Shown here piece after piece: positions 1-64,000 of a stretch of DNA of 64,000 nt; position 1 is the first letter of the stretch, and every line of letters begins with the position of its first letter. The notes under the pieces are model-generated. The model searched no databases and had not been told where the DNA came from. It saw nothing but the letters and a program-made list of their open reading frames with translations. The translations under genes and the position numbers were made by a program. Source of the stretch: an uncultured Gemmatimonadota bacterium (lineage in GTDB: Bacteria > Gemmatimonadota > Gemmatimonadetes > Gemmatimonadales > Gemmatimonadaceae); NCBI GenBank assembly GCA_902825965.1, contig CADEDA010000004.1, positions 109,498 to 173,497 of the forward strand. The letters are read 5' to 3'.

Positions 1-2
1 GC

Positions 3-539
3 GCGCTGATGGTGCTGCTCAAGCTCACCTTCGGGACGGTCGCGGCCACACAGGTGCTCACCGCACTCGGCTGGACCGTGCCGCCAGTGAGCCCGGAGGC
101 GCTGCCGCGGCTCGTCGAGGTGGTGGCCGCCGTGATGGCCGCCGGCTCGTTCGCCATCCTGTTCCGTGCGACCTCACGCGACGTGCCGTTGGTGATGGGC
201 AGCGCGATCCTCGGGTACGTCCTGACGCGAGTCGCGGAGCAGGCCTTGGGCGCCAACGGCGGGAGCTTCGCCAGTGGGGTGTTCGTCGCCAGCCTCGCGA
301 TGGCGGCACTCTCCAACGTGTACGGTCGGGTGAAGGGGAGGCCCGGGGCCCTGGTGCGACTGCCGGGCATCATGCTCCTCGTGCCCGGCAGCGTGGGGTT
401 CCGTGCGCTGGGATTCGTGATGGAGCGCGAATACACCACGGGCTTCGATACGCTGGTGGCCGTGATGAGCGCGCTGCTCGCACTCACGGCGGGCCTGCTG
501 TTCGGCAGCCTGCTGGTGCCGCCACGCCGGTATCTCTGA
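3..539 (+). CDS. ThrE-like threonine/serine exporter, C-terminal part (truncated by window edge)
   Basis: Inner-membrane protein of the threonine/serine exporter (ThrE/YjjB, DUF3815-like) type. The frame is open to the window edge, with an in-frame ATG at 9, so this is either the C-terminal half of a longer two-domain ThrE protein or a complete small subunit starting at 9. About five hydrophobic helices are visible. The segment Leu-Pro-Gly-Ile-x-Leu-Leu-Val-Pro-Gly near residues 114-125 is the hallmark of the C-terminal ThrE domain. The family exports threonine or serine; substrate here is inferred. No obvious terminator separates it from the FKBP gene about 100 bp downstream. Confidence 0.7.
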   Translation, partial: ALMVLLKLTFGTVAATQVLTALGWTVPPVSPEALPRLVEVVAAVMAAGSFAILFRATSRDVPLVMGSAILGYVLTRVAEQALGANGGSFASGVFVASLAMAALSNVYGRVKGRPGALVRLPGIMLLVPGSVGFRALGFVMEREYTTGFDTLVAVMSALLALTAGLLFGSLLVPPRRYL

Positions 540-646
540 GCCGCGCGACGCCGAGGCGCGGCGCGGGGCTGCCACCCGACCCCCAGCGGTGTATCATGCG
601 TAGGCTGCTGCAGACCGGTCCCACCCACTCCTTCCGATCCATCCCG

Positions 647-1108
647 ATGCGTTCCGCGATCCGCCACTCGGCCCTGTTGATGTTCGTCCTCGTCCTCGCC
701 GCCTGTCAGGGCGAGAGTGTCTTCGTTCCGACCATCGAGGACACCAACTTCGCGCCGTCGCTGGGGGTGGACCTTGCGGCGTCCACGCGGAAGCCGTCGG
801 GTCTCTACTATCGGGATATCACGGTGGGTGCCGGCGCGATCCTGCCGGACACCGGTGTGCGCAGCGTCAACGTGACCTACAGCGGTGCCCTGCGGAACGC
901 GACGGTGTTCGATGCGGGCACGGCCACCTTCAGCGTCGGCAACGGTGGTCTCATCGCCGGCTTCGATGAAGGCCTGCGCGGCATGCGCGTCGGTGGACGT
1001 CGGCAGCTCATCATCCCGCCCAACCTCGGGTACGGTTCGATCCGGTTCGGCTCCATCCCGGCGAACTCGATCCTGGTCTTCGACGTCACGCTGAACGCGA
1101 TCAACTGA
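647..1108 (+). CDS. FKBP-type peptidyl-prolyl isomerase, lipoprotein
   Basis: Predicted periplasmic, lipid-anchored prolyl isomerase of 153 aa. The ATG at 647 is chosen over the in-frame upstream ATG at 596 because it gives a clean lipoprotein signal: charged start, hydrophobic stretch, then the lipobox Leu-Ala-Ala-Cys with Cys20. The FKBP fold occupies about residues 50-153, with the VFDAG motif, the GLIAGFDEGLRGMRVGG segment and the IPPNLGYG motif typical of FKBPs. Such proteins assist folding of exported proteins. It is monocistronic as far as visible and is followed by a short tandem repeat array. Confidence 0.88.
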   Translation: MRSAIRHSALLMFVLVLAACQGESVFVPTIEDTNFAPSLGVDLAASTRKPSGLYYRDITVGAGAILPDTGVRSVNVTYSGALRNATVFDAGTATFSVGNGGLIAGFDEGLRGMRVGGRRQLIIPPNLGYGSIRFGSIPANSILVFDVTLNAIN

Positions 1109-1123
1109 CGCCCCGTCACCCAG

Positions 1124-1177
1124 GTGACGCCACCCGGTGACGCCACCCGGTGACTCGTCTCCGGTGACTCGTCCCCG
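1124..1177. repeat. Short tandem repeat array (2 x 13 bp + 2 x 14 bp)
   Basis: Two identical 13-bp units (GTGACGCCACCCG at 1124 and 1137) are followed by two related 14-bp units (GTGACTCGTCTCCG at 1150 and GTGACTCGTCCCCG at 1164). The array fills the gap between the FKBP gene and the desaturase gene. No function can be assigned. Confidence 0.8.
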
Positions 1178-1249
1178 GTCAGGGGAGTCCTCCGAGCGTA
1201 TGGCGCCCGTGGGGCGTACATTGCGGTATCTCCCCCTGACCCACCCCCG

Positions 1250-2293
1250 ATGACCGCGACGCCCGGCATGCCCCGTCGATTCGAAGCCTCCGAATGGCGC
1301 GCGATCATCGCGCGCTACACCGGGCCCGATGTCGTCCGCTCGATCCGCCAGGTCGTCGTCACGCTCACGCTGCTCATCGGTGGGTTGGTGCTCGGCTACT
1401 GGCTGATGGACAAGGCTTGGTGGGCGACCGCGCTGCTCATCCTGCCCCTCGCGGGCCTGCTCATCCGCACGTTCGTCATCATGCACGATTGCGCCCACGG
1501 GAGCTTCCTGCCCTGGCCGCGCGCGAACGACGTGATCGGGTTCATCACCGGGGTGCTCACCTTCACGCCGTTCAGCCAGTGGCGGCGGGAGCACGCCATC
1601 CACCACGCCTCGTCGGGCGACCTCGATCGCCGCGGCGTCGGGGACGTCACCACGCTGACCGTGGCCGAGTACCAGGCGCTGTCGCGCGTCGACCGGTTCA
1701 AGTACCGGCTCTACCGCCACCCCTTCGTGCTGTTCGGCATCGGGCCGCTGCACATGATGATCCTGCAACGCTTCCGGCTGCCGGGCCTCACCAGCGGCCG
1801 CCAGCAGCAGTGGAACATCTGGCTCACGAACGTCGCACTCGTCGGCCTCGCCGCCATCTTCGGCATCACGGTCGGCTGGAAGGCGGTGCTCCTGCTGTAC
1901 GTGCCGGCCTACTACCTCGCGGCGGCCGGCGGCATCTGGCTGTTCTACGTGCAGCACCAGTTCGAGGAGGCCTACTGGGAGCGCGGGCGCGAGTGGGACT
2001 ACGCGACGGCTGCGATCACCGGCAGCTCGCACCTGCGCATGCCGGCGCTGCTCAACTGGTTCACCGGACACATCGGCCTGCACCACGTGCACCATCTCGG
2101 GCCCAAGATCCCCAACTACCGGCTCAAGCGCGCGCACGAGGAGAACCCGATCTTCGCGGAGGCGCCGGTGCTCACGCTGCGCACCGCGTGGCGCACGTTG
2201 CGGCTCACGCTGTGGGACGAGGCCAGTGGGCGCATGATCGGGTTCCGCGAACTCCGCCGGCTCACGCGCACCCCGTCGCTGCAGCAGGGATGA
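1250..2293 (+). CDS. Fatty acid desaturase family protein
   Basis: Integral-membrane di-iron desaturase/hydroxylase of 347 aa. All three histidine boxes are present: H79-D-C-A-H83, H115-A-I-H118-H119 and H278-H279-V-H281-H282. They are separated by hydrophobic helices around residues 36-75 and 180-225, as in acyl-lipid desaturases of the omega-3/omega-6 type. The enzyme would introduce double bonds into membrane acyl chains using O2 and an external electron donor; the exact acyl substrate and position cannot be read from the sequence. It ends 10 bp before an ECF sigma gene on the same strand, so co-transcription is possible. Confidence 0.88.
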   Translation: MTATPGMPRRFEASEWRAIIARYTGPDVVRSIRQVVVTLTLLIGGLVLGYWLMDKAWWATALLILPLAGLLIRTFVIMHDCAHGSFLPWPRANDVIGFITGVLTFTPFSQWRREHAIHHASSGDLDRRGVGDVTTLTVAEYQALSRVDRFKYRLYRHPFVLFGIGPLHMMILQRFRLPGLTSGRQQQWNIWLTNVALVGLAAIFGITVGWKAVLLLYVPAYYLAAAGGIWLFYVQHQFEEAYWERGREWDYATAAITGSSHLRMPALLNWFTGHIGLHHVHHLGPKIPNYRLKRAHEENPIFAEAPVLTLRTAWRTLRLTLWDEASGRMIGFRELRRLTRTPSLQQG

Positions 2294-2303
2294 TGCGCGG
2301 GCG

Positions 2304-3011
2304 ATGACCGCGCGCCTGCCGGATACCCGCGACACGCTCATCGCCGCCCTCGCGTCCGACCAGCCGGCCGATCGCGACCGCGCGCTCGACCTCATCGCGC
2401 GGGCCTATCGCGATGCCGTGGTGGCGATCCTCGCGCTGCGCTGGGGACTCGTGCGCGAGGACGCCGAGGACCTCGCGCAGGAGTTCTTCGCCGCGGCCAT
2501 CGCCAAGCAGTGGTTCGCGCGGTTCGAGCCGGCCCGGGGACGATTCCGCACGTTCCTGCGCGCCTGCCTCGACGACTTCGCCCGCTCGGCGTTCCGCGAT
2601 GCGGCGCGCCTCAAGCGCGGCGGTGCGGCCGCACACGTCTCGCTCGACGCCGCGGCCACCGCACTCGGCAGCGACGCCGACGCCGACGCACTCTTCGATC
2701 GCGAGTGGGCGCGCAGCGTGCTCGGCATCGCCCTCGAGCGGCTCCGCGCCGACTGCGAGGCGAACGGCCGCCGCATCGCCTGGTCGCTCTACGCACGCTA
2801 CGACCTCAGCGACCTTCCGGATGCCCAACGGCCCACGTACGCCTCGCTCGCCGCGGAATCCGGCGAGCCCGTGACCCAGGTGACCAACCACCTGCACTGG
2901 GCGCGCACGCGCATGCGTGGGCACGTGCTCGCGACGCTGCGGGCGCTCACGGGCGACGAGGCCGAGTATCGCGCCGAGGTGCGTGCGCTGACCGGGGCGG
3001 AGCCCGCATGA
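2304..3011 (+). CDS. ECF-family RNA polymerase sigma factor (kinase-associated)
   Basis: 235-aa extracytoplasmic-function sigma factor. Region 2 is recognisable around residues 48-95 (DAEDLAQEFF followed by an FxPARGRFRTFLR stretch). A region-4-like helix-turn-helix lies near residues 175-215 (YASLAAESGEPVTQVTNHLHWAR). Its stop overlaps the start of the downstream kinase gene by the ATGA tetranucleotide, indicating translational coupling. Sigma factors encoded next to Ser/Thr kinases and lacking a classical anti-sigma factor are known in Planctomycetota, Acidobacteriota and Gemmatimonadota. Control of this sigma factor by phosphorylation is inference from context. Confidence 0.8.
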   Translation: MTARLPDTRDTLIAALASDQPADRDRALDLIARAYRDAVVAILALRWGLVREDAEDLAQEFFAAAIAKQWFARFEPARGRFRTFLRACLDDFARSAFRDAARLKRGGAAAHVSLDAAATALGSDADADALFDREWARSVLGIALERLRADCEANGRRIAWSLYARYDLSDLPDAQRPTYASLAAESGEPVTQVTNHLHWARTRMRGHVLATLRALTGDEAEYRAEVRALTGAEPA

Positions 3012-3928
3012 CCGACGCACCGATCGGGGACCGTGCCCTGCAGCGCCTGCGCGCGCAGCTCGCCGCGCCGTCGCAGGTGGCCGGCCGCTACACGTTGCGC
3101 GGGCCGCTCGGGCGCGGCGGCATGGGCGAGGTGCATCGCGCCACCGACGCACAGCTCGAGCGCGACGTGGCCATCAAGCTGCTCGCGACCGAACTTGCGG
3201 CGCCGGACCTGGCCGATCGCCTGCAACGCGAATCGCGCGTGCTCGCCCGACTCGAGCATCCGGGCATCGTGCCGGTGTACGACGCCGGCGTGCTCGAGGA
3301 TGGGCGCGTGTACTACGTCATGCGGCTCGTGGACGGCGTGCGGCTCGACGCATACGCACGCGACGCGGCCCAGCGCGGCGTGACGCGCGGCGACCTGCTG
3401 CGCATCGTGCTGCGGATCGCCGAGGCGGTGGGATTCGCGCACGAACGTGGCGTGGTGCACCGGGACCTCAAGCCCGGCAACGTGATGATCGGGCCCTTCG
3501 GCGAGGTGCTGGTGCTCGACTGGGGTGTGGCGACCACGCTGGGCGCGCCTGCCACCGGCGCAGGCACGCCCGGGTTCATCGCGCCCGAGGCGGCGCAGCG
3601 CGAGGTCGCGACGGACGCGCGCATGGACGTCTACTCGCTGGGCATGGTGCTGCGCGACCTGCTCGGGGCGCACACCGAACCGGTCGGGAAACCGCTCGCC
3701 TCGCTCCTCGCGACGGCCACCGCCGAGCGTCCGGAAGCCCGCTACGCGAGCATGGCCGCCTTGGCCTCCGACCTGCGGCGCTGGCTGGACGGCGAACCGG
3801 TCTCCGTGCACCGCGAGTCGCCCCTCGAGCGTGCCGGTCGGTTCTTCCGTCGGCATGAGGTGGCCATCCTGCTCTTGCTGGGATACGCCATCGTGCGGAC
3901 CTTCATCTTCGTCCGACGCGGCCTCTGA
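3008..3928 (+). CDS. Ser/Thr protein kinase with C-terminal membrane anchor
   Basis: 306-aa Hanks-type kinase. The start is the ATG at 3008 that overlaps the sigma-factor stop. Catalytic elements: glycine loop G35-R-G-G-M-G-E-V42, ATP lysine K57, helix-C Glu75, catalytic loop H151-R-D153-L-K155 with N158, and D171-W-G173 in place of DFG. The DWG variant is frequent in bacterial kinases of this type and should not abolish metal binding by Asp171. The activation segment contains GTPGFIAPE. A single hydrophobic helix lies at the extreme C-terminus (about 281-300), so the kinase domain is cytoplasmic and tail-anchored. Unlike PknB there is no extracellular sensor domain. Its probable partner is the coupled sigma factor. 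Confidence 0.88.
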   Translation: MTDAPIGDRALQRLRAQLAAPSQVAGRYTLRGPLGRGGMGEVHRATDAQLERDVAIKLLATELAAPDLADRLQRESRVLARLEHPGIVPVYDAGVLEDGRVYYVMRLVDGVRLDAYARDAAQRGVTRGDLLRIVLRIAEAVGFAHERGVVHRDLKPGNVMIGPFGEVLVLDWGVATTLGAPATGAGTPGFIAPEAAQREVATDARMDVYSLGMVLRDLLGAHTEPVGKPLASLLATATAERPEARYASMAALASDLRRWLDGEPVSVHRESPLERAGRFFRRHEVAILLLLGYAIVRTFIFVRRGL

Positions 3929-3951
3929 AAAGGAGTGCCGCGCGGACGGCT

Positions 3952-3981
3952 AACGGACGTCGGGTGCGATCGACGTCCGTT
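3952..3981 (+). terminator. Inverted repeat, probable terminator of sigma/kinase unit
   Basis: A perfect 10-bp inverted repeat (AACGGACGTC at 3952-3961 pairing with GACGTCCGTT at 3972-3981, 10-nt loop) lies 24 bp after the kinase stop. There is no long T-run. Confidence 0.55.
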
Positions 3982-4037
3982 CGGACGCCCGGAGTCCCCC
4001 CGACGGCTGCGTGGGCAGCCCTTTCCCCGAGGTATGG

Positions 4038-4403
4038 ATGAACAAGCCACTGTTGGGCCTGCTGCTGGGCGGCGTGCTGGGTGCGCTGGATGGTCTCTCC
4101 GCGTTGGTGTCGGCGCCCGAGACCGCGCCGGGCATCATGGGCATCGTGCTCGGCTCCATGGGCAAGGGGCTCGTGGCGGGTGTCCTCATCGGCTTCTTCT
4201 CGCGCAAGGTGAACAACCTCACTGCGGGGATCCTGTTCGGGTTGGCGATGGGAGCGCTGTTCGCATACCCGATCGCGATCCAGCAGATGCCGCCCAACAA
4301 CGAGGTGTACTTCTGGGAGATCCTGATCCCCGGATCGCTGGTGGGCCTGATCGTCGGCTTCGCGACGCAGCGCTACGGCACGCGCCCTGCCGCGCGGGCG
4401 TAG
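4038..4403 (+). CDS. Small glycine-rich membrane protein, unknown function
   Basis: 121-aa hydrophobic protein with about four predicted transmembrane helices rich in glycine (LLGLLLGGVLGALDG, then helices near residues 35-55, 65-82 and 92-110). The ATG at 4038 is preferred over the in-frame ATG at 4011 because it has a GAGG sequence just upstream and starts directly at the first helix. The family is not recognised. It lies 9 bp before the DUF4287-type gene, so the two may be co-transcribed. Confidence 0.65.
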   Translation: MNKPLLGLLLGGVLGALDGLSALVSAPETAPGIMGIVLGSMGKGLVAGVLIGFFSRKVNNLTAGILFGLAMGALFAYPIAIQQMPPNNEVYFWEILIPGSLVGLIVGFATQRYGTRPAARA

Positions 4404-4412
4404 GAGACTCCC

Positions 4413-4973
4413 ATGCCGGACGCCAATGCCGAAGCGGAGACGATGCTCCGCAACCTGAAGGAGAAGACGGGCAAGGACATCGAGGCCTGGAAGCGGCTCG
4501 CGAAGGCGAGCGGCGAGACCAAGCACGGCAAGATCGTCGCACACCTCAAGGCCGAGCACGGACTCGGCCACGGGTATGCGAATCTCGTCGCGCACATGTA
4601 CCTCGACACCGGCTCGATCAACGCCGAGGCCGGTGACCTCGTCGCGGAGCAGTTCGCCGGAGCGAAGGCCGCGCTCAAGCCGTGGTACGACGCCCTCGCC
4701 AAGCAGATCGCGGCGTTCGGGAGCGATGTGGAGTTCGCCCCGAAGAAGGCCTACGTGAGCCTGCGGCGGAGCAAGCAGTTCGGATTGCTCCAGCCGAGCA
4801 CGGCGACGCGCATGGACATCGGCCTGGTGTTGAAGGGCGTGGCGCCCGACGGGCGATTGGAGGCCGCGGGCAGCTGGAACACGATGTGCACCCATCGGGT
4901 GCGGGTGGAGGCTGCGGCGCAGATCGACAAGCAGTTGCTGGGGTGGATTCGCCAGGCGTACGACGCGGCGTGA
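4413..4973 (+). CDS. DUF4287/DUF5655 domain protein
   Basis: 186-aa soluble protein. Residues about 5-55 match the DUF4287 pattern (a helical segment with KTGKDIEAWKRLAK and a GLGHGYANLVAH stretch). Residues about 90-185 resemble DUF5655, a domain predicted to bind or transport small molecules (FAPKKAYVSLRRSKQF). The molecular function is unknown. It has no signal peptide or membrane segment and is probably cytoplasmic. Confidence 0.75.
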   Translation: MPDANAEAETMLRNLKEKTGKDIEAWKRLAKASGETKHGKIVAHLKAEHGLGHGYANLVAHMYLDTGSINAEAGDLVAEQFAGAKAALKPWYDALAKQIAAFGSDVEFAPKKAYVSLRRSKQFGLLQPSTATRMDIGLVLKGVAPDGRLEAAGSWNTMCTHRVRVEAAAQIDKQLLGWIRQAYDAA

Positions 4974-5082
4974 ACCCAGGTGCGAGCCGGCGCGTCGGGC
5001 GGCCATTCCTGACGTCCGAACAGGATGGACCGGACAGCGCGCGCCGGCAGCAGTAGGTCCCGGCACCGACTAGCTTTCACGC

Positions 5083-6825
5083 ATGCCCAAGCTCCCCGCC
5101 ACGGAACCATCTCCCGCGGGGTTCGCCTCGCTCGCCCTCGACGAGCGCGTGCTCGCCCAGCTCGCCGCGCTCGGCTATGAGGAGCCCACGCCCATCCAGC
5201 GCGCCGCCATCCCGCCGCTGCTCGCCGGACGCGATGTGCTGGCCCAGGCGGCGACGGGCACCGGCAAGACCGCCGCCTTCGCGCTCCCACTGCTCCATCG
5301 CATCCAGCCCGAGCTGCCCCCGCGTGAGCGGACCGCTGCGTTGGTGTTGGTGCCCACCCGCGAACTCGCCATGCAGGTCGCCGAGGCCATCCACCGCTAC
5401 GGCAAGGGCCTCGGCGCGGTGGCGATGCCGATCTACGGCGGCGCGTCGATGGAAGGCCAGATCCGCTCGCTCAAGCGCGGGACCGACGTCATCATCGCGA
5501 CGCCGGGGCGCGCGCTCGATCACATCCGCCGCAAGACGGTGCATCTCGGCGCGGTGAAGACGGTCATCCTCGACGAAGCCGACGAGATGCTCGACATGGG
5601 CTTCGCCGAGGACCTCGAGGCGATCCTCGCCGCCACCCCGTCGGACAAGCAGGTCGCGCTCTTCTCCGCGACGCTGGCCCCACGCATCCGCGCGATCGCC
5701 GAGTCGCACCTGCGCGATCCCGAGGTCATCCGGATCGACGCGGTGAAGGTCGCCGCCGGCGCGACGGCGAAGGTCCGGCAAGTCGCGTATCTGGTGCCGC
5801 GGGCGCACAAGATGGTCGCGCTCGGCCGCATCCTCGACGTGGAACAGCCCAAGAGCGCTATCGTCTTCTGCCGCACGCGCACCGAGGTGGACGAACTCAC
5901 GGAGACGCTCAACGGCCGCGGCTTCCACGCCGATGCCCTGCACGGCGGGCTCTCGCAGGAACAGCGCGACCGCGTGATGAAGCGCTTCCGCGCGCACACC
6001 TCGGAGTTGCTCATCGCCACCGACGTCGCCGCACGCGGGCTCGACGTGCAGCACGTCTCGCATGTGGTGAACTACGACGTGCCCAACGCCGCCGAGGCCT
6101 ACGTGCACCGCATCGGGCGCACCGGCCGCGCGGGCCGCACCGGTGTCGCGATCACGCTGGCCGAGCCACGCGAGCATCGCATGCTCAAGAACTTCGAACG
6201 GGCCACCGGCGCAGCGATCGAGACGCTCGCCGTGCCCACCGTCGCCGACCTCAAGGCGCGCCGCCTCGAGCTCGCGCAGGCGGCACTGCGCGAGGTCATC
6301 CTGGGCGGCGAGCTCGATCCCTGGCGCAGCGTCGTCGCCGCGCTCGCCGACGAGTTCGAGCTCATGGACATCGCCGCAGCCGCCCTCAAGCAGGCCGGGG
6401 GCGAGGAGAAGCAGGAGGACGAGATCGCCATCCCGGCGGCGCGCGAGAAGCATCCCGCACGCGAGCGCGAGGCGTTGCGCGCGGAGCGGAAGGCGGCGAC
6501 CTCCGCCGGCGGGGCCCGTCCGGCGTTCGCGGCCAAGGGACCGAAGACCGGCGCCGCCAAGGGACCGCGCGTCGCGCCGGGGCACGCCTTCGCCAAGCTC
6601 TACGTGGGTGCCGGACGCAAGCTCAAGATCCGGCCCGGCGACCTCGTCGGTGCGATCGCCAACGAGATGGGACTCGATGCCAGCGCGATCGGGGCGATCC
6701 AGATCTGGGACCGCCACTCGATCGTCGAGGTGCCGGAACTGCTCGCGGATGACATCGTGGCCACCCTCTCCGCCACGACCATCAAGGGCAAGCGGATCCA
6801 GGTCCGCCGCGATCGCGCCCAGTAG
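5083..6825 (+). CDS. deaD: DEAD-box ATP-dependent RNA helicase
   Basis: 580-aa RNA helicase of the CsdA/DeaD group. Conserved motifs in order: TPIQ (Q motif), A57TGTGKT63 (motif I), PTREL (Ia), TPGR (Ib), D164EAD167 (II), SAT (III), IVFCRTR (IV), TDVAARGLD (V) and HRIGRTGRAG (VI). A basic, Ala-rich linker (about residues 445-505) leads to a C-terminal DbpA-like RNA-binding domain (residues about 505-580, KLYVGAGRKLKIRPGDLVG). It would unwind structured RNA in ribosome assembly or mRNA turnover. It is monocistronic and convergent with the downstream lipoprotein gene. Confidence 0.93.
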   Translation: MPKLPATEPSPAGFASLALDERVLAQLAALGYEEPTPIQRAAIPPLLAGRDVLAQAATGTGKTAAFALPLLHRIQPELPPRERTAALVLVPTRELAMQVAEAIHRYGKGLGAVAMPIYGGASMEGQIRSLKRGTDVIIATPGRALDHIRRKTVHLGAVKTVILDEADEMLDMGFAEDLEAILAATPSDKQVALFSATLAPRIRAIAESHLRDPEVIRIDAVKVAAGATAKVRQVAYLVPRAHKMVALGRILDVEQPKSAIVFCRTRTEVDELTETLNGRGFHADALHGGLSQEQRDRVMKRFRAHTSELLIATDVAARGLDVQHVSHVVNYDVPNAAEAYVHRIGRTGRAGRTGVAITLAEPREHRMLKNFERATGAAIETLAVPTVADLKARRLELAQAALREVILGGELDPWRSVVAALADEFELMDIAAAALKQAGGEEKQEDEIAIPAAREKHPAREREALRAERKAATSAGGARPAFAAKGPKTGAAKGPRVAPGHAFAKLYVGAGRKLKIRPGDLVGAIANEMGLDASAIGAIQIWDRHSIVEVPELLADDIVATLSATTIKGKRIQVRRDRAQ

Positions 6826-6843
6826 GCGCGTCGCGGCGCCCGA

Positions 6844-7353
6844 TCACTTCGGGGCGCGCAGCGACGCGGCCAGCGGGCGCTGCAGCACGTTGATCATCAA
6901 CGAATCGAACGCCACGGCGTCGGCCGTGCCCGGCTGGAGCGGGTTCGCCGCCGCCGTGCGCATGGCCACCGTGTGTGCCGCATCGCTGGCCACCACGGTC
7001 CCGTAGCGCGCCGAGGCCGAGTCGGTGCCCATGGCGTTCCACTCGGCGCTGCCGAAGACGCGGATGACCAGCAGGGGCGGCTCCGCCAGCACGCTGGAAT
7101 CGGCCTTCAGGTAGCGCAGCGCGAGCTGCCGCTGCAGGCCGGGCACCGGCGCCGTGATGGAGTCGCTTACACGGTACCGGCCGGCCCACATCGGCGGGAG
7201 GTCCACGCCCACCCCGCTGACGGTGTCGGTGAAGACGTGGCCCGTGGCGCGCGCCGGGGCGGCCTCCGGCTTCTCCCCGCAGGCGGCGAGCAGGGTGGCC
7301 ACCGCCAGGGCGGCAGCGAGCGGGGCGAGGCGGCGGGCGGGGGAGAGCACCAT
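6844..7353 (-). CDS. Hypothetical lipoprotein
   Basis: 169-aa exported protein of unknown function. The start at 7353 is chosen because it gives a lipoprotein signal peptide ending in the lipobox Leu-Ala-Ala-Cys followed by GEK. An upstream in-frame extension to 7467 would run into the neighbouring gene. The mature part has a GVGVDLPPMWAGRYRV segment and no recognisable catalytic motif; it may be a small beta-rich domain. It is divergent from the ECF sigma operon, sharing a short upstream region that contains a GC-rich hairpin. Confidence 0.65.
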   Translation of the reverse strand: MVLSPARRLAPLAAALAVATLLAACGEKPEAAPARATGHVFTDTVSGVGVDLPPMWAGRYRVSDSITAPVPGLQRQLALRYLKADSSVLAEPPLLVIRVFGSAEWNAMGTDSASARYGTVVASDAAHTVAMRTAAANPLQPGTADAVAFDSLMINVLQRPLAASLRAPK

Positions 7354-7436
7354 CGGGTCGGACTCCAGGGAGAAGGTCGTATCGTTAGGACGAGCGTCCC
7401 CCCGGCGGGGGCACCCCAACGCTTTCCCGGGGGGCT

Positions 7437-8027
7437 GTGTCCAACTCCGCGAACCAGATGACGACACCAGCCATCGCCCTTCAGGCTCCGGACGCGGGGC
7501 CGCCCGAATGGACGCTGATCACGCAGAGCATCGCGGGGGATCGGTCGGCCGCCCGGGCCCTCTATGACCGGCACGCACGCCGCGTGCACCGGGTCGTCTT
7601 CCGCATCTGCGGGGACGAGGAGCTGGCGTCGGATCTCGTGCAGGACGTGTTCATCCGGGCGTTCGGGCAACTCAAGAACTTCCGCGGGGACTCGGCCTTC
7701 ACCACCTGGTTGCACCGGATCGCCGTCACCACCGCACTCAACCAGATGCGGAAGGTGAAGCGGATCCGGAACCACGAGGAGGCGCTGGGAGACGAGGATG
7801 TGCACGCGGCGCCGAGTCGCGAGGCGGATCCCGATCTCAAGTCCCGCCTGCATGCGGCGATCGACGGCTTGCCCGAGGGACTGCGCCTCACCGTGGTGCT
7901 GCACGACGTCGAAGGCTACACCCATGGGGAGATCGGCGAGATGCTCGGCATCGCCGAGGGCACGAGCAAGGCCCGACTGTTCGAAGCGCGCGCGCGGCTG
8001 CGCGTGGCGTTGGCAGACTTTGCATAA
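7437..8027 (+). CDS. RNA polymerase sigma factor, ECF (sigma-24) family
   Basis: 196-aa RpoE-like sigma factor. Region 2 includes GDEELASDLVQDVFIRAFGQL and a FTTWLHRIAVTTALNQMR stretch. Region 4 ends with a helix-turn-helix (YTHGEIGEMLGIAEGTSKARLFEARARL). A GTG start at 7437 is preceded by a G-rich stretch; an ATG at 7458 is an alternative that trims seven residues. It heads an operon with a putative membrane-bound anti-sigma factor (8038) and two exported HEAT-repeat proteins, so it probably responds to an envelope signal. Autoregulation is likely by analogy only. Confidence 0.88.
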   Translation: MSNSANQMTTPAIALQAPDAGPPEWTLITQSIAGDRSAARALYDRHARRVHRVVFRICGDEELASDLVQDVFIRAFGQLKNFRGDSAFTTWLHRIAVTTALNQMRKVKRIRNHEEALGDEDVHAAPSREADPDLKSRLHAAIDGLPEGLRLTVVLHDVEGYTHGEIGEMLGIAEGTSKARLFEARARLRVALADFA

Positions 8028-8037
8028 GGACCGACCG

Positions 8038-8712
8038 ATGAACGACGACCGCCTGGAACAACTGCTCCGCGACGCGAAGGACAGCTATCGGGTCCCCGCG
8101 GACGCACCACTCGATGCCATGTGGGCGCGGATCGAGCGCGAACACTTCGATGCCCCCGCCCCCATGGTGCACTGGGCGCCGGAGGCGGGTCGGGAGGGAC
8201 CGCCGCGCCGCGGGCCGCGTCGCTGGATGGCCCCCGCTGCCGGCATCGCCGCCACGTTGGTCATCGGCATCGGCATCGGCCGGATGACGGCACTGCCCGT
8301 GGCCACGGAGGTCTCGCCGCCGATGGTGCAGGCCGCCCCGAACGCCCCGTTGCCGGCCCCGGTCGATCCGCTGCAGCGGGCGACCTCCGAGTACCTCGCG
8401 CAGACGGTCGCGCTGCTCGCGTCGCTGCCGCGCGAATCCGCCGGTCAGCGGCTCTCCGCCGACGCCCGCTTCGTCGCCGACGCGCGCGCCCTGCTCGGCA
8501 CCACCCGCCTCCTGATGGACTCCCCCGCCGCGACCGATCCACGCATGCGCGACCTGTTCCAGGACCTCGAGCTCGTGCTCGCCCAGGTCGCACAACTGCG
8601 CACGGCGCCCCGCGCCGAGGAACTGACTTTCATCGCCGAGGCGATGAACGAACGTGATGTGGTGCCGCGCCTGCGCACCGTCGCCGCGTCGTACTCCGCT
8701 TCCGGCTACTGA
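8038..8712 (+). CDS. Probable membrane-bound anti-sigma factor
   Basis: 224-aa single-pass membrane protein. An AAGGA Shine-Dalgarno sequence overlapping the sigma-factor stop (8026-8030) positions the ATG at 8038. The N-terminal about 60 residues are cytoplasmic and charged, without the HxxxCxxC zinc motif of ZAS anti-sigma factors. One helix (about residues 65-84, PAAGIAATLVIGIGIG) crosses the membrane and the C-terminal part is periplasmic. Its position directly after an ECF sigma gene, its size and its topology support an anti-sigma role. This is inference, because the sequence itself matches no named domain that I can recognise. Confidence 0.65.
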   Translation: MNDDRLEQLLRDAKDSYRVPADAPLDAMWARIEREHFDAPAPMVHWAPEAGREGPPRRGPRRWMAPAAGIAATLVIGIGIGRMTALPVATEVSPPMVQAAPNAPLPAPVDPLQRATSEYLAQTVALLASLPRESAGQRLSADARFVADARALLGTTRLLMDSPAATDPRMRDLFQDLELVLAQVAQLRTAPRAEELTFIAEAMNERDVVPRLRTVAASYSASGY

Positions 8713-8722
8713 GGACCTTCCC

Positions 8723-10432
8723 ATGTCGATCCGATCCTACCTGTTCCCCCTGCTGTTCGTTGCGGCGGTCGCGCCGACGGTGAGCGCCGCGCAGCAAGCC
8801 ACCAGCCCCCGGGCCGAGGCACGAGCCGACACGCGCAGCGAGGCGCGCGCGCTGGCCCCGAGTGCAGCGACCCGCGAGCTCGAGCTGCTCTCGCAGCAGC
8901 TCGCGCACGCGCCCAGCGCCTGGCGCGAGGAGGGGCGGTATCCGCAGGATCCCGCCGACTCGCTGTATCGCGAGGCGCGCACGCTGCTCAACCGCGGCGA
9001 GTGGCGGAAGTCCGCGACGCTGTTCGCGCAGGTCGCCAACCGCACGCCGGCCTCGGCCTACGCCGCCGACGCGCTCTATTGGCAGGCGTTCGCCCTGTAC
9101 CGCATCGGGGGGCTGCAGGACCTGCGCGACGCGCTCGCCGCTCTCGATGCACGCAAGTCGCGGTTCCCGCGGGCCGGCAACGGCGACGAGGCGGAATCGC
9201 TGGGCACCCGGATCGTCGGCGCGCTGGCGCAGCGTGGCGACGCCACGGCGCAGGCGCGGTTGCGGTCACAGGCCAGCGCGGCCGCACTCGAGTGCGACAG
9301 CGAGGAGCAGAGTGTCCGCTCGTCCGCGCTGAGCACCCTCATGCGCAACAACCCCGAGGCGGCCGGGCCGCTGCTGGTGCGCGTGCTCGACCGGCGCGAC
9401 GAATGCTCGGTGGCGCTGCGCAAGAGCGCCGTCATGATGATCGGGACCAAGGGCGACGATGCCTCCAAGGCCAAGCTGCACGATGTCGCGAAGTCCGACC
9501 CGTCGGAGTCGGTGCGGTCGGATGCGATCAGCTACCTGGCGCGCATCTCCGGCGACGAGATCGTGGCCACGCTCGACGCGGTGATCCGCAACGACGGATC
9601 GGTGAGTGTGCAGCGCGCGGCCGTGCGCGCCCTCGGCAACCACGGCAGCGCCAAGGCCCGTGCCGCCATCCGCGCGCTGGTCGAGCGCAGCACGGCGCCC
9701 GAGCAGCTGCGCCTCGATGCGATCTCCACCCTCGAGTCGGGTGCACCGCTGATCGCCTGCGCCGGCCAGTGCAACGACAACGTGTACGTGGTCACCGGGA
9801 GCACCATGCCGGCGCGGGTCGTCGGCAGCAGCGCCGGGGGGTCGGCGCCGGCCGTGCCGCCGGTGCCACCGGTGCCTGCAGTCGCGGCCGCGCCGGCGGC
9901 TGCCCCGGCCCCGGTGGCGTATCCGGGACAGGTCGCCCCGGCGGGCTGGGCGACGACGCCGGAAGGCGGTGCCTGGAACCAGCGCGCGCGCGACAACGAA
10001 CGGCACATCTCGCCCGAGGACGCGGCCTGGCTGCGCGGCATCTACACCCGGCTCGAGACCACGCGACTCAAGTCGCGCGCCGTCTACGTGCTCGCCCGCG
10101 CCGAGGATGAGGCCACCCTCACCTGGCTGATGGGGATCGTGCAGCGCGAGGAGGAGCCGAGCGATGTGCGGTCGTCGCTGCTCTCGCGGCTCGGCAACGA
10201 CCTGCCGATCGTCCAGCTCAATCGCCTCTACGACGGCGTGGCCACGCGGCAGGTGCGGGAACAGATCGTCTCGGTGCTCGGGCGCCGCAAGGAACCCGAG
10301 GCCACCGACAAGCTGATCGAGATCGCGCGCACCGGGACCGATCCGCAGCTGCGGCGCTCAGCCATCTCGGCGCTGACGAGCAAGAAGGACCCGCGCACCA
10401 CGCAGTTGCTCCTCGAACTGGTCGACCGGTGA
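8723..10432 (+). CDS. Secreted TPR/HEAT-repeat protein
   Basis: 569-aa exported protein starting at the ATG at 8723 (preceding in-frame sequence belongs to the anti-sigma gene). A signal peptide ends near the VSAAQQ site. Residues about 70-150 form a TPR-like pair (DSLYREARTLLNRGEWRKSA followed by YAADALYWQAFALYRIGG). HEAT/PBS-lyase-like repeats follow at about 200-350. A Pro/Ala-rich linker (about 375-420) precedes a second HEAT block up to the end. HEAT arrays bind proteins, so a scaffold or sensor role in the periplasm is plausible but unproven. Its stop overlaps the start of the next HEAT-protein gene (GTGA), so the two are translationally coupled. Confidence 0.8.
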   Translation: MSIRSYLFPLLFVAAVAPTVSAAQQATSPRAEARADTRSEARALAPSAATRELELLSQQLAHAPSAWREEGRYPQDPADSLYREARTLLNRGEWRKSATLFAQVANRTPASAYAADALYWQAFALYRIGGLQDLRDALAALDARKSRFPRAGNGDEAESLGTRIVGALAQRGDATAQARLRSQASAAALECDSEEQSVRSSALSTLMRNNPEAAGPLLVRVLDRRDECSVALRKSAVMMIGTKGDDASKAKLHDVAKSDPSESVRSDAISYLARISGDEIVATLDAVIRNDGSVSVQRAAVRALGNHGSAKARAAIRALVERSTAPEQLRLDAISTLESGAPLIACAGQCNDNVYVVTGSTMPARVVGSSAGGSAPAVPPVPPVPAVAAAPAAAPAPVAYPGQVAPAGWATTPEGGAWNQRARDNERHISPEDAAWLRGIYTRLETTRLKSRAVYVLARAEDEATLTWLMGIVQREEEPSDVRSSLLSRLGNDLPIVQLNRLYDGVATRQVREQIVSVLGRRKEPEATDKLIEIARTGTDPQLRRSAISALTSKKDPRTTQLLLELVDR

Positions 10433-11601
10433 GACGCGCGCTGGGGGGCCTCATCGCGGTCGCGGCGGGACTCGCGATCGCCGGAACCGTCGTCGCACAG
10501 GGTAGTCCGCTCGACCGTCGGGTGACCGCCGTGGCCAACGGCACGGCGGAGCTGCACTTCGAGGCGCGCGCCGACGTGTGTGGCAACGGCGTGAACTGGT
10601 ACCGCGTGGGCAGCGACTCCTGGTACGGCACGTACTACTCGAACGGCGGCGGTGATGGCCGCGATGCCTGCGACACGGGGCCGGTGCGCGTGCTCGTCAC
10701 GGTGGTCGATCGCGAGATCGTGCGGCTGCGGACCTTCGTCGGTCCGCTCGGCCGCGAGGCGAGCGCCACCGACCTCGGCCCCGTGCCGTCACGCGAAGCC
10801 GCCGAGTGGCTGGTTGCGCTGGGTCAGCGGCTCGACGGACGTGCGGCCCGCGAGGCGCTCGGTGCCGCCGTGCTGGCCAAGGAAGGGGTGAGCGCCGCGG
10901 CGGTGCAGGCGATCGCCGCCGACGAGGATCGTCCGCGCGAGACGCGCCGCAGCGCCCTGAGCGCGCTCGCACGCGTGGAGGGTGTGACGGCCCTCATCGC
11001 GCTCGCCGAGCAGCGCAGCGACAGCTGGCTGGCGACCGAGGCCACGCGGGTGCTCGGGCGCAGCAGCGATCCGCGCGCCCGTGCGGCGCTGCGCGGCATC
11101 CTCGCGGATGACGCGCGCTCGCAGGAGACCCTGGCGGCCGCGGTCGCCGCGATCGGCAACGACCAGGCCAGTGGCGCCGATGCCAAACTGCTCCGCGAGC
11201 GGTATCGCTCCATCGAGGCGCCGAAGGCCAAGGAGGCCGTGCTGTCGGCGCTCGCGAACGTCGGCGGCACGGCCAACATCGAATGGCTGACCGCCCTCGC
11301 GGGCGACGCGACGCAGTCGCTCGACCTCCGCCGGCGTGCGGTGTCGCTGATGGAGCGCGCCGGTGCGTCGGGCGAGGAACTGGTGGCGCTGTTCGACCGG
11401 GTGAACGACACCGAGACGCGCGGCGCCGTGATCTCCGCGCTGGCGCAGGAGGGCTCGCGCCCGTCGCGGGAGAAGCTGGTGGCGATCGCCAAGTCCACGG
11501 AGGTCACGACGACGCGGCGCCGTGCGATCAGCGCCTTGGAGCGCTTCGATTCGCCGGACGTGCGTCAGGCGCTCACCACGCTCGCGATGCCAAGGCCCTA
11601 G
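10429..11601 (+). CDS. Secreted HEAT-repeat protein
   Basis: 390-aa exported protein starting with GTG at 10429, overlapping the previous stop by four bases. An N-terminal signal peptide (GGLIAVAAGLAIAGTVVAQG) is followed by a domain with paired cysteines (ADVCGNG and RDACDTG) around residues 40-85. From about 130 to the end there are alpha-helical HEAT-type repeats, each around 30 residues, rich in Ala, Leu and Arg. Paralogous in design to the upstream protein. Likely partners are each other or the periplasmic part of the anti-sigma factor; this is inferred from co-location. Confidence 0.78.
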   Translation: MRRALGGLIAVAAGLAIAGTVVAQGSPLDRRVTAVANGTAELHFEARADVCGNGVNWYRVGSDSWYGTYYSNGGGDGRDACDTGPVRVLVTVVDREIVRLRTFVGPLGREASATDLGPVPSREAAEWLVALGQRLDGRAAREALGAAVLAKEGVSAAAVQAIAADEDRPRETRRSALSALARVEGVTALIALAEQRSDSWLATEATRVLGRSSDPRARAALRGILADDARSQETLAAAVAAIGNDQASGADAKLLRERYRSIEAPKAKEAVLSALANVGGTANIEWLTALAGDATQSLDLRRRAVSLMERAGASGEELVALFDRVNDTETRGAVISALAQEGSRPSREKLVAIAKSTEVTTTRRRAISALERFDSPDVRQALTTLAMPRP

Positions 11602-11680
11602 GCCTCAAGTCGGCGCGCGCACGGCCGATACTCATCAAGCCGCCTCTTGCCGTCGCCGGTGGGTGGCCGCAGGAAAGCGG

Positions 11681-11723
11681 AAGGGAGATGGAAGCGATCG
11701 CCGATCGCCTCTCCATCTCCCTT
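11681..11723. terminator. Hairpin between convergent genes (bidirectional terminator candidate)
   Basis: A perfect 12-bp stem (AAGGGAGATGGA at 11681-11692 with TCCATCTCCCTT at 11712-11723) encloses a 6-bp inner stem (GCGATC, GCC loop, GATCGC, 11694-11708). It lies between the HEAT gene (ends 11601) and the convergent DUF411 gene (ends 11772), as expected for a terminator acting on both strands. Confidence 0.6.
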
Positions 11724-11726
11724 CTC

Positions 11727-11766
11727 GCATCCACCATCCACCATCTAACATCCACCATCTATCATC
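11727..11766. repeat. Low-complexity CATCCACC-type repeat
   Basis: The 40 bp after the hairpin consist of near-repeats of CATCCACCAT/CATCTA (three to four imperfect copies of about 10 bp). They are non-coding and more AT-rich than the surroundings. No function can be assigned. Confidence 0.55.
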
Positions 11767-11771
11767 CTCCC

Positions 11772-12311
11772 TCAGTACTTCGCAAACACCGACCTCGCGC
11801 CCCGCACCGTGAACGCCACCACATTGTAGCGATGGTAGTTCTTGGGGTCACCCTGCTCCATGCCGGGTGAGCCGATCGGCATCCCCGGCACCGCGATGCC
11901 ACGGATCGCCGGCTTGGTCGCCAGCATCCGCTTCACGTCCTTGGCCGGCACGTGGCCCTCGACCAGGTAGCTGCCCACCACGACCGTGTGGCAGGACTCG
12001 AGGTCCGACGGCACGCCCATCTCGCGCTTCACCTTGGGCAGGTCGTCGGTGTCCACGGTCTTCACCGTGAAGCCCTCGGCGCGCGCATGGTCCACCCACG
12101 CGCCGCAACAGCCGCAGGTGGGGCTCTTGTAGACGGTCATCGGTGGCAGCACACCCTTGGCGGGTTGCGCGCCCTGCGCCGCCGCCGGTGAGGTGGTTGC
12201 GGACGTCGCCTGCGCGGCGAGGTCCTGCACGAGCGGACTGAGCACGGTCCCGGCCGCCAAAGCGCCGAGTCCGCGGACGAGGAAATCGCGACGGTCGATC
12301 GTGGTGGACAT
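11772..12311 (-). CDS. DUF411 metal-binding protein with Tat signal
   Basis: 179-aa exported protein. The N-terminus has a twin-arginine motif (RRDFLVRG) and a hydrophobic stretch ending near AAQA, pointing to Tat export. Residues about 55-179 match the DUF411 family: YKSPTCGCCGAWVDH with clustered cysteines, a SCHTVVVG segment, and GIAVPGMPIGSPGME. DUF411 proteins are often linked to copper or other metal handling. It follows the M20 peptidase gene on the same strand with an 8-bp gap and probably shares its transcript. Confidence 0.85.
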   Translation of the reverse strand: MSTTIDRRDFLVRGLGALAAGTVLSPLVQDLAAQATSATTSPAAAQGAQPAKGVLPPMTVYKSPTCGCCGAWVDHARAEGFTVKTVDTDDLPKVKREMGVPSDLESCHTVVVGSYLVEGHVPAKDVKRMLATKPAIRGIAVPGMPIGSPGMEQGDPKNYHRYNVVAFTVRGARSVFAKY

Positions 12312-12319
12312 CGGTCCTC

Positions 12320-13609
12320 CTACTTGGCGAGTCCGGTGAGCGCAGTGACGAGCAGCAACGCGAGCTGTGGTCCCTTGTACGAATCCGGGAGCTCCGTGTA
12401 AGCCTCCTCCGTGCCGTGCGCGCCGGTGGAGCGCCCGCCGCCATTGATGGTGATCGCGGGGATCCCCATCGCGATCGGCAGGTTGGCGTCCGTGCTCGAC
12501 GCGAGCGTCGCGGGCAACCAGCCGATCGCCTCGACCGCGGCCCAGGCGGTCTTCACGATCGGGGCGTCATCGGACTGCCCGCCGGTGGGCCGGATGCCGA
12601 TGGTGTCGTACTTCACGGTGATCGGCGCCCGTGAGTTGGGCCAGCGGGCGATCTCCTCGGCGACGCCATCGGCGATCGCCTGGCGGATGCGCCGGTCGAT
12701 GTCCGCGAGCGCCTCGGCGTTCTCGGAGCGCATGTCGACGTCCATCTGTGCCAGCGGCGTGATGGTGTTCACGCTCGTGCCGCCGCGCACGATGCCAACG
12801 TTGAACGTGACGCGCGGGTTCGTCGGGACCTTGAGGTCGGCGATCTTCGCGATCGCCCGACCCATGGCATGCATCGGGTTGGTCATGCCGAACGCGCCGT
12901 AGCTGTGGCCGCCCGGTCCCTCGAACGATACGGTGTACCGGTGGCTGCCCACCGCGCGCGACGTGATCGCGCCGCCACCCGCGCCGTCCACCGAGATGAA
13001 GTACTGCACCTGCCCGACGAACTCCTTGGTGAGCAGGTGCCGCACGCCGCGCAGGTTGCCCGGCCCTTCCTCGCCCACGTTGCCCACGAGCAGCAGGCGG
13101 CCGCGCGGCCTGATCCCCTGTTCCTTGAGCACCTTGGCCAGCGTGAGCACCACCGCGACGCCGCGGCAATCGTCGCCGATGCCGGGCCCCGCGATGCGAT
13201 CGCCGCTGCGCGTCGTCTTCACGTCCGTTCCTTCGGGGAACACCGTGTCGAGGTGCCCGGCGATCATCACCGTCGGGCCGTCCCCTTGGCCGAGCGTGGC
13301 GATGACGTTGCCTTCGCTGTCGATGCGGGCATCGGCATATCCGAAGCCCTGCAGCCGACGCTTGAACTCCTCGGCGCGTGCCTGCTCCTTGAAGGGCGGC
13401 GCGGGGATCTCGCAGATCGACACCTGCTGCGCCAGTGTCCACGCCTGCAGCTTGGGCATCTCGGCCATCGCCCGCACGATCGCCGGGTCGCCGGTCAGCA
13501 ACTGCGTGGCCTGAGCGCCCAGCGCCGACGGCAGCAGCACGGCGAGTGCGGTGGGAAGCGCCCGCGCAAGGGACCCGCGAGGGCTGTGGTGGCGAGTGGG
13601 AGTGTGCAT
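12320..13609 (-). CDS. Secreted M20 family metallopeptidase (tripeptidase-T like)
   Basis: 429-aa exported zinc peptidase. A basic N-terminus and hydrophobic segment ending near LGAQA form a signal peptide. The M20 signature is present: HLDTV with the first metal His and catalytic Asp, GPGIGDDCRG with the bridging Asp, and GNVGEEGPGN with the catalytic Glu pair. A dimerisation domain follows (about residues 215-330). The likely role is hydrolysis of small peptides in the periplasm. Its start codon is only 25 bp from the divergent acyl-CoA synthetase start. The DUF411 gene follows in the same operon. Confidence 0.88.
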   Translation of the reverse strand: MHTPTRHHSPRGSLARALPTALAVLLPSALGAQATQLLTGDPAIVRAMAEMPKLQAWTLAQQVSICEIPAPPFKEQARAEEFKRRLQGFGYADARIDSEGNVIATLGQGDGPTVMIAGHLDTVFPEGTDVKTTRSGDRIAGPGIGDDCRGVAVVLTLAKVLKEQGIRPRGRLLLVGNVGEEGPGNLRGVRHLLTKEFVGQVQYFISVDGAGGGAITSRAVGSHRYTVSFEGPGGHSYGAFGMTNPMHAMGRAIAKIADLKVPTNPRVTFNVGIVRGGTSVNTITPLAQMDVDMRSENAEALADIDRRIRQAIADGVAEEIARWPNSRAPITVKYDTIGIRPTGGQSDDAPIVKTAWAAVEAIGWLPATLASSTDANLPIAMGIPAITINGGGRSTGAHGTEEAYTELPDSYKGPQLALLLVTALTGLAK

Positions 13610-13634
13610 ATTCGAAATGTACCCCGGACTCCCG

Positions 13635-15332
13635 ATGACCGACCATCCCTGGCTGGCCAGCTACGACGCGAACGTCCCGACGTCGCTCGCGCCGTATCCC
13701 CGCACGACCTTGCTGGATACGTTGGCGGCGGCCGTCCGCGAGCGCCCCGACGCCACGGCCCTGCTCTTCAAGGGGCGTGCGGTCTCGTGGCGCGAACTCG
13801 CCGAGTCGAGTGACGCGGCCGCCGTCGCACTCGCGGCGATGGGCATCACGCGCGGTGACCGGGTCGCGGTGCTGCTGCCGAACTGCCCGCAGTTCGTGGT
13901 GCTCGAGTTCGCCGCGTGGAAGCTGGGCGCGATCCTCGTGCCGCTCAACCCGATCTACACGGAAGAGGAACTGGTGGGGCCCATCCGGTCCACCGGGCCG
14001 CGTGTGCTCATCACCCTGAGCACCTTCTACGAGCGCGTGAAGGCCGTGCAACGCCAGGTGCCGATCGAGCGTGTGGTGCTCACGAGCATCAAGGAATGGC
14101 TCCCGCGGCACCTGCGGCTGCTCTTCACGCTGCTGCTGGAGCGGAAGGGCGGCCACCGCGCGACGGCACGCGACGGGGATCCCTGGCTGCCGGCGTTGCT
14201 GCGGGCGCATCGCGGTGCGCGGCCCACGGCCGCCCCGCCGGGCTGCGACGACGACGCGATGTTCCTCATGAGCGGCGGCACCACCGGCACGCCGAAGGCG
14301 GTGCGGGTGCATCACCAGGCGCTGGTGATCACGGGGCTGCAGTTCCGCGCCTGGCTCGGCGCCACACTCCCGGAGTGGACCGCGCGCTTCTGCCTGCCGC
14401 TCCCGCTGTTCCACGCGTTCGGCGCACTCGCCGCGCAGTCCGCCTGCTTCGCGGGACGGAACCCGCTGGCGCTGGTGCCCAACCCGCGCGACTTCGACGA
14501 CCTGCTCGACACCATCGAACGCACCCGACCGAACGTGTTCGCCGGCGTGCCCACGCTGTACAACGCCCTCATCGAGCACCCGCGTGTGAAGGCCGGTCGC
14601 GTGGACTTCAGCTCCATGCGCATCTGCGCCTCCAGTGCCGCACCGATGATGGCCGAGACGCACCGCCGGTTCCGCGCCGCGACCGGGGCACGGATCGTGG
14701 AGGGATACGCCCTCACCGAGTCGCTCATCGCGGCGACGGTGTGGCCGCTCGACGGCCCGGAGAAGATCGGCTCCGTGGGCACGCCGCTGCCCGACGTGAT
14801 CGTCCGCATCGTCGATGCCGACGACCCCACGCGCGAACTGCCGACGGGTGAGGTGGGTGAGATCCTGCTGCACGGTCCGCAGGTCATGCGCGGCTACTTC
14901 AACGCGCCCGACGGCACCGATCCCATGGTGTATCCCGACGCCGAGGGGCGACGCTGGCTGCACACCGCCGACCTGGGCTACCTCGACGCGCAGGGCTACC
15001 TGTTCATCGTGGACCGCAAGAAGGACCTCATCAAGATGAGCGGCATGCAGGTGTGGCCGCGCGAGATCGAGGAGGCGCTCGCCGCGCATCCGGCCGTGCA
15101 GGAGGTCGGGGTGCGGGGGTTCCCCGATCCGCAGAAGGGAGAAGTCGCGGTCGCGTTCGTGGTGCGGCGTGCCGGTGCGACGGTGGACGCCGCGGCACTG
15201 CGCGCCCACTGCAAGGCCCACTTGGCGCCCTACAAGGTGCCCGCGCGGATCGTGTTCAAGTCGGAGCTGCCCAAGTCCCTCATCGGGAAGGTGCTCCGTC
15301 GCCTGCTCACGGAAGACGGGGCGGTGGCATGA
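13635..15332 (+). CDS. AMP-dependent acyl-CoA synthetase (FadD-like)
   Basis: 565-aa adenylate-forming ligase. The ATG at 13635 is chosen because earlier in-frame codons lie inside the divergent peptidase gene. Motifs: MSGGTTGTPKAV (P-loop, about residues 213-224), GYALTE (A5), HTADLGYLDAQGYLFIVDRKKDLIK (A7/A8) and the catalytic Lys in the C-terminal KSLIGKVLRR (A10). This matches long-chain or medium-chain fatty acyl-CoA ligases; the exact chain length is not readable. It would activate fatty acids to acyl-CoA in the cytoplasm. The stop overlaps the next gene by ATGA, so a phosphodiesterase is translated from the same mRNA. Confidence 0.9.
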   Translation: MTDHPWLASYDANVPTSLAPYPRTTLLDTLAAAVRERPDATALLFKGRAVSWRELAESSDAAAVALAAMGITRGDRVAVLLPNCPQFVVLEFAAWKLGAILVPLNPIYTEEELVGPIRSTGPRVLITLSTFYERVKAVQRQVPIERVVLTSIKEWLPRHLRLLFTLLLERKGGHRATARDGDPWLPALLRAHRGARPTAAPPGCDDDAMFLMSGGTTGTPKAVRVHHQALVITGLQFRAWLGATLPEWTARFCLPLPLFHAFGALAAQSACFAGRNPLALVPNPRDFDDLLDTIERTRPNVFAGVPTLYNALIEHPRVKAGRVDFSSMRICASSAAPMMAETHRRFRAATGARIVEGYALTESLIAATVWPLDGPEKIGSVGTPLPDVIVRIVDADDPTRELPTGEVGEILLHGPQVMRGYFNAPDGTDPMVYPDAEGRRWLHTADLGYLDAQGYLFIVDRKKDLIKMSGMQVWPREIEEALAAHPAVQEVGVRGFPDPQKGEVAVAFVVRRAGATVDAAALRAHCKAHLAPYKVPARIVFKSELPKSLIGKVLRRLLTEDGAVA

Positions 15333-16564
15333 CCGCGCGCTGGGTGATGCTCGTCCTGCTCCTCGTCGGCTGTCGCGGGGCCGGCACGGCGGCGTCGGCG
15401 CGGCCCGTTCCCGCACCGCGCCTGGTGCTGATCTCGCTCGACGGGTTCCGCGCCGACTACCTCGATCGCCCCGGTGCACGACACCTGCGCGCCCTCGCCG
15501 CACGTGGCGTGCGCGCCGAGCGCATGATCCCGGCCTTCCCGTCCAAGACCTTCCCGAACCACTACACGTTGGTCACGGGCCTCACGCCCGAGCACCATGG
15601 CATCGTCGCCAACGCGATGACGGACCCACTGCTGGGGACCTTCAAGCTCAGCGACCAGCAGGCGCAGTGGGAGCCGCGTTGGTGGGGCGGCGAGCCGATC
15701 TGGGTGACGGCGGAGCGGCAGGGCCGGCGGGCCGCGTCGTACTTCTGGCCGGGATCCGAAGCGCCGATCGGCGGCAAGCGGATCACCTGGTGGAAGGCCT
15801 ACGAACACGAGACGCCGCACGAGACACGCGTGCGGCAGGTGCTCGAGTGGCTCGCCCTGCCGGACTCGCAGGCGCCCGCGGTCATCACGCTGTACTTCTC
15901 CGCCACCGACGATGCGGGCCACCGCTACGGGCCGCAGGCGCCGGAGACGGACGTCGCGATCACCCGCGTCGACAGCGCGGTGGGTGCCGTGGTCGACGGC
16001 ATCGCCCGGCTGGGCCTCCGCGACGCGGTGCACGTGCTCGTGGTCGCCGACCACGGCATGACCGAGGTGTCGCGCGACCGACTGATCGTGCTGGACGACT
16101 ACCTCGACCTCGGCACCGTGGACGTCATCGACTGGACGCCGGTGGCGGCCATTCAGCCGCGTGCCGGCGACGAGGAGCGCGTCTATCGCGCACTGCGCGA
16201 CCGCCACCCGCACCTCCACGTCTATCGCAAGGGCGAGGTGCCGGCGCGCTACCACTTCAATGCGCACCCACGCATCACGCCCATCGTGGCCGTCGCGGAC
16301 GAGGGCTGGACGATCACCTCACGCGCCTACCTCGCGCGCCAGACGCCGCCCGGCGCCGTGAGCGGCGCGGCACACGGCTACGACCCCGCGCTGCCGTCGA
16401 TGGGAGCGGTGTTCGTGGCCGCGGGACCGGGGCTCGCGCGCGGCGTGCGCGTGCCCCCGTTCCGCAACATCCACGTGTATCCGCTCATGGCGCACCTGCT
16501 CGGGCTCCGCGCCGCGCCCTCCGATGGGTCGCTCGACTCGGTGCGCCATTTCCTGCGGCGCTGA
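15329..16564 (+). CDS. Ectonucleotide pyrophosphatase/phosphodiesterase (NPP) family lipoprotein
   Basis: 411-aa exported hydrolase of the alkaline phosphatase superfamily. The ATG at 15329 overlaps the upstream stop and gives a lipoprotein signal with lipobox VLLLVGC. The catalytic core shows LISLDGFRADYLD (first metal Asp), PSKTFPNHYTLVTGLTPEHHG (Thr nucleophile in KTFPN), a DDAGHRYGP segment and VADHGM (metal Asp/His). NPP enzymes cleave phosphodiester or pyrophosphate bonds in nucleotides or lysophospholipids. Coupling to an acyl-CoA synthetase suggests a lipid head-group substrate, which is inference. Confidence 0.88.
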   Translation: MTARWVMLVLLLVGCRGAGTAASARPVPAPRLVLISLDGFRADYLDRPGARHLRALAARGVRAERMIPAFPSKTFPNHYTLVTGLTPEHHGIVANAMTDPLLGTFKLSDQQAQWEPRWWGGEPIWVTAERQGRRAASYFWPGSEAPIGGKRITWWKAYEHETPHETRVRQVLEWLALPDSQAPAVITLYFSATDDAGHRYGPQAPETDVAITRVDSAVGAVVDGIARLGLRDAVHVLVVADHGMTEVSRDRLIVLDDYLDLGTVDVIDWTPVAAIQPRAGDEERVYRALRDRHPHLHVYRKGEVPARYHFNAHPRITPIVAVADEGWTITSRAYLARQTPPGAVSGAAHGYDPALPSMGAVFVAAGPGLARGVRVPPFRNIHVYPLMAHLLGLRAAPSDGSLDSVRHFLRR

Positions 16565-16915
16565 TCAGGTCGGCTCGATCTCGCGCAGCTCGATGCGCCC
16601 ACCGAGGGCGAGGTGCGGGCAATCCTCGCAGAGGCGCGTCGCTTCGCTGTAGTCCTTGGCCTGGATCAGGAAGTATCCGCCGACGATCTCCTTGGCCTCG
16701 GCGTACGGGCCGTCGCGCACGGCGAACTTGCCCTTGGTGAGCGTGAGCTGCTTGCCGCCGTCGTCCCGCAGCTTCTCGCCGCCGACGAGCTTGCCGGCGG
16801 CGCCCATCTTGTCGCTCCAGTCCTTGTAGCGGGCGATCACCCGCTGCATCTCGTCCGGGGACATCGCGGCGAGGGCGGCGACGTCGTCGTGCAGGATCAT
16901 GATGTACTGCGGCAT
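16565..16915 (-). CDS. DGPF/YCII-related domain protein (ECF42 partner)
   Basis: 116-aa cytoplasmic protein. The sequence matches the DGPF group of YCII-like proteins: an N-terminal MPQYIMILHDD strand, and the signature RDGPYAEAKE near residues 66-75, followed by GGYFLIQAKD. A GGAG Shine-Dalgarno sequence precedes the ATG. It lies 51 bp downstream of the ECF42-like sigma gene. DGPF proteins are the conserved genomic partners of ECF42 sigma factors; their biochemical role is unknown. Its stop directly abuts that of the convergent phosphodiesterase gene. Confidence 0.88.
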   Translation of the reverse strand: MPQYIMILHDDVAALAAMSPDEMQRVIARYKDWSDKMGAAGKLVGGEKLRDDGGKQLTLTKGKFAVRDGPYAEAKEIVGGYFLIQAKDYSEATRLCEDCPHLALGGRIELREIEPT

Positions 16916-16966
16916 CGTGGTTCTCCGATTGGCGTGGTCGCCGACGGCGTTTCCGTCCGCGATGCC

Positions 16967-18301
16967 CTATGACGGACGGGGCGACGCCGAATCGACATCG
17001 GTCGTCGCGGGCGACGGCGTGAGCGCCGCAAGCCGTTGGTCCATATGGCGTTGGAGCGGCGCGGAGCCGGTGAGGCCGCGCGCCGCCACCCATGCGTCGC
17101 GCGCCTCGGACCGGCGATCCAGGGCCTCCAGCACCTCGGCCCGCACCGCGTGATAGAGATACGACCGGCGCACGGGGTCCGTCTTGGAAATTCGCGCCAA
17201 CTCCGTCCACGCGCGCGCCGCGCCGTGCGCCATCTGCACCGCGACCACCCGATTCAGCGCGACCACCGACGACCCGGTGAGCGTCAACAACCGGTCGTAG
17301 ACCTCCACGATGCGCAACCAGTCCGTGGCCTCCCAGGACTCGGCGATCGCGTGCAGCGAGGCGATCTGGGCCTCGAGGTGGTAGGTGCCGAGGGCCGTGC
17401 CCTGCGCCGCCGCATCGAGATGCTGGAAGCCGCGTGCGATCAGCGTGCGATCCCATCGACGGCGGTCCTGCTCGGCGAGCCGCAACAGCCGGCCGTCGTC
17501 CGCCGTACGGGCGGCGAAGCGCGCCGCGTGGAAGCAGAACAGCGCGGCGAGGGCCGACGCCGCCGGCGAGCATGTCGCCTCGTGACGCAGCAAGCGTTCG
17601 ACCAGCCGCAGCGCCTCGGCCGCCAGTTCGGTGCGCAGCAGTGCGTCCCCCTCGTGTGCGGTGTGCCCCTCGTTGAACATGAGGTAGAGCACGTCGAGCA
17701 CCGCGGAGAGGCGTTCGACCCGCTCCGCGCCTTCGGGCATCGTGAAGCCGACGTCGGCGTCGCGCAACGCGCGCTTGGCCCGCACGAGGCGCTGGGCGAT
17801 GGCGCTCTCCTCGGCCAGGAACGCACGGGCGATCTCCCCGACGCTGAATCCGCTCACGGTCTTGAGCGTGAGCGCCACGCGCGAGTCGTCGGAGACGACC
17901 GGATGACAGCAGAGGAGGATCATCCGCAGGCGGTCGTCGGCGAACGGGTCGTCGTCGCGCAGCGCACCGGCGTGGGCACCGAGCGCGTCGTGCGCGTCGA
18001 GGGCCTCCGTGGCGGCGTCGAGCTCCGCGGCGATCGCGTCACGCCGCGCCGCGAAGGCCTGGTCACGCCGCAACACGTCGAGCGCGCGGCGTCGCGCCAC
18101 CTGCAACAGCCACGCCGAGGGGTTCCCCGGCACGCCGCGATGCGGCCAGGTCCGGAGTGCCTCGACGAACGCGTCCTGCGTCACGTCCTCGGCGAGCGCG
18201 AGGTGCGCGGGGCCGAGGAGCCGGGTGAGGAGCGCGATGAGCCGCCCCGATTCCTCACGGAAGAGGCGGTCGACCAGCGGGGGGAGTGCGGTGGCGTGCA
18301 G
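16967..18301 (-). CDS. ECF42-type RNA polymerase sigma factor (non-canonical start)
   Basis: Large sigma factor, 444 aa if started at the CTG at 18301. Region 2 reads DRLFREESGRLIALLTRL then LAEDVTQDAFVEALRTWP, region 4 contains SVGEIARAFLAEESAIAQRLVRAKR, and a long helical C-terminal TPR-like extension (about residues 190-430) typifies ECF42. The first GTG (18184) lies inside region 2 and would remove about 40 conserved residues. No in-frame ATG, GTG or TTG exists between it and the TGA at 18311-18313, so CTG18301 is the most plausible start. The TGA belongs to a small upstream ORF in the same frame. No anti-sigma factor is encoded nearby; the DGPF gene follows. Confidence 0.82.
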   Translation of the reverse strand: MHATALPPLVDRLFREESGRLIALLTRLLGPAHLALAEDVTQDAFVEALRTWPHRGVPGNPSAWLLQVARRRALDVLRRDQAFAARRDAIAAELDAATEALDAHDALGAHAGALRDDDPFADDRLRMILLCCHPVVSDDSRVALTLKTVSGFSVGEIARAFLAEESAIAQRLVRAKRALRDADVGFTMPEGAERVERLSAVLDVLYLMFNEGHTAHEGDALLRTELAAEALRLVERLLRHEATCSPAASALAALFCFHAARFAARTADDGRLLRLAEQDRRRWDRTLIARGFQHLDAAAQGTALGTYHLEAQIASLHAIAESWEATDWLRIVEVYDRLLTLTGSSVVALNRVVAVQMAHGAARAWTELARISKTDPVRRSYLYHAVRAEVLEALDRRSEARDAWVAARGLTGSAPLQRHMDQRLAALTPSPATTDVDSASPRPS

Positions 18302-18310
18302 AGCCGCAGC

Positions 18311-18487
18311 TCAGAACTCGCGCCGCTTCATTTCCTTGAACATCCGCTCGCGCTCCTGATCCGCCTCATCGGTGACGCGCTGCGGCGCGGTCTTGTCGTA
18401 GGTCTTCGCCTCGAGATTCCGCGGCTTGGCCTGCTTCTGGATCTTCTTGACGAGATTCTGGATCGACTTGTCGTCCAGTCCGGACAT
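18311..18487 (-). CDS. Small charged protein, 58 aa, unknown
   Basis: A short ORF beginning MSGLDDKSIQNLVKKIQKQ and ending KEMKRREF. It is strongly charged and probably helical, with no cysteine and no signal peptide. An ATG at 18487 follows a G-rich stretch and codon usage is GC3-rich like real genes. The stop is in the same reading frame as, and only 9 bp before, the CTG start proposed for the downstream sigma factor. It could be an independent small protein or a leader that couples translation of the sigma gene. No family recognised. Confidence 0.55.
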   Translation of the reverse strand: MSGLDDKSIQNLVKKIQKQAKPRNLEAKTYDKTAPQRVTDEADQERERMFKEMKRREF

Positions 18488-18613
18488 GATCGCCCCCCGG
18501 GCATCGGCGTGTCCTTGATTGTACCCCCGGAACGCCTCCGCCGCACCATTGCGCCCGGCAGGTCCGCACCCATACTTGGACGGACACCCTCCGTGTCAGC
18601 CCGAGGTCCCGCG

Positions 18614-19474
18614 ATGGACGCGAACCGCAAGCCGCGTGACGACGAGATCGACGTCTTCGGCGTGTCGCACGTCGGCAAGGTGCGGGAGATCAACCAGGAC
18701 CAGTTCCTGCTCGCCGCGGTGCACAAGCGGCTCGAGGTCCTGCAGACCTCGCTCGAGGTGCTCGACCGCCTGCCCGTGGGCGAAAGCCGCGTCGCGTTCC
18801 TCGCGATGGTCGCCGACGGCGTGGGTGGCGGGGTCGCCGGCGAACGGGCCAGCGCCACCGCACTCGAGGTGGTGACGGAATACGTCACGTCGAGCAGCTC
18901 CTGCTTCCTGCACGCCGATTCGTCGGAGCAGGAGTTCATCGAGACCCTGCAGTCCGCGGCGCTGCGTTCGCACGAGGTGGTGAAGGCCCGCGCCGCGGCC
19001 GAAGCCGCGGGGGCGTCGATGGCGACGACGCTCACGCTCTGGATGGGCGTGTGGCCCTGGTACTACCTGCTGCAGGTGGGGGACTCGCGCTACTACCTGT
19101 ACCGCGAAGGCACCCTCACGCAGATCTCGCGCGACCAGACGATCGCGCAGGACCTCGTCGACAAGGGGGTGCTCTCGCGCAGCAACGCGGAGCGCTCGCG
19201 GCTCAGCGACGTGTTGTCGAGCGCGATCGGCGCCGACGAGGCCGTGCCGGTGGTCACGCGGCTCCAGGCGGCGTGGGAGAACGTGCACCTGCTCTGCACG
19301 GACGGGCTCACCAAGCACGTCTCCGACGAGCGCATCGCCGAGGTGCTCGGCGGCATGACCTCGTCGCGACAGGCGGCGGAGCAGCTGCTCGCCGAGGCGC
19401 TGGAGGACGGGGGGACGGACAACGTGACGATCATCGTCGGGCGCGCGGTCGCGCGCCCCCTGCCCGGCGCCTGA
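18614..19474 (+). CDS. PP2C-type Ser/Thr protein phosphatase
   Basis: 286-aa cytoplasmic metal-dependent phosphatase. Start at the ATG at 18614. PP2C motifs in order: EINQDQF (metal Asp), MVADGVGGGVAGE, the ASMATTLTL strand, VGDSRYYLYR, CTDGLTKHV and GGTDNVTIIV (last metal Asp). It would remove phosphates from Ser/Thr residues and could oppose kinases such as the one at 3008, although the genes are not adjacent. It is monocistronic, convergent with the membrane protein gene at 19478. Confidence 0.92.
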   Translation: MDANRKPRDDEIDVFGVSHVGKVREINQDQFLLAAVHKRLEVLQTSLEVLDRLPVGESRVAFLAMVADGVGGGVAGERASATALEVVTEYVTSSSSCFLHADSSEQEFIETLQSAALRSHEVVKARAAAEAAGASMATTLTLWMGVWPWYYLLQVGDSRYYLYREGTLTQISRDQTIAQDLVDKGVLSRSNAERSRLSDVLSSAIGADEAVPVVTRLQAAWENVHLLCTDGLTKHVSDERIAEVLGGMTSSRQAAEQLLAEALEDGGTDNVTIIVGRAVARPLPGA

Positions 19475-19477
19475 CGC

Positions 19478-19870
19478 CTAGGCCGTCGCGGTGCCGTCCG
19501 TGGCTGGCGCGGTGCCGTGTGCGGCCGGGGTCGCCGCGCCCGTCCGGTCCTTGAACAGCCAGCGCAGCACCAGGACGATCAGTGCGATCGGGATGAGCAC
19601 CTTCGCCAGGGCGATGCCCACGGTGAGCACGGTGCCCACCAGCGCCATCAACGCGCCCGCGAACAGCAGCACCACGAAGATCGGCAGGCCGATGAGCAGC
19701 AGCAGCAGGAGCACCGGCGCGGCGAGCACGAGCAGCACCATCAGCAGCGGGATGCCGATCACCTTGAGCAGGAAGCCGAGCGGCAGCAGCCAAGCGAGCC
19801 AGCTGAACGACCGCAGCGCCGTCTTGGCGAGGATCCCCTGCACGAGCAGGGTCTTGAGGATGGACCACAT
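19478..19870 (-). CDS. Small multi-helix membrane protein, unknown
   Basis: 130-aa very hydrophobic protein with about three transmembrane segments made largely of Leu, Val, Ile and Ala between residues 28 and 105, followed by a short Ala/Thr/Gly-rich tail. A GGAGG sequence lies upstream of the ATG at 19870. No family recognised. It begins downstream of the TPR protein gene (ends 19932) on the same strand. Confidence 0.65.
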   Translation of the reverse strand: MWSILKTLLVQGILAKTALRSFSWLAWLLPLGFLLKVIGIPLLMVLLVLAAPVLLLLLLIGLPIFVVLLFAGALMALVGTVLTVGIALAKVLIPIALIVLVLRWLFKDRTGAATPAAHGTAPATDGTATA

Positions 19871-19931
19871 CGCGCGGACTCCCGGGAGGAGGTGACACTG
19901 GACCTACGCGCCAGCCGGCTGGGGGTTTCTC

Positions 19932-20705
19932 CTAGGGCCGGTCGAGGGCGGGCAGTAGTTCCTTGGTCACCCACGTGTGTCCGGGCACGAGTGCGAGCGC
20001 CCGCTGCAGCTCGGCGCGCGCCTCCTCCCGGCGTTCGAGCTTCGCCAGGGCGATCGCCAGCCAGATGTGGGCGTCCGCGCGGCCCCAGGTGGGGGACGGG
20101 GTCCGGGCGGTGTCGCGCGCGAAGAGCGCGACCGCGCGCCGCAGCTCCGGCTCGCCCTTGGCGGGTCCGCCGCCGAACGCGCGCGGGGCATTGAGGCGAG
20201 ACATGCCGTTCACCAAGGCGATCCGGGGATCATCGGGTGCGGCGGCGATCGCCTCGTCGAGCTGCTTGAATGCGCGCGGCCCCAGACGCATCGCGGCGAA
20301 CATGCCGCTCGCCCCCGCGAGTTGGCCGGTGACCGCGCCGCGCAGCCCCAGTGCCCGCGCCCCCCCACCCAATGCCTGGGCCTTGGCCAGGGCGCGTTCA
20401 CTCTCCTCGAGCAACGGCTTGGCGCTGGGCACCTGGTCACTCAGCAGCAGGGCACTCGCGCGCCGATGCAGCGTGTACCCCAGGTCGTAATGCACCCAGG
20501 GATCGCGCGCGCCCTCGGGGGTGGTGGTCGCGACGCGCAGTGCGGCGATGATCTCGTCGAGCAGCGCCCAGCGCGCGCGCGAGATGGCGATCTCGGTGAT
20601 CTGGCGCAGCGAGTCGAGTGCCACCCCCTGCGCCACGACCGCGCGGGGCGACGCGAGGCAGACGAGCGCGAAGACGAGCAGGCGGCAACGGGACGTCAGC
20701 GACAC
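19932..20705 (-). CDS. Secreted TPR-like protein
   Basis: 257-aa exported protein. A signal peptide ends near AVVAQG. The body consists of helical pairs resembling tetratricopeptide repeats (residues about 65-110, 130-165 and 205-250), with a final canonical repeat containing IWLAIALAKLERREEARAEL. It starts 7 bp after the stop of the M28 peptidase gene and is therefore the second gene of a minus-strand pair. Probable role is protein binding in the periplasm; the partner is unknown. Confidence 0.72.
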   Translation of the reverse strand: MSLTSRCRLLVFALVCLASPRAVVAQGVALDSLRQITEIAISRARWALLDEIIAALRVATTTPEGARDPWVHYDLGYTLHRRASALLLSDQVPSAKPLLEESERALAKAQALGGGARALGLRGAVTGQLAGASGMFAAMRLGPRAFKQLDEAIAAAPDDPRIALVNGMSRLNAPRAFGGGPAKGEPELRRAVALFARDTARTPSPTWGRADAHIWLAIALAKLERREEARAELQRALALVPGHTWVTKELLPALDRP

Positions 20706-20712
20706 CGAGGGC

Positions 20713-22377
20713 TCACATGGTGGGGGTGCGCGTCGAACGCTTGAACTCCGCGTCGGCGTTCCACGTCGGCCAGTCGCGCGAGTTCGCCAGCGCCCGCGCG
20801 AAGTCCAGCACGATGTTGCTCAGCTGCACGGCACCGCGCAGGTCCCAGGTGGCCACGTATTCGTCGCCCGGCTGGTGGTACCGCCTGGCGATGTACTCCC
20901 CCGCCTGCATCTGGCCCCACTCCTTGGGCCGCCCCACGAACTGGTCCCCGGCGCCGATGCTCGCAGACGGCACGCCGACCTTCGCGAACGAGAAGTGGTC
21001 GGACCGGTAGAAGTACCCGCGCTCGGGCGTCGCATCGGGCGAGAGCGTGATCCGGCGCGGGGCGAGCAGCCGCCGCAGCGACGGCCCGAGCGAACTCTTC
21101 GTCTCCCCGAGGACCGTGAGGTCGAGGGTCTCGCCGAGGACGTTGCCGCCGTCCACGTTCAGGTTGGCCACGATCTGCTCCGTGGGGACCAGCGGATTGC
21201 GCGCGAGGAACTCCGAGCCGAGCAGGCCGCTCTCCTCCGCGGTCACGAACGCCACCAGCACCGAGCGCTTGGGGCGCACCCCCTGCGCGAGCTGCCGCGC
21301 GACGGCGAGCAGGTCCGCCGTGCCCGACGCGTTGTCCTCGGCGCCGTTGTAGATCGAGTCGCCGTTCACGGCCGGGCCGATCCCCAAGTGGTCCCAGTGC
21401 GCGGTGAGCAGCAGGTGCTCGCGCTTGGCCGCCGGGTCGCTCCCTTCGATGAGGCCCACCACGTTCTGGCTCTCGAGGTGCGCGACCGTGTTCGCGAACG
21501 CGATGTCCATCGTGATGCCCGTCTCCACCGGCCGGAACGTCCGCGACTCGGCCTGCCGGCGCAGGGCGGCGAGGTCGTGCCCGGCACGCTCGAGCAGCGT
21601 GCGCGCGGCCGCCTCGGTGATCCAGCCGCGCACGCCCAGCGGGGCGGGGAGCTTGGGATCGCGCGGGAGCATACGCTGCTCCTTCGCCCAGCTGCCCACC
21701 ACCGTCGGCCAGCCGTAGCCGGCGCGTTCGGTGTTGTGGATGATCAGCATGCCGGCCGCGCCGCGGCGTTCGGCTTCCTCGAACTTGTACGTCCAGCGTC
21801 CGTAGTAGGTCATCGCGCGCCCGCCGAACAGCGCGGGCTCGTCGGCCGGCGCGGGCGGATCGTTCACGAGCACGAGCAGGATCCTGCCGCGGACGTCCAC
21901 GTCCTTGAAATCATCCCAGCGGAACTCCGTCGCCGTGGACCCGTACCCGACGAACAGCACGGGGGCCGCCGCCGCCGAGCGGTCGCTGCTGCTTCCGGCC
22001 CACACGACGATGTCCTCGGGATAGCGCAGCGGTGTGGGCGCGTTGCTGCGCACCTGCGCACTCGCGCGCAGTGACGACTCCTGCAGCGCGACCAGGTCGA
22101 TGGGCACACGCTGGAAGTAGCTGCCGTTGTGCGCCGGGGCGACGCCGTAGCCGCGCAGCTGGCTCGCGAGGTACTGCTCCGTGAGGGCCCCGCCGCGCGA
22201 CGCGGGTCCGCGTCCCTCGAGCAGGTCGCTCGACAGGAATCGGATGTGCGCGTCGATCTCGGCGGCGGAGATCGGTACCGGGGTCGCGGCGATGGGACGC
22301 GGGCGCGCCTGCGCGCCGGCGGTCGAGGTCGCGACGCAGAGGGCGAGCAGGGCAGGACGGAACGACGGACGGGACAT
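20713..22377 (-). CDS. Secreted M28 family zinc aminopeptidase
   Basis: 554-aa exported peptidase. Signal peptide ending at AGAQA. Residues about 125-250 form a protease-associated (PA) domain inserted before the catalytic core. The M28 metal site is visible: HWDHLGIG (His), YNGAEDNASG (bridging Asp), VTAEESGLLGS (catalytic Glu and metal Glu), NVDGG (Asp) and YRSDHFSF (His). M28 enzymes release N-terminal residues from peptides. The gene leads a pair with the TPR protein. Confidence 0.92.
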   Translation of the reverse strand: MSRPSFRPALLALCVATSTAGAQARPRPIAATPVPISAAEIDAHIRFLSSDLLEGRGPASRGGALTEQYLASQLRGYGVAPAHNGSYFQRVPIDLVALQESSLRASAQVRSNAPTPLRYPEDIVVWAGSSSDRSAAAAPVLFVGYGSTATEFRWDDFKDVDVRGRILLVLVNDPPAPADEPALFGGRAMTYYGRWTYKFEEAERRGAAGMLIIHNTERAGYGWPTVVGSWAKEQRMLPRDPKLPAPLGVRGWITEAAARTLLERAGHDLAALRRQAESRTFRPVETGITMDIAFANTVAHLESQNVVGLIEGSDPAAKREHLLLTAHWDHLGIGPAVNGDSIYNGAEDNASGTADLLAVARQLAQGVRPKRSVLVAFVTAEESGLLGSEFLARNPLVPTEQIVANLNVDGGNVLGETLDLTVLGETKSSLGPSLRRLLAPRRITLSPDATPERGYFYRSDHFSFAKVGVPSASIGAGDQFVGRPKEWGQMQAGEYIARRYHQPGDEYVATWDLRGAVQLSNIVLDFARALANSRDWPTWNADAEFKRSTRTPTM

Positions 22378-22416
22378 GGAGCCTCCTCGGGCGTCCTGAA
22401 TACTACATCCCGAGGT

Positions 22417-22443
22417 GCGACGCGCCGCCTCGCGGCGCGTCGC
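22417..22443 (-). terminator. GC-rich hairpin, terminator of cytochrome c gene
   Basis: Perfect 11-bp stem (GCGACGCGCCG at 22417-22427 with its complement at 22433-22443, 5-nt loop) located 24 bp beyond the stop of the minus-strand cytochrome gene. Confidence 0.5.
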
Positions 22444-22467
22444 GGTGCGTCGACGGGACCCGAGGTC

Positions 22468-22911
22468 CTACGGCGTCGGCGCTGCTGCGCTCAGCGACCA
22501 CACGTACGCCGACACGTCGCGGAACTGCTGCTCGCTCAGCGGCAACTTGGGCATGAGGCCGAAGCGCTGGATCGCGTGGGCGGGCATCGTGGCGCGTGTG
22601 GTGTCGGGTGCGAGCAGGAAGCGCAGCATCGCCGCCAGCGCCTCAGGCTCGCTCGCGAACGCGTCGCGGTAGTGCTGCGAGACCATGGCCATGGGCGGCG
22701 CGAGCCGTGGCGGCGGTTGCAGCGTGTGGCAGGCCGTGCACACCGTGGTGAAGAGCTGCTGGCCGGCAGCCAGATCCGGGGCACGCGGTGCCTGGCGCGC
22801 TGCCGCGGGCCGCGGCGCGGGCCGCGGTGCGGGAGTGCGCGTGGCTTGCGCCGCGCAGAGCGCCGGGGCGAACACGGCGACGATGACGAGTGGCAGGAGA
22901 CGGATGCGCAT
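22468..22911 (-). CDS. Periplasmic c-type cytochrome
   Basis: 147-aa exported mono-heme cytochrome. A signal peptide (to about AQA) is followed by a Pro/Arg/Ala-rich linker (residues 25-50) and a compact cytochrome c domain. The heme-binding motif is CTACH, and the probable axial Met lies in the MPAHAIQRFGLMPKLPLS segment. The helix LSEQQFRDVSAYVWSL is the typical C-terminal helix. It probably transfers electrons in the periplasm. It is monocistronic, bounded by a hairpin downstream. Confidence 0.85.
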   Translation of the reverse strand: MRIRLLPLVIVAVFAPALCAAQATRTPAPRPAPRPAAARQAPRAPDLAAGQQLFTTVCTACHTLQPPPRLAPPMAMVSQHYRDAFASEPEALAAMLRFLLAPDTTRATMPAHAIQRFGLMPKLPLSEQQFRDVSAYVWSLSAAAPTP

Positions 22912-23025
22912 GGCCGGTCCTCGGCGAAGGGGCTCACTCGAACCCTACTGCGCCCCGGCGCGCGGCACCGTCGGGCAACTGCCGCCGTCCTGTGGGTGAA
23001 GCCCTGAATCCGCGGCGGGTGCCCG

Positions 23026-23475
23026 CTACTCCTCCCAGGCCACGACGTCGCCGACGCGGAGTTCCCCGTCGTCGAGCACCTCCCCGAACGCACCACCGCG
23101 CCAGTCGGGGTCCATGGCCGTGCGCAGTCCGGGCAGGGCCTCGTCCATCCGCTCGCAGGGACGTGTCTCGCCGCGGATCCGCACGCGGACCGCGCCGAGG
23201 CGCAGCACGCGACCGCGCGAGGCGGCGAGGTCGACGCCGTGCACGAGGATGTTGGCGCGGCGCGCGGCTGGGTCGAGGTGTCCGCCGAGCTCACGCATCA
23301 TCGCGTCCCACTTCTCCCGCTCGATGATCGTGACCTGTCGCGTGCTGGAGCGGCAGGTGTTGCCCGCGATGCCGCGGCCCGCCACGCAGTGCACCGCCGG
23401 CTGCGGGTCCATCACCCCGCGGTGCGCGCGCTTGGTCCACAGCGCCGCCACGCGGCCTACTGGCGCGCCTTCCAT
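23026..23475 (-). CDS. MOSC domain protein
   Basis: 149-aa protein matching the MOSC (Mo cofactor sulfurase C-terminal) domain. Features are the strand GAPVGRVAALW, the GRGIAGN segment, RANILVHGVDL, and CERMDEALPGLRTAM carrying the conserved Cys. MOSC proteins handle sulfur or the molybdenum cofactor (compare YiiM/YuaD). Size is typical for a stand-alone MOSC protein. The start overlaps the end of the upstream Ada-like gene by 19 bp, suggesting co-translation. Confidence 0.82.
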   Translation of the reverse strand: MEGAPVGRVAALWTKRAHRGVMDPQPAVHCVAGRGIAGNTCRSSTRQVTIIEREKWDAMMRELGGHLDPAARRANILVHGVDLAASRGRVLRLGAVRVRIRGETRPCERMDEALPGLRTAMDPDWRGGAFGEVLDDGELRVGDVVAWEE

Positions 23476-23708
23476 GCCTTGTACTCGTCCGGCATGCAGG
23501 TCGCGCAGGGCCGGTACCCGGCGGCGATGGCCGTCGCCTCATCGGCGAAGAACACCCGCTGCTGGGCGTAGCTGGTGCCCGTGCCCAGGGCGCGTCGCGC
23601 GGCCTTGCAGGTCAAGCGCCCGTAGACGCGCCGCCGGCGATGACCCCCGAGCGTGCCGGGGGTCTCGCTGGCGATCACGCTGCCATCGGCAGCGACCAAC
23701 CGATACAA
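23457..23708 (-). CDS. Ada-type zinc-binding domain protein
   Basis: 83-aa protein resembling the N-terminal zinc-binding (methyl-acceptor) domain of Ada. It carries the Ada-like pattern RRRRVYGRLTCKAARRAL and a C-terminal YRPCATCMPDEYKAWK, giving three Cys positions reminiscent of the Ada zinc site. Stand-alone domains of this type are common in bacteria, usually of unknown function; they may bind metal or DNA. It overlaps the MOSC gene. Confidence 0.75.
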   Translation of the reverse strand: MYRLVAADGSVIASETPGTLGGHRRRRVYGRLTCKAARRALGTGTSYAQQRVFFADEATAIAAGYRPCATCMPDEYKAWKARQ

Positions 23709-23714
23709 CGGCAG

Positions 23715-25382
23715 TCAGTCCTCCATCTTCGGCTTGAGCGACTCACGCGTCGTCGGGTAGGCGATGCCGAGTTGCTCGAGGTACGACTTGTACTTCTTGG
23801 AGTCGTAGTAGTACTTGGACAGCTCCGGCTTGTAGCGCGCCATGATCTCGGCGTTCAGCCAGATGGGCGGCTGGTCCGTCGCGGAGATGAAGGCCTTGTA
23901 CTTCACGTCCTTCGTCTGCACGTCGCGGAAGTAGGTCCAGGCGTCGGCCACCACCTGGGGCTTCATGATGATGTCGAGCATCGTGAGCGCCTGCACCTTG
24001 GCGCCGGCCACGGCGCCCTTGTGCGCGATCGGCGTCGCCATGACGATGGAGTTCGCCCAGTTGTGGCCCGGCGGGCCGGGGATGTTCGACGGGAAGCGCA
24101 GCGTCACGGTGGGCACGTTCCACGACACGTCGCCGATGTCGTCCGAACCGCCGCCCATGCGCTGGCTCTCCGGCACCGGGCCGCCGAGCACGAAGGTCTC
24201 GCGGTTCGCGAGCCCGCCCACGCGCACGCCCAGCTCCGTCTGCAGCGCCTTCGCCATCGCGAGGTCGGCGTCGTCCCACTTGGGCATGCCGACCCGCTTG
24301 ATGTTCTCGTACGTGACTTCGGCGATGGTCTTGTTGAAGTGGCCGCTCCAGCCCGACCCGACGATCATGACGGTGTCGAGCTCGACGTTGGCCATCATCG
24401 CCGCCCCCTTCGCGATCCGCACGCCGGCGTCGAACAGCGCCTTGGTGCGCTCGTAGTCGCGTTCGCGGAAGTAGAACCAGATGCTCGCGGTGCTCGGCAC
24501 CACGTTCGGCTGGTCGCCACCGTCGCGGATGACGTAGTGCGAGCGGGTCGGCAGCTCGTTGTGCTCGCGCTGGAACTCCCAGCCCTGGCCCATGAGCATG
24601 GCGGCGTCGAGCGCCGAGCGGCCGCGCCACGGCGCACCGGCGGCATGCGCACTCGTGCCCTGGAACTTGAAGATGGCCGAGATCAGCGCGGTCTGGCCGC
24701 TCTGGCCCCACTGCACCCCGAGGTCGCTGGAGACGTGCGTGAAGAGTGCGACATCGACGTCCTTGAAGAGCCCCTCGCGCACGAGGAAGGCCTTGCCCGC
24801 CATCTGCTCCTCCGCCACGCCGGGCCAGAGCACGATGGTGCCCGGCAGCTTGTCGCGGATCATGAGCTCCTTCACCACGAGTGCCGCCGCGATGTTCACG
24901 GCCTGGCCGGAGTTGTGACCTTCGCCATGCCCGGGCGCGCCCTCGACCTGCGGGTCGTGGAACGCGAACGCCGGCTTGTTGTTCGCCTGCGGGATGCCAT
25001 CGATGTCGGAGCCGAGGGCCATCACGGGCTTCGCGCCCGCCGGGCTCTCCCAGCGCGCGATCCAGGCACTCGGCATGCCGGCGTAGCCGCGCTGCACCTT
25101 GAAGCCTTCCTTCTCAAGCAGCCCGGTGAGGTACTTCTGCGTCTCGAACTCCTGCATGCCGAGCTCGGAGTACGAGAACAGCTGGTCCACGATCTCCTGC
25201 ACGAGCTTCGCGCGGCCGTCGACCTTGGTCAGGGCCTCGGCCTTGAGGCGTTCGATGCGCGCGGAGTCTGGGGCCTGCGCCGCGGCGCGGCCCGCGGTGA
25301 GCGGCAGCGCCGCCACGACGGCGGCGATCGGAAGCAGGGCGGCGAGCAGGGTCGCGCGACCGCGACGGACGACGGACGACAT
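23715..25382 (-). CDS. Secreted M20 amidohydrolase, AbgB-like
   Basis: 555-aa exported hydrolase. The ATG at 25382 is chosen because it directly precedes a signal peptide (basic residues, ALLPIAAVVAALPLTAG, then AAAQA). The sequence matches amidohydrolases related to p-aminobenzoyl-glutamate hydrolase subunit B: GSDIDGIPQANNKP, HGEGHNSGQA (metal His), WPGVAEEQMAGK (catalytic Glu), and the subgroup-specific GGGSDDIGDVSWNVPTV and GHNWANSIVMATPIAHKGA. The substrate is an N-acyl or folate-catabolite amide by family, not established here. It is divergent from the PepSY gene. Confidence 0.88.
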   Translation of the reverse strand: MSSVVRRGRATLLAALLPIAAVVAALPLTAGRAAAQAPDSARIERLKAEALTKVDGRAKLVQEIVDQLFSYSELGMQEFETQKYLTGLLEKEGFKVQRGYAGMPSAWIARWESPAGAKPVMALGSDIDGIPQANNKPAFAFHDPQVEGAPGHGEGHNSGQAVNIAAALVVKELMIRDKLPGTIVLWPGVAEEQMAGKAFLVREGLFKDVDVALFTHVSSDLGVQWGQSGQTALISAIFKFQGTSAHAAGAPWRGRSALDAAMLMGQGWEFQREHNELPTRSHYVIRDGGDQPNVVPSTASIWFYFRERDYERTKALFDAGVRIAKGAAMMANVELDTVMIVGSGWSGHFNKTIAEVTYENIKRVGMPKWDDADLAMAKALQTELGVRVGGLANRETFVLGGPVPESQRMGGGSDDIGDVSWNVPTVTLRFPSNIPGPPGHNWANSIVMATPIAHKGAVAGAKVQALTMLDIIMKPQVVADAWTYFRDVQTKDVKYKAFISATDQPPIWLNAEIMARYKPELSKYYYDSKKYKSYLEQLGIAYPTTRESLKPKMED

Positions 25383-25503
25383 CAATCGGCTCCTCGGGTG
25401 GGGTGCGTCCCGGATACGCGCCGTTGTGTTCCGGGGTTGAGGGAAAGCGAGCAGATTCCGGTCTCCTGCGCAACATCCCCTCAGACCCCGGCGTAACCGC
25501 AGC

Positions 25504-26031
25504 ATGAGCTTCGCCTTCCTGACCCGTCGACTCCACCGCTGGGGCGCCATCGCCATCGGCCTCCCGCTGCTCTGCGTGATCGGCTCCGGCCTGCTGCTGC
25601 AGGTGAAGAAGCAGGTGCCCTGGGTGCAACCGACCGAAATGCGCACCGACGGGCCGGCGCCCGGTGTCGCGTGGGGCGTGATCCTCGCCGCCGCGCAGGG
25701 CATCCCCGAGGCGGGCGTGCGCTCCTGGGAGGACATCGACCGCGTCGACGTACGCCCCGGCAAGGGCATCCTCAAGGTGATCACCACGTCGCGTTGGGAA
25801 CTGCAGATGGGACTCGCCGACGGACGCGTGCTGCAGGTGGCGTACCGGCGCTCGGACCTCATCGAGTCCCTGCACGACGGCTCGTTCTTCGGTGATGCGG
25901 CGAAGCTCTGGATCTTCCTCCCCTCGGGCCTCGTGCTGTTCGCACTCTGGGCGACGGGGCTCTATCTCTGGCTGCTTCCCTGGCTCACCAAACGCAAGCG
26001 CGCGCGCGGCGCGGTGCCCGCACCGCGCTAG
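25504..26031 (+). CDS. PepSY-associated transmembrane protein
   Basis: 175-aa inner-membrane protein. Two transmembrane helices (about residues 14-33 and 137-160) flank a periplasmic PepSY-like domain of about 100 residues (RTDGPAPGVAWGVILAAAQ onward). The N-terminal FLTRRLHRWGAIAIGLPLL and C-terminal LPSGLVLFALWATGLYLWLLP are characteristic of the PepSY_TM family, which is found with siderophore uptake systems or peptidases. It precedes the serine hydrolase/D-aminoacylase pair by about 45 bp. Confidence 0.8.
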   Translation: MSFAFLTRRLHRWGAIAIGLPLLCVIGSGLLLQVKKQVPWVQPTEMRTDGPAPGVAWGVILAAAQGIPEAGVRSWEDIDRVDVRPGKGILKVITTSRWELQMGLADGRVLQVAYRRSDLIESLHDGSFFGDAAKLWIFLPSGLVLFALWATGLYLWLLPWLTKRKRARGAVPAPR

Positions 26032-26076
26032 CCGCGCCACCGCTCGCCGTCGTCCCCCTCACCCGGACCCGTGTCG

Positions 26077-27345
26077 ATGTCGCTCCGTTCCCCTGCCACC
26101 GCGGCGCTCCTCCTCTCCCTCGGTGCGTCGCTCCTGGGCCTCGCGCCCGCATCGCTCAGCGCGCAGCGCGGTGCCGCGCGTGCGGCCCCGGCGGCCCGGA
26201 CGCCGTACGTCCCCGGTGCGGTCTGGGAGCGGCGCCGCCCCAGCGAGGCCGGACTCGACAGTGCCAAGCTCGCCGATGCGATCGCCTTCGCCGTTGCGAG
26301 CGAGGCACGTGCCCCGCGCGACATGGAGGAGAGTCACTACCGCTCGTTCGGGCGCGAACCCTTCGGGCAGGGCATCGGGCCGTTCAAGCCGCGCGGGGAG
26401 CCGTCGGGCGTCATCCTCCGCGGCGGCTACGTGGTCGCGAGCTGGGGCGAACCCGATCGCGTGGACATGACCCACAGTGTCACCAAGAGCTTCCTCTCCG
26501 CGACCGTCGGGCTCGCGTTCGATCGCGGCTTGTTGCGCTCGGTGCGCGACACGGTGTGGCTGTCGCAGGCCCCGACGTACGCCCTGCGGCTCTCGGCGCC
26601 GAGCGAGCCCGGCGCGAGCTACGGCCACCCCATGTTCATGGACCCCTGGGGCACGGCGCACAATCGCCGCATCGTGTGGGACGACCTGCTGCGCCAGACG
26701 AGCGACTGGGAAGGCACGCTCTGGGGCAAGCCCGAGTGGGCCGATCGGCCGGCGCAGAACGCCGCCGAGTGGACCACGCGCGCGCGCAAGGCGCCGGGCA
26801 CCACGTACGAGTACAACGACGTGCGCGTGAACGTGCTCGCCCTGGCGGCCACGAACCTCTGGCGTCGGCCGCTGCCCGAGGTGCTGCAGGAACAACTCAT
26901 GGGCCCGATCGGGGCATCGCGCAGTTGGCGCTGGTACGGCTACGACAACGCATGGATCACGCTCGACGGCCGCGCGGTGCAGGTGGTCAGCGGCGGCGGG
27001 CACTGGGGCGGCGGGATGTTCATCAACGCCTGGGACATGGCGCGCTTCGGCCTGCTCACGCAGCGCCGCGGCGTCTGGGGCGACACCCGCATCCTCTCCG
27101 AGGCCTGGGTCGCGCTCTCGCTCACGCCCACGGTGCCGCAGCCGACCTACGGCTACATGAACTGGTTCCTCAACACCGACCGCAAGTGGATGCCGAGTGC
27201 GCCGGCCTCGGCGTTCGGGCACGTGGGGAACGGCACCAACCTCGTGTTCGTCGCGCCGGAGCAGGACCTCGTGATCGTGGTGCGGTGGATCGAGAACAAC
27301 GCGATCGACGCGTTCCTCGGTCGTGTGCTGGGCGCGATCCAATGA
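26077..27345 (+). CDS. Secreted class C beta-lactamase-like serine hydrolase
   Basis: About 422-aa exported serine hydrolase. An ATG at 26077 is used; a GTG six bases upstream is possible. Signal peptide ends near SLSAQ. The nucleophile motif is S134-V-T-K137, the second motif is Y246-N-D (YxN-like), and the third is HVG in FGHVGNGTN. The family includes D-aminopeptidases, esterases and penicillin-binding proteins. Coupling (ATGA overlap) to a D-aminoacylase makes a D-amino-acid-containing peptide the likely substrate, by inference. Confidence 0.87.
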   Translation: MSLRSPATAALLLSLGASLLGLAPASLSAQRGAARAAPAARTPYVPGAVWERRRPSEAGLDSAKLADAIAFAVASEARAPRDMEESHYRSFGREPFGQGIGPFKPRGEPSGVILRGGYVVASWGEPDRVDMTHSVTKSFLSATVGLAFDRGLLRSVRDTVWLSQAPTYALRLSAPSEPGASYGHPMFMDPWGTAHNRRIVWDDLLRQTSDWEGTLWGKPEWADRPAQNAAEWTTRARKAPGTTYEYNDVRVNVLALAATNLWRRPLPEVLQEQLMGPIGASRSWRWYGYDNAWITLDGRAVQVVSGGGHWGGGMFINAWDMARFGLLTQRRGVWGDTRILSEAWVALSLTPTVPQPTYGYMNWFLNTDRKWMPSAPASAFGHVGNGTNLVFVAPEQDLVIVVRWIENNAIDAFLGRVLGAIQ

Positions 27346-28943
27346 GCCGCCGCGCCCTGGGCACGTCGCTCCGCACGCTGCTGCTGGCGGTCGGCGCGTC
27401 GGCGGGTCCGCTCGCCGCGCAGGCACCCGAGTGGACGCTGCTGATCCGCAACGGCAGCGTGATCGACGGCAGCGGCGCCGCGCGCTATCGCGCCGACCTC
27501 GCCATCGCCGGGGACCGCATCGTCGCGCTGTCGCGCACGCCGCTCGATGCGCGCCGCGCCGCGCGGGTGGTGGACGCCGAGGGCCTCATCGTCGCGCCGG
27601 GCTTCATCGACCTGCACGCGCATCTCGAGCCGCTGCTCCAGCGCCCCGACGCCAAGAGCCATGTCACGCAGGGGGTCACACTCGCGCTCGGCGGTCCCGA
27701 CGGCAGCGGGCCGTTCCCGCTCGCTGCGTACCTCGACAGCGCGCAGGCCAAGGGCCTCGGCATGAACGTCGCGTACCTTGTGGGGCACAACACCGTCCGC
27801 CGCATGGTCATGGGCACCGCCGACCGGGCGCCGACGGCGGAGGAGCTCGCGCGCATGACGCAGCTCATCCGGCGCGGCATGGGTGACGGCGCCTTCGGCA
27901 TCAGCACCGGGCTGCGCTACGTGCCGGGCTTCTATTCCAAGATCGACGAGGTCATCGCCCTCTCGCGCGCCGCCGCCGACTCGGGCGGCATCTACACGTC
28001 GCACCTGCGCGAGGAAGGCCTCGGGCTGCTCGATGGTGTGGCCGAGGCGATCACCATCGCCCGCGAGGCACGGATCCCGGTGGTGCTCACGCACCACAAG
28101 GCGGTGGGCCAGCCGATGTGGGGCAAGAGTGTCGAGACGCTGCGCATGGTCGATGCGGCGCGTGCGGCCGGTCTCGATGTCATGATCGACCAGTATCCCT
28201 ACACGGCGAGTTCGACCGGGCTCGCCGTGCTCATCCCGCCTTGGGCGCTCGCCGGCGGCACGCGCGAGCTGCAACGACGTGTGGCCGATCCGGTGCTGCG
28301 CGACAGCATCGAACGCGGCATCGTCGAGTACCTCAAGACCGATCGGGGCGGCGGCGACACGCGCCGCGTGCAGTTCGGCCGCGTGACCTGGGACAGCACC
28401 CTCGAGGGGCGGACGCTGCACGACTGGGCGGAACGGCGCGGCGTGGGCCACACACTCGAGGCCGCGGCGAAGCTGGTGATCGAAGGCGAGCTCCGCGGCG
28501 GCGCGTCGATGATCTACCACATCATCGACGAAGGCGACGTGCGGCGCATCATGCAGCATCCGCAGACGATGATCGCCTCGGACGGACGGCTCACCGGACC
28601 CGGCGACGGCGTGCCGCATCCGCGTGCCTACGGCACCTTCCCGCGCGTGCTCGGTCACTACGTGCGCGAGCAGGGCGTGCTCACGCTGGAGCAGGCCGTG
28701 CACAAGATGACCGGCATGCCCGCGCGGCGGCTCGGCCTCGGCGGCGTGCGTGGCTGCGTCGCGGTGGGGTGCTTCGCCGATGTCACGTTGTTCGACGCGG
28801 CGACGGTGGGCAGTGCCGCGACCTTCACGCAACCGCATCGCTACGCCGACGGGATCCCGTTCGTGATCGTGAACGGCGTGATGGTGGTCGAGCGCGGCGA
28901 GATGACGACGGCCCGCCCGGGACGCGCGCTGCGTCGGCCGTAG
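27342..28943 (+). CDS. N-acyl-D-amino-acid deacylase (D-aminoacylase)
   Basis: 533-aa amidohydrolase with an N-terminal signal peptide (TLLLAVGASAGPLAAQ). The ATG at 27342 overlaps the upstream stop. Metal-site motifs: VAPGFIDLHAHLEP (HxH), TSHLREEG (His), VVLTHHKAVGQ (His pair) and MIASDGRL (catalytic Asp). The C-terminal beta-sandwich contains GCVAVGCFADVTLFDAATV. D-aminoacylases release free D-amino acids from N-acyl derivatives. Together with the serine hydrolase it probably salvages D-amino-acid material in the periplasm. Confidence 0.9.
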   Translation: MSRRALGTSLRTLLLAVGASAGPLAAQAPEWTLLIRNGSVIDGSGAARYRADLAIAGDRIVALSRTPLDARRAARVVDAEGLIVAPGFIDLHAHLEPLLQRPDAKSHVTQGVTLALGGPDGSGPFPLAAYLDSAQAKGLGMNVAYLVGHNTVRRMVMGTADRAPTAEELARMTQLIRRGMGDGAFGISTGLRYVPGFYSKIDEVIALSRAAADSGGIYTSHLREEGLGLLDGVAEAITIAREARIPVVLTHHKAVGQPMWGKSVETLRMVDAARAAGLDVMIDQYPYTASSTGLAVLIPPWALAGGTRELQRRVADPVLRDSIERGIVEYLKTDRGGGDTRRVQFGRVTWDSTLEGRTLHDWAERRGVGHTLEAAAKLVIEGELRGGASMIYHIIDEGDVRRIMQHPQTMIASDGRLTGPGDGVPHPRAYGTFPRVLGHYVREQGVLTLEQAVHKMTGMPARRLGLGGVRGCVAVGCFADVTLFDAATVGSAATFTQPHRYADGIPFVIVNGVMVVERGEMTTARPGRALRRP

Positions 28944-28975
28944 CGGGCGGCGGCGCGGCCGCCGGATGTGAGAAA

Positions 28976-29006
28976 CCCTCGCGACTCCTTTCGGTGGTCG
29001 CGAGGG
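28976..29006 (+). terminator. Hairpin terminator after D-aminoacylase gene
   Basis: Perfect 10-bp stem CCCTCGCGAC (28976-28985) / GTCGCGAGGG (28997-29006) with an 11-nt loop, 32 bp after the D-aminoacylase stop and followed by CTCTCG. Confidence 0.65.
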
Positions 29007-29323
29007 CTCTCGAACCCCGCTGGTGGCGGAAAGAGACCCAGTTCGGCGCCGCCGAAGCGGCTGGGCTCCTGCTCCTTCCTCGCGATGGACGGCCCATCGG
29101 AGGTGTCGTTCTTGCGAGCGACGCGTACACGGCCAGCGACCCCGGGTACGGTCCACCGGATCGAACTGCCGGTGAACATTCCCTCCGACAGCGTCCTGCG
29201 GGAGGGACCCACCCGCGATTTGCGTCCGTCTCGCGGGTGCACGGGCAATACTCACCGCGGCACCGGCCGCCGCAATAGGTGATCCGACGACAGGACCGTG
29301 AGGGTTCCGACTGAGGGTTCCGA

Positions 29324-29342
29324 CTGCGGGATTCGCCCGCAG
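29324..29342 (-). terminator. Hairpin at the end of the receptor operon
   Basis: 7-bp stem CTGCGGG / CCCGCAG with an ATTCG loop, 11 bp beyond the stop of the TonB-dependent receptor gene on the minus strand. Confidence 0.45.
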
Positions 29343-29353
29343 CGCCGCGGCGC

Positions 29354-31669
29354 TCACCACTCCACGGAAAAGCCGATCGACGGGAGCAGTCCCAGCGCTT
29401 CGTTGCGCTCCACCAGCTGCTCGCGTGGGTCCCAGCGCAGGCCCGAGACGTTCTTGCGCCCGTAGAGGTTCTGCACGTCGAGGTATCCCACCAACTGGAT
29501 CCGCCGGAGGCTCCAACGTCGGTCCACGCGGACATCGAGGGCGTGGAAGACGGGCAGTCGTTCGCCCTGGTTCCACCGCGTGAAGTCCTGCGTGCCAGCC
29601 GTCGGTCCGGCGGTGATGAACGGTGTCGTCGGCAAGCCGCTCGCCACGCGCCACTTGCCGCTCAGTTCCCATCTGGGATTCGGGCGCCAGCCGAGCACCG
29701 CGTTCGCGATCACGCGCGTGTCGAACGCCCCGGGTCGGCGCACGCCGTCCGCCCCCTCGAACGTGCTGCGTGACACGCTCACACTCGACAGGCCGAAGAT
29801 CGGCAGGTCGCTGAGTTGCTTCTGCACGAGGAACTCCGCCCCCACGGCGCGGCCGCGCGCCACCGCCGCCAAGGGCTCGAGGCCGAACGGGATGTCGCTC
29901 GTCACATCGTCGAATCCACTCGGCGCCAGCACCGCCTGCGGCCGGAACACGCGCCGCGGATAGTCCGCGTAGCGCTTCGCGAACACCTCCAGCTGCATCT
30001 TCACGTCGGCGCGCGGCAGGTGCTCCACGCCGAGCACCACTTGGTCCGCACGGAACGGCGCGAGCAGCCGGTTGGCGGCGTCTCCCACCAGCCAGATGTA
30101 GGACGGCGCCTGCCAGTAGCGCCCGGCACTCCCGGTGAGCGTGGTCGTGCCCGAGAGCGCGAAGCGCGCGCCCAGCCGCGGGCTCGCGCGAAGGGCTCCC
30201 GCGAGGAAGCCGTAGCGGTCCACACGGAACCCCGTCGTGGTGCGCAGTCGTGCGTTCGCCTGCCAGGCCACCTGACCGTACAGCGCCTGCCGGTCCGCCG
30301 TGAACGCCGTGTCCACCGCGAGCGGTCGTGGTGCACCGGTCGCATCGCGGCGCAGCGCCCCCGGGAGCAGCAGGTCGTAGTCGAGCGTACTCGCGACCTT
30401 GGTCACCGCGCCGCCCGAGACCTCGAGCCGCGGCGACGCCTGCACCGACAGGTCGGCGCGCAGGGAGTTCTCGCCCTCGGTGGAGAACGCCCGGAACACC
30501 GTGCCGGGCGGGTCGAGCGAATCGTTCTGGATCGTCGTGAAGCGCGTGTAGGTGCGGCCCGCGGTCACGTCGAGCACACCGCGCGGCAGCAGGCGCCGCC
30601 ACGTGAGCCCCGAGAAGTACTGCCGTTGCGACGGCGCGGCCACGCGCGAGTTCTCGTAGCGCTTGTCGGCATCGTCGTTGGTGAACGTCACGCTGCCGTC
30701 CGCCCCGATCACCAGGAACGAGACCGTGTTCCGCGTGCCGAGGCGCTGGACGACCTTCAGTTGCCCGTCGACGTACGCGGGGATGAAGCCGAATCCCGCC
30801 GCCTTGAAGAGCAGATCGAGGTAGGAGCGTCGCGCGCTGAAGTAGAACGAGCCGTTCTCGCCCAGCGGTCCCTCGGCGACGGCGAAGCCTCCCGAGGCGG
30901 AGAGCGTGAACTCGCCGGCGAGCCGCTCGCGGTTGCCCTCGCGCAGCGTGATGGAGGTGACCGACGCGGTGCGGTCGCCGTAGCGCGGCGCGAAGCCGCC
31001 CGTGGAGAATCCCGCCTGCTCCACCGCATCGACGTTGATCAACGACAGCGGACCACCGGTCGAACCCTGCGTGCCGAAGTGGTTGATGTTCGGCACCTCG
31101 ATCCCGTCGACGAGGAAGAGGTTCTCGAACGGTGCCCCGCCGCGCACCACCAGGTCGTTGCGCCCGGGCTGCGTGATGCCCACCCCCGGGAGCAGGGCGA
31201 CCGCACGCACCACGTCCTCCTGCACGCCCGGCGCGCGCCGGATCGCCTCGGCGCCGAGGGTGCTCGTGCTGGTCTGGCCGTCGATGCTCGGCAGGAAGTA
31301 CGAGGCCGTCACCTGCACCGACGACAGGTCGATCGGCGTCGGCGCCAGGCGTACGAGCACCGTGACCGGCTTGGCGCTGCTGACCACCACGTCGGGCACG
31401 ATGAGTGGCGTGTAGCCGATGGCGCGCAGCTGCAGGCGCCAGACGCCCGGCGGCACCGCAGCGAGCACGAACCGCCCGCGCGCATCGGTGGTCGCGCGCC
31501 GGTCGCTGCCCATGAGCGCGACCTGCGCGCCGGGCAGCGGGGCCTCCGTGCCCGCGACGAGGACGGTGCCGGAGACGAGACCGGTCGCCGCCTCCTGGGC
31601 GACGACCGGTCCGTACGGTGCCACGGCACCGAGACTGCAAGCGAGGAGGAGGCGACGAAGGGTGCGCAT
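29354..31669 (-). CDS. TonB-dependent receptor with carboxypeptidase-regulatory domain
   Basis: 771-aa outer-membrane protein. Signal peptide ends near VVAQE. Residues about 30-110 form a carboxypeptidase-regulatory-like beta-sandwich (GLVSGTVLVAGTEAPLPGAQV). The plug domain spans about 120-230 (LLPGVGITQPGRNDLVVRGG, ENLFLVDGIEVPNINHFG), and the remainder is a beta-barrel ending in an aromatic residue (GFSVEW), as expected for Bam-dependent insertion. Substrate unknown. It is the last gene of a minus-strand operon behind the S9 peptidase (18-bp gap), suggesting uptake of peptide-related products. Confidence 0.88.
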   Translation of the reverse strand: MRTLRRLLLACSLGAVAPYGPVVAQEAATGLVSGTVLVAGTEAPLPGAQVALMGSDRRATTDARGRFVLAAVPPGVWRLQLRAIGYTPLIVPDVVVSSAKPVTVLVRLAPTPIDLSSVQVTASYFLPSIDGQTSTSTLGAEAIRRAPGVQEDVVRAVALLPGVGITQPGRNDLVVRGGAPFENLFLVDGIEVPNINHFGTQGSTGGPLSLINVDAVEQAGFSTGGFAPRYGDRTASVTSITLREGNRERLAGEFTLSASGGFAVAEGPLGENGSFYFSARRSYLDLLFKAAGFGFIPAYVDGQLKVVQRLGTRNTVSFLVIGADGSVTFTNDDADKRYENSRVAAPSQRQYFSGLTWRRLLPRGVLDVTAGRTYTRFTTIQNDSLDPPGTVFRAFSTEGENSLRADLSVQASPRLEVSGGAVTKVASTLDYDLLLPGALRRDATGAPRPLAVDTAFTADRQALYGQVAWQANARLRTTTGFRVDRYGFLAGALRASPRLGARFALSGTTTLTGSAGRYWQAPSYIWLVGDAANRLLAPFRADQVVLGVEHLPRADVKMQLEVFAKRYADYPRRVFRPQAVLAPSGFDDVTSDIPFGLEPLAAVARGRAVGAEFLVQKQLSDLPIFGLSSVSVSRSTFEGADGVRRPGAFDTRVIANAVLGWRPNPRWELSGKWRVASGLPTTPFITAGPTAGTQDFTRWNQGERLPVFHALDVRVDRRWSLRRIQLVGYLDVQNLYGRKNVSGLRWDPREQLVERNEALGLLPSIGFSVEW

Positions 31670-31687
31670 CCCCGACGAACGCCGCCG

Positions 31688-34168
31688 CTACATCCGCGGT
31701 TTCGGCGGCTTCACCCACTGGTCGAGCCAGGCCATCATCTCGAACAGCGTGTGCCCCACGCTCTCACGCGCCGCGTACCCGTGCGACTCGGCCGGCAACT
31801 GCACGTAGCGCGCCGTGCCCCCGTTGCCCTTGAGCGCCGCGTACATACGCTCCGACTGGATCGGGTAGGTGCCGGTGTTGTTGTCCGCCATTCCGTGCAC
31901 CAGCAGGATCGGCGCCTTGATCCGGTCGGCATAGGTGAAGGGCGACATGCGCTCGTAGAGGTCCTGCGCCTGCCAGTACGAACGCTCCTCGCCCTGGAAG
32001 CCGAACGGCGTGAGTGTGCGGTTGTAGGCGCCCGACCGCGCGATGCCCGCGCGGAAGAGCTTGGTGTGCGCAAGCAGGTTGGCCGTCATGAAGGCGCCGT
32101 ACGAGTGGCCGCCCACGGCGATGCGGTCACGGTCGGCCACCCCCATCCCGACGATCTGGTCGATCGCCGCCTCGGCGCTCGCCACCAGCTGCTCCACGTA
32201 CGTGTCGTTCGGCTCCTTGCCGTCGAACCCGATGATGGGCATGGTCGGGTCGTCCATCACGCCGTACCCTTGCAGCAGCGCGAACAGGTGCGAGGATCCC
32301 CCGGGCCGGGTGAAGCGGTACGGCGACCCCGTCACCTGCGACGCCGCGTCGGCCGAGCCGAACTCCAGCGGGTACGCCCAGAGCAGGAACGGCAGCGCCC
32401 CGTCGCGCGCCTTGTCGTAGCCGGGCGGCAGGTACACCGTGGCCTGCAGCGTGACGCCGTCCTTGCGCTTGTACTGCACGCGCTCGCGCTTCACGCCCGC
32501 GAACTGCGGGGCCGGGTCGGCGAACGCCGTGATCTGCCGCGGGGCGATGCGCCGCACGAGATCGCGCTGCCAGTAGTTGGGCGGCTCATCCACCGATTCC
32601 CGGCGCGTCAGCAGGCGCTCGGCCTTGTCGTCCAGCACCTCCACCACGGTCTCGTAGTACGGCGCCGTGGACTGGAACAGGCGCGTCTTCTTGCCGGTGG
32701 CGAGTTCGATGCGGTCGAGGAATGGCCGGTCGCCCTCGGGGCTCGCCCCGTTGCCGCGGAGCAGCGCGGACTTCCCGTCGGCGCTCAGGTGCAGCACCTG
32801 CCGCCCCCGCAGGTCGCGCTTGGTGACGAAGCTGCCGGGGTCGCCGTAGCGATCCTCGGACGAGCGCTCCCAGAGCAGGCGCGCCGGTGCCTTGCCGCTC
32901 GGGTCGATCGCCCAGGTGCGGGTCTTGCGCTGCCGCGCGTGGGATTCGGTGGCGATGGCGAAGCTCGCCGAGCCCCAGGTGAGGCCGCGGGCGCGCCACT
33001 CGGTCTCCAGCAACGTGGTCGGCTCACCGACGAACGGCGCGCCAAGGGCGAGCACACGGTCCCGCTTGGGCACCTGCTTGGTGGGATCGCCACCGTCGAG
33101 CGCCTCGACCCACACGAGGGTCGCCGGCACGTCGCTGCGCCAGGACGGATTGCGCGGGCCCTGCTGCGCGCCGTCGCCGCCCCAGGAGACGCGCTCCAGC
33201 AGCGGTCGCGTGGCGAGCGTGCGTGCCACGCGGCCCTCGATGCCCCACACCTCGATCCGCGTGGGGAAGAAGTTCAGCGGCACCGAGTACGAGAACGGCT
33301 TCGACAGCGATGTCACCAGCAGCCATTGCCCGTCGGGGCTCACCGTCGCGCCGCTGATGATCGCCGGCACCCCGATGGGCTTCACGCTGCCGTCGATCGC
33401 CACGCGCGCGAGCTGGCTCGTGGCGTAGTGCGCGAAGATCGCTTCGTCGTGCGGGTTCTTGAGCAGGTCCTGGTACGTCGCCGCGCGGTCGGCGGATCCG
33501 GTGAGCGCCTCCTGCACGATCGGGCCGCCGGGGGTCGTCGGTGCGACCGGCTCCGCCCCACGGGACTCCGGCACGAAGGTGCAGACGAGGGCCTCGTCGG
33601 TGGTCCAGTCGCAGGGTGCGCCGAGCACCGCGTTCAGGCGCCGCGTGGTCACCTGCTTGGCGCTCTTGGTCGCGAGGTCACCCACCCACAGCGTGAGCGC
33701 GTCGTCGGTGCTCACCACGAAGGCGAAACGCAGGCCGGCCGGCGACCATTGCAGGTTCGCGATGCCGGCGCCCGCGGGCAGCGTCATCGCGATCGGGGTG
33801 CTGGCCCCGCCGGCGACCGGCATCACCGAGAGCCCGCGCGCCGGATTCTGGCGCGAGGGCCCACTCGTGCGCGGATCGAGGCGGATGCCCGCAACGCGGT
33901 ACTCCGGCGCGGCGATCTCCGTGATCGGCGGGAGGCCGGGCCGCTCGAGCAGCAACAGCATCGTGCGGTCGGGACTCAGCGATGCGGTCGGTGTCGCGGG
34001 GGCGTCGAGGATCTGTTGGATCGCACTCGGCGGCTGCCGATACGTCATCTGCGCGGCGAGCGGCGACGCGACGAACGGCGACGCGACGAACGGCGACGCG
34101 ACGAGCACGAGCGCCGCGAGGCCCGTGATCAGGCCTCGGGCGCGGGGACGGGGATCGAAGCGGACCAT
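31688..34168 (-). CDS. Secreted S9 prolyl-oligopeptidase family peptidase
   Basis: 826-aa exported serine peptidase. The ATG at 34168 gives a signal peptide whose hydrophobic core is the repeated block VASPF-VASPF-VASPL before AAQM. A beta-propeller occupies about residues 60-560. The alpha/beta-hydrolase domain at the C-terminus has the nucleophile motif GGHSYGAFM, the acid in HGMADNNTG and the catalytic His in AESHGY. Overall it resembles S9 members of the glutamyl-endopeptidase type. It would cleave oligopeptides in the periplasm. It lies 31 bp after the spermidine-synthase-like gene and 18 bp before the TonB receptor gene. Confidence 0.9.
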   Translation of the reverse strand: MVRFDPRPRARGLITGLAALVLVASPFVASPFVASPLAAQMTYRQPPSAIQQILDAPATPTASLSPDRTMLLLLERPGLPPITEIAAPEYRVAGIRLDPRTSGPSRQNPARGLSVMPVAGGASTPIAMTLPAGAGIANLQWSPAGLRFAFVVSTDDALTLWVGDLATKSAKQVTTRRLNAVLGAPCDWTTDEALVCTFVPESRGAEPVAPTTPGGPIVQEALTGSADRAATYQDLLKNPHDEAIFAHYATSQLARVAIDGSVKPIGVPAIISGATVSPDGQWLLVTSLSKPFSYSVPLNFFPTRIEVWGIEGRVARTLATRPLLERVSWGGDGAQQGPRNPSWRSDVPATLVWVEALDGGDPTKQVPKRDRVLALGAPFVGEPTTLLETEWRARGLTWGSASFAIATESHARQRKTRTWAIDPSGKAPARLLWERSSEDRYGDPGSFVTKRDLRGRQVLHLSADGKSALLRGNGASPEGDRPFLDRIELATGKKTRLFQSTAPYYETVVEVLDDKAERLLTRRESVDEPPNYWQRDLVRRIAPRQITAFADPAPQFAGVKRERVQYKRKDGVTLQATVYLPPGYDKARDGALPFLLWAYPLEFGSADAASQVTGSPYRFTRPGGSSHLFALLQGYGVMDDPTMPIIGFDGKEPNDTYVEQLVASAEAAIDQIVGMGVADRDRIAVGGHSYGAFMTANLLAHTKLFRAGIARSGAYNRTLTPFGFQGEERSYWQAQDLYERMSPFTYADRIKAPILLVHGMADNNTGTYPIQSERMYAALKGNGGTARYVQLPAESHGYAARESVGHTLFEMMAWLDQWVKPPKPRM
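34061..34105. repeat. 15-bp tandem repeat inside signal-peptide coding region
   Basis: Three tandem copies of CGGCGACGCGACGAA (34061, 34076 and 34091, the last ending in G) encode the repeated VASPF blocks in the signal peptide of the S9 peptidase on the minus strand. The unit is a multiple of three, so copy-number change would stay in frame. Confidence 0.85.
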
Positions 34169-34199
34169 CGGTGACACTCCCTCGGGGGAAAGGTGGACT

Positions 34200-37100
34200 T
34201 CAACGATCGAGCGCATCCTCGGCAGCGCTCACGTACGCGTCGAGCAGCCGCATGCGCAGGTCATCCTCGCGCAGGTCGGTGCCGCCCTGCATGCGGCTGA
34301 GCAGGGCGCGCGCACCGCTCACATCACCCACGCGCAGGCGCGCCACGACGCCGCTCTCATAGAAGAGCTGCGCGGGGACCCACTGCCGCCCGTTCCGCCG
34401 CGCCTCCAGCTGCACCTCCACCTCGCGCGCAGCCGTGACCCAGTCATAGGTCGCCACGGCCTGCATCATCCGCAAGGCGGAACGACCGTCGGCCGGCGCC
34501 TTCTGCTCCAGCATGTAGCGCGAGACCGCCCCGTACCACGCGGTGTCCACGCTGCCCATGGTGCCGCCGTGCCAATCCGCCTCGCTGGCGACCATCTCGG
34601 TGAACCAGGTGAACCAGTCCGCCGGCGCCCGCCCGGAGTTCATCCACATCCGCAGCCGCTCGTCGCGCGTACGCGCCCGCTGGTACTCGCGGTTGGTCGC
34701 CGTGGTGTCGTCGGCGGCGAGCCACATCCGCGCCCGCAGGCGCGCCGCCATCGCCTGGGCCTGCAGCCGCGGCAGGTCGAGTGCGGCCCGATGTGTGCCG
34801 CCGAGCACGACGCGGCGCTCGCCCAGCGCGGCCGCGAGGTCCCAGCGGGCGGTCGAGAGGCCGATGAACCCCTCCGCCGAGTGCTTCATGAAGCGCGCGC
34901 GCTCGGCGCCGAGGTCCAGCGTCGGGCGGAAATCGGAGTTCACCACCCGCGCGGAGTCGAGCAGCGGCGCCAGTTCCCGTCGGGTCGCGAGCAACGCCGC
35001 GTCGAGCGTGCCGGCCTCGAGCGGACGGAACCGCGCGAGATCGAGCCGGATGTCCTCGAACTGCAGCACGCCCCAGTCGGGACGCGGCAGCGTAGGCCCC
35101 TTGGCCGCGACCACGAGCACGTCCACGTCGTTGGTGAGGTAGATCGCGTACGACCCGAAGTGGCGGTGCAGCGCCGCGAGCACGCTCAGCACGAGGTCGT
35201 CCTCGATCTCGTAGAGGTGCAGCCACTGGCCGAACACGCCGTTCGGCGTGAGGTAGCCCGAGACGCGGGCGTAGAACTCCTCGGTGAACAGGCCCGACAC
35301 GCCGCTCACCCAGGGATTCGATGGTTCCGAGAGGATGAGGTCGTACTTGTGGTTGCTCGCCGCGAAGAAGGACTTGGCGTCGTCGTGCACGAAGCGCGAG
35401 CGCAGGTCGTCGTAGGCCCGCGCGTTGGCCGGCTTGAAGAGCTTGGACGCCTCGATCATCTGCGGTTCGATGTCGATCGTCACCACCTCCTCCACCTGCT
35501 CGCTGCCCAGGAGGATGTGCGACGAGATCCCCGAACCGTGCCCGATCACCGCGACCTGCCGGGCCTGCGGGGCGTGGGCGAGCGTGATCAGCGGGAGCAG
35601 CACCTGCGTGGACTCGTCGCCGCCGAGATGCTGGCGCGCCGAGTCCGCCGGCGGCGGGTCGAACCAATACCGCGAGATCGAGGCGTCGGGCTTGCCGTTG
35701 GTGGCCAGCGAGTATCCGCTGTCGCTGCCCATCTTCACGCTCACGCTGGCCGTGCGGCCGTCCTCATAGAACACCACCTCGCGGGCGCCGCGCTCGGGGA
35801 CGGTGCCGTAGCGGAACACGCCGCTGGAGAGGATGCCGGGGTCGAACCCCGGCGAGAGCAGGGCGATCACCACCGCGGCCGTCCCGAGTCCGGCGGCGAG
35901 CCAGGCACTCGGGGCACGCACCGCGTCCTGTGCGGCCCGATGCCGGAACAGCCAGATCCCCAGCGCGATGTCGATCGCGCCACCGAGGATGAGCATGCCG
36001 CGGAGGCCGAGCACCGGCATCAGCAACAGGGCCGCGAGGCCCGCGCCCACGATCGAGCCGAGGGTGTTCCACGCATACACCTCGCCGATCGCGCGTTCGC
36101 CGTGCCCGCCCCGCAGCAACGACCGCGTGATGAGCGGCAACGTGACGCCGGCGCAGAACGTCGGCGGCAGCATCACACCCAGCGAGATGCCGTAGCGCGC
36201 GAGGTTGTAGAGGCGATACCCGGACGGGTTCTCGTCCACCGCCTCGATGAGCGCCGCCATCCAGTGGAACGACTGCGAGTAGACGAAGAGCGTTGCGATC
36301 GCGAGCGCGCCCATCACCAGCTGCACGATCGCGAGCAGGCGCAGCGCGTCCGGCGTGCGGTCGGCCCGCCGCCGGATCCACAGGGCGCCGAGGGCGAGAC
36401 CGAGGATGAACGCCGACAGCATCAGCTCGAAGGCGTGTGTGGCGCTGCCGAGCACCAGCGCGAGCATGCGGATCCAGGCGATCTCGTAGATGAAGCTGGC
36501 GACCGCCGTCCCGAAGCTCACCGCCAGCAGCAGGCGCCAGGTGTCGGGCAGCGCGAGTGTCGCGCGGTCGTCGGGTGCGGTGCTGGCGGGTTCCTCCCGC
36601 GCGCCGAGCACCACACGGTCCGCGGCCTCCGCGAAGTCGTCCTCCGCGTCCGACGCCTGGCGCATGGAGCGCAGCGCCAGGTACGTGACCGCGGCCACCA
36701 CGAGGTTCGCGGCCGCCGCCACCGCGAGTGTGCCGGGCAGCCCCACCGCGGCGATGAGCCAGAAGCCCGACAACAGCACGCCGAGCGCCGCCCCGAGGGA
36801 GTTGGCGAAATACAGCAGGCCGACCACGCGGCCCGTGGACTGCTCCGGATCGCGGCCCGAGCTGCGCAGCAGGCGGAGCAGTCCGGCGCTCATCAGCGGG
36901 AACGTCGCACCCAGCAGCACCGACTGCGGCAGGATGAGCAGCGCCGCGAGCAGCCACTTCACCACCACGAGTGCGGTGCCGCCGGCCAGCGCAGGGAAGA
37001 TCGCATCGTACGCGAGCGCGCTCACCGCCGTGAACACGTCGTGGAAGGCGAGACCGAGGAAGCCCACGACCGCCTCGATCGCCGCGTACCACACCAGCGG

Positions 37101-37349
37101 CTCGCGCACCTGCGCCGACCGTCGTGCCGCGAGCGAGGCGCCCAGCGACATGCCGCCGAGGAAGATCACGAGCACGATCACCTGTGCGTAGGCGCTGTGC
37201 CCGACGAACAACCCGAGGTAGCGGCTCCAGATGGACTCGTAGATGAGTCCCGCCGCGCCCGACAGCACGAAGACCAACGAGAGGAGGAGAGTCACGCGGG
37301 CGAATCTATGAGAGCGTGGGCTATCTCGTTGGCGCAGCGCGGTTTCCAT
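34200..37349 (-). CDS. Fused membrane transporter-like / spermidine synthase-like protein
   Basis: 1049-aa protein. The ATG at 37349 is chosen; a TTG at 37361 is an alternative. The N-terminal about 530 residues contain some 13-14 hydrophobic helices in two halves (first helix VTLLLSLVFVLSGAAGLIYESIW), the membrane part of the bacterial fused spermidine-synthase family. About residues 555-790 form a spermidine-synthase-like Rossmann fold: AVIGHGSGISSHILLGSEQ, VTIDIEPQMIEASK, FVHDDAKSFF and DLILSEPSNPWVSGVSGLF. The C-terminus is helical and TPR-like. Whether it makes polyamines is unknown. It is the first gene of the operon with the S9 peptidase and TonB receptor. Confidence 0.87.
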   Translation of the reverse strand: METALRQRDSPRSHRFARVTLLLSLVFVLSGAAGLIYESIWSRYLGLFVGHSAYAQVIVLVIFLGGMSLGASLAARRSAQVREPLVWYAAIEAVVGFLGLAFHDVFTAVSALAYDAIFPALAGGTALVVVKWLLAALLILPQSVLLGATFPLMSAGLLRLLRSSGRDPEQSTGRVVGLLYFANSLGAALGVLLSGFWLIAAVGLPGTLAVAAAANLVVAAVTYLALRSMRQASDAEDDFAEAADRVVLGAREEPASTAPDDRATLALPDTWRLLLAVSFGTAVASFIYEIAWIRMLALVLGSATHAFELMLSAFILGLALGALWIRRRADRTPDALRLLAIVQLVMGALAIATLFVYSQSFHWMAALIEAVDENPSGYRLYNLARYGISLGVMLPPTFCAGVTLPLITRSLLRGGHGERAIGEVYAWNTLGSIVGAGLAALLLMPVLGLRGMLILGGAIDIALGIWLFRHRAAQDAVRAPSAWLAAGLGTAAVVIALLSPGFDPGILSSGVFRYGTVPERGAREVVFYEDGRTASVSVKMGSDSGYSLATNGKPDASISRYWFDPPPADSARQHLGGDESTQVLLPLITLAHAPQARQVAVIGHGSGISSHILLGSEQVEEVVTIDIEPQMIEASKLFKPANARAYDDLRSRFVHDDAKSFFAASNHKYDLILSEPSNPWVSGVSGLFTEEFYARVSGYLTPNGVFGQWLHLYEIEDDLVLSVLAALHRHFGSYAIYLTNDVDVLVVAAKGPTLPRPDWGVLQFEDIRLDLARFRPLEAGTLDAALLATRRELAPLLDSARVVNSDFRPTLDLGAERARFMKHSAEGFIGLSTARWDLAAALGERRVVLGGTHRAALDLPRLQAQAMAARLRARMWLAADDTTATNREYQRARTRDERLRMWMNSGRAPADWFTWFTEMVASEADWHGGTMGSVDTAWYGAVSRYMLEQKAPADGRSALRMMQAVATYDWVTAAREVEVQLEARRNGRQWVPAQLFYESGVVARLRVGDVSGARALLSRMQGGTDLREDDLRMRLLDAYVSAAEDALDR

Positions 37350-37369
37350 CCTCTGCGACAAGGCATCCT

Positions 37370-37432
37370 AGACAACGAGACTTTGCATTAAGACAAGCAT
37401 ACTTGACACAGAGACAAGCGAACTTTACTATT
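37370..37432. promoter_or_regulatory. Three 21-bp direct repeats (operator array)
   Basis: Three contiguous 21-bp units start at 37370, 37391 and 37412. All share AGACAA-N4-ACTT-N2-C. The middle copy contains a perfect CAAG-CATA-CTTG dyad. Spacing of exactly two helical turns puts the units on one DNA face. They cover the -35 and -10 elements of the promoter at 37403 and lie between divergent genes. Binding by the HTH protein encoded at 37864 is inferred. Confidence 0.75.
37403..37431 (+). promoter_or_regulatory. Sigma-70-like promoter for membrane protein/HTH operon
   Basis: TTGACA (37403-37408, consensus -35) and TACTAT (37426-37431, 4 of 6 bases match TATAAT) are separated by exactly 17 bp. 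The start codon lies at 37457, with GGAG at 37447-37450 as Shine-Dalgarno sequence. Confidence 0.75.
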
Positions 37433-37456
37433 CCGTCGTCCTTTCCGGAGACCACC

Positions 37457-37867
37457 ATGCCTGTCGAGCAGCGCTTCACCAGCACCGAGGTCGAGTCGTC
37501 CAAGCGCTACGGCCGCGAGTTCGGCGGCGCGATGATGTGGTACGCGCTGTTCCTGTTCGGTGCTGCGTACCTCGCGCGCGTGGTGCCCTTGCCCTGGCGG
37601 GTGGTGGTGGCGGCGACCCCGATCGTCCCGCTGTGGTTCGCGTTGCAGGCTGCACTGCGGTTCTTCCGCCGCGCCGACGAGTTCGCGCGCCGCGTGCAGC
37701 TGGAGGCCGTGGGCTTCGCCTTCGTCGCCGGGGTGATGCTCAGCATGGCCTACGGCCTGGTGGAGGCGCTGGCCGAGCTGCCGCGCATCTCATGGACCTG
37801 GGTGCCGCCGCTCTTCCTCGCGTTGTACGGACTCGGCGGCTACCTCGCCAAGCGGCGGTACGCGTGA
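37457..37867 (+). CDS. Small membrane protein paired with HTH regulator
   Basis: 136-aa membrane protein with about four transmembrane helices (near residues 28-45, 50-68, 83-102 and 113-130). The ATG at 37457 has GGAG six bases upstream and lies about 25 bp after the -10 box of a good promoter. Its stop overlaps the start of the HTH gene (GTGA). Similar two-gene cassettes (small membrane protein plus short Xre-type regulator) occur in many bacteria, with unknown function. A signal-sensing role for the membrane protein is a guess. Confidence 0.75.
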   Translation: MPVEQRFTSTEVESSKRYGREFGGAMMWYALFLFGAAYLARVVPLPWRVVVAATPIVPLWFALQAALRFFRRADEFARRVQLEAVGFAFVAGVMLSMAYGLVEALAELPRISWTWVPPLFLALYGLGGYLAKRRYA

Positions 37868-38058
37868 GGAACACCCTGAAGGTGCTGCGCGCCGAGCGGG
37901 ACTGGTCGCAGGCCGATCTCGCCGACCGGCTCGGCGTCTCGCGGCAGACGGTGAACGCGCTCGAGACCGGGAAGTACGACCCGTCATTGCCCCTGGCCTT
38001 CAAGCTGTCGCGACTCTTCGCGCGCCCCATCGAAGAGATCTTCCAACCCGAGGAGTAG
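37864..38058 (+). CDS. Short Xre-family HTH transcriptional regulator
   Basis: 64-aa protein consisting almost only of a helix-turn-helix (HTH_3) domain: NTLKVLRAERDWSQADLADRLGVSRQTVNALETGKYDPS followed by LAFKLSRLFARPIEEIFQPEE. It starts with GTG at 37864, overlapping the previous stop, so its level is coupled to that of the membrane protein. The 21-bp repeats over the upstream promoter are its most likely target, making it an autorepressor. It lacks any ligand-binding domain. Confidence 0.88.
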   Translation: MRNTLKVLRAERDWSQADLADRLGVSRQTVNALETGKYDPSLPLAFKLSRLFARPIEEIFQPEE

Positions 38059-38060
38059 CA

Positions 38061-39323
38061 ATGTCCTGTGCATTGTGTGCCGGCGCGACCTCGCGCCGGG
38101 GGCTCGTTGGCGTCTTCGTCGCCGTCTTCACGGCGATCATCTCGGCCGGGCCGCGGTCGGCACCCGCCGTCGCAGCGTCGTCACGTGACACGCTGCTGCT
38201 GCGCGCCGCCGCCGCACCCGAACGTGTGCTGCTACGCGCTGCCCTCGGCGACGGCTTCACCACCGACGCCGAGCTCACGCTGCCCGCGGGGGGCGGCCGG
38301 CGCCTGCCCGCCGTGCTGCTCGTCCACGGTGCGACGCCGGCGGACATGGACTTCACCGTGGCGCGTTCCGCACGCGATACCACGCGGCTCTTCCGCGAGA
38401 TCGCCGATTCCCTCGCGGCGCACGGCATCGCTTCGCTGCGCTACCACAAGCGCTGGGTCAGCGGGCCGGGAAGGTTCGATGCGCCGCGGTTCTACGCCAC
38501 CGACCTCCACATGCTGCTGGCCGACGCCCGCGTGATGCTCGACACGCTTCGCGCGCAGCCGCGCATCGACCCGGAACGCGTGGTGCTGTGGGGCTGGAGC
38601 GAGGGCAGTGCGATCGCGGCGCAACTCGCGGCGCGCGACCGCAGCCTCGCCGGCGTGATCGCCCACGGCCCCGTGGTGGGCACATTCAGCGCGACGCTGC
38701 GCGGCCAGTTCGCCCGCGTGGGCGTCCCGTACCTGCTGCGCTTCGCCGCGGCGGACTCGACGCTCGACCTCGCGGCGATCACGCGCGCGGAGTCCGGCGA
38801 CGGCGGCCTGCTCGCGCGCTCGCACGCGATGCTGCTGCTCGACCCCTTCGCCCTGCGTCGCGGCGAACGCAAGTTGAACGCCTATGCCGACCTGGACTCC
38901 AGCGGACGCATCCACGTGGTGCGGGAGGCGGCCGCGGTCTACGCGCGCAGCATGCAGGGTCCCATGCTCGGCATCTACGCCGATGCGCGCGCGCTCCCGG
39001 GCTGGCGCATCATGGCGGACTCGGTCGCCATCCCCGTGCTGGTGCTGCACGGCGAGGCCGATGCCAACATCGATGTCGACGACGCCCGTGCCCTCGCGGC
39101 GCAACTCTGCGCGCGGCGCGACGTCACGGTGCGCATCTATCCCCGGCTGGGCCACTCACTCGGCGCGGCCAGCGATCCCGTCCACGACGATTTCCGTCCG
39201 ATCGACGCGGCACCGCTCCGCGTCGCTGCCGAGTGGATCATCGCGCGCCGGTCGAATCCGACGGCAGTCCCTCCGGCTTCTCGCCGAGGAACGCCAGCTG
39301 CAGGATGCGCTGCCGCTCGATGA
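38061..39323 (+). CDS. Secreted alpha/beta hydrolase (dienelactone-hydrolase-like)
   Basis: 420-aa exported hydrolase. A hydrophobic N-terminal segment (GLVGVFVAVFTAIISAG) serves as signal. The alpha/beta-hydrolase core includes AVLLVHGATPAD (oxyanion region), the nucleophile elbow LWGWSEGSAIAAQLA (GxSxG), VLVLHGEADANIDVDDA (acid) and YPRLGHSLG (His). The family includes acyl esterases and peptidase-like enzymes; the substrate is unknown. The start is 2 bp after the HTH stop, so it probably belongs to the same operon. Its last 86 bp overlap the convergent gene ending at 39238. Confidence 0.83.
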   Translation: MSCALCAGATSRRGLVGVFVAVFTAIISAGPRSAPAVAASSRDTLLLRAAAAPERVLLRAALGDGFTTDAELTLPAGGGRRLPAVLLVHGATPADMDFTVARSARDTTRLFREIADSLAAHGIASLRYHKRWVSGPGRFDAPRFYATDLHMLLADARVMLDTLRAQPRIDPERVVLWGWSEGSAIAAQLAARDRSLAGVIAHGPVVGTFSATLRGQFARVGVPYLLRFAAADSTLDLAAITRAESGDGGLLARSHAMLLLDPFALRRGERKLNAYADLDSSGRIHVVREAAAVYARSMQGPMLGIYADARALPGWRIMADSVAIPVLVLHGEADANIDVDDARALAAQLCARRDVTVRIYPRLGHSLGAASDPVHDDFRPIDAAPLRVAAEWIIARRSNPTAVPPASRRGTPAAGCAAAR

Positions 39324-40398
39324 ACGTGCGCGTGGACTTGGGCGGTCCGTCGAATTGCACCAGGTTCTCGGCCAACATCAGCTGCATCACCGGGACGAAG
39401 GGGATCAGCTCGACGTACGTGACCTTGTTGCTCGACTGGAGCAGGCCGGTGAACTGTCGCGGGATCCTGGAGAGCACGAAGGTCGCGTAGCGGAGCTGGA
39501 AATCCCGCGGGTCGAGCCAGGCGACCACGTTCACGTCCGCGCTGCGCAGGCGTTCCGCGGCCACGATGTCGATGCGGAGGAGCTGCTGGCCTTCCTTCTC
39601 CTCGAGCCCGGCCACGTGGAAGCAGTGGTTGTCGATGAACACGTCCTCCGCGAGGTCGCCGATGGAGGGGATGCGCATCACCCACTCGGAGGCGTTCGGG
39701 GCGTTGCGGCGCACGAAGCGCACGTCCTCCCGCGCGATCAGCGTGCCGGGACGGTAGGTCCACCGGGGCCGGCCGTCCACGAGGATCGTGTCGGAGGACT
39801 GGATCACCTCGACGCCGTCGGGTTCGCGGGCGCCCATCTCGCGCAGGGAGGCGTAGTTGAACGGATAACTCTTGAGCAGCAGGCGATAGCGCTCGGCGTT
39901 CTGCCGGATCTGCTCGATCACCGTGCGCACGCGCGCATCGCCGCCGCGGCGCGGCACGCCGGGCCGCTTGCAGGGTGGCCAGGCGACCACCGTCACGGCC
40001 TCGAGCTTGAACTCCACGCGCTTGAGGGCCACCACCACGGTCTGGTACGCCGCTCCGCTCACCACGATGCTCGTGTCGAGCGGCGTGAAGCCGAGCCGCT
40101 TGACCCGGAGTGCGATGCGGCCGGGGGTCGGGATGGGCAGCACCACCACGCCGACACTGTTGCTGAAGCGCTCGATGCCGAGCGCGGCTACGCTCACGAC
40201 GCTGTAGCCGAGGGGCGCCGCTTCGGGGCTGGTGACCACGCGCACGGTCAGCTGCCGTGGTGCGGGCGCGGCGTCCGGCGTCGACGGAGTCGACTGGGCC
40301 GGCACCTCGCCGGCGAGGAGCGCGCAGAGCAGTGTCCGGCGCAGCACGCGGGCGGCCCGACGGGCGTGACGCAGCAGCGAGGTGGGAGGGATCAGCAT
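39238..40398 (-). CDS. Exported carboxypeptidase-regulatory-like domain protein
   Basis: About 386-aa exported protein. The ATG at 40398 leads into a signal-peptide-like sequence (RRTLLCALLAGEVPAQ); an alternative ATG is at 40488. Residues about 45-130 are a carboxypeptidase-regulatory-like beta-sandwich (APLGYSVVSVAALGIERF, GVVVLPIPTPGRIALRVKRL). The remaining 250 residues are of unknown fold, with IEQIRQNAERYRLLLKSYPF. Its C-terminus is encoded in an 86-bp overlap with the convergent hydrolase gene. It follows a related protein gene (40518) on the same strand. Confidence 0.7.
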   Translation of the reverse strand: MLIPPTSLLRHARRAARVLRRTLLCALLAGEVPAQSTPSTPDAAPAPRQLTVRVVTSPEAAPLGYSVVSVAALGIERFSNSVGVVVLPIPTPGRIALRVKRLGFTPLDTSIVVSGAAYQTVVVALKRVEFKLEAVTVVAWPPCKRPGVPRRGGDARVRTVIEQIRQNAERYRLLLKSYPFNYASLREMGAREPDGVEVIQSSDTILVDGRPRWTYRPGTLIAREDVRFVRRNAPNASEWVMRIPSIGDLAEDVFIDNHCFHVAGLEEKEGQQLLRIDIVAAERLRSADVNVVAWLDPRDFQLRYATFVLSRIPRQFTGLLQSSNKVTYVELIPFVPVMQLMLAENLVQFDGPPKSTRTFIERQRILQLAFLGEKPEGLPSDSTGAR

Positions 40399-40517
40399 CG
40401 CACTCGGAGGCAAGTCGTTGAACCGGCGGTCATCTGGCGCGGCGGACACGACGTTGGTCCCGCCGCGGCGTCCGTTGGTTCCCGTCATGGGGCCCGGCCG
40501 TGCGACGGCGCGGTCGA

Positions 40518-41279
40518 TCAGCGACGACGCTTGGCCTCGTGCTCCAGGAATCCGCGCGTCCAGTACATCACCAGCGCGCACGGCTTCTCCTGCTCGCGTG
40601 GCCACGCGAGCCGCTTGTAGGCGGCGGGCACCTTCTCGTAGGTCTCGTAGTGCTCGATCGCGACGATCTGGTCGGGTCGGATGTTCTCGTCCGCCGCCGT
40701 CTTGTGACGGCCGTTCCATCCTTCGGTGAGGCAGCGCCAGCCGGTGGTGGACTCGATGTGCCAGTCCTGCCCGATCGTGGAGTCCCGGGCCGGCGTGCGG
40801 CGGAAGCCCGGCAGGCCCTCGAACATGTCGGCCCAGTAGTAGCTGCGCAGCGCCGCGAGCTCCTCGGCGCCACGGAACTGCCCGATGCCCGCGCGCCGTC
40901 GGCACTCGAAGCCGGCGAAGTCGTAGGCCGCGCAGCCGTCGTGCGAGACGATGCGCAGGGTGTCGAGCGCCTGCACCACGCGCCGGAGCCGGAACGTGAT
41001 CTCGGGCTGGTTCCCGTCGAGCATGTTGATGGCGCGGTCCGCCGGCTGGTAGCCGGGCATGCGGGCCATGAGCAGCTGCTGGCCGAACGGCAACTTGCTG
41101 AGCGTGAACCGCCCGTCCTTGCCCGAGCGCGCGGCGCGCTTGGCGTTCACCGAGAGGACTTCGACGTTCTCCAACGGGCGGCCGAGTGTGTCGGTCACGA
41201 TGCCGCGGACGACGCCGGCCTGGGCGGTCAGGCGCAGCGGCAGGACGAGGAGCAGGGTGGCCAGGACAGGCAGGCGCAT
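40518..41279 (-). CDS. Exported carboxypeptidase-regulatory-like domain protein
   Basis: 253-aa exported protein. Signal peptide MRLPVLATLLLVLPLRLTAQ. Residues about 22-100 are a carboxypeptidase-regulatory domain (GVVRGIVTDTLGRPLENVEV, KDGRFTLSKLPFGQQLL). The C-terminal part has conserved-looking Cys and Trp residues (HDGCAAYDFAGFECRRR, TTGWRCLTEGWNG) and resembles domains seen in secreted Gemmatimonadota proteins. Function unknown. It is divergent from the PadR/ADOP operon. Confidence 0.7.
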   Translation of the reverse strand: MRLPVLATLLLVLPLRLTAQAGVVRGIVTDTLGRPLENVEVLSVNAKRAARSGKDGRFTLSKLPFGQQLLMARMPGYQPADRAINMLDGNQPEITFRLRRVVQALDTLRIVSHDGCAAYDFAGFECRRRAGIGQFRGAEELAALRSYYWADMFEGLPGFRRTPARDSTIGQDWHIESTTGWRCLTEGWNGRHKTAADENIRPDQIVAIEHYETYEKVPAAYKRLAWPREQEKPCALVMYWTRGFLEHEAKRRR

Positions 41280-41336
41280 GGAGGGAAAATACACAGCCGG
41301 CGGTGGTTGGTTCGCGGTGCGCGTCGGCGGGTAGTG

Positions 41337-41382
41337 TTGACTTTCGACACCAGTCGTCTCAATGTACTGTCGACATTCGACA
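41337..41382 (+). promoter_or_regulatory. Candidate promoter and PadR operator
   Basis: A TTGACT hexamer (41337-41342) is followed by a cluster of three TCGACA boxes (41344, 41370 and 41377) and the 8-bp palindrome TGTCGACA at 41368-41375. These motifs stand out in the region between two divergent genes and are the most probable target of the PadR protein. The -10 element is not clear. Confidence 0.45.
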
Positions 41383-41457
41383 GCAAGGCGCACCGCCGAC
41401 CCGCATCCCGCTGGCGCGCCCGACACCCGCCGCCCCTCCGTCGCCCGGATTCTGCCG

Positions 41458-41793
41458 ATGCCTCCGTCGCCCTCTGCGGACGTTCTCCGCGGCACCCTCG
41501 ATCTGCTCATCCTCAAGACGCTCTCCCCTCAGCCCATGCATGGCTGGGCCATCGCGCAACGCTTGGAGCAAGTCACGGCGGAGGCCCTGCAGATCGGGCA
41601 GGGCTCGCTGTATCCCGCACTGCAGCGCCTGGAGGAGAAGGGCTGGGTGGAGAGCGACTGGCGTGTGACCGAGCAGAACCGCCGCGCCAAGTACTACGAA
41701 CTCACGGGGGCCGGCCGCCGCGCGCTCGGCGAGGAGACCCGCCAGTGGCAGCGCTACGTCGCGATGGTGGAACTCGTGCTCCGCACCAGCTGA
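41458..41793 (+). CDS. PadR family transcriptional regulator
   Basis: 111-aa winged-helix regulator. The ATG at 41458 is chosen, as the preceding in-frame sequence is proline/arginine-rich and overlaps the operator region. PadR signature: LRGTLDLLILKTLSPQPMHG, then GQGSLYPALQRLEEKGWVES and RRAKYYELTGAGRRAL. It is followed 10 bp later by an ADOP-type permease gene. In Acidobacteriota and Gemmatimonadota these PadR/permease pairs form conserved transcription units. Confidence 0.93.
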   Translation: MPPSPSADVLRGTLDLLILKTLSPQPMHGWAIAQRLEQVTAEALQIGQGSLYPALQRLEEKGWVESDWRVTEQNRRAKYYELTGAGRRALGEETRQWQRYVAMVELVLRTS

Positions 41794-41803
41794 CGGAGGT
41801 GCC

Positions 41804-44458
41804 ATGGGATGGCTGAAGCGTTGGCGCACGCGACTCGCCCCTGTCGCCCGCCCCGAGCACACGGATGCCGAACTCGCGGAGGAGATCGCGTTCCACCTCG
41901 AGCAGGAGACCGCGAAGTTCATCCGCGCCGGCCTCGCACCGGACGAGGCCGCTCGTCGAGCGCGCATGGCGTTCGGCACGGTGGACCGATTCCGTGGCGA
42001 GGTACACGACGCGCGGACGCTGGCCTGGCTCGCCACGCTGGGCCGTGACCTGCGCTACGCCGTCCGTGGCATGGGACACCGCCCCGGCTTCGTGCTCGCC
42101 ATCCTGCTCACCCTGGCGCTCAGCATCGGCGCCAGCGTGGCGATGTTCGCCACGAGCCGCGCGCTCTTCTTCCAGCCGCTGCCGTTCGCGCAGGCCGAGC
42201 GGCTGCACATGCTGTATGAGACCAACCCCGAGTTCGGATGGACGGACGCACAAGCGGCCCCTGCGAACGTGCTGGACTGGCGCGAGCGGGTGCGGGCGTT
42301 CGAGGACGTCGGGGCGTACCTCGAGTTCGAGAACCGCGCGACCTACGTGCAGGACGGGGAGCCGCACCTGCTCAAGGTTGCCGCGGTCACCGGCAACTTC
42401 TTCGACATCCTTGGTGCGCGACCGCTGCTCGGGCGCGGCTTCCGCTGGGAGGAGACCTGGCGCGGCGCCAGCAACGTCGCCGTGCTCAGTCATGCGCGCT
42501 GGACCGCCACCTTCGCGTCGGACACCGCGATCATCGGACGTTCGGTGCGCTTCGGCGACACCATGGTCGAGATCGTCGGGGTGATGCCACGCGGCTTCGC
42601 GTTCCCGTTCGGCGGCACCGATCTCTGGATGCCCATGGGCTGGGCGGCCGAGGACCGCGCGCAGGTCTGGTTCCGGCGTGCGCACTTCGTGCGTCCCATC
42701 GCGAAGCTCGCCGCCGGGATCACGGCGGCGCAGGCGGATGCAGCGTTCCAGGTGGAGGTCGCGCGACTGCGGCAGGAGTTCCCCGAGACCAATCGCGTGA
42801 TGGGCGCCGGGATGATGCCCCTCCGCGGCTTCCTGGTGCGCACGCTGCGCACGCCCGTGCTCATCCTCGCCGGTGCGGTGGCGGTGCTGCTGCTCCTCGC
42901 CTGCGCCAACGTCGCGAACCTTGCCCTGCTGCGGGCGCTGGGCCGCCAGCACGAGATCGCGCTGCGCAGCGCACTCGGCGCCGGTCGCGCGCGGATCGTG
43001 TCGATGCTGCTGATCGAGCATGCGGTGCTCGCACTGCTCGGCGCCGCCCTGGGGGTCGCCGTCGCTTGGGTCGCCCTCCGGCTGCTTGGCTTCAGCGAGT
43101 TCGGCGTTCCCGCCGCGACGGCAGTTGCGTTCGACTCGCGTGTGGGGCTGTTCGCCCTCGTCGCGGCCGTGGGCTGTGCGCTGAGCTTCAGCGCGGCGCC
43201 GGTGCTGCTCGCGCTCCGCCAGGGGCGTGACGCGCAGTTGCAGGGCAGCGAACGCGGTGCGGCGGGCGGCAAGCGCAACGCGCGGCTCATCGGCGGACTG
43301 GTCGCGCTCGAGGTCGCGCTGGCGCTGGTATTGGTCGTCGGTGCGGGCCTCATGGCCAAGACGGCGCTGCGCCTGCGCCGCGTGGACGTGGGCTTCCGGA
43401 GCGAGCAGGTCCTCGCGGTCGAGCTCACCGTGCCGGCGTCCCGCTACCCCGCGCTGCCTCAAGTCACCGCATTCTATGATCGCCTGCTGGCCGAGCTCGA
43501 GGCGCGACCCGGCATCGTGCGCGCCGGGACCGTTGCCAACCTGCCGCTGGCGGGACCCGGATGGTCGAGCCAGTTCCGGGCCGAGGGCTGGCCCGCAGAC
43601 CGCGCCGGACTGAACATCCTGCATCGACGCGCCGACCTCGGCTACTTCGAGGCGCTCGGGACCCCACTCGTGCGCGGACGGCATCTCGCCCCGAGCGACC
43701 GCGCGGATGCGCCGCCCGCCGTCGTGATCAACGAGACCTTCGCACGTGAGTTCTTCCCCGACGAAGACCCCATCGGCCGTCGCATCGCCTACGACCGCGT
43801 GGCGACCGCGAACTCGACCTGGCGCGAGATCGTCGGCATCGTGCGCGACCAGGCGCAGGTGAGTCCGGCCGAACCGGCGCGCGCCGAGGTGTTCGAGAGC
43901 CGCGCGCAGGATGTGGGGAGGAACATGTGGGTCGTCCTCCGCACCGACCAAACCCCCATGTCCGTGCTGCCGAGCGTGCGTGAGGTATTGCGCGCCCTCG
44001 ATCCGCTGCTGCCGATTGCGACGGTGCGTACGCTCGACGAGGTACGCGCGGCGTCCATGGCGCGCGAGAACACCGTGCTCGGCCTGCTGACGGCGTTCGG
44101 CGGGCTCGCCGTGGTGCTGGCCGCAGTGGGGGTCTACGCCGTGGCCGCGCAGTCGGTGCGGCAACGGACCCGCGAGATCGGCATCCGCATCGCGCTCGGC
44201 GCCAGCTCCGGTGACGTACTCCGCCTCGTGCTCATCCGTGGCGTCGCCTTCGTCGCGCTCGGTCTCGCCGCGGGACTCGCATTGACCCTGGTCGCCACCC
44301 GGGCGCTCGACTCGCTTCTCTATGGTGTGGAGTCCACCGACACCGGCACGATCGCCGCCGTTGCGGCGCTGCTGCTCGTGGTTGGTGTCGTGGCGTGCTG
44401 GATCCCGGCGCGCTGGGCGACGCGGTTGGATCCGGTCCGGGCGCTCAAGTTGGAGTGA
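41804..44458 (+). CDS. ABC transporter permease of the ADOP (MacB/FtsX-like) type
   Basis: 884-aa inner-membrane protein. An N-terminal about 80-residue prefix (EIAFHLEQETAKFIRAGLAP) is diagnostic for the ADOP family (acidobacterial duplicated orphan permease). After the first transmembrane helix (FVLAILLTLALSIGASVAMF) come a MacB-like periplasmic core domain, an FtsX block near residues 350-470, a second periplasmic domain, and a C-terminal FtsX block (about 745-875, with VRQRTREIGIRIALGAS). No ATPase is encoded nearby, as is usual for ADOP. Its physiological substrate is unknown. A PadR regulator gene precedes it. Confidence 0.92.
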   Translation: MGWLKRWRTRLAPVARPEHTDAELAEEIAFHLEQETAKFIRAGLAPDEAARRARMAFGTVDRFRGEVHDARTLAWLATLGRDLRYAVRGMGHRPGFVLAILLTLALSIGASVAMFATSRALFFQPLPFAQAERLHMLYETNPEFGWTDAQAAPANVLDWRERVRAFEDVGAYLEFENRATYVQDGEPHLLKVAAVTGNFFDILGARPLLGRGFRWEETWRGASNVAVLSHARWTATFASDTAIIGRSVRFGDTMVEIVGVMPRGFAFPFGGTDLWMPMGWAAEDRAQVWFRRAHFVRPIAKLAAGITAAQADAAFQVEVARLRQEFPETNRVMGAGMMPLRGFLVRTLRTPVLILAGAVAVLLLLACANVANLALLRALGRQHEIALRSALGAGRARIVSMLLIEHAVLALLGAALGVAVAWVALRLLGFSEFGVPAATAVAFDSRVGLFALVAAVGCALSFSAAPVLLALRQGRDAQLQGSERGAAGGKRNARLIGGLVALEVALALVLVVGAGLMAKTALRLRRVDVGFRSEQVLAVELTVPASRYPALPQVTAFYDRLLAELEARPGIVRAGTVANLPLAGPGWSSQFRAEGWPADRAGLNILHRRADLGYFEALGTPLVRGRHLAPSDRADAPPAVVINETFAREFFPDEDPIGRRIAYDRVATANSTWREIVGIVRDQAQVSPAEPARAEVFESRAQDVGRNMWVVLRTDQTPMSVLPSVREVLRALDPLLPIATVRTLDEVRAASMARENTVLGLLTAFGGLAVVLAAVGVYAVAAQSVRQRTREIGIRIALGASSGDVLRLVLIRGVAFVALGLAAGLALTLVATRALDSLLYGVESTDTGTIAAVAALLLVVGVVACWIPARWATRLDPVRALKLE

Positions 44459-44459
44459 G

Positions 44460-44892
44460 TCATGGCGGCGGGGCGGCGCGAGTCGCGTCCACCTCACAGA
44501 CGTTCCGCAGCCGGCTGAGATAGACGTCCAGCTCCGTCTGCAGGGAAAGCCGTCCATCGAGGTCGTGGACGCGCACACGATACGGTGCGTCCACCGGCTC
44601 CCGCGCGCGGAACGCTGCCGGGCGGATCAGCAGCGCGCCCTGGCTTCGGTTTGCGTCGCCGGTCCACGGCGCACCCACATGCCGCAGCGTCCGTGTGGAG
44701 TCGCGGGTGGGATCGAAGACGAGCTGGTCGCATCGCAGGTCGAGGACACCTGCACCGCGGTCCTCCGTGCGGCGCACGACGGACCGCGGTGCAGGCGGCA
44801 AGGCGACGGCTTCACCCCCGGTCTGTGCGGGTCCCGCAGCTGGCGGCGGGGCCGTGCTGCGTCGAACGCCATCGCCGACCTCGCCGTCCAGG
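44460..44892 (-). CDS. Orphan ORF, hypothetical (low confidence)
   Basis: An open frame downstream of msrA on the minus strand, up to about 140 codons, with GC-rich third positions. Visible segments include VLDLRCDQLVFDPTRDSTRT and PYRVRVHDLDGRLSLQTEL, preceded by a Pro/Ala-rich stretch. It has no ATG; candidate starts are CTG near 44892 or an internal TTG at 44801. It begins in the same frame as the msrA stop (44904-44906), so it might be a decayed C-terminal extension or a separate gene. No family recognised. If it is not real, the 445 bp between the ADOP and msrA genes are non-coding. Confidence 0.4.
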
Positions 44893-44903
44893 GTGGACCT
44901 GTC

Positions 44904-45482
44904 CTACACCTTCCGCAGCTTGTCGAAGAACACCTTCCGCGCCTTCACCACCTTCGGCGCCACCACGACCGCGCAGTACGGGTTCTGCGGGTTTCGCGCG
45001 AAGTAGTTGTCGTGCACCGCCTCGGCCGGCCAGAAGCGGTCGAGCGGACGCACCTCGGTCACGATGGGGTTCGACCAGTGCGCCTGCGCCGCAGCGATCG
45101 CCTCGCGCGTCGTGCGCTCCTGTGCGTCGGAATGTGTGAACACGGCCGAGCGATACTGCGGCCCGACGTCGTTCCCCTGCCGGTCCCTGGTGGTGGGGTC
45201 GTGGATGGTGAAGAAGACGTCGAGCAGCTCGCGGAAGCTGATCACCGCGGAATCGAAGCTCACCTGCACGACCTCGGCGTGCCCGGTCTGCTTGCCGCAG
45301 ACCTGCTCGTAGGTCGGATGCGCGACGTGGCCGCCGGCGTACCCGCTCTTCACCGCCTGCACGCCGCGCAGCTCGAGATACACCGCTTCGAGGCACCAGA
45401 AGCATCCACCGGCCAGTGTGGCGAGCTCGGTGGCCGCCGCCGTCCCCGCCGCCGTCCCCGCCGCCTCGGCGCGCGCGTTCAC
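44904..45482 (-). CDS. msrA: Peptide methionine (S)-S-oxide reductase MsrA
   Basis: 192-aa MsrA. The catalytic cysteine is C27 in [11 protein letters not shown], and further family motifs are [37 protein letters not shown] and [14 protein letters not shown]. It reduces the S-diastereomer of methionine sulfoxide with thioredoxin. The N-terminal 20 residues are Ala/Thr/Gly-rich and encoded by short repeats. The ATG overlaps the msrB stop by four bases, so MsrB and MsrA are translated as a coupled pair. Confidence 0.96.
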
Positions 45483-45949
45483 TTCCCCTCCGCGCGGCGA
45501 CGTGCCTGCGCCTCGAACAAGGGCACGAACCGCTCGTAGCCCTCGGCGGCCAAGCGATCGACCGGGATGAAGCGCAGCGCCGCGGAGTTGATGCAGTAGC
45601 GCATGCCCGTGGGGCCGGGCCCGTCGTCGAAGACGTGCCCGAGATGCGAGTCGGCGTTGGCCGAGCGCACCTCGACGCGCTTCATGAAGAGCGAGCGATC
45701 GACGTGTTCGGTGACGTTCTCCTGCACCACGGGCCGCGTGAACGACGGCCAGCCGGTGCCCGAGTCGAACTTGTCGAGCGAGGAGAACAACGGTTCGCCG
45801 GACACCACATCCACGTACAGTCCGGGCTCATGATGGTCCCAGAACTCGTTGCGGAACGGGGGCTCGGTGGCGCTGCACTGCGTGACCTGGTACTGCAGGG
45901 GTGAGAGCCTGGCCTCGAGGGCCGGATCGGCGGATTTCTGCTTGGACAT
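45479..45949 (-). CDS. msrB: Peptide methionine (R)-S-oxide reductase MsrB
   Basis: 156-aa MsrB. Signature motifs: [31 protein letters not shown] and the catalytic Cys in RYCINSAAL. The two CxxC zinc-binding pairs of many MsrBs are missing (the first would lie in [15 protein letters not shown]), so this is a zinc-free form. It reduces the R-diastereomer of methionine sulfoxide. It is first in the msrB-msrA operon. Confidence 0.95.
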
Positions 45950-46067
45950 GTCGCTCGGACCTCATTGGAGACGCATCATCGCGTTCACCCTCTCCAATCG
46001 CAGGCGCAACGGTAAGGTTCCGCCCCGCTCGGCAATGTCCTGCCTATGTAAAGAATCTCCGGGTAAC

Positions 46068-46096
46068 TTGACAAATCCGAACACACACCGAAGAAT
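46068..46096 (+). promoter_or_regulatory. Candidate sigma-70-like promoter upstream of TetR-TolC gene
   Basis: TTGACA (46068-46073) and AAGAAT (46091-46096, 4 of 6 matches to TATAAT) are 17 bp apart, in an AT-richer stretch between msrB and the TetR-TolC gene. It would give a leader of roughly 110 nt containing both palindromes. Another promoter nearer the palindromes cannot be excluded. Confidence 0.45.
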
Positions 46097-46164
46097 GTTG
46101 GACCGGTTCGGACCGATTCTGGGATTTTGTTTACGTGAAACCCTGACTTTCCCCATTGCGTTGT

Positions 46165-46206
46165 AAGCAAGCATTCGCTTGCTTGTGTGCAAGCGACCAC
46201 TTGCAC
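46165..46206. promoter_or_regulatory. Two tandem 20-bp TetR-type operators
   Basis: Site 1 (46165-46184) is a perfect palindrome, AAGCAAGC-ATTC-GCTTGCTT. Site 2 (46187-46206) is GTGCAAGC-GACC-ACTTGCAC. Both fit NNGCAAGC-N4-RCTTGCNN. Their starts are 22 bp apart, about two helical turns. Site 2 ends 6 bp before the ATG at 46213. Size, symmetry and position fit operators of the TetR domain encoded immediately downstream. Confidence 0.8.
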
Positions 46207-46212
46207 TGGAAA

Positions 46213-48207
46213 ATGACCGAACCAACCCGCCAGCACCTGCTCGACGCGGCCGCGCGCGTCTATGCCGAAGTCGGATTCCGCGGCGCCACCACCCGACGCA
46301 TCGCCGAGGAGGCCGGGGTAAATGAAGTCACACTCTTCCGTCTCTTCGGCTCCAAGTCGGCGCTGATCGACGAAGCCGTCCGTGCCCGCACCAACGCGGG
46401 ACCGGCGGTGCAACTCCCCGAAGTCCCCAAGGATCCGCAAGCGGAACTCACGGCCTGGGCGCAGAACGACCACGCCTTCCTGCTGGAGTGCCGCGGCATG
46501 ATCCGAACCACCATGGCCGAAGTGAACGAGCGGCCCGAGTGCGCCCACGAGTTCGCCGATCATCCGATCGAGTCCTTCGAGCGCCTCCGCGCCTACACGG
46601 AACGACTCGCGACCTATGGGTTCATTCCCGCGTCCGCCGATACCGGCGCGGCCGCGGCGATGCTCAAGGGTTCGCTCTTCGCCGATGCCATGGGGCGCGA
46701 TGTGATGCCCTCGATGTTCCCTCCCGCAGACCAAGCTCCGGCGACCTACGTGCGACTCTTCCTCCGCTCCCTCGGCGCCGCATTGGCGCTCCTCCTCGTC
46801 GTCCTCCTGCCCGACCGCACGGCGTTCGCGCAGGGCACGCCGGCCCCGGCCGGCGCCGCCTCCACCCTGTCCCTCGCCGAGGCGCTGCGCATCGCGTCGG
46901 TGAAGAGCGAGGGCGTGACCATCGCCACCGCGGGCGTGATGCGCGCGCGTGGCCAGGTGCGGCAGGCCGATGCCCAGCGCCTCCCGCAAGTGAACGGGTC
47001 TGCGGGCTATCAGCGCGCCATCCAGAACCAGTTCCAGGCGATCACCGAACGCTTCCCCTCCGAACCCGACACGACGAGTGGTGGCGGGGAGTCGGGCGGC
47101 TTCGGTGCGATCTCGCAGATCTTCGCGGCACCCAACACGTTCACGTTCACACTCGCCGGCACGCAGAACCTCTACACGGCCGGCCGGCTCACGGCGCAGC
47201 GTCGCGGTGCGGCGGCCGGCCACGTGGCGGCGGAGCTCGGACTCACCTCGGCGCAGGCCCAGGCGACGCTCGACGCCGCGCAGGCGTACTTCGACGCCGT
47301 GGCGAGTGACCGCTTCCTGGCGATCGCCGAGAGTTCGCTCGTGCTCACGCAGCGGACGCTGGAGCAGACGCAGCTCGCCCGCGAGCTCGGTTCCGCCTCG
47401 GAGTTCGACCTGCTGCGTGCACGCGTGGCCCGCGACAACCAGCGTCCGCTGGTGATCCAGGCGCGCGGCAACCGCAACACGGCCTACCTGCGGCTCAAGC
47501 AGTTGCTCGACCTGCCGCTCGCGACCGCGCTCACGCTCACGACGCCCATCCGCGACGATGCGAACGCCGCGACCGACGCGACTGCGCCGTTGACGCTGGC
47601 CGACGAGCGGCGCCTGACGCCGGACACGAGCGTGAGCGCACGTACGACGGTGAAGCAGGCCGAGGCGCAGGTGCGGGCGCAGGAGAGTGCACTCACGGCA
47701 GCCAAGCTCGCCCGCTTGCCGTCGGTGCAGCTGAGCAGCACCTACCAGCGCTTCGCGTATCCACCGGAAGGCACGTTCCTCCCGTCGGCGCTCGACCTCT
47801 ACTTCCCCAACTGGACCGTCACGCTGGGGCTCTCCTTCCCCGTGCTCACCGGCGGGCGGATCCGTGGCGAGCGCATGGTGGCCGAGGCGAACCTCATCGA
47901 GGCCCAGCAGCGCCTGCAGCAGAGCCGCGAGGGGGCGGCGCTCGAGGCGCAGCTCGCGGTCTCGCAGCTCGAGCAGGCGCAGGCGGCGTACGCGGCGTCG
48001 GTGGGTACGGACGCGCAGGCGGAGCAGGCGTACCGCATCGCCGAGGTGCGCTTCCAGGAAGGCATCTCCACGCAGGTGGAACTGACCGAGGTGCGCGTGC
48101 AGCTCGAGCAGGCGCGGCTCCAGCGCGTGAATGCGGCGCGCGACCTCGAACTGGCGCGGATCCGTCTCGCGCTGCTGAAGGACCTCCCGCTCACCGGGGG
48201 GCGTTGA
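46213..48207 (+). CDS. TetR regulator fused in frame to TolC-family outer-membrane efflux protein
   Basis: 664-aa open frame without internal stop. Residues 1 to about 185 are a TetR/AcrR-type regulator: HTH GATTRRIAEEAGVNEVTLFR, then GSKSALIDEAVRAR, and a helical ligand/dimer domain ending ATYVRLFLRSL. This runs directly into a hydrophobic signal-like core, AALALLLVVLLP, then DRTAFAQG (about 186-206). Residues about 215-664 are a TolC-type protein with two related halves (LSLAEALRIAS onward and a YAASVGTDAQAEQAYRIAEVRF region). Internal in-frame starts that would give a separate TolC with its own signal peptide are ATG 46714 (M168) and GTG 46750 (codon 180). The upstream ATG at 46213 is preferred over a TTG at 46156 because the latter runs through the operators. 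Adaptor and pump genes follow. Confidence 0.88.
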   Translation: MTEPTRQHLLDAAARVYAEVGFRGATTRRIAEEAGVNEVTLFRLFGSKSALIDEAVRARTNAGPAVQLPEVPKDPQAELTAWAQNDHAFLLECRGMIRTTMAEVNERPECAHEFADHPIESFERLRAYTERLATYGFIPASADTGAAAAMLKGSLFADAMGRDVMPSMFPPADQAPATYVRLFLRSLGAALALLLVVLLPDRTAFAQGTPAPAGAASTLSLAEALRIASVKSEGVTIATAGVMRARGQVRQADAQRLPQVNGSAGYQRAIQNQFQAITERFPSEPDTTSGGGESGGFGAISQIFAAPNTFTFTLAGTQNLYTAGRLTAQRRGAAAGHVAAELGLTSAQAQATLDAAQAYFDAVASDRFLAIAESSLVLTQRTLEQTQLARELGSASEFDLLRARVARDNQRPLVIQARGNRNTAYLRLKQLLDLPLATALTLTTPIRDDANAATDATAPLTLADERRLTPDTSVSARTTVKQAEAQVRAQESALTAAKLARLPSVQLSSTYQRFAYPPEGTFLPSALDLYFPNWTVTLGLSFPVLTGGRIRGERMVAEANLIEAQQRLQQSREGAALEAQLAVSQLEQAQAAYAASVGTDAQAEQAYRIAEVRFQEGISTQVELTEVRVQLEQARLQRVNAARDLELARIRLALLKDLPLTGGR

Positions 48208-48246
48208 TCGATGACCGTCTCCAACAATCACCTGAGGAAGTCCCCG

Positions 48247-49374
48247 ATGTCCCGTACGTTCCGCGCCGTCGCCGCCACCGCGGCGGGCGCCCTCTCGCTC
48301 ACGCTCGCCGCCTGCGGCGGCGGCGCCGAGGCGTCCACCGACGCGCCGGCGGCCCCGGTCACGGTGCAGATCGGTCCGGAGGCGATCGCGATCGCGTCGC
48401 GGACGGTGCTCTCGACGGGACCGATCCTCTCGGGCTCGCTCGTCGCCGAGCGTACGGCGCAGATCCGCGCCGAGGTGCCGGGCTCGGTGGTGCAGGTCTT
48501 CCACGATCCGGGCGCCCGGGTCGCCGAGGGCACGTCGCTCGCCAAGATCGACGACCGCGCGATCAACGACGCGTTCCTCTCGGCCAAGTCCGGGTTGACC
48601 GCGGCGCAGAACGGCGCCGACATCGCGGCGCGCGAACTCGCGCGGGCCGAGAAGCTCGCCGCCGCCGGCGCGATCGCCGAGCGTGAGGTCGAGAATGCGC
48701 GGCGTGGGGACCTCACGGCGCGCACGATGCTCGACGACGCGAAGGCGCGGCTCGCCGCGGCGCAGAAGCAGCTCGACGCGACCAACGTGCTCGCGCCCTA
48801 CGCGGGCATCGTGAGCGAGCGGATGGCGAATCCCGGCGACATCGTCGCTCCGGGCTCGCCGCTCTTCACGGTGGTCGATCCCGCGACGATGCGGCTCGAG
48901 GCGGCGGTGCCGGCCGAGCAGCTGTCGCAGGTGCGCGTGGGCGCGGCGGTGCGCTTCAGCGTCACCGGCTATCCGGGCCGCACCTTCGAGGGCCGGGTGT
49001 CCAGCGTGAACCCCTCGGCCGATCCGCAGACGCGCCAGGTGCGGTTGTTCGTGCGCATCCCCAATGCCGGGAACCAGCTGGTGGCGGGACTGTTCGCCGA
49101 AGGACGGGTGGCGAGCGACTCGCGCGAGACGCTCACGGTGCCGGAACTCGCGATCGACATGCGGGGGCTCGCGCCCGTGGTGCTGCGCCTGAAGAACGGG
49201 CAGACCGAGAAGGTGGAGGTCACGCTCGGGGTGCGCGACGAACAGATGGAACGCTACGAGATCACGGCCGGCATCAGTGCGGGTGACACGCTGCTCGTGG
49301 GACCCGCGCTCGGCATCAGTCCCAACACGCCGCTCAAGGTCACCACGCCGAGCGACAGCAAGCCCAAGCAGTAG
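48247..49374 (+). CDS. RND efflux periplasmic adaptor (membrane fusion protein), lipoprotein
   Basis: 375-aa adaptor. The ATG at 48247 has GAGGAAG six bases upstream and yields a lipoprotein signal with the lipobox LAAC (ALSLTLAACGGG). An earlier ATG (48211) would add 12 residues. Domains: first beta-barrel and lipoyl half (RAEVPGSVVQVFHDPGARVAEG), a coiled-coil hairpin with many Ala/Glu/Arg residues (about 110-165), a second lipoyl half (YAGIVSERMANPGDIVAPGS), then beta-barrel and membrane-proximal domains. It links the inner-membrane pump to the TolC channel. Gene order is TetR-TolC, adaptor, pump. Confidence 0.93.
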   Translation: MSRTFRAVAATAAGALSLTLAACGGGAEASTDAPAAPVTVQIGPEAIAIASRTVLSTGPILSGSLVAERTAQIRAEVPGSVVQVFHDPGARVAEGTSLAKIDDRAINDAFLSAKSGLTAAQNGADIAARELARAEKLAAAGAIAEREVENARRGDLTARTMLDDAKARLAAAQKQLDATNVLAPYAGIVSERMANPGDIVAPGSPLFTVVDPATMRLEAAVPAEQLSQVRVGAAVRFSVTGYPGRTFEGRVSSVNPSADPQTRQVRLFVRIPNAGNQLVAGLFAEGRVASDSRETLTVPELAIDMRGLAPVVLRLKNGQTEKVEVTLGVRDEQMERYEITAGISAGDTLLVGPALGISPNTPLKVTTPSDSKPKQ

Positions 49375-49427
49375 CAAGTGGGAGCCGGCGCCCCGCCGAC
49401 CACCCTCCGCCTTCCGACGTCCCACAC

Positions 49428-52400
49428 ATGTATATCTCCGATTTCGCCATCAAGCGGCCGCTGATCACCATCGTCTCGATGGTGGCGCTGGTCGTCTTCG
49501 GCCTCTTCGCGCTGTGGCAACTCGAGACCGACGAGTTCCCCGACGTGCAGCAGCCGATCATCAACGTCGCGATCCCGTACCCCGGCGCCTCGCCGGACGT
49601 CGTGGAACGCGAGGTGCTCGACCGCGTCGAGGAGGCCGTGAGCGGCATCTCCGGCGTGGACCGCATCATGGGCGCGGCCCAGGACGGCTTCGCCAACGTC
49701 ACGGTCTTCTTCGTGTTCGAGAAGGACCTGCAGCAGGCCTCGCAGGACATCCGCGACAAGATCAGCGGCATCCGCTCGGACCTGCCGGCGGAGATGAAGG
49801 AGCCGATCCTGACGCGCTTCGATCCGGCGGACCAGCCGATCGTCCAGCTCTCGCTGAACTCGAGCACGCTGGACGCACCGGCGCTCACGCGGATCGCCGA
49901 TCCCGGCCTCACGCGGGTGCTGCGCGCGATCCCGGGCGTGGCCGAGGCGGTGGTCGTGGGCGGCGTGGAACGTGAACTCACGGTCGAGATCCGTCCGCAG
50001 GCGATGGAAGCGGCCGGCGTCACGGTCGGTGAGGTGGTGGGTGCGCTGCAGGCGCAGAACCTCGCGGTGCCGGTGGGCCGCATCAACGGACCGATCGACG
50101 AACGCGCGATCCGCCTGAAGGGAAAGCTCGAGCGGCCGGAGGACTTCCTGCGGCTGGTGGTGGCGCAGCGTGGTGGCCGTGCCATCCGCCTGGGCGAGAT
50201 CGCCACGGCGCGCGACGGCACCGCCGAGCAGCGCACGGCGGCGATCTACGACGGCAAGGACGCCGTCGGCATCATGATCAAGAAGGCGAAGGGCTACTCG
50301 ACGACGGACGTCGCGGAGAAGGTGCTCGCGGAGGTGGAGCGGATCCGTCCGACGCTCCCGCCGGGCACGACGGTCGACGTCATCCAGGACCGCGGCGAGC
50401 GCGTGACGGCCTCGGTCGCGAACGTGCAGAGCGCTCTCATCGAGGGCGCGCTGCTCACCGTGCTGGTGGTGTTCCTGTTCCTGAACTCCTGGCGCTCGAC
50501 GGTGATCACGGGCCTGGCGCTGCCGATCTCCGTGCTGGCGAGCTTCGTGGCGGTGTGGGCGTTCGACTTCACGCTCAATACCATGTCCCTGCTCGGCCTG
50601 TCGCTGGCGATCGGCATCCTGATCGACGACGCGATCGTGGTACGCGAGAACATCGTGCGCCACGTCGAGATGGGGAAGGACCACTTCAAGGCCGCGCACG
50701 AAGGGACGGACGAGATCGGGCTCGCGGTGGCCGCGACCACGTTCTCCATCGTCGCGGTGTTCGTGCCGATCGCGTTCATGTACGGGCTCTCCGGCCAGTG
50801 GTTCAAGCCGTTCGCCCTGACGATCGCCTGCGCGGTGCTCGTGTCGCTGTTCGTCTCGTTCTCGCTCGACCCGATGCTCTCGGCGTACTGGCCGGACCCG
50901 GAGCTCGAGTCGCACGAGCACCGGAGTTGGATCTCGCGCCAGCTCGTGACGTTCAACAAGTGGTTCGACCGTCAGGCCGAGCGCTACACGAAGGTCATCG
51001 GCTGGGCGCTGGACCACCGGCTCGCGATGGTGCTGCTCGCGACGGCCAGCATGGTCGGTGCGCTCTACCTGCAGGCGAACTTCGGGGGATTCGGCTTCGT
51101 CCCGGTGACGGACAACTCGGAGTTCATCATCCAGGTCGAGACACCGCCGGGCTCGAACCTCGAGTACACGCGGCTCAAGGCGGAGGAGGCCGCGCGGCTC
51201 GCGCGGGCGCATCCCGAGGTGAAGTACACCTTCACCACCATCGGCGCCGGCGGCGGCATGGATCCGTCCGAGGCGCTCGGGGCGGTGGACATCGCGAGCG
51301 TGTACGTGCGCATGACGCCGAAGGCCGACCGCAGCATCTCGCAGGACGCCTTCGGTGCCGTGCTGCGTGAGGAGGTCAAGCAGATCGGCGGCGCGACCGT
51401 GGCCGTGTACACCAATGGCTTCGGCGGCGCGATCAAGCAGGTGCAGTACGAACTCCGCGGCAACGACGCGCAGCAGTTGCAGGCGGCGGCGGACACCGTG
51501 ATGGGCGTGCTCAAGCGGATCCCGGGCGCGGTGGACGTCTCGTTGTCCACCAAGGGACAGAAGCCGGAGCTCGAGATCCAGTTGAACCGCGCACTCGCCG
51601 GCTCGCTCGGCATCAGCGTGGGCGAGATCGCGCAGTCGCTGCGGCCAGCCTTCGCCGGCGTGGATGCGGGCGACTGGGTGGACCCGGCAGGCGAGAACCG
51701 GAAGGTGCGGGTGCGGCTGGCCCCCGAGTCGCGCACGCGGGTGGCCGACATCGAGCGCCTCCCCATCGCGGTGCGCGGGCCGAACGGTGGCGTGCGGATG
51801 ATGCCACTCGGCCAGATCGCCACGGTCTCGCAGGGCCTGGGACCGGCGAAGATCTCGCACCTCGATCGCGACAACGTGATCGTGGTGCAGGCCAACCTCG
51901 CCAGCGGGCACTCGCTCGGCGAGGTCACGGGCGCGCTGGTGGCCGAGGTGGCCAAGCTGAAGCTGCCGGCCGGTGTGACCACCGGCTTCGGTGGCGAGGC
52001 GAAGGACCAGGCGCAGGTGTTCGGGGACATCCTCGCGGCACTGGGCATCGCGCTGATGCTGATGTACCTGATCCTCGTGATGCAGTTCGGCTCGTTCCTC
52101 GAGCCGATCGCCATCCTGATCTCGTTGCCGCTGTCGCTGATCGGCGTGGTGCTGGCGCTGCTCATCACGGGGGACACGTTGAACATCATGTCGATGATCG
52201 GCGTGATCCTGCTGATGGGCATCGTGGCCAAGAACGCCATCCTCCTGATCGACTTCGCCAAGTGGGGCCAGGAGCAGGGGCAGGAGCGGCGGGCGGCGAT
52301 CATCGAAGCCGGACGCGTGCGCCTGCGGCCGATCCTCATGACCACGCTGGCGCTGATCGCAGGCATGATCCCCGTGGCGCTCGGCATCGGTGAAGGCGCC

Positions 52401-52589
52401 GACTTCCGTGCTCCGCTGGGTCGCGCGATCATCGGCGGCACCATCACGTCCACCTTCCTCACGCTGCTCGTGATCCCGACGGTCTACGAGATCATGGACG
52501 ATTGGCGGCGCTTCGTCGGGTCGTTCTTCAAGTTCCCGGAACGCCCGAAGACCGAGGAGTACGCGGTGCCGACGACGCGGTCGCACTGA
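49428..52589 (+). CDS. RND family multidrug efflux pump, inner-membrane permease
   Basis: 1053-aa AcrB-type permease. The N-terminus YISDFAIKRPLITIVSMVAL is characteristic of RND pumps. Twelve transmembrane helices flank two large periplasmic loops. The fourth helix carries the proton-relay acids in GLSLAIGILIDDAIVVREN, and the tenth to twelfth helices contain GVILLMGIVAKNAILLIDF. It exports lipophilic compounds using the proton gradient; substrates are not predictable. It is the last gene of the operon, its stop lies inside a 12-bp tandem repeat, and a strong terminator follows. Confidence 0.95.
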   Translation: MYISDFAIKRPLITIVSMVALVVFGLFALWQLETDEFPDVQQPIINVAIPYPGASPDVVEREVLDRVEEAVSGISGVDRIMGAAQDGFANVTVFFVFEKDLQQASQDIRDKISGIRSDLPAEMKEPILTRFDPADQPIVQLSLNSSTLDAPALTRIADPGLTRVLRAIPGVAEAVVVGGVERELTVEIRPQAMEAAGVTVGEVVGALQAQNLAVPVGRINGPIDERAIRLKGKLERPEDFLRLVVAQRGGRAIRLGEIATARDGTAEQRTAAIYDGKDAVGIMIKKAKGYSTTDVAEKVLAEVERIRPTLPPGTTVDVIQDRGERVTASVANVQSALIEGALLTVLVVFLFLNSWRSTVITGLALPISVLASFVAVWAFDFTLNTMSLLGLSLAIGILIDDAIVVRENIVRHVEMGKDHFKAAHEGTDEIGLAVAATTFSIVAVFVPIAFMYGLSGQWFKPFALTIACAVLVSLFVSFSLDPMLSAYWPDPELESHEHRSWISRQLVTFNKWFDRQAERYTKVIGWALDHRLAMVLLATASMVGALYLQANFGGFGFVPVTDNSEFIIQVETPPGSNLEYTRLKAEEAARLARAHPEVKYTFTTIGAGGGMDPSEALGAVDIASVYVRMTPKADRSISQDAFGAVLREEVKQIGGATVAVYTNGFGGAIKQVQYELRGNDAQQLQAAADTVMGVLKRIPGAVDVSLSTKGQKPELEIQLNRALAGSLGISVGEIAQSLRPAFAGVDAGDWVDPAGENRKVRVRLAPESRTRVADIERLPIAVRGPNGGVRMMPLGQIATVSQGLGPAKISHLDRDNVIVVQANLASGHSLGEVTGALVAEVAKLKLPAGVTTGFGGEAKDQAQVFGDILAALGIALMLMYLILVMQFGSFLEPIAILISLPLSLIGVVLALLITGDTLNIMSMIGVILLMGIVAKNAILLIDFAKWGQEQGQERRAAIIEAGRVRLRPILMTTLALIAGMIPVALGIGEGADFRAPLGRAIIGGTITSTFLTLLVIPTVYEIMDDWRRFVGSFFKFPERPKTEEYAVPTTRSH

Positions 52590-52620
52590 CGGTCGCACTG
52601 ACGGTAGCACTGACAGTCGC
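52579..52620. repeat. 12-bp tandem repeat spanning the RND pump stop codon
   Basis: Unit GGTCGCACTGAC at 52579 and 52591, GGTAGCACTGAC at 52603, and a partial fourth copy from 52615. The stop codon TGA (52587-52589) is part of the first unit, so each copy supplies an additional in-frame TGA. Confidence 0.85.
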
Positions 52621-52645
52621 GCGGGCGGTCCACCGCGCATGAGCA

Positions 52646-52685
52646 AAGGGGGCGCGGCGGAGAAGTCTCTCCACTGCGCCCCCTT
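52646..52685 (+). terminator. Strong hairpin terminator of the efflux operon
   Basis: AAGGGGGCGC (52646-52655) pairs perfectly with GCGCCCCCTT (52676-52685). An inner stem GGAGA/TCTCC with an AGTC loop lies between, giving a long two-tier hairpin 56 bp after the pump stop. Confidence 0.8.
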
Positions 52686-52719
52686 CGCATTGTGCGTACG
52701 GTGCGCTGCGGCGCACGCC

Positions 52720-52745
52720 GGGGTGGGTAGCGCTCACCCCACCCC
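52720..52745 (-). terminator. Hairpin terminator of the Spy-like lipoprotein gene
   Basis: 8-bp stem GGGGTGGG (52720-52727) / CCCACCCC (52738-52745) situated 8 bp beyond the stop of the minus-strand lipoprotein gene. Confidence 0.5.
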
Positions 52746-52753
52746 CAGCTGAT

Positions 52754-53281
52754 CTACGGGCGTCCTGGCGCGATCGGGCGCGGGAAGCGCCGCGGACGGT
52801 GCGAATCGATCCAGGCGCGCTGCGCTTCGGTCAGCACCGCGCGGATGGCTTCACGCAGCTCGACCACATCCGGACGCAGGGCCTGCGCGATCGCCCGTCC
52901 CTGCTCGAGGATCGCCCGCACCTCCTCACGCGTGGCACCGGCCAGTCGCGCCGTGCGCGCCGCCGCGAAGATGTTGCGCAGCGAATCCAGCTGGGCCTGG
53001 TGTTCCGTGCGGAAGGCGGCGCGCAGTGCGTTGATCGCGTCGATCTGCGTCTGGGTGAGCGCCAGCGAGTCCGGCAGGCGCGCCCAGCCGGTACGACCGT
53101 CGAAGTGCCCACCGGCCGGCGGCGGGTTGCCCATGGTGCCTTCGAGCGCCGTACCCGCCTCGCCGAACATCACGAGGGCGTAGTCGTCGGTGTCGTTGGC
53201 CGTGACGTCGGTCGGGCCGTTGTCACAGGCCGCGAGAACCAGGGATGCCGCAAGGGCAGGGGCCATCAGCTTGCGAAACAT
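52754..53281 (-). CDS. Spy/CpxP-like periplasmic lipoprotein
   Basis: 175-aa exported protein. The ATG at 53281 is preferred over one six bases upstream because GGAGG lies 8 nt before it. Lipobox LAAC (ALAASLVLAACDNG). The mature part has repeated LTQTQIDAINALRAAF and LTEAQRAWID motifs with long helices between, resembling Spy/CpxP-type metal or stress-binding chaperones. Function inferred only from this resemblance. It is convergent with the efflux operon. Confidence 0.75.
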   Translation of the reverse strand: MFRKLMAPALAASLVLAACDNGPTDVTANDTDDYALVMFGEAGTALEGTMGNPPPAGGHFDGRTGWARLPDSLALTQTQIDAINALRAAFRTEHQAQLDSLRNIFAAARTARLAGATREEVRAILEQGRAIAQALRPDVVELREAIRAVLTEAQRAWIDSHRPRRFPRPIAPGRP

Positions 53282-53434
53282 GTCCATCTCCTCCGTATGG
53301 CCGCATGGGGCCGGTTGTGCTCGGCGGTGGGGGCCTCGCGTGTTCGCCCATTGGATGCCCCCCGACCGCAAACGTTAATCACCCCCATGCGCGTATCTGT
53401 TCCCTTTTGTGACCCGCGTCACGCTGGGGCGCTT

Positions 53435-54892
53435 CTATAGGGTGGCCGCCTGGAGCAGCGCCCAGGCCTCGGCCACGTGCGTCCACTGGGTCCGCAGGTT
53501 GCCGATCGCGAGCCGCAACGTGTAGCGCTCGCCGAGTTTGGTGTGCGAGAGGAAGACGCGACCCGAGCCGTTGACCCGGTCGAGGATCGCCGCGTTGTGG
53601 CGCTCGATCACGGCCTCGTCGGTGACCCCCTCCGGGACGTGCCGCAGGCAGACCACCGACATGCCCACCGGTGCCGTCACCTGCCAGCCCGGCGTCCGCA
53701 CGACGGTATCGGCAAGCCGGGTCGCGAAGTCGCAGTGCTGCTGCAGCCGCGCCGCCAACCCCTCCTGGCCGAACGCCCGCAGCACCCACCACAACTTGAG
53801 CGCGCGGAAGCGACGCCCCAACTGGAACGAGTAGTCGGAGAGCGAGAGTGCGACGTCCTGCTCCTGCGTCTCGAGATAGGCGGGGGTGAGGCTGAACGTC
53901 CGCTTGAGCACCTGCGGGTGCCGCGTCCAGAGCACCGAGCAGTCCATGGGGGCGAAGAGCCACTTGTGCGGATTCACCACGAACGAATCGGCGCGCTCGA
54001 CTCCGACGAAGTGCCGGCGCTGGGCCGGCACCAGCGCGAGCACACCGGCGTACGCAGCGTCCACGTGCAACCACATGCGCTCGCGGGCGCAGAGGTCGGC
54101 GATGGCCGGCACCGGGTCCACGCTCGTGGTGGATGTGGTGCCGACGGTCGCCACGACGGCCAACGGTCGGTAGCCGGCCGCACGGTCGGCGCGGATGGCC
54201 GCGTCCAGGGCATCGCTGCGCATCCGAAAGCCGGCGTCCACCGGCAACCGCACCACGTTCTCGGCGCCGAGCCCGAGGGTGATCGCCGCCTTGTCGACGC
54301 TGGAGTGCGCCTGCGAGGAGCAGTAGATGCGGAGCCGCGGGAGGTCCGATCGCCCGGCGAGCCCGCGATGCCGCACCTCGAGGGCAGGATCCAGCTCACG
54401 CGCGGCGGCGAGGGCCTGCAACGTCGACACCGACGCCGTGTCGGTGATCATGCCGAACCAGTCCGCCGGGAACCCGCAGGCGTCGCGCAGCCAGGCCGTG
54501 GTGACCTGCTCCAGCTCGGCCAGTGCCGGCGAGGTGCGCCAGAGGATCCCCACCTGGTTGAGCGCGGCGATCACCAGCTCGGCGAGGATGCCCGGCACTG
54601 AGGCCGTGTTGGCGAAGTACGCGAAGAAGCCCGGGTGGTTCCAGTGCGTGACCCCCGGCATCACGACGCGGTCGAGGTCGGCGAGGATCGCCTCCAGCGA
54701 CTCGCCATCGCGTGGCATCGCCGCGGGGATCGACGCGCGGAACTCGCCGGGCGCCAGCGCGGAGAGCACGCGGTGCCGCTCGGGATGTGCGAGGTACTCG
54801 GCGATCCAGTGCGCCAGGACGCGCGCGTGGTGTTCGAACTGCTCGGGTGCGAGATCGCCGAGCGTGGTGGGTGCGGGTGCGGGATCGGTCAT
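53435..54892 (-). CDS. PLP-dependent group II decarboxylase (aromatic-L-amino-acid type)
   Basis: 485-aa decarboxylase. The N-terminus has the pattern of aromatic amino acid decarboxylases (MPGVTHWNHPGFFAYFANT and GFPADWFGMITDTASVSTLQ). The PLP aldimine lysine is in VNPHKWLF, with HVDAAYAG upstream as the pyridine-N Asp motif. Reaction is decarboxylation of an aromatic L-amino acid to the amine; Trp, Tyr, Phe or DOPA cannot be distinguished here. It is divergent from the membrane protein at 54931, with only 38 bp between starts. Confidence 0.93.
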   Translation of the reverse strand: MTDPAPAPTTLGDLAPEQFEHHARVLAHWIAEYLAHPERHRVLSALAPGEFRASIPAAMPRDGESLEAILADLDRVVMPGVTHWNHPGFFAYFANTASVPGILAELVIAALNQVGILWRTSPALAELEQVTTAWLRDACGFPADWFGMITDTASVSTLQALAAARELDPALEVRHRGLAGRSDLPRLRIYCSSQAHSSVDKAAITLGLGAENVVRLPVDAGFRMRSDALDAAIRADRAAGYRPLAVVATVGTTSTTSVDPVPAIADLCARERMWLHVDAAYAGVLALVPAQRRHFVGVERADSFVVNPHKWLFAPMDCSVLWTRHPQVLKRTFSLTPAYLETQEQDVALSLSDYSFQLGRRFRALKLWWVLRAFGQEGLAARLQQHCDFATRLADTVVRTPGWQVTAPVGMSVVCLRHVPEGVTDEAVIERHNAAILDRVNGSGRVFLSHTKLGERYTLRLAIGNLRTQWTHVAEAWALLQAATL

Positions 54893-54930
54893 GAGGAAAC
54901 AGAAGATATGCCCGGTTCGTCCCTGTGGTG

Positions 54931-56187
54931 ATGATCACCGACGAGGATGGCCGGCTCGATGCCGCCGTGGAGCAGGGCATCATCACCGCGGAGCAGGCGA
55001 TGGCGATCCGCGCGCTCGCACCGCACGTGGGTCGGCCGCCGCGCGAGATCGACCGCCCGCCGCAACGGACGCTGTTGCAGGCCTCGGCCATCGCGTACAC
55101 CGTCGGCGCGATCACGGTGGTGGTCGCGATGTTCTGGTTCCTCTCCGACCGCTGGCAATGGCTGGGGCCGAGCGGCATCCTCGCCGCTTGCGCGGTGTAC
55201 GCGGCGCTCTTCGTGCTGGCGGCGCGGGTGCTGCACCGCGAGGGATTCCCCGTGGCTGCGGGGCTCGCGATCACGCTCGCGGTGATCATGGCGGGACCGG
55301 CCGCCATCGCCCTGAACGACTTGATGCACCTCGCGCCCGAGATCGCGCGCGACCGCTGCTACTATCCCGCCTTCCGCCTCTGGTCCTGCCGCGGCGAGGA
55401 GCTGCTCGCCGAGGGCGCCGTGCTGCTCGCGGCGCTGTTCGCCCTCTCGCGGACGCGATTCCCGCTGCTGGTGGGCCTCATCACGGGCATCCTGCTGCGC
55501 GGCGTGTTCCACCTGACCGACGGGCTCTACCGCAACGCGCTGGGGCAGGTGTCGGCCGGCTGGACCTGGGTGCTGGCCGGCAGCCTCGCGCTCGCCGTCG
55601 CGTACCAGCTCGAGCGTCGCCAGCGGGGCGATGTCGATTTCGCGCTGTGGGTGCATCTGGCGGCGGCGTTCTGCGCCGTGCCGGCGACGATGCAACTGCT
55701 CGACGCGTACTCCCACATGCGACACCTCATGGTGCCGAGTGCCTTCGTGGCGTTCGCCGCGGCGCTGCTCCTGCGCCGGTTCGTGTATGTGCCGCTCGGT
55801 ATGGTGTGGGTGGTCTGGTATCTCGGGTGGCTGGCGCGCGAGGTGTTCCGCGATTCGCCGGCGTTCCCCCTGCTCATGGCCGCGCTCGGGTTGGGGGTGA
55901 TCGTGGCGACGGTCTGGGTGCAGCGGAACGCGGAGCGGCTCACGGCGCGCTTCGGGACGGTGACCACGGACGGACGTCCCCGGTTCCCGGGCGGCGTGGC
56001 GCTGTTGCTCGCCCCGGCCCTGGTGGCGCTGCTGCAGCTGCCGGACGCGATCGAGAACGACCGGGCCGAGCGCATGGCGCTCGACTGGCAGCGGCGGCAG
56101 TTCGAGCGGCGGATGGAGCGCGCGCGCCAGCCACAACCGTCCGTGCCACCGGCAACCCGGGAAACCGCACCGCGGGACAAACCGTAG
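54931..56187 (+). CDS. Multi-pass membrane protein, DUF2157-like
   Basis: About 418-aa integral membrane protein with about ten hydrophobic helices and a charged C-terminal tail rich in Arg, Gln and Pro. The N-terminal 35 residues (DEDGRLDAAVEQGIITAEQAM) resemble the short helical leader seen before the membrane region in DUF2157 proteins. The ATG at 54931 is chosen over two GTG codons immediately upstream. Function unknown. Confidence 0.7.
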   Translation: MITDEDGRLDAAVEQGIITAEQAMAIRALAPHVGRPPREIDRPPQRTLLQASAIAYTVGAITVVVAMFWFLSDRWQWLGPSGILAACAVYAALFVLAARVLHREGFPVAAGLAITLAVIMAGPAAIALNDLMHLAPEIARDRCYYPAFRLWSCRGEELLAEGAVLLAALFALSRTRFPLLVGLITGILLRGVFHLTDGLYRNALGQVSAGWTWVLAGSLALAVAYQLERRQRGDVDFALWVHLAAAFCAVPATMQLLDAYSHMRHLMVPSAFVAFAAALLLRRFVYVPLGMVWVVWYLGWLAREVFRDSPAFPLLMAALGLGVIVATVWVQRNAERLTARFGTVTTDGRPRFPGGVALLLAPALVALLQLPDAIENDRAERMALDWQRRQFERRMERARQPQPSVPPATRETAPRDKP

Positions 56188-56254
56188 ACCCGGGAGTACT
56201 GAGACAGGCCCGCGCCACCGCGGGCCCGCTGGCGCTCCCCTCCACGAGGTTCCG

Positions 56255-58588
56255 ATGTCGCTCGTGCTCTCGCTGGTCCTCGCCCTGCAGGTGCAGGCGG
56301 ACGTCAACAAGAACTCCGTCAGCGTGGGAGTGCAGGTGCGGCCCTCGCGCGAGCGGATCGCGGTGACCGACGAGCATCGGCGCACGGCGTTCAAGGATGC
56401 CGCTGCCCGCGATCTCCTGCTGCGCGCCCGTGCGGCGCGGCTGGAGCAGGACTCCTCGCTCATGAGCTACGACGTCAAGAGCTACCAGCGGATCTCCGTG
56501 GGCATGGCGATCCGCGAGACCGCCCGCGAACGCCTGGCCTTCCGCACCGAGAGCGCCGCCCGGGTGCGCTGGCATCGCAACACCGGTGCGCAGGTGGAGA
56601 TGCTCGGGGCGCGCGCCGCCGTCCCCATCGTCGCGGGGATCAAGGAAGCCGAGGACGAGGTGCAGGACGAGTCCGAGATCGACGACATGCTCGCGGTGCC
56701 CTACTACCCGGGCAAGGACGAGCTCTGGATGTTCGAGCAGATCGGGTCGTCGGACGAGGACGGCGTGCCGATGCTGATCCACCCGGTCGCCGAGGGGTCG
56801 GAGGCGTACTTCACGTTCGCGTCCGGGGACTCGGTGCAGATGACGCTGCCGGACGGGAAGCGGATCCGGCTGCGCGAGATCCTCATCACGCCGCGCCAGC
56901 CGCGCTGGAACCTGGTCGTGGGGTCGTTCTGGTTCGAGCACGACGGCGCGCACCTGGTGCGCGCCGTCATGCGCTTCTCCGAGCCGATGGACGTGTGGGA
57001 GGTGGCCGAGGCCGAGGACTCGACGGCACGCGACGACGTGCCGTTCTTCGTGCAGGGCCTCATCTCGCCGATGAAGGCCGAGGTCACCGCGGTGACCATC
57101 GAGTACGGCCTGCTCAACCAGCGCTTCTGGTTGCCGCGCACGCAGGGCGCCGAGGGGTACGCGCGCGTGAGCTTCATGCGGGTGCCGTTCAAGGTGGAGG
57201 AGCGGTACCGCTACGAGAGCGTGAACGCCATCGACTCGCTGCCCAAGGTGCCGCCCGCGCCCTGGAAGACCTCCGCGTCCTATCGCGACAGCCTCAAGGC
57301 CGCGGGGCTCGACTCCGCGACCATCCGCAAGGAGATGCGCGCCTACTACGCGTCGCGCGACTCGATCAGCATGCGCGCCCGGCGCGACCAGTGCGCCGTC
57401 GGCGAGACCTACACGCTCATCCGGTATCGCTACGACGAGCGGTTGCCGATGACCATCGCGCTCCCCTGCGACCGCAGCAAGCTGCAGCACTCGGCCGAGC
57501 TCCCCAAGTCGATCTACGACGACGGTGAGGAGTTGTTCGGGGCGAAGGAGCGGCGCGAACTCATGGACGCGCTCGACATGCGGCTGCAGCCCGATTGGGC
57601 GCCACGGGCCCCGCGCATCGAATGGGGCCTCAACCAGACGCGGTACAACCGGGTCGAGGGCTTCGGCAGCGGCGCGACGGTCGAGTCGAGTCTGGGCAAG
57701 GGCTACACGGCCTCGCTCCACGGCCGCTTCTCGCTCGCCGACCTGCAGCCCAACGGCGAGCTCGGCTTCGCGCGCAGCAACGGGCGCACGCAGCTGCGGG
57801 CCGCGCTGTACCGTCGCCTGGCCGTGAGCTCGGACTTCGGTGATCCCCTCTCGTTCGGGGCGTCCACCGTCACGCTGTTCAACGCCCGCGACGAGGGGTT
57901 CTATCACCGCGCCTGGGGCGGGGAGCTCACGGGCACACGTCCCATGCGCGGCGGCCTCACCTGGCGGCTGTTCGCCGAGCAGCAGTGGAACGCGCCCGTG
58001 GAGACCCGCTGGACGCTCACCCGCGGCGCCAACGACTCGCGCTACGTCGGGAACGTCGTCGCCGACGCCGGCTGGCTCTACGGTGCCGGCCTCCGCTGGC
58101 GCGGAAGCAAGGGCCTCGATCCGCAGGGCTGGCGCGCGAGTGCCGATCTGCGGCTCGAGGGTGCGACCGGTGATTTCGAGTACGGGCGCGGCTTCCTCGA
58201 GACCACGCTCTCCCGCGGCGTCGGGCCCATCGCGGCCTCGCTCACGGGAGCCGTGGGCAGCACCGAGGGCCGGGTGCCGGCGCAGCGGCAGTTCTTCGTG
58301 GGCGGCCTGCAGAGCGTGCGCGGCCAGAACGCCGGCACCGGCGTGGGGGAGTCGTTCTGGCTCGGGCGGCTCGAGATCGGCAGCAACCAGGCCGCCGCGC
58401 GCCCGCTCATCTTCGCCGACCTCGGCTGGGCCGGGCCTCGGAACGACTGGGGCCGCAACGCCCGGCCGATGAGCGGCGCCGGCGTGGGCGCGAGCTTCCT
58501 CGACGGGATCATGCGCATCGACCTGTCGCGCGGCATCTACCCCCGCGTGCAGACCCGGCTCGACTTCTACTTCGAGGCGCGATTCTAG
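56255..58588 (+). CDS. Exported beta-barrel protein with BamA/D15-like C-terminus
   Basis: 777-aa exported protein. A short hydrophobic N-terminus (SLVLSLVLALQVQA) acts as signal. Residues about 30-440 are a soluble domain of unknown function with acidic stretches (EAEDEVQDESEIDD). From about 445 the sequence alternates hydrophobic and polar residues like an outer-membrane barrel, with the D15/Omp85 motif QFFVGGLQSVRGQNAGTG. It ends in a C-terminal Phe (FYFEARF), the signal for the Bam machine. It may be a DUF5686-like or surface-antigen-type protein. It follows the membrane protein gene by about 65 bp. Confidence 0.78.
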   Translation: MSLVLSLVLALQVQADVNKNSVSVGVQVRPSRERIAVTDEHRRTAFKDAAARDLLLRARAARLEQDSSLMSYDVKSYQRISVGMAIRETARERLAFRTESAARVRWHRNTGAQVEMLGARAAVPIVAGIKEAEDEVQDESEIDDMLAVPYYPGKDELWMFEQIGSSDEDGVPMLIHPVAEGSEAYFTFASGDSVQMTLPDGKRIRLREILITPRQPRWNLVVGSFWFEHDGAHLVRAVMRFSEPMDVWEVAEAEDSTARDDVPFFVQGLISPMKAEVTAVTIEYGLLNQRFWLPRTQGAEGYARVSFMRVPFKVEERYRYESVNAIDSLPKVPPAPWKTSASYRDSLKAAGLDSATIRKEMRAYYASRDSISMRARRDQCAVGETYTLIRYRYDERLPMTIALPCDRSKLQHSAELPKSIYDDGEELFGAKERRELMDALDMRLQPDWAPRAPRIEWGLNQTRYNRVEGFGSGATVESSLGKGYTASLHGRFSLADLQPNGELGFARSNGRTQLRAALYRRLAVSSDFGDPLSFGASTVTLFNARDEGFYHRAWGGELTGTRPMRGGLTWRLFAEQQWNAPVETRWTLTRGANDSRYVGNVVADAGWLYGAGLRWRGSKGLDPQGWRASADLRLEGATGDFEYGRGFLETTLSRGVGPIAASLTGAVGSTEGRVPAQRQFFVGGLQSVRGQNAGTGVGESFWLGRLEIGSNQAAARPLIFADLGWAGPRNDWGRNARPMSGAGVGASFLDGIMRIDLSRGIYPRVQTRLDFYFEARF

Positions 58589-58608
58589 CTGTCGCGTCTT
58601 GCGACAGC
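58588..58608 (+). terminator. Short hairpin after the beta-barrel gene
   Basis: 8-bp stem GCTGTCGC (58588-58595) / GCGACAGC (58601-58608) with loop GTCTT, starting at the last base of the stop codon. Confidence 0.55.
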
Positions 58609-58699
58609 GACCGGGGTCGTGACGGGGTTCAGGGCGCGTGCGTCCCAATAGGTGACTCAAGTGTGAGTCTTTGTACCACGCTCCGCACGAGCCCTTCCC

Positions 58700-60001
58700 C
58701 TGCCCCACACGCACGCGTTCTCCCTCAGCGAAGAGCAGTCGCAGGCCGAGATCCTGCTGTGGCAGCTGCGCTATCGCGCGATCCTGCTGCCACTCGTCGG
58801 CTTCGCGGCGGTGACGCTCAAATGGTTCGGTGTCGTCTCGAGCGAGTCCGTGCTCGTGCCGACGCTGGGGCGGCGCACGGCGCTGCTCTCGCTGCTCGCG
58901 ATCGTCGTCGCGTACACGTTGTACCAGCGCCTCGTGTCCTGGCACCTGCGCCGCACGCAGCGGGCGTCGCGGGGCGTGGTGGTGGCGGTCAACGCGTCGG
59001 ACCTCATCTGCCTCTTCACCGCGGCCGCGCTGGTGTCACCGCCGGAGCACTACGAGCGCGCCCTGCTGCTCTCGATGTTCACGGTGCTGTTCACGCAGAG
59101 CTTCTTCGGCTGGACCGTCACACTCATCCACCTGGCGCTGGTGGCCGTGGGCTACCTCTCGCTGGTGGGATTCGCCACCGGCGCCGGCGCGGCGCTGTCC
59201 CCGGCGGAGGAGCTCTGGACACTCGCCCTCTTCGCCATCGGGCTGATGGTCTACCTCGGCCTGCAGGGCCAGGTGGCGCTGCGCACCAAGAGCCTGGTGG
59301 AGATCTTCCACCGCGCGCAGGAGGGCGACTTCGGCGCGCGGTACGACGAGAGCGCCGACCAGATGCCCGACCCGATCACCAAGATCGGGCGCGCCTACAA
59401 CAAGATGCGCGCCGACCTCGAGGCGATCGTGCTCACCGACCCGCTCTCGGGTTGCTTCAACCGGCGCGGGCTCAACCAGCTGGCCGAGCGTGAGGTCTCG
59501 CGCGCGATCCGCGGCAAGAAGCACATCGCGGTGCTCGCGATCGACGTGGACCACTTCAAGACCATCAATGACGAGTACGGCCACCTCACCGGCGATGAGG
59601 TGATCCGCGAGGTCGGGGCGCTGCTGCGCGAGACCGCGCGCGAGGTGGACGTGGTGGCGCGCATCGGCGGCGAGGAGTTCGCGATCCTCGCACCGGATTC
59701 CAACGACGAGGGGGCGCTCATCCTCGCCGACCGCGTGATGAACGCGTTCCGCGCCCACGCCTTCAAGTCGTTGCCGCCCGAGCGACGGATCACGGTGAGT
59801 GTGGGCGTGTCGGCGGCGCCGGCGCGCGATGACGACGTGGCCAAGACGACACTCGCGCGGGCCGACGAGGCGCTCTACGTGGCCAAGCGCAACGGGCGCA
59901 ATCGTGCCGAACTCTGGCACGCGGGCATGCGGGCCTTCGACGGCCCCAACGGCGGCAAGGCGCGTGGCTCGGTGCAGGGCATGATCCGCATCACCGAGTA
60001 G
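58700..60001 (+). CDS. Membrane-bound GGDEF diguanylate cyclase (possible CTG start)
   Basis: 433 aa if started at CTG 58700. A GTG at 58811 is the first standard start but would cut into the first helix. Upstream codons are GC3-rich and encode SEEQSQAEILLWQLRYRAIL and then a transmembrane helix (ILLPLVGFAAVTLKWF). About five to six helices are followed by a HAMP-like stretch and the GGDEF domain (about residues 265-420): active site GGEEF in ARIGGEEFAIL, preceded five residues upstream by an RxxD inhibitory site (R-E-V-D). It would make c-di-GMP with product inhibition. It is convergent with phzF. Confidence 0.87.
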   Translation: MPHTHAFSLSEEQSQAEILLWQLRYRAILLPLVGFAAVTLKWFGVVSSESVLVPTLGRRTALLSLLAIVVAYTLYQRLVSWHLRRTQRASRGVVVAVNASDLICLFTAAALVSPPEHYERALLLSMFTVLFTQSFFGWTVTLIHLALVAVGYLSLVGFATGAGAALSPAEELWTLALFAIGLMVYLGLQGQVALRTKSLVEIFHRAQEGDFGARYDESADQMPDPITKIGRAYNKMRADLEAIVLTDPLSGCFNRRGLNQLAEREVSRAIRGKKHIAVLAIDVDHFKTINDEYGHLTGDEVIREVGALLRETAREVDVVARIGGEEFAILAPDSNDEGALILADRVMNAFRAHAFKSLPPERRITVSVGVSAAPARDDDVAKTTLARADEALYVAKRNGRNRAELWHAGMRAFDGPNGGKARGSVQGMIRITE

Positions 60002-60007
60002 CGCGCC

Positions 60008-60910
60008 TCAGGGCAGTCGCAGCGTCCCCTCGGTCACGAGCACGGCCTGGCCGGCGACACGCACCGCGGTCACCGCCCCTGCCACCTTCTCCGCGCGCAC
60101 GTCGAGCCGGCTCGGCCGTCCCATCTCGACGCCCTGGTCGATGGTCCACGCGAACTGCCCGTCCGCCTTGGGCTCCTTCATCGCGAGCCAGCCGCCGAAC
60201 GCGGCCACGGCGGATCCCGTCGCCGGATCCTCGGGGACACGGATGCCCGGGGCGAACATGCGTGCGCGCCAGTGCTGCGGGCCGCCGTCCGGGTCCTTGG
60301 CCGCCACGAAGATCTCCGGCGCCCAGAAGCGCTGCAGCGTCTGCTCCCAGCGGTCCAGCCGCACGCGCGCCTTCTGCAGTGCCTTCACGGACTTGATCGG
60401 CACCAGCAGGAACGGGTAGCCGCAGGACACCGCCTGCGGCGAGTAGGCGCCGCCCACGAGGTCCGCCGGTTCGAGTGAGAGGATCTCGGCCAGCGTGTTG
60501 ATCGTCGGCGCCGTGGGCCCGACCTCGGGCAGCTTGGCCACCGAGAGCTCGGCCCAGGCCCGCGCCTCCGACTCCACGCGCACGTCCACCGCCACCGGTC
60601 CCACCCCCATCTCGAACACGAAGCGTCCGCTGCCGCCCGGCAGGGCGCCCTCGCGCAGCGCGAGGGCGGCCGCCGTGCCCACCGTCGGATGGCCGGCGAA
60701 CGGCATCTCGTACTGCGGCGTGAAGATCCGCACCTTCCGCGTGTGCGCCGGGTCCGCCGGCGGATAGCAGAACGTGACCTCGGAGAAGTTGAACTCGCGG
60801 GTGATCTGGAGCAGTGACGCCTCCGGCAAGCCGGTCGCGTCGGGGAAGACCGCGAGCTGGTTGCCGCCGAACGGGGTGTCGGTGAAGACGTCGAGGGTCA
60901 GGAAGCGCAT
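60008..60910 (-). CDS. PhzF family protein
   Basis: 300-aa protein of the PhzF/diaminopimelate-epimerase-like fold. The conserved catalytic Glu is E44 in FNFSEVTF. Other motifs are FTPQYEMPFAGHPTVGTA, RMFAPGIRVPEDPATGSA and the terminal RLDVRAEKV region. Members isomerise small molecules; a role in phenazine synthesis cannot be assumed, since no phz genes are present. It lies downstream of the P5C dehydrogenase gene on the same strand, with a 165-bp spacer holding a large inverted repeat. Confidence 0.9.
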   Translation of the reverse strand: MRFLTLDVFTDTPFGGNQLAVFPDATGLPEASLLQITREFNFSEVTFCYPPADPAHTRKVRIFTPQYEMPFAGHPTVGTAAALALREGALPGGSGRFVFEMGVGPVAVDVRVESEARAWAELSVAKLPEVGPTAPTINTLAEILSLEPADLVGGAYSPQAVSCGYPFLLVPIKSVKALQKARVRLDRWEQTLQRFWAPEIFVAAKDPDGGPQHWRARMFAPGIRVPEDPATGSAVAAFGGWLAMKEPKADGQFAWTIDQGVEMGRPSRLDVRAEKVAGAVTAVRVAGQAVLVTEGTLRLP

Positions 60911-60918
60911 GAAGGGCA

Positions 60919-61069
60919 GGTGGGAGGTGTGCGGTGGGAGGTGTGCGGTGCGAGGTGGGAGGAAACAGCGCGGGCGGTGAGCCGAGTGCGGTGCAGCGGG
61001 CGGGACTCGCCTCGCACGCGGGCGCGCCAGCGGTCCCCGGCGCGCCCCTCACACCTCTCACCTCACACC
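60919..61069. repeat. Large imperfect inverted repeat with internal tandem repeat
   Basis: Arms of 23 bp at 60940-60962 and 61047-61069 are complementary in 20 of 23 positions and enclose 84 bp. Within and beside the left arm are two identical 14-mers GGTGGGAGGTGTGC (60919 and 60933). The element fills the spacer between the P5C dehydrogenase and phzF genes. It resembles a miniature palindromic element or a large RNA hairpin; no function known. Confidence 0.65.
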
Positions 61070-61075
61070 TTCAAC

Positions 61076-62713
61076 TCAGGCCTCCCTCATGAACGGATAC
61101 GTGTAGTCATGCGGCGGCACGAAGGTCTCCTTGATCGTGCGCGCACTCACCCAGCGCAGCAGGTTGAGCTTGGAGCCCGCCTTGTCGTTGGTGCCCGAGG
61201 CGCGTGCACCGCCGAACGGCTGCTGGCCCACCACCGCGCCGGTGCACTTGTCGTTCACGTAGTAGTTCCCGGCGGCGTGCCGCAGCGCCACGTTCGCCTC
61301 GGCCACCGCCGCGCGGTCCTGCGCGAACACCGCACCGGTGAGCGCGTACGGGGAGGTGCGGTCCACCAGCTGCAGCGTCTCCGACCACTTCGCGTCGTCG
61401 TACACGTAGGCCGTGAGCACCGGACCGAAGATCTCCTCGCAGAGCAGCCGGTAGCCCGGGTCCTCGGTCTGCACCAGCGTCGGCTCCACGAACCAACCCT
61501 TCGCCCCGTCGCAGCCGCCGCCGGCGAGGATCTTCGCGTGCTGCTTGGCATCGGCGAGGTAGCCACTGATGCGGTCGAACGCCTTCTGGTCGATGACCGC
61601 GCCCATGAAGTTGCGGAAGTCGTTCACGTCGCCCACGCGGATGTCCTTGATCATCGCGACGACGCGGTCGCGCACCTCGGGCCAGAGCGACTTGGGCACG
61701 TAGATGCGGCTGGCGGCCGAGCACTTCTGGCCCTGGTACTCGTAGGCGCCGCGCACCACCGCCACCGCGAAGGCCTGCACGTCGGCCGAGGGATGCGCGA
61801 TGATGAAGTCCTTGCCGCCCGTCTCGCCCACGATGCGCGGATACGAGCGGTACTTGCCCATGTTCTGCCCGATCGTCTTCCACATCGCGTTGAACACGCC
61901 GGTGGAGCCGGTGAAGTGCACCCCGGCGAGGTCGGGATGCGAGAGCGCGATCTCGGAGATCATCGCCGGGTCGCCGGGCAGGAAGTTGATCACGCCCTTG
62001 GGCAGGCCCGCCTCGTGCAGCAACTGCAGCGTGTACCAGGCCGAGAGCATCTGCGTGGCGGCGGGCTTCCAGAGCACCGTGTTGCCCATCATCGCGGGCG
62101 CGCCGCAGAGGTTGCCGCCGATCGCGGTGAAGTTGAACGGCGTCACCGCGTAGACGAACCCCTCCAGCGCGCGGTACTCGCTCTGGTTCCACATCCCCGG
62201 CGGCGACACCGGCTGCTCGTGATAGAGCTCCTGGGCGAAGTGCGCGTTGAAGCGGAAGAAGTCCACCATCTCGCAGGCGGCGTCGATCTCCGACTGGAAG
62301 ACGGTCTTCGACTGCCCGAGCATCGTCGCGGCGTTGAGCGTGTCGCGCCAGGGGCCGGCGAGCAGGTCGGCCGCCTTCAGGAACACCGCGGCGCGGGCCT
62401 CCCACGGCGTCTCCGACCACTCGCGCCAGGCGCGCTGCCCGTCGGCGATCGCCGCGCGCACGTCGTCGGCGGTGGCCTTGTGCCAGGTGGCGGTGACGTG
62501 GCCGTGCTTGTGCGGCGACACCGCCTGCATGCGCTCGCCGCTGCGGATCTCCTTGCCGCCGATCACCACGGGGATGTCGGGGCACTCGGCCTCCATCGCG
62601 GCGAGACGCGCCTTGAGGCTCGCGCGCTCGGCCGAGCCCGGGGCGTAGGCGCGGATGGGGTCGTTCACGACCGGAGGGAGTCGGCGGGCGGCGCTGGGCG
62701 AGAAGGACGTCAT
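61076..62713 (-). CDS. pruA: L-glutamate gamma-semialdehyde (1-pyrroline-5-carboxylate) dehydrogenase
   Basis: 545-aa NAD-dependent aldehyde dehydrogenase. The ATG at 62713 gives a length typical for stand-alone P5C dehydrogenases. Motifs: TPFNFTAIGGNLCGAPA, VHFTGSTGVFNAMWK (NAD binding), VGETGGKDFIIAH (catalytic Glu) and YQGQKCSAASRIYV (catalytic Cys). It oxidises glutamate semialdehyde to glutamate, the second step of proline degradation. No proline dehydrogenase is in the window. Confidence 0.93.
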   Translation of the reverse strand: MTSFSPSAARRLPPVVNDPIRAYAPGSAERASLKARLAAMEAECPDIPVVIGGKEIRSGERMQAVSPHKHGHVTATWHKATADDVRAAIADGQRAWREWSETPWEARAAVFLKAADLLAGPWRDTLNAATMLGQSKTVFQSEIDAACEMVDFFRFNAHFAQELYHEQPVSPPGMWNQSEYRALEGFVYAVTPFNFTAIGGNLCGAPAMMGNTVLWKPAATQMLSAWYTLQLLHEAGLPKGVINFLPGDPAMISEIALSHPDLAGVHFTGSTGVFNAMWKTIGQNMGKYRSYPRIVGETGGKDFIIAHPSADVQAFAVAVVRGAYEYQGQKCSAASRIYVPKSLWPEVRDRVVAMIKDIRVGDVNDFRNFMGAVIDQKAFDRISGYLADAKQHAKILAGGGCDGAKGWFVEPTLVQTEDPGYRLLCEEIFGPVLTAYVYDDAKWSETLQLVDRTSPYALTGAVFAQDRAAVAEANVALRHAAGNYYVNDKCTGAVVGQQPFGGARASGTNDKAGSKLNLLRWVSARTIKETFVPPHDYTYPFMREA

Positions 62714-62777
62714 CGGGATCTCAGGCAAGTGGTGGACGCGGTGGAAATCTAATCGCGTGCCGGGTGATACTTCAGGC

Positions 62778-63593
62778 ATGCCATCGTCCGTGTCGTCACG
62801 CGTCGTGTCCGCTGCCGCCCTCCTGTCCCTCTGCGCGGGCTGCATCCCGGTGCCGGTGACCTGGGACGAGGGACTCACGCGGGCGAGTGGCGTGGTGGCC
62901 GACTCGCTGCGCCTCGTGCTGGCGGACACCGGCGCGGCGACGCTGCAGCCGCTCTGGACGCCGCCGCAGTGGCCGGAGGAGCCGTCGGTCTGCGTGGCGT
63001 CGCGCCGGGCCGCGCAGGGCAGCGACGGCGCGGCGTATGCGAGCTGGTTCCGGGTGCGGCCCGACTCCAGCGTGGAGCTGCGCGTGGCGCGTTCCGCCGA
63101 CGGCGGCCACCGCTGGGACACGGCCGTGTTGGTGGATTCCACCGACGTCGGCCGCGCCGGCTGTGCGCGGCCGGTGCCGTACCTCGAGGTGGATGCGTCC
63201 AACGGCTTCGTGCAGCTCGCCTACCACCTCGAGGCGCGGGAGGGCGCCGGCCTGTTCTTCGTGCACTCGATGACGCAGGCCACGTCGTTCGAGAATCCGC
63301 TGCCGATCGTCTACGGCGACCGTCCGTCGTCGGCGGCGATCGCCTCGCGCGGCGACACCGTGGTGGTGGCGTACGAGGATCCCAACAGTCGGCTGCCGCG
63401 GCTGGGACTCGCCCTCTCCCGCACGGCGGGCCATGTTTTCGAAGCACGTCTCCCGGCGAGCGATGCCACCGGCGAGGCCCGCACCCCGCGGGTCGCCGTG
63501 CGCGGGACGCGCCTGGTGCTCGCGTGGACCGCCGCCCAGCGCGGCGGTGTCGCCCCGTACATCGCGTTCCGCTCCGGCACCCTCACCTGGTAG
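62778..63593 (+). CDS. Exported lipoprotein with sialidase-like (BNR) repeat pattern
   Basis: 271-aa exported protein. The ATG at 62778 yields a lipoprotein signal with lipobox LCAGC. The mature part has repeated elements resembling BNR/Asp-box beta-propeller blades (RSADGGHRWDTAVLVDST, then HSMTQATSFENPLPIVY). It lacks obvious sialidase catalytic residues. Function unknown. It is divergent from the P5C dehydrogenase gene and precedes a response regulator by 11 bp. Confidence 0.68.
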   Translation: MPSSVSSRVVSAAALLSLCAGCIPVPVTWDEGLTRASGVVADSLRLVLADTGAATLQPLWTPPQWPEEPSVCVASRRAAQGSDGAAYASWFRVRPDSSVELRVARSADGGHRWDTAVLVDSTDVGRAGCARPVPYLEVDASNGFVQLAYHLEAREGAGLFFVHSMTQATSFENPLPIVYGDRPSSAAIASRGDTVVVAYEDPNSRLPRLGLALSRTAGHVFEARLPASDATGEARTPRVAVRGTRLVLAWTAAQRGGVAPYIAFRSGTLTW

Positions 63594-63604
63594 GGACCCC
63601 GCAG

Positions 63605-64000
63605 ATGCACCTTCTGCTGGCCGACGACGACGAGTTGATGCGCGGCCTGATCGAGGCGGTGCTGCTCGCGCACGACCACACGGTCGACGCGCACGCCGAC
63701 GGGCGCGCGGTGTGGGAGGCCTTCGAGCGCCAGCCGGCGCAGATGGTGATCCTCGACTGGCAGATGCCCGGCCTCGACGGGCTCGAGGTCTGCCGGCGCG
63801 TGCGCAGCCACCCGCAGGGCAAGGACGCGTACCTGCTCGTCGTCACGGCCCGCAGCGGCATGCGCTCACTCGAGGCGGTGCTCGACGCCGGCGCCGACGA
63901 CTACCTCGGCAAGCCGGTGACGCCCGAGGACATCGCGGCGCGGCTGCGGATCGCCGAGCGCCGGCTCGAGGTGGCGCTCGCGCGGCGCACGGCCGAGGAG
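63605..64000 (+). CDS. Response regulator, N-terminal receiver domain (truncated by window edge)
   Basis: Open frame from ATG 63605 to the window end (132 codons). It encodes a CheY-like receiver: acidic pocket LLADDDELM, phospho-acceptor Asp in VILDWQMPGLDG, Thr in VVTARSG and Lys in YLGKPVTPED. After the receiver a helix with RRLEVALARRTAEE begins, typical of the linker before a GGDEF, PAS or histidine-kinase module. The output domain is outside the window. Confidence 0.85.
   Translation, partial: MHLLLADDDELMRGLIEAVLLAHDHTVDAHADGRAVWEAFERQPAQMVILDWQMPGLDGLEVCRRVRSHPQGKDAYLLVVTARSGMRSLEAVLDAGADDYLGKPVTPEDIAARLRIAERRLEVALARRTAEE

Follow-up and report, generated by a model that had tools for sequence, protein, structure and literature searches.

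Cytoplasmic repressors and outer-membrane ducts work in different compartments of the cell, and they are normally made as separate proteins. Membrane-tethered one-component regulators, such as ToxR and CadC, join a winged helix to an exported sensor that stays attached, whereas in FbcH of Bradyrhizobium a polyprotein of cytochromes b and c1 is separated at an internal signal peptide. With regard to signal peptides themselves, RseP of E. coli eliminates them, and it also releases a cytoplasmic fragment of FecR (PMC8144685). The local TetR repressors of RND pumps, in turn, are usually encoded divergently from the pump operon (PMC8277102).

The locus described here, in which a TetR repressor and a TolC-family duct share one reading frame, has something in common with each of these systems. 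First, it shares with repressors of the AcrR, MexL and NalC type the TetR fold and a palindromic operator at an efflux operon, but those repressors are separate soluble proteins. Second, its predicted layout recalls ToxR and CadC, with DNA binding assigned to a cytoplasmic N-terminus, a single membrane helix after it and a C-terminal part that is exported; however, the DNA-binding domain is TetR rather than winged helix, and the exported part is a duct that would have to be cut off. Third, it would be like FbcH in that two proteins are made as one chain and come apart at an internal signal peptide, although both FbcH products are respiratory enzyme subunits and neither is a regulator. Fourth, FecR crosses the membrane once and, when RseP has cut it, influences transcription through its N-terminal, cytoplasmic part (PMC8144685), as the TetR part might do; but FecR is a sigma regulator with an outside trigger, while in the fusion release would be set off by routine removal of the signal peptide, and a role for RseP is conjecture. 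Our literature search for a TetR-TolC fusion found no paper describing one, an absence that is not proof that none exists.

The fused gene and its internal signal-like segment

The window analysed, a stretch of 64,000 nucleotides from an uncultured member of the Gemmatimonadaceae, belongs to an assembly of 4.07 Mb, whose closest named relatives are Gemmatimonadaceae metagenome assemblies. It contains a genuine TetR-TolC fusion gene, which heads an RND efflux operon with the following features.

46137..46162, + strand: promoter-like GAAAC-N17-CGTT of ECF sigma-type look (pattern class found in orthologous operons)
46165..46184: operator 1, inverted repeat AAGCAAGC-ATTC-GCTTGCTT (sequence; scans of orthologues and of the genome)
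46187..46206: operator 2, inverted repeat GTGCAAG-CGACCA-CTTGCAC, 6 nt before the start codon (evidence as for operator 1)
46213..48207, + strand: fused TetR-TolC open reading frame, 664 aa (translation, Pfam, junction common to 21 genomes)
46213..46776, + strand: TetR repressor module, residues 1-188 (PF00440; weak Foldseek matches)
46777..46830, + strand: internal signal-peptide-like segment AALALLLVVLLPDRTAFA, residues 189-206, with a candidate site between A206 and Q207 (hydrophobicity; conservation of A and Q)
46831..48204, + strand: TolC-family outer-membrane duct, residues 207-664 (PF02321; Foldseek)
48247..49374, + strand: RND periplasmic adaptor (TIGR01730; HlyD_D23), alternative start ATG 48211
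49428..52589, + strand: RND pump (ACR_tran, AcrB/AcrD/AcrF family)

A preliminary description of this DNA had read a TetR/AcrR regulator running without a stop into a full-length TolC-family protein, with a hydrophobic, signal-like stretch between them and adaptor and RND pump genes downstream, and all of this is borne out. Translation gives a single open frame over 46213-48207, and Pfam recognizes both partners: TetR_N (PF00440) at residues 9-55, above its curated cut-off (E 3.7e-15), and OEP (PF02321), the TolC-family domain, in two stretches of the C-terminal part (E 1.3e-45). The TetR_N match corresponds to the helix-turn-helix, and the last helix of the repressor module, YVRLFLRSLG, spans residues 179-188. 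In Foldseek comparisons the duct part found TolC, OprM, CusC and CmeC as its best matches (best E 6.9e-13), and the repressor part found MexL and NalC weakly. We also modelled the fusion with AlphaFold from seven fused proteins, and with a mean pLDDT of 66 the quality is modest. The model has a helical portion resembling TetR and another portion resembling TolC, and it is unsure at the junction, where pLDDT is below 50 for residues 175-215. The N-terminal helix-turn-helix expected of the TetR family is thus present, as are the two OEP repeats and the fold expected of an outer membrane factor. What is absent is the usual N-terminal cleavable signal peptide on a separate TolC precursor; the signal-like segment is instead internal, placed after the 188-residue TetR module.

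This segment stands out from its surroundings. Its 11-residue core has a mean Kyte-Doolittle hydrophobicity of 3.33, against at most 1.31 in the TetR core, and a core of the same length occurs at every fused locus, with means of 2.2-3.3 against at most 1.9 in the respective TetR cores. Alanine at -1 and glutamine at +1 of the predicted site are present in all fused loci, each of which has one frame across the junction and a site-like motif between the modules, where a polyprotein would be split. As no cysteine occurs at the predicted cleavage site, the enzyme is likely to be signal peptidase I; two genes for it are present in the genome, as is an RseP homologue.

Distribution and origin of the fusion

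The preliminary description had proposed looking for the junction in relatives, where it turns out to be kept. Of the 17 genomes that make up the genus here, 16 have it, one of these being a single contig and another consisting of 3 contigs, and in 14 the fusion is intact; in the one remaining genome, which is 71% complete, no orthologue was found. The other two of the 16, G142 (locus L052) and G147 (locus L034), both small at 1.8-1.9 Mb, keep the TetR-TolC junction and have a frame break further inside TolC, which may reflect either decay or an assembly error. A second genus, belonging to the same family, contributes five fused genomes, namely G021, G025, G029, G037 and, separately, G036, which brings the genomes bearing the junction to 21. 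Within our sample of the phylum, full-length matches to the fusion were found in these two genera only, and a search of plasmids gave no match covering 80% of the fused query.

Most of these genomes are probably metagenome assemblies, and this, together with the breaks within TolC in G142 and G147, would be in keeping with a fault of sequencing or assembly by which a stop was lost or the frame displaced. We consider such an error hardly conceivable. Against it stand the 16 genomes of the genus with the same junction, a single-contig genome among them, and the junction itself, which in this genus has ten different lengths of 36-50 aa, that is, at least nine length changes, all of them multiples of three. 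Assembly error is ruled out as the source of the fusion by these genomes and in-frame length variants and, since the junction is found in 21 genomes, a frame open by chance and a sequencing error both fail to explain it.

We examined 47 further loci with both genes, and in these the orthologous TetR is encoded by its own gene directly upstream of tolC. These unfused tetR-tolC operons of the Gemmatimonadaceae have the same gene order and the same kind of operator, and their repressors and ducts are about 35-57% and 44-58% identical, respectively, to those of the window; they differ in having two genes, mostly overlapping by 1-4 nt, and a tolC with its own start. In 32 of the 47, tolC has a possible start codon whose position relative to the tetR stop is -4 or -1, which is the arrangement expected with translational coupling. 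Therefore, tolC may use termination-reinitiation in the unfused operons, a dependence that may have been lost in the fused genes. Five unfused loci (L035, L044, L047, L049 and L051) have tetR and tolC in the same frame with only a stop codon between them, and these are possible half-way states.

To follow the joining of the two genes we used a tree built from the TetR and TolC parts, with the junction excluded. In this tree the fused genes of the two genera are apart, with unfused relatives in between. A single origin of all fusions was rejected, as an AU test constraining all 19 intact fused genes to one clade gave a p of 1.2e-6; joining therefore happened at least twice. A one-clade constraint on the five fused genes from the second genus alone was not rejected (p 0.17), although the gene of G036 falls among unfused ones in the tree and its linker is different, which suggests a third joining event. 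Thus, as read from this tree and the linkers, tetR and tolC were joined at least twice in the family, and perhaps three times. Counts of changes alone do not separate gain of the fusion from its loss; a split back into two genes, however, would need to recreate a stop codon, a start codon and a fresh n-region.

The two genera have unlike junctions as well. In members of the first, both the TetR tail and the tolC n-region are gone, and YVRLFLRSLGA, the final helix of TetR, abuts the hydrophobic core directly; in the second, a basic TetR tail (e.g. GSGRRRALMAG) precedes the core. The ancestral layout was likely tetR followed directly by tolC, the start of the latter usually overlapping the stop of the former. 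Where the genes overlap in this way, a minor indel or deletion suffices to join the frames, and events of this kind would have fused the two genes on at least two occasions. The case would thereby illustrate how translationally coupled, overlapping genes can slide into fusion.

Internal starts and the predicted fate of one chain

How a repressor and a duct are obtained from such a gene was left by the preliminary description to several possibilities, among them nested products from internal starts at ATG 46714 and GTG 46750. In this case TetR, or TetR-TolC, would be made from 46213 and a separate TolC precursor from GTG 46750, ATG 46714 or ATG 46705, the fused frame being no more than a stop-free overlap of two genes. 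A precursor begun at GTG 46750 would carry a nearly perfect signal peptide (MRLFLRSLGAALALLLVVLL leading to AFA/Q), and this codon is retained in 13 of 16 genomes of the genus, but it is lost in G138, G144 and G149 (GTC in two, GTT in one). The same valine codon, number 180, is GTG in 18 of 34 unfused genes, and the excess in the fused ones, being weak and not independent, was rejected as a start signal. ATG 46714 is replaced by TCT (Ser) in G139. As for ATG 46705, its Shine-Dalgarno match in the window is modest (-4.7 kcal/mol), but this match is gone in several genus-mates, and matches at the candidate codons are inconstant; the residue encoded by 46705, M165, does not vary within the genus and might act as a weak start, yet it belongs to a TetR motif (RDxMP) and is also found in most unfused TetRs, where tolC starts elsewhere.

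Several unfused tolC starts likewise have no Shine-Dalgarno match, so that a missing match does not exclude internal starts. However, G036 has no ATG, GTG or TTG from Met165 to the end of the signal, and in G037 the start codons near the signal lie only inside the hydrophobic core. Moreover, synonymous variation around the candidates is not clearly suppressed (pS 0.39-0.67, within the range seen elsewhere in the gene), and hence the fused gene gave no clear signal of a hidden start. We therefore rejected 46714 and 46750 as a conserved mechanism, since these codons are not conserved among genomes of the genus. A second, internal start appears disfavoured, and nested genes are in our judgement unlikely. 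The coupling of repressor and duct through fusion, which the preliminary description had put forward, stands with 21 genomes of two genera behind it, unlike the nested starts.

The reading that fits best is a polyprotein split by signal peptidase, with the repressor attached to the membrane at least at first, and we hold it probable, from the sequence features at hand, that one polypeptide with a cytoplasmic TetR is cut by signal peptidase I to free TolC, and that TetR represses its own operon. In this scheme the gene would yield a single chain, whose TetR module would fold in the cytoplasm and whose last TetR helix (first genus) or basic TetR tail (second genus) would serve as the n-region of the internal signal. 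The Sec machinery would then carry the TolC part through the membrane, whereupon a cut by signal peptidase I after A206 would allow TolC to reach the outer membrane and leave TetR held in the inner membrane, at least initially, by a hydrophobic C-terminal tail. RseP, a site-2 protease, may later release TetR, which would bind the two operators at the start of its own operon and repress it. Repressor and duct would thus be produced 1:1. TetR proteins act as dimers and TolC as trimers, and therefore an uncut fusion would be awkward.

It is tempting to go further and speculate that the repressor senses the export of its own duct, tethered TetR being freed or removed only after TolC has been exported and cleaved, a proposal that we regard as doubtful. 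If true, the state of export or of outer-membrane assembly would set the expression of the efflux operon, and the repeated joining of tetR and tolC would reflect selection for such coupling. In any case, a conserved and repeatedly evolved gene for both proteins implies that the cell has to send one half of a chain out and yet keep the other on DNA. This would provide a natural system for the handling by Sec of a long folded N-terminal domain, the fate of a signal peptide that carries a regulator, and regulation tied to export.

Operators, promoter and neighbouring genes

TetR repressors typically bind DNA as dimers and let go of it on meeting a ligand. The palindromic operator that they have at the promoters they regulate is present here as the two inverted repeats before the start codon. 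A site of the GCAAGnnnnnnCTTGC type occurs upstream of 66 of 66 orthologous loci, fused or unfused, where shuffled sequences would lead to expect 0.2 loci with at least one, and two or more such sites occur in 48 of the 66. In the genome as a whole, the strict operator pattern is found at this locus only. Given operators before all 66 loci and a motif found nowhere else in the genome, the repressor domain probably still works. The simplest view of these sites is of an autoregulated operon, whose repressor would have no other obvious target in the genome.

The opposite would be a TetR part that is a relic, that is, a harmless N-terminal extension tolerated during TolC export, with regulation moved elsewhere. 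Within the genus, pN/pS is 0.24 for the helix-turn-helix, 0.51 for the C-terminal, ligand domain of TetR and 0.40 for TolC; judged by these values, both modules are under purifying selection. The greater variability of the ligand domain when compared with TolC is what a relic would predict, but the helix-turn-helix is among the most conserved parts, operators persist at every fused locus, and no second close copy of this repressor was found in the genomes of the genus. Decay of the repressor into a relic is thus very unlikely, and a working autorepressor is the reading that we prefer.

Just before the first operator, the GAAAC-N17-CGTT element looks like an ECF-sigma promoter. Elements of this class lie upstream of 34 of the 66 orthologous operons, against 2.1 expected from shuffling, in most cases equally far from the first operator, and with near-fixed spacing in the fused genera and their close relatives. 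The upstream region is common to the efflux operon and to msrB and msrA, which are divergent from it (window positions 44904-45949, - strand), and this placement may hint at a link between the efflux operon and oxidative stress. Further upstream lies a large gene for a permease of the MacB-core/FtsX type (window positions 41804-44458, + strand), the same protein having no ATPase domain.
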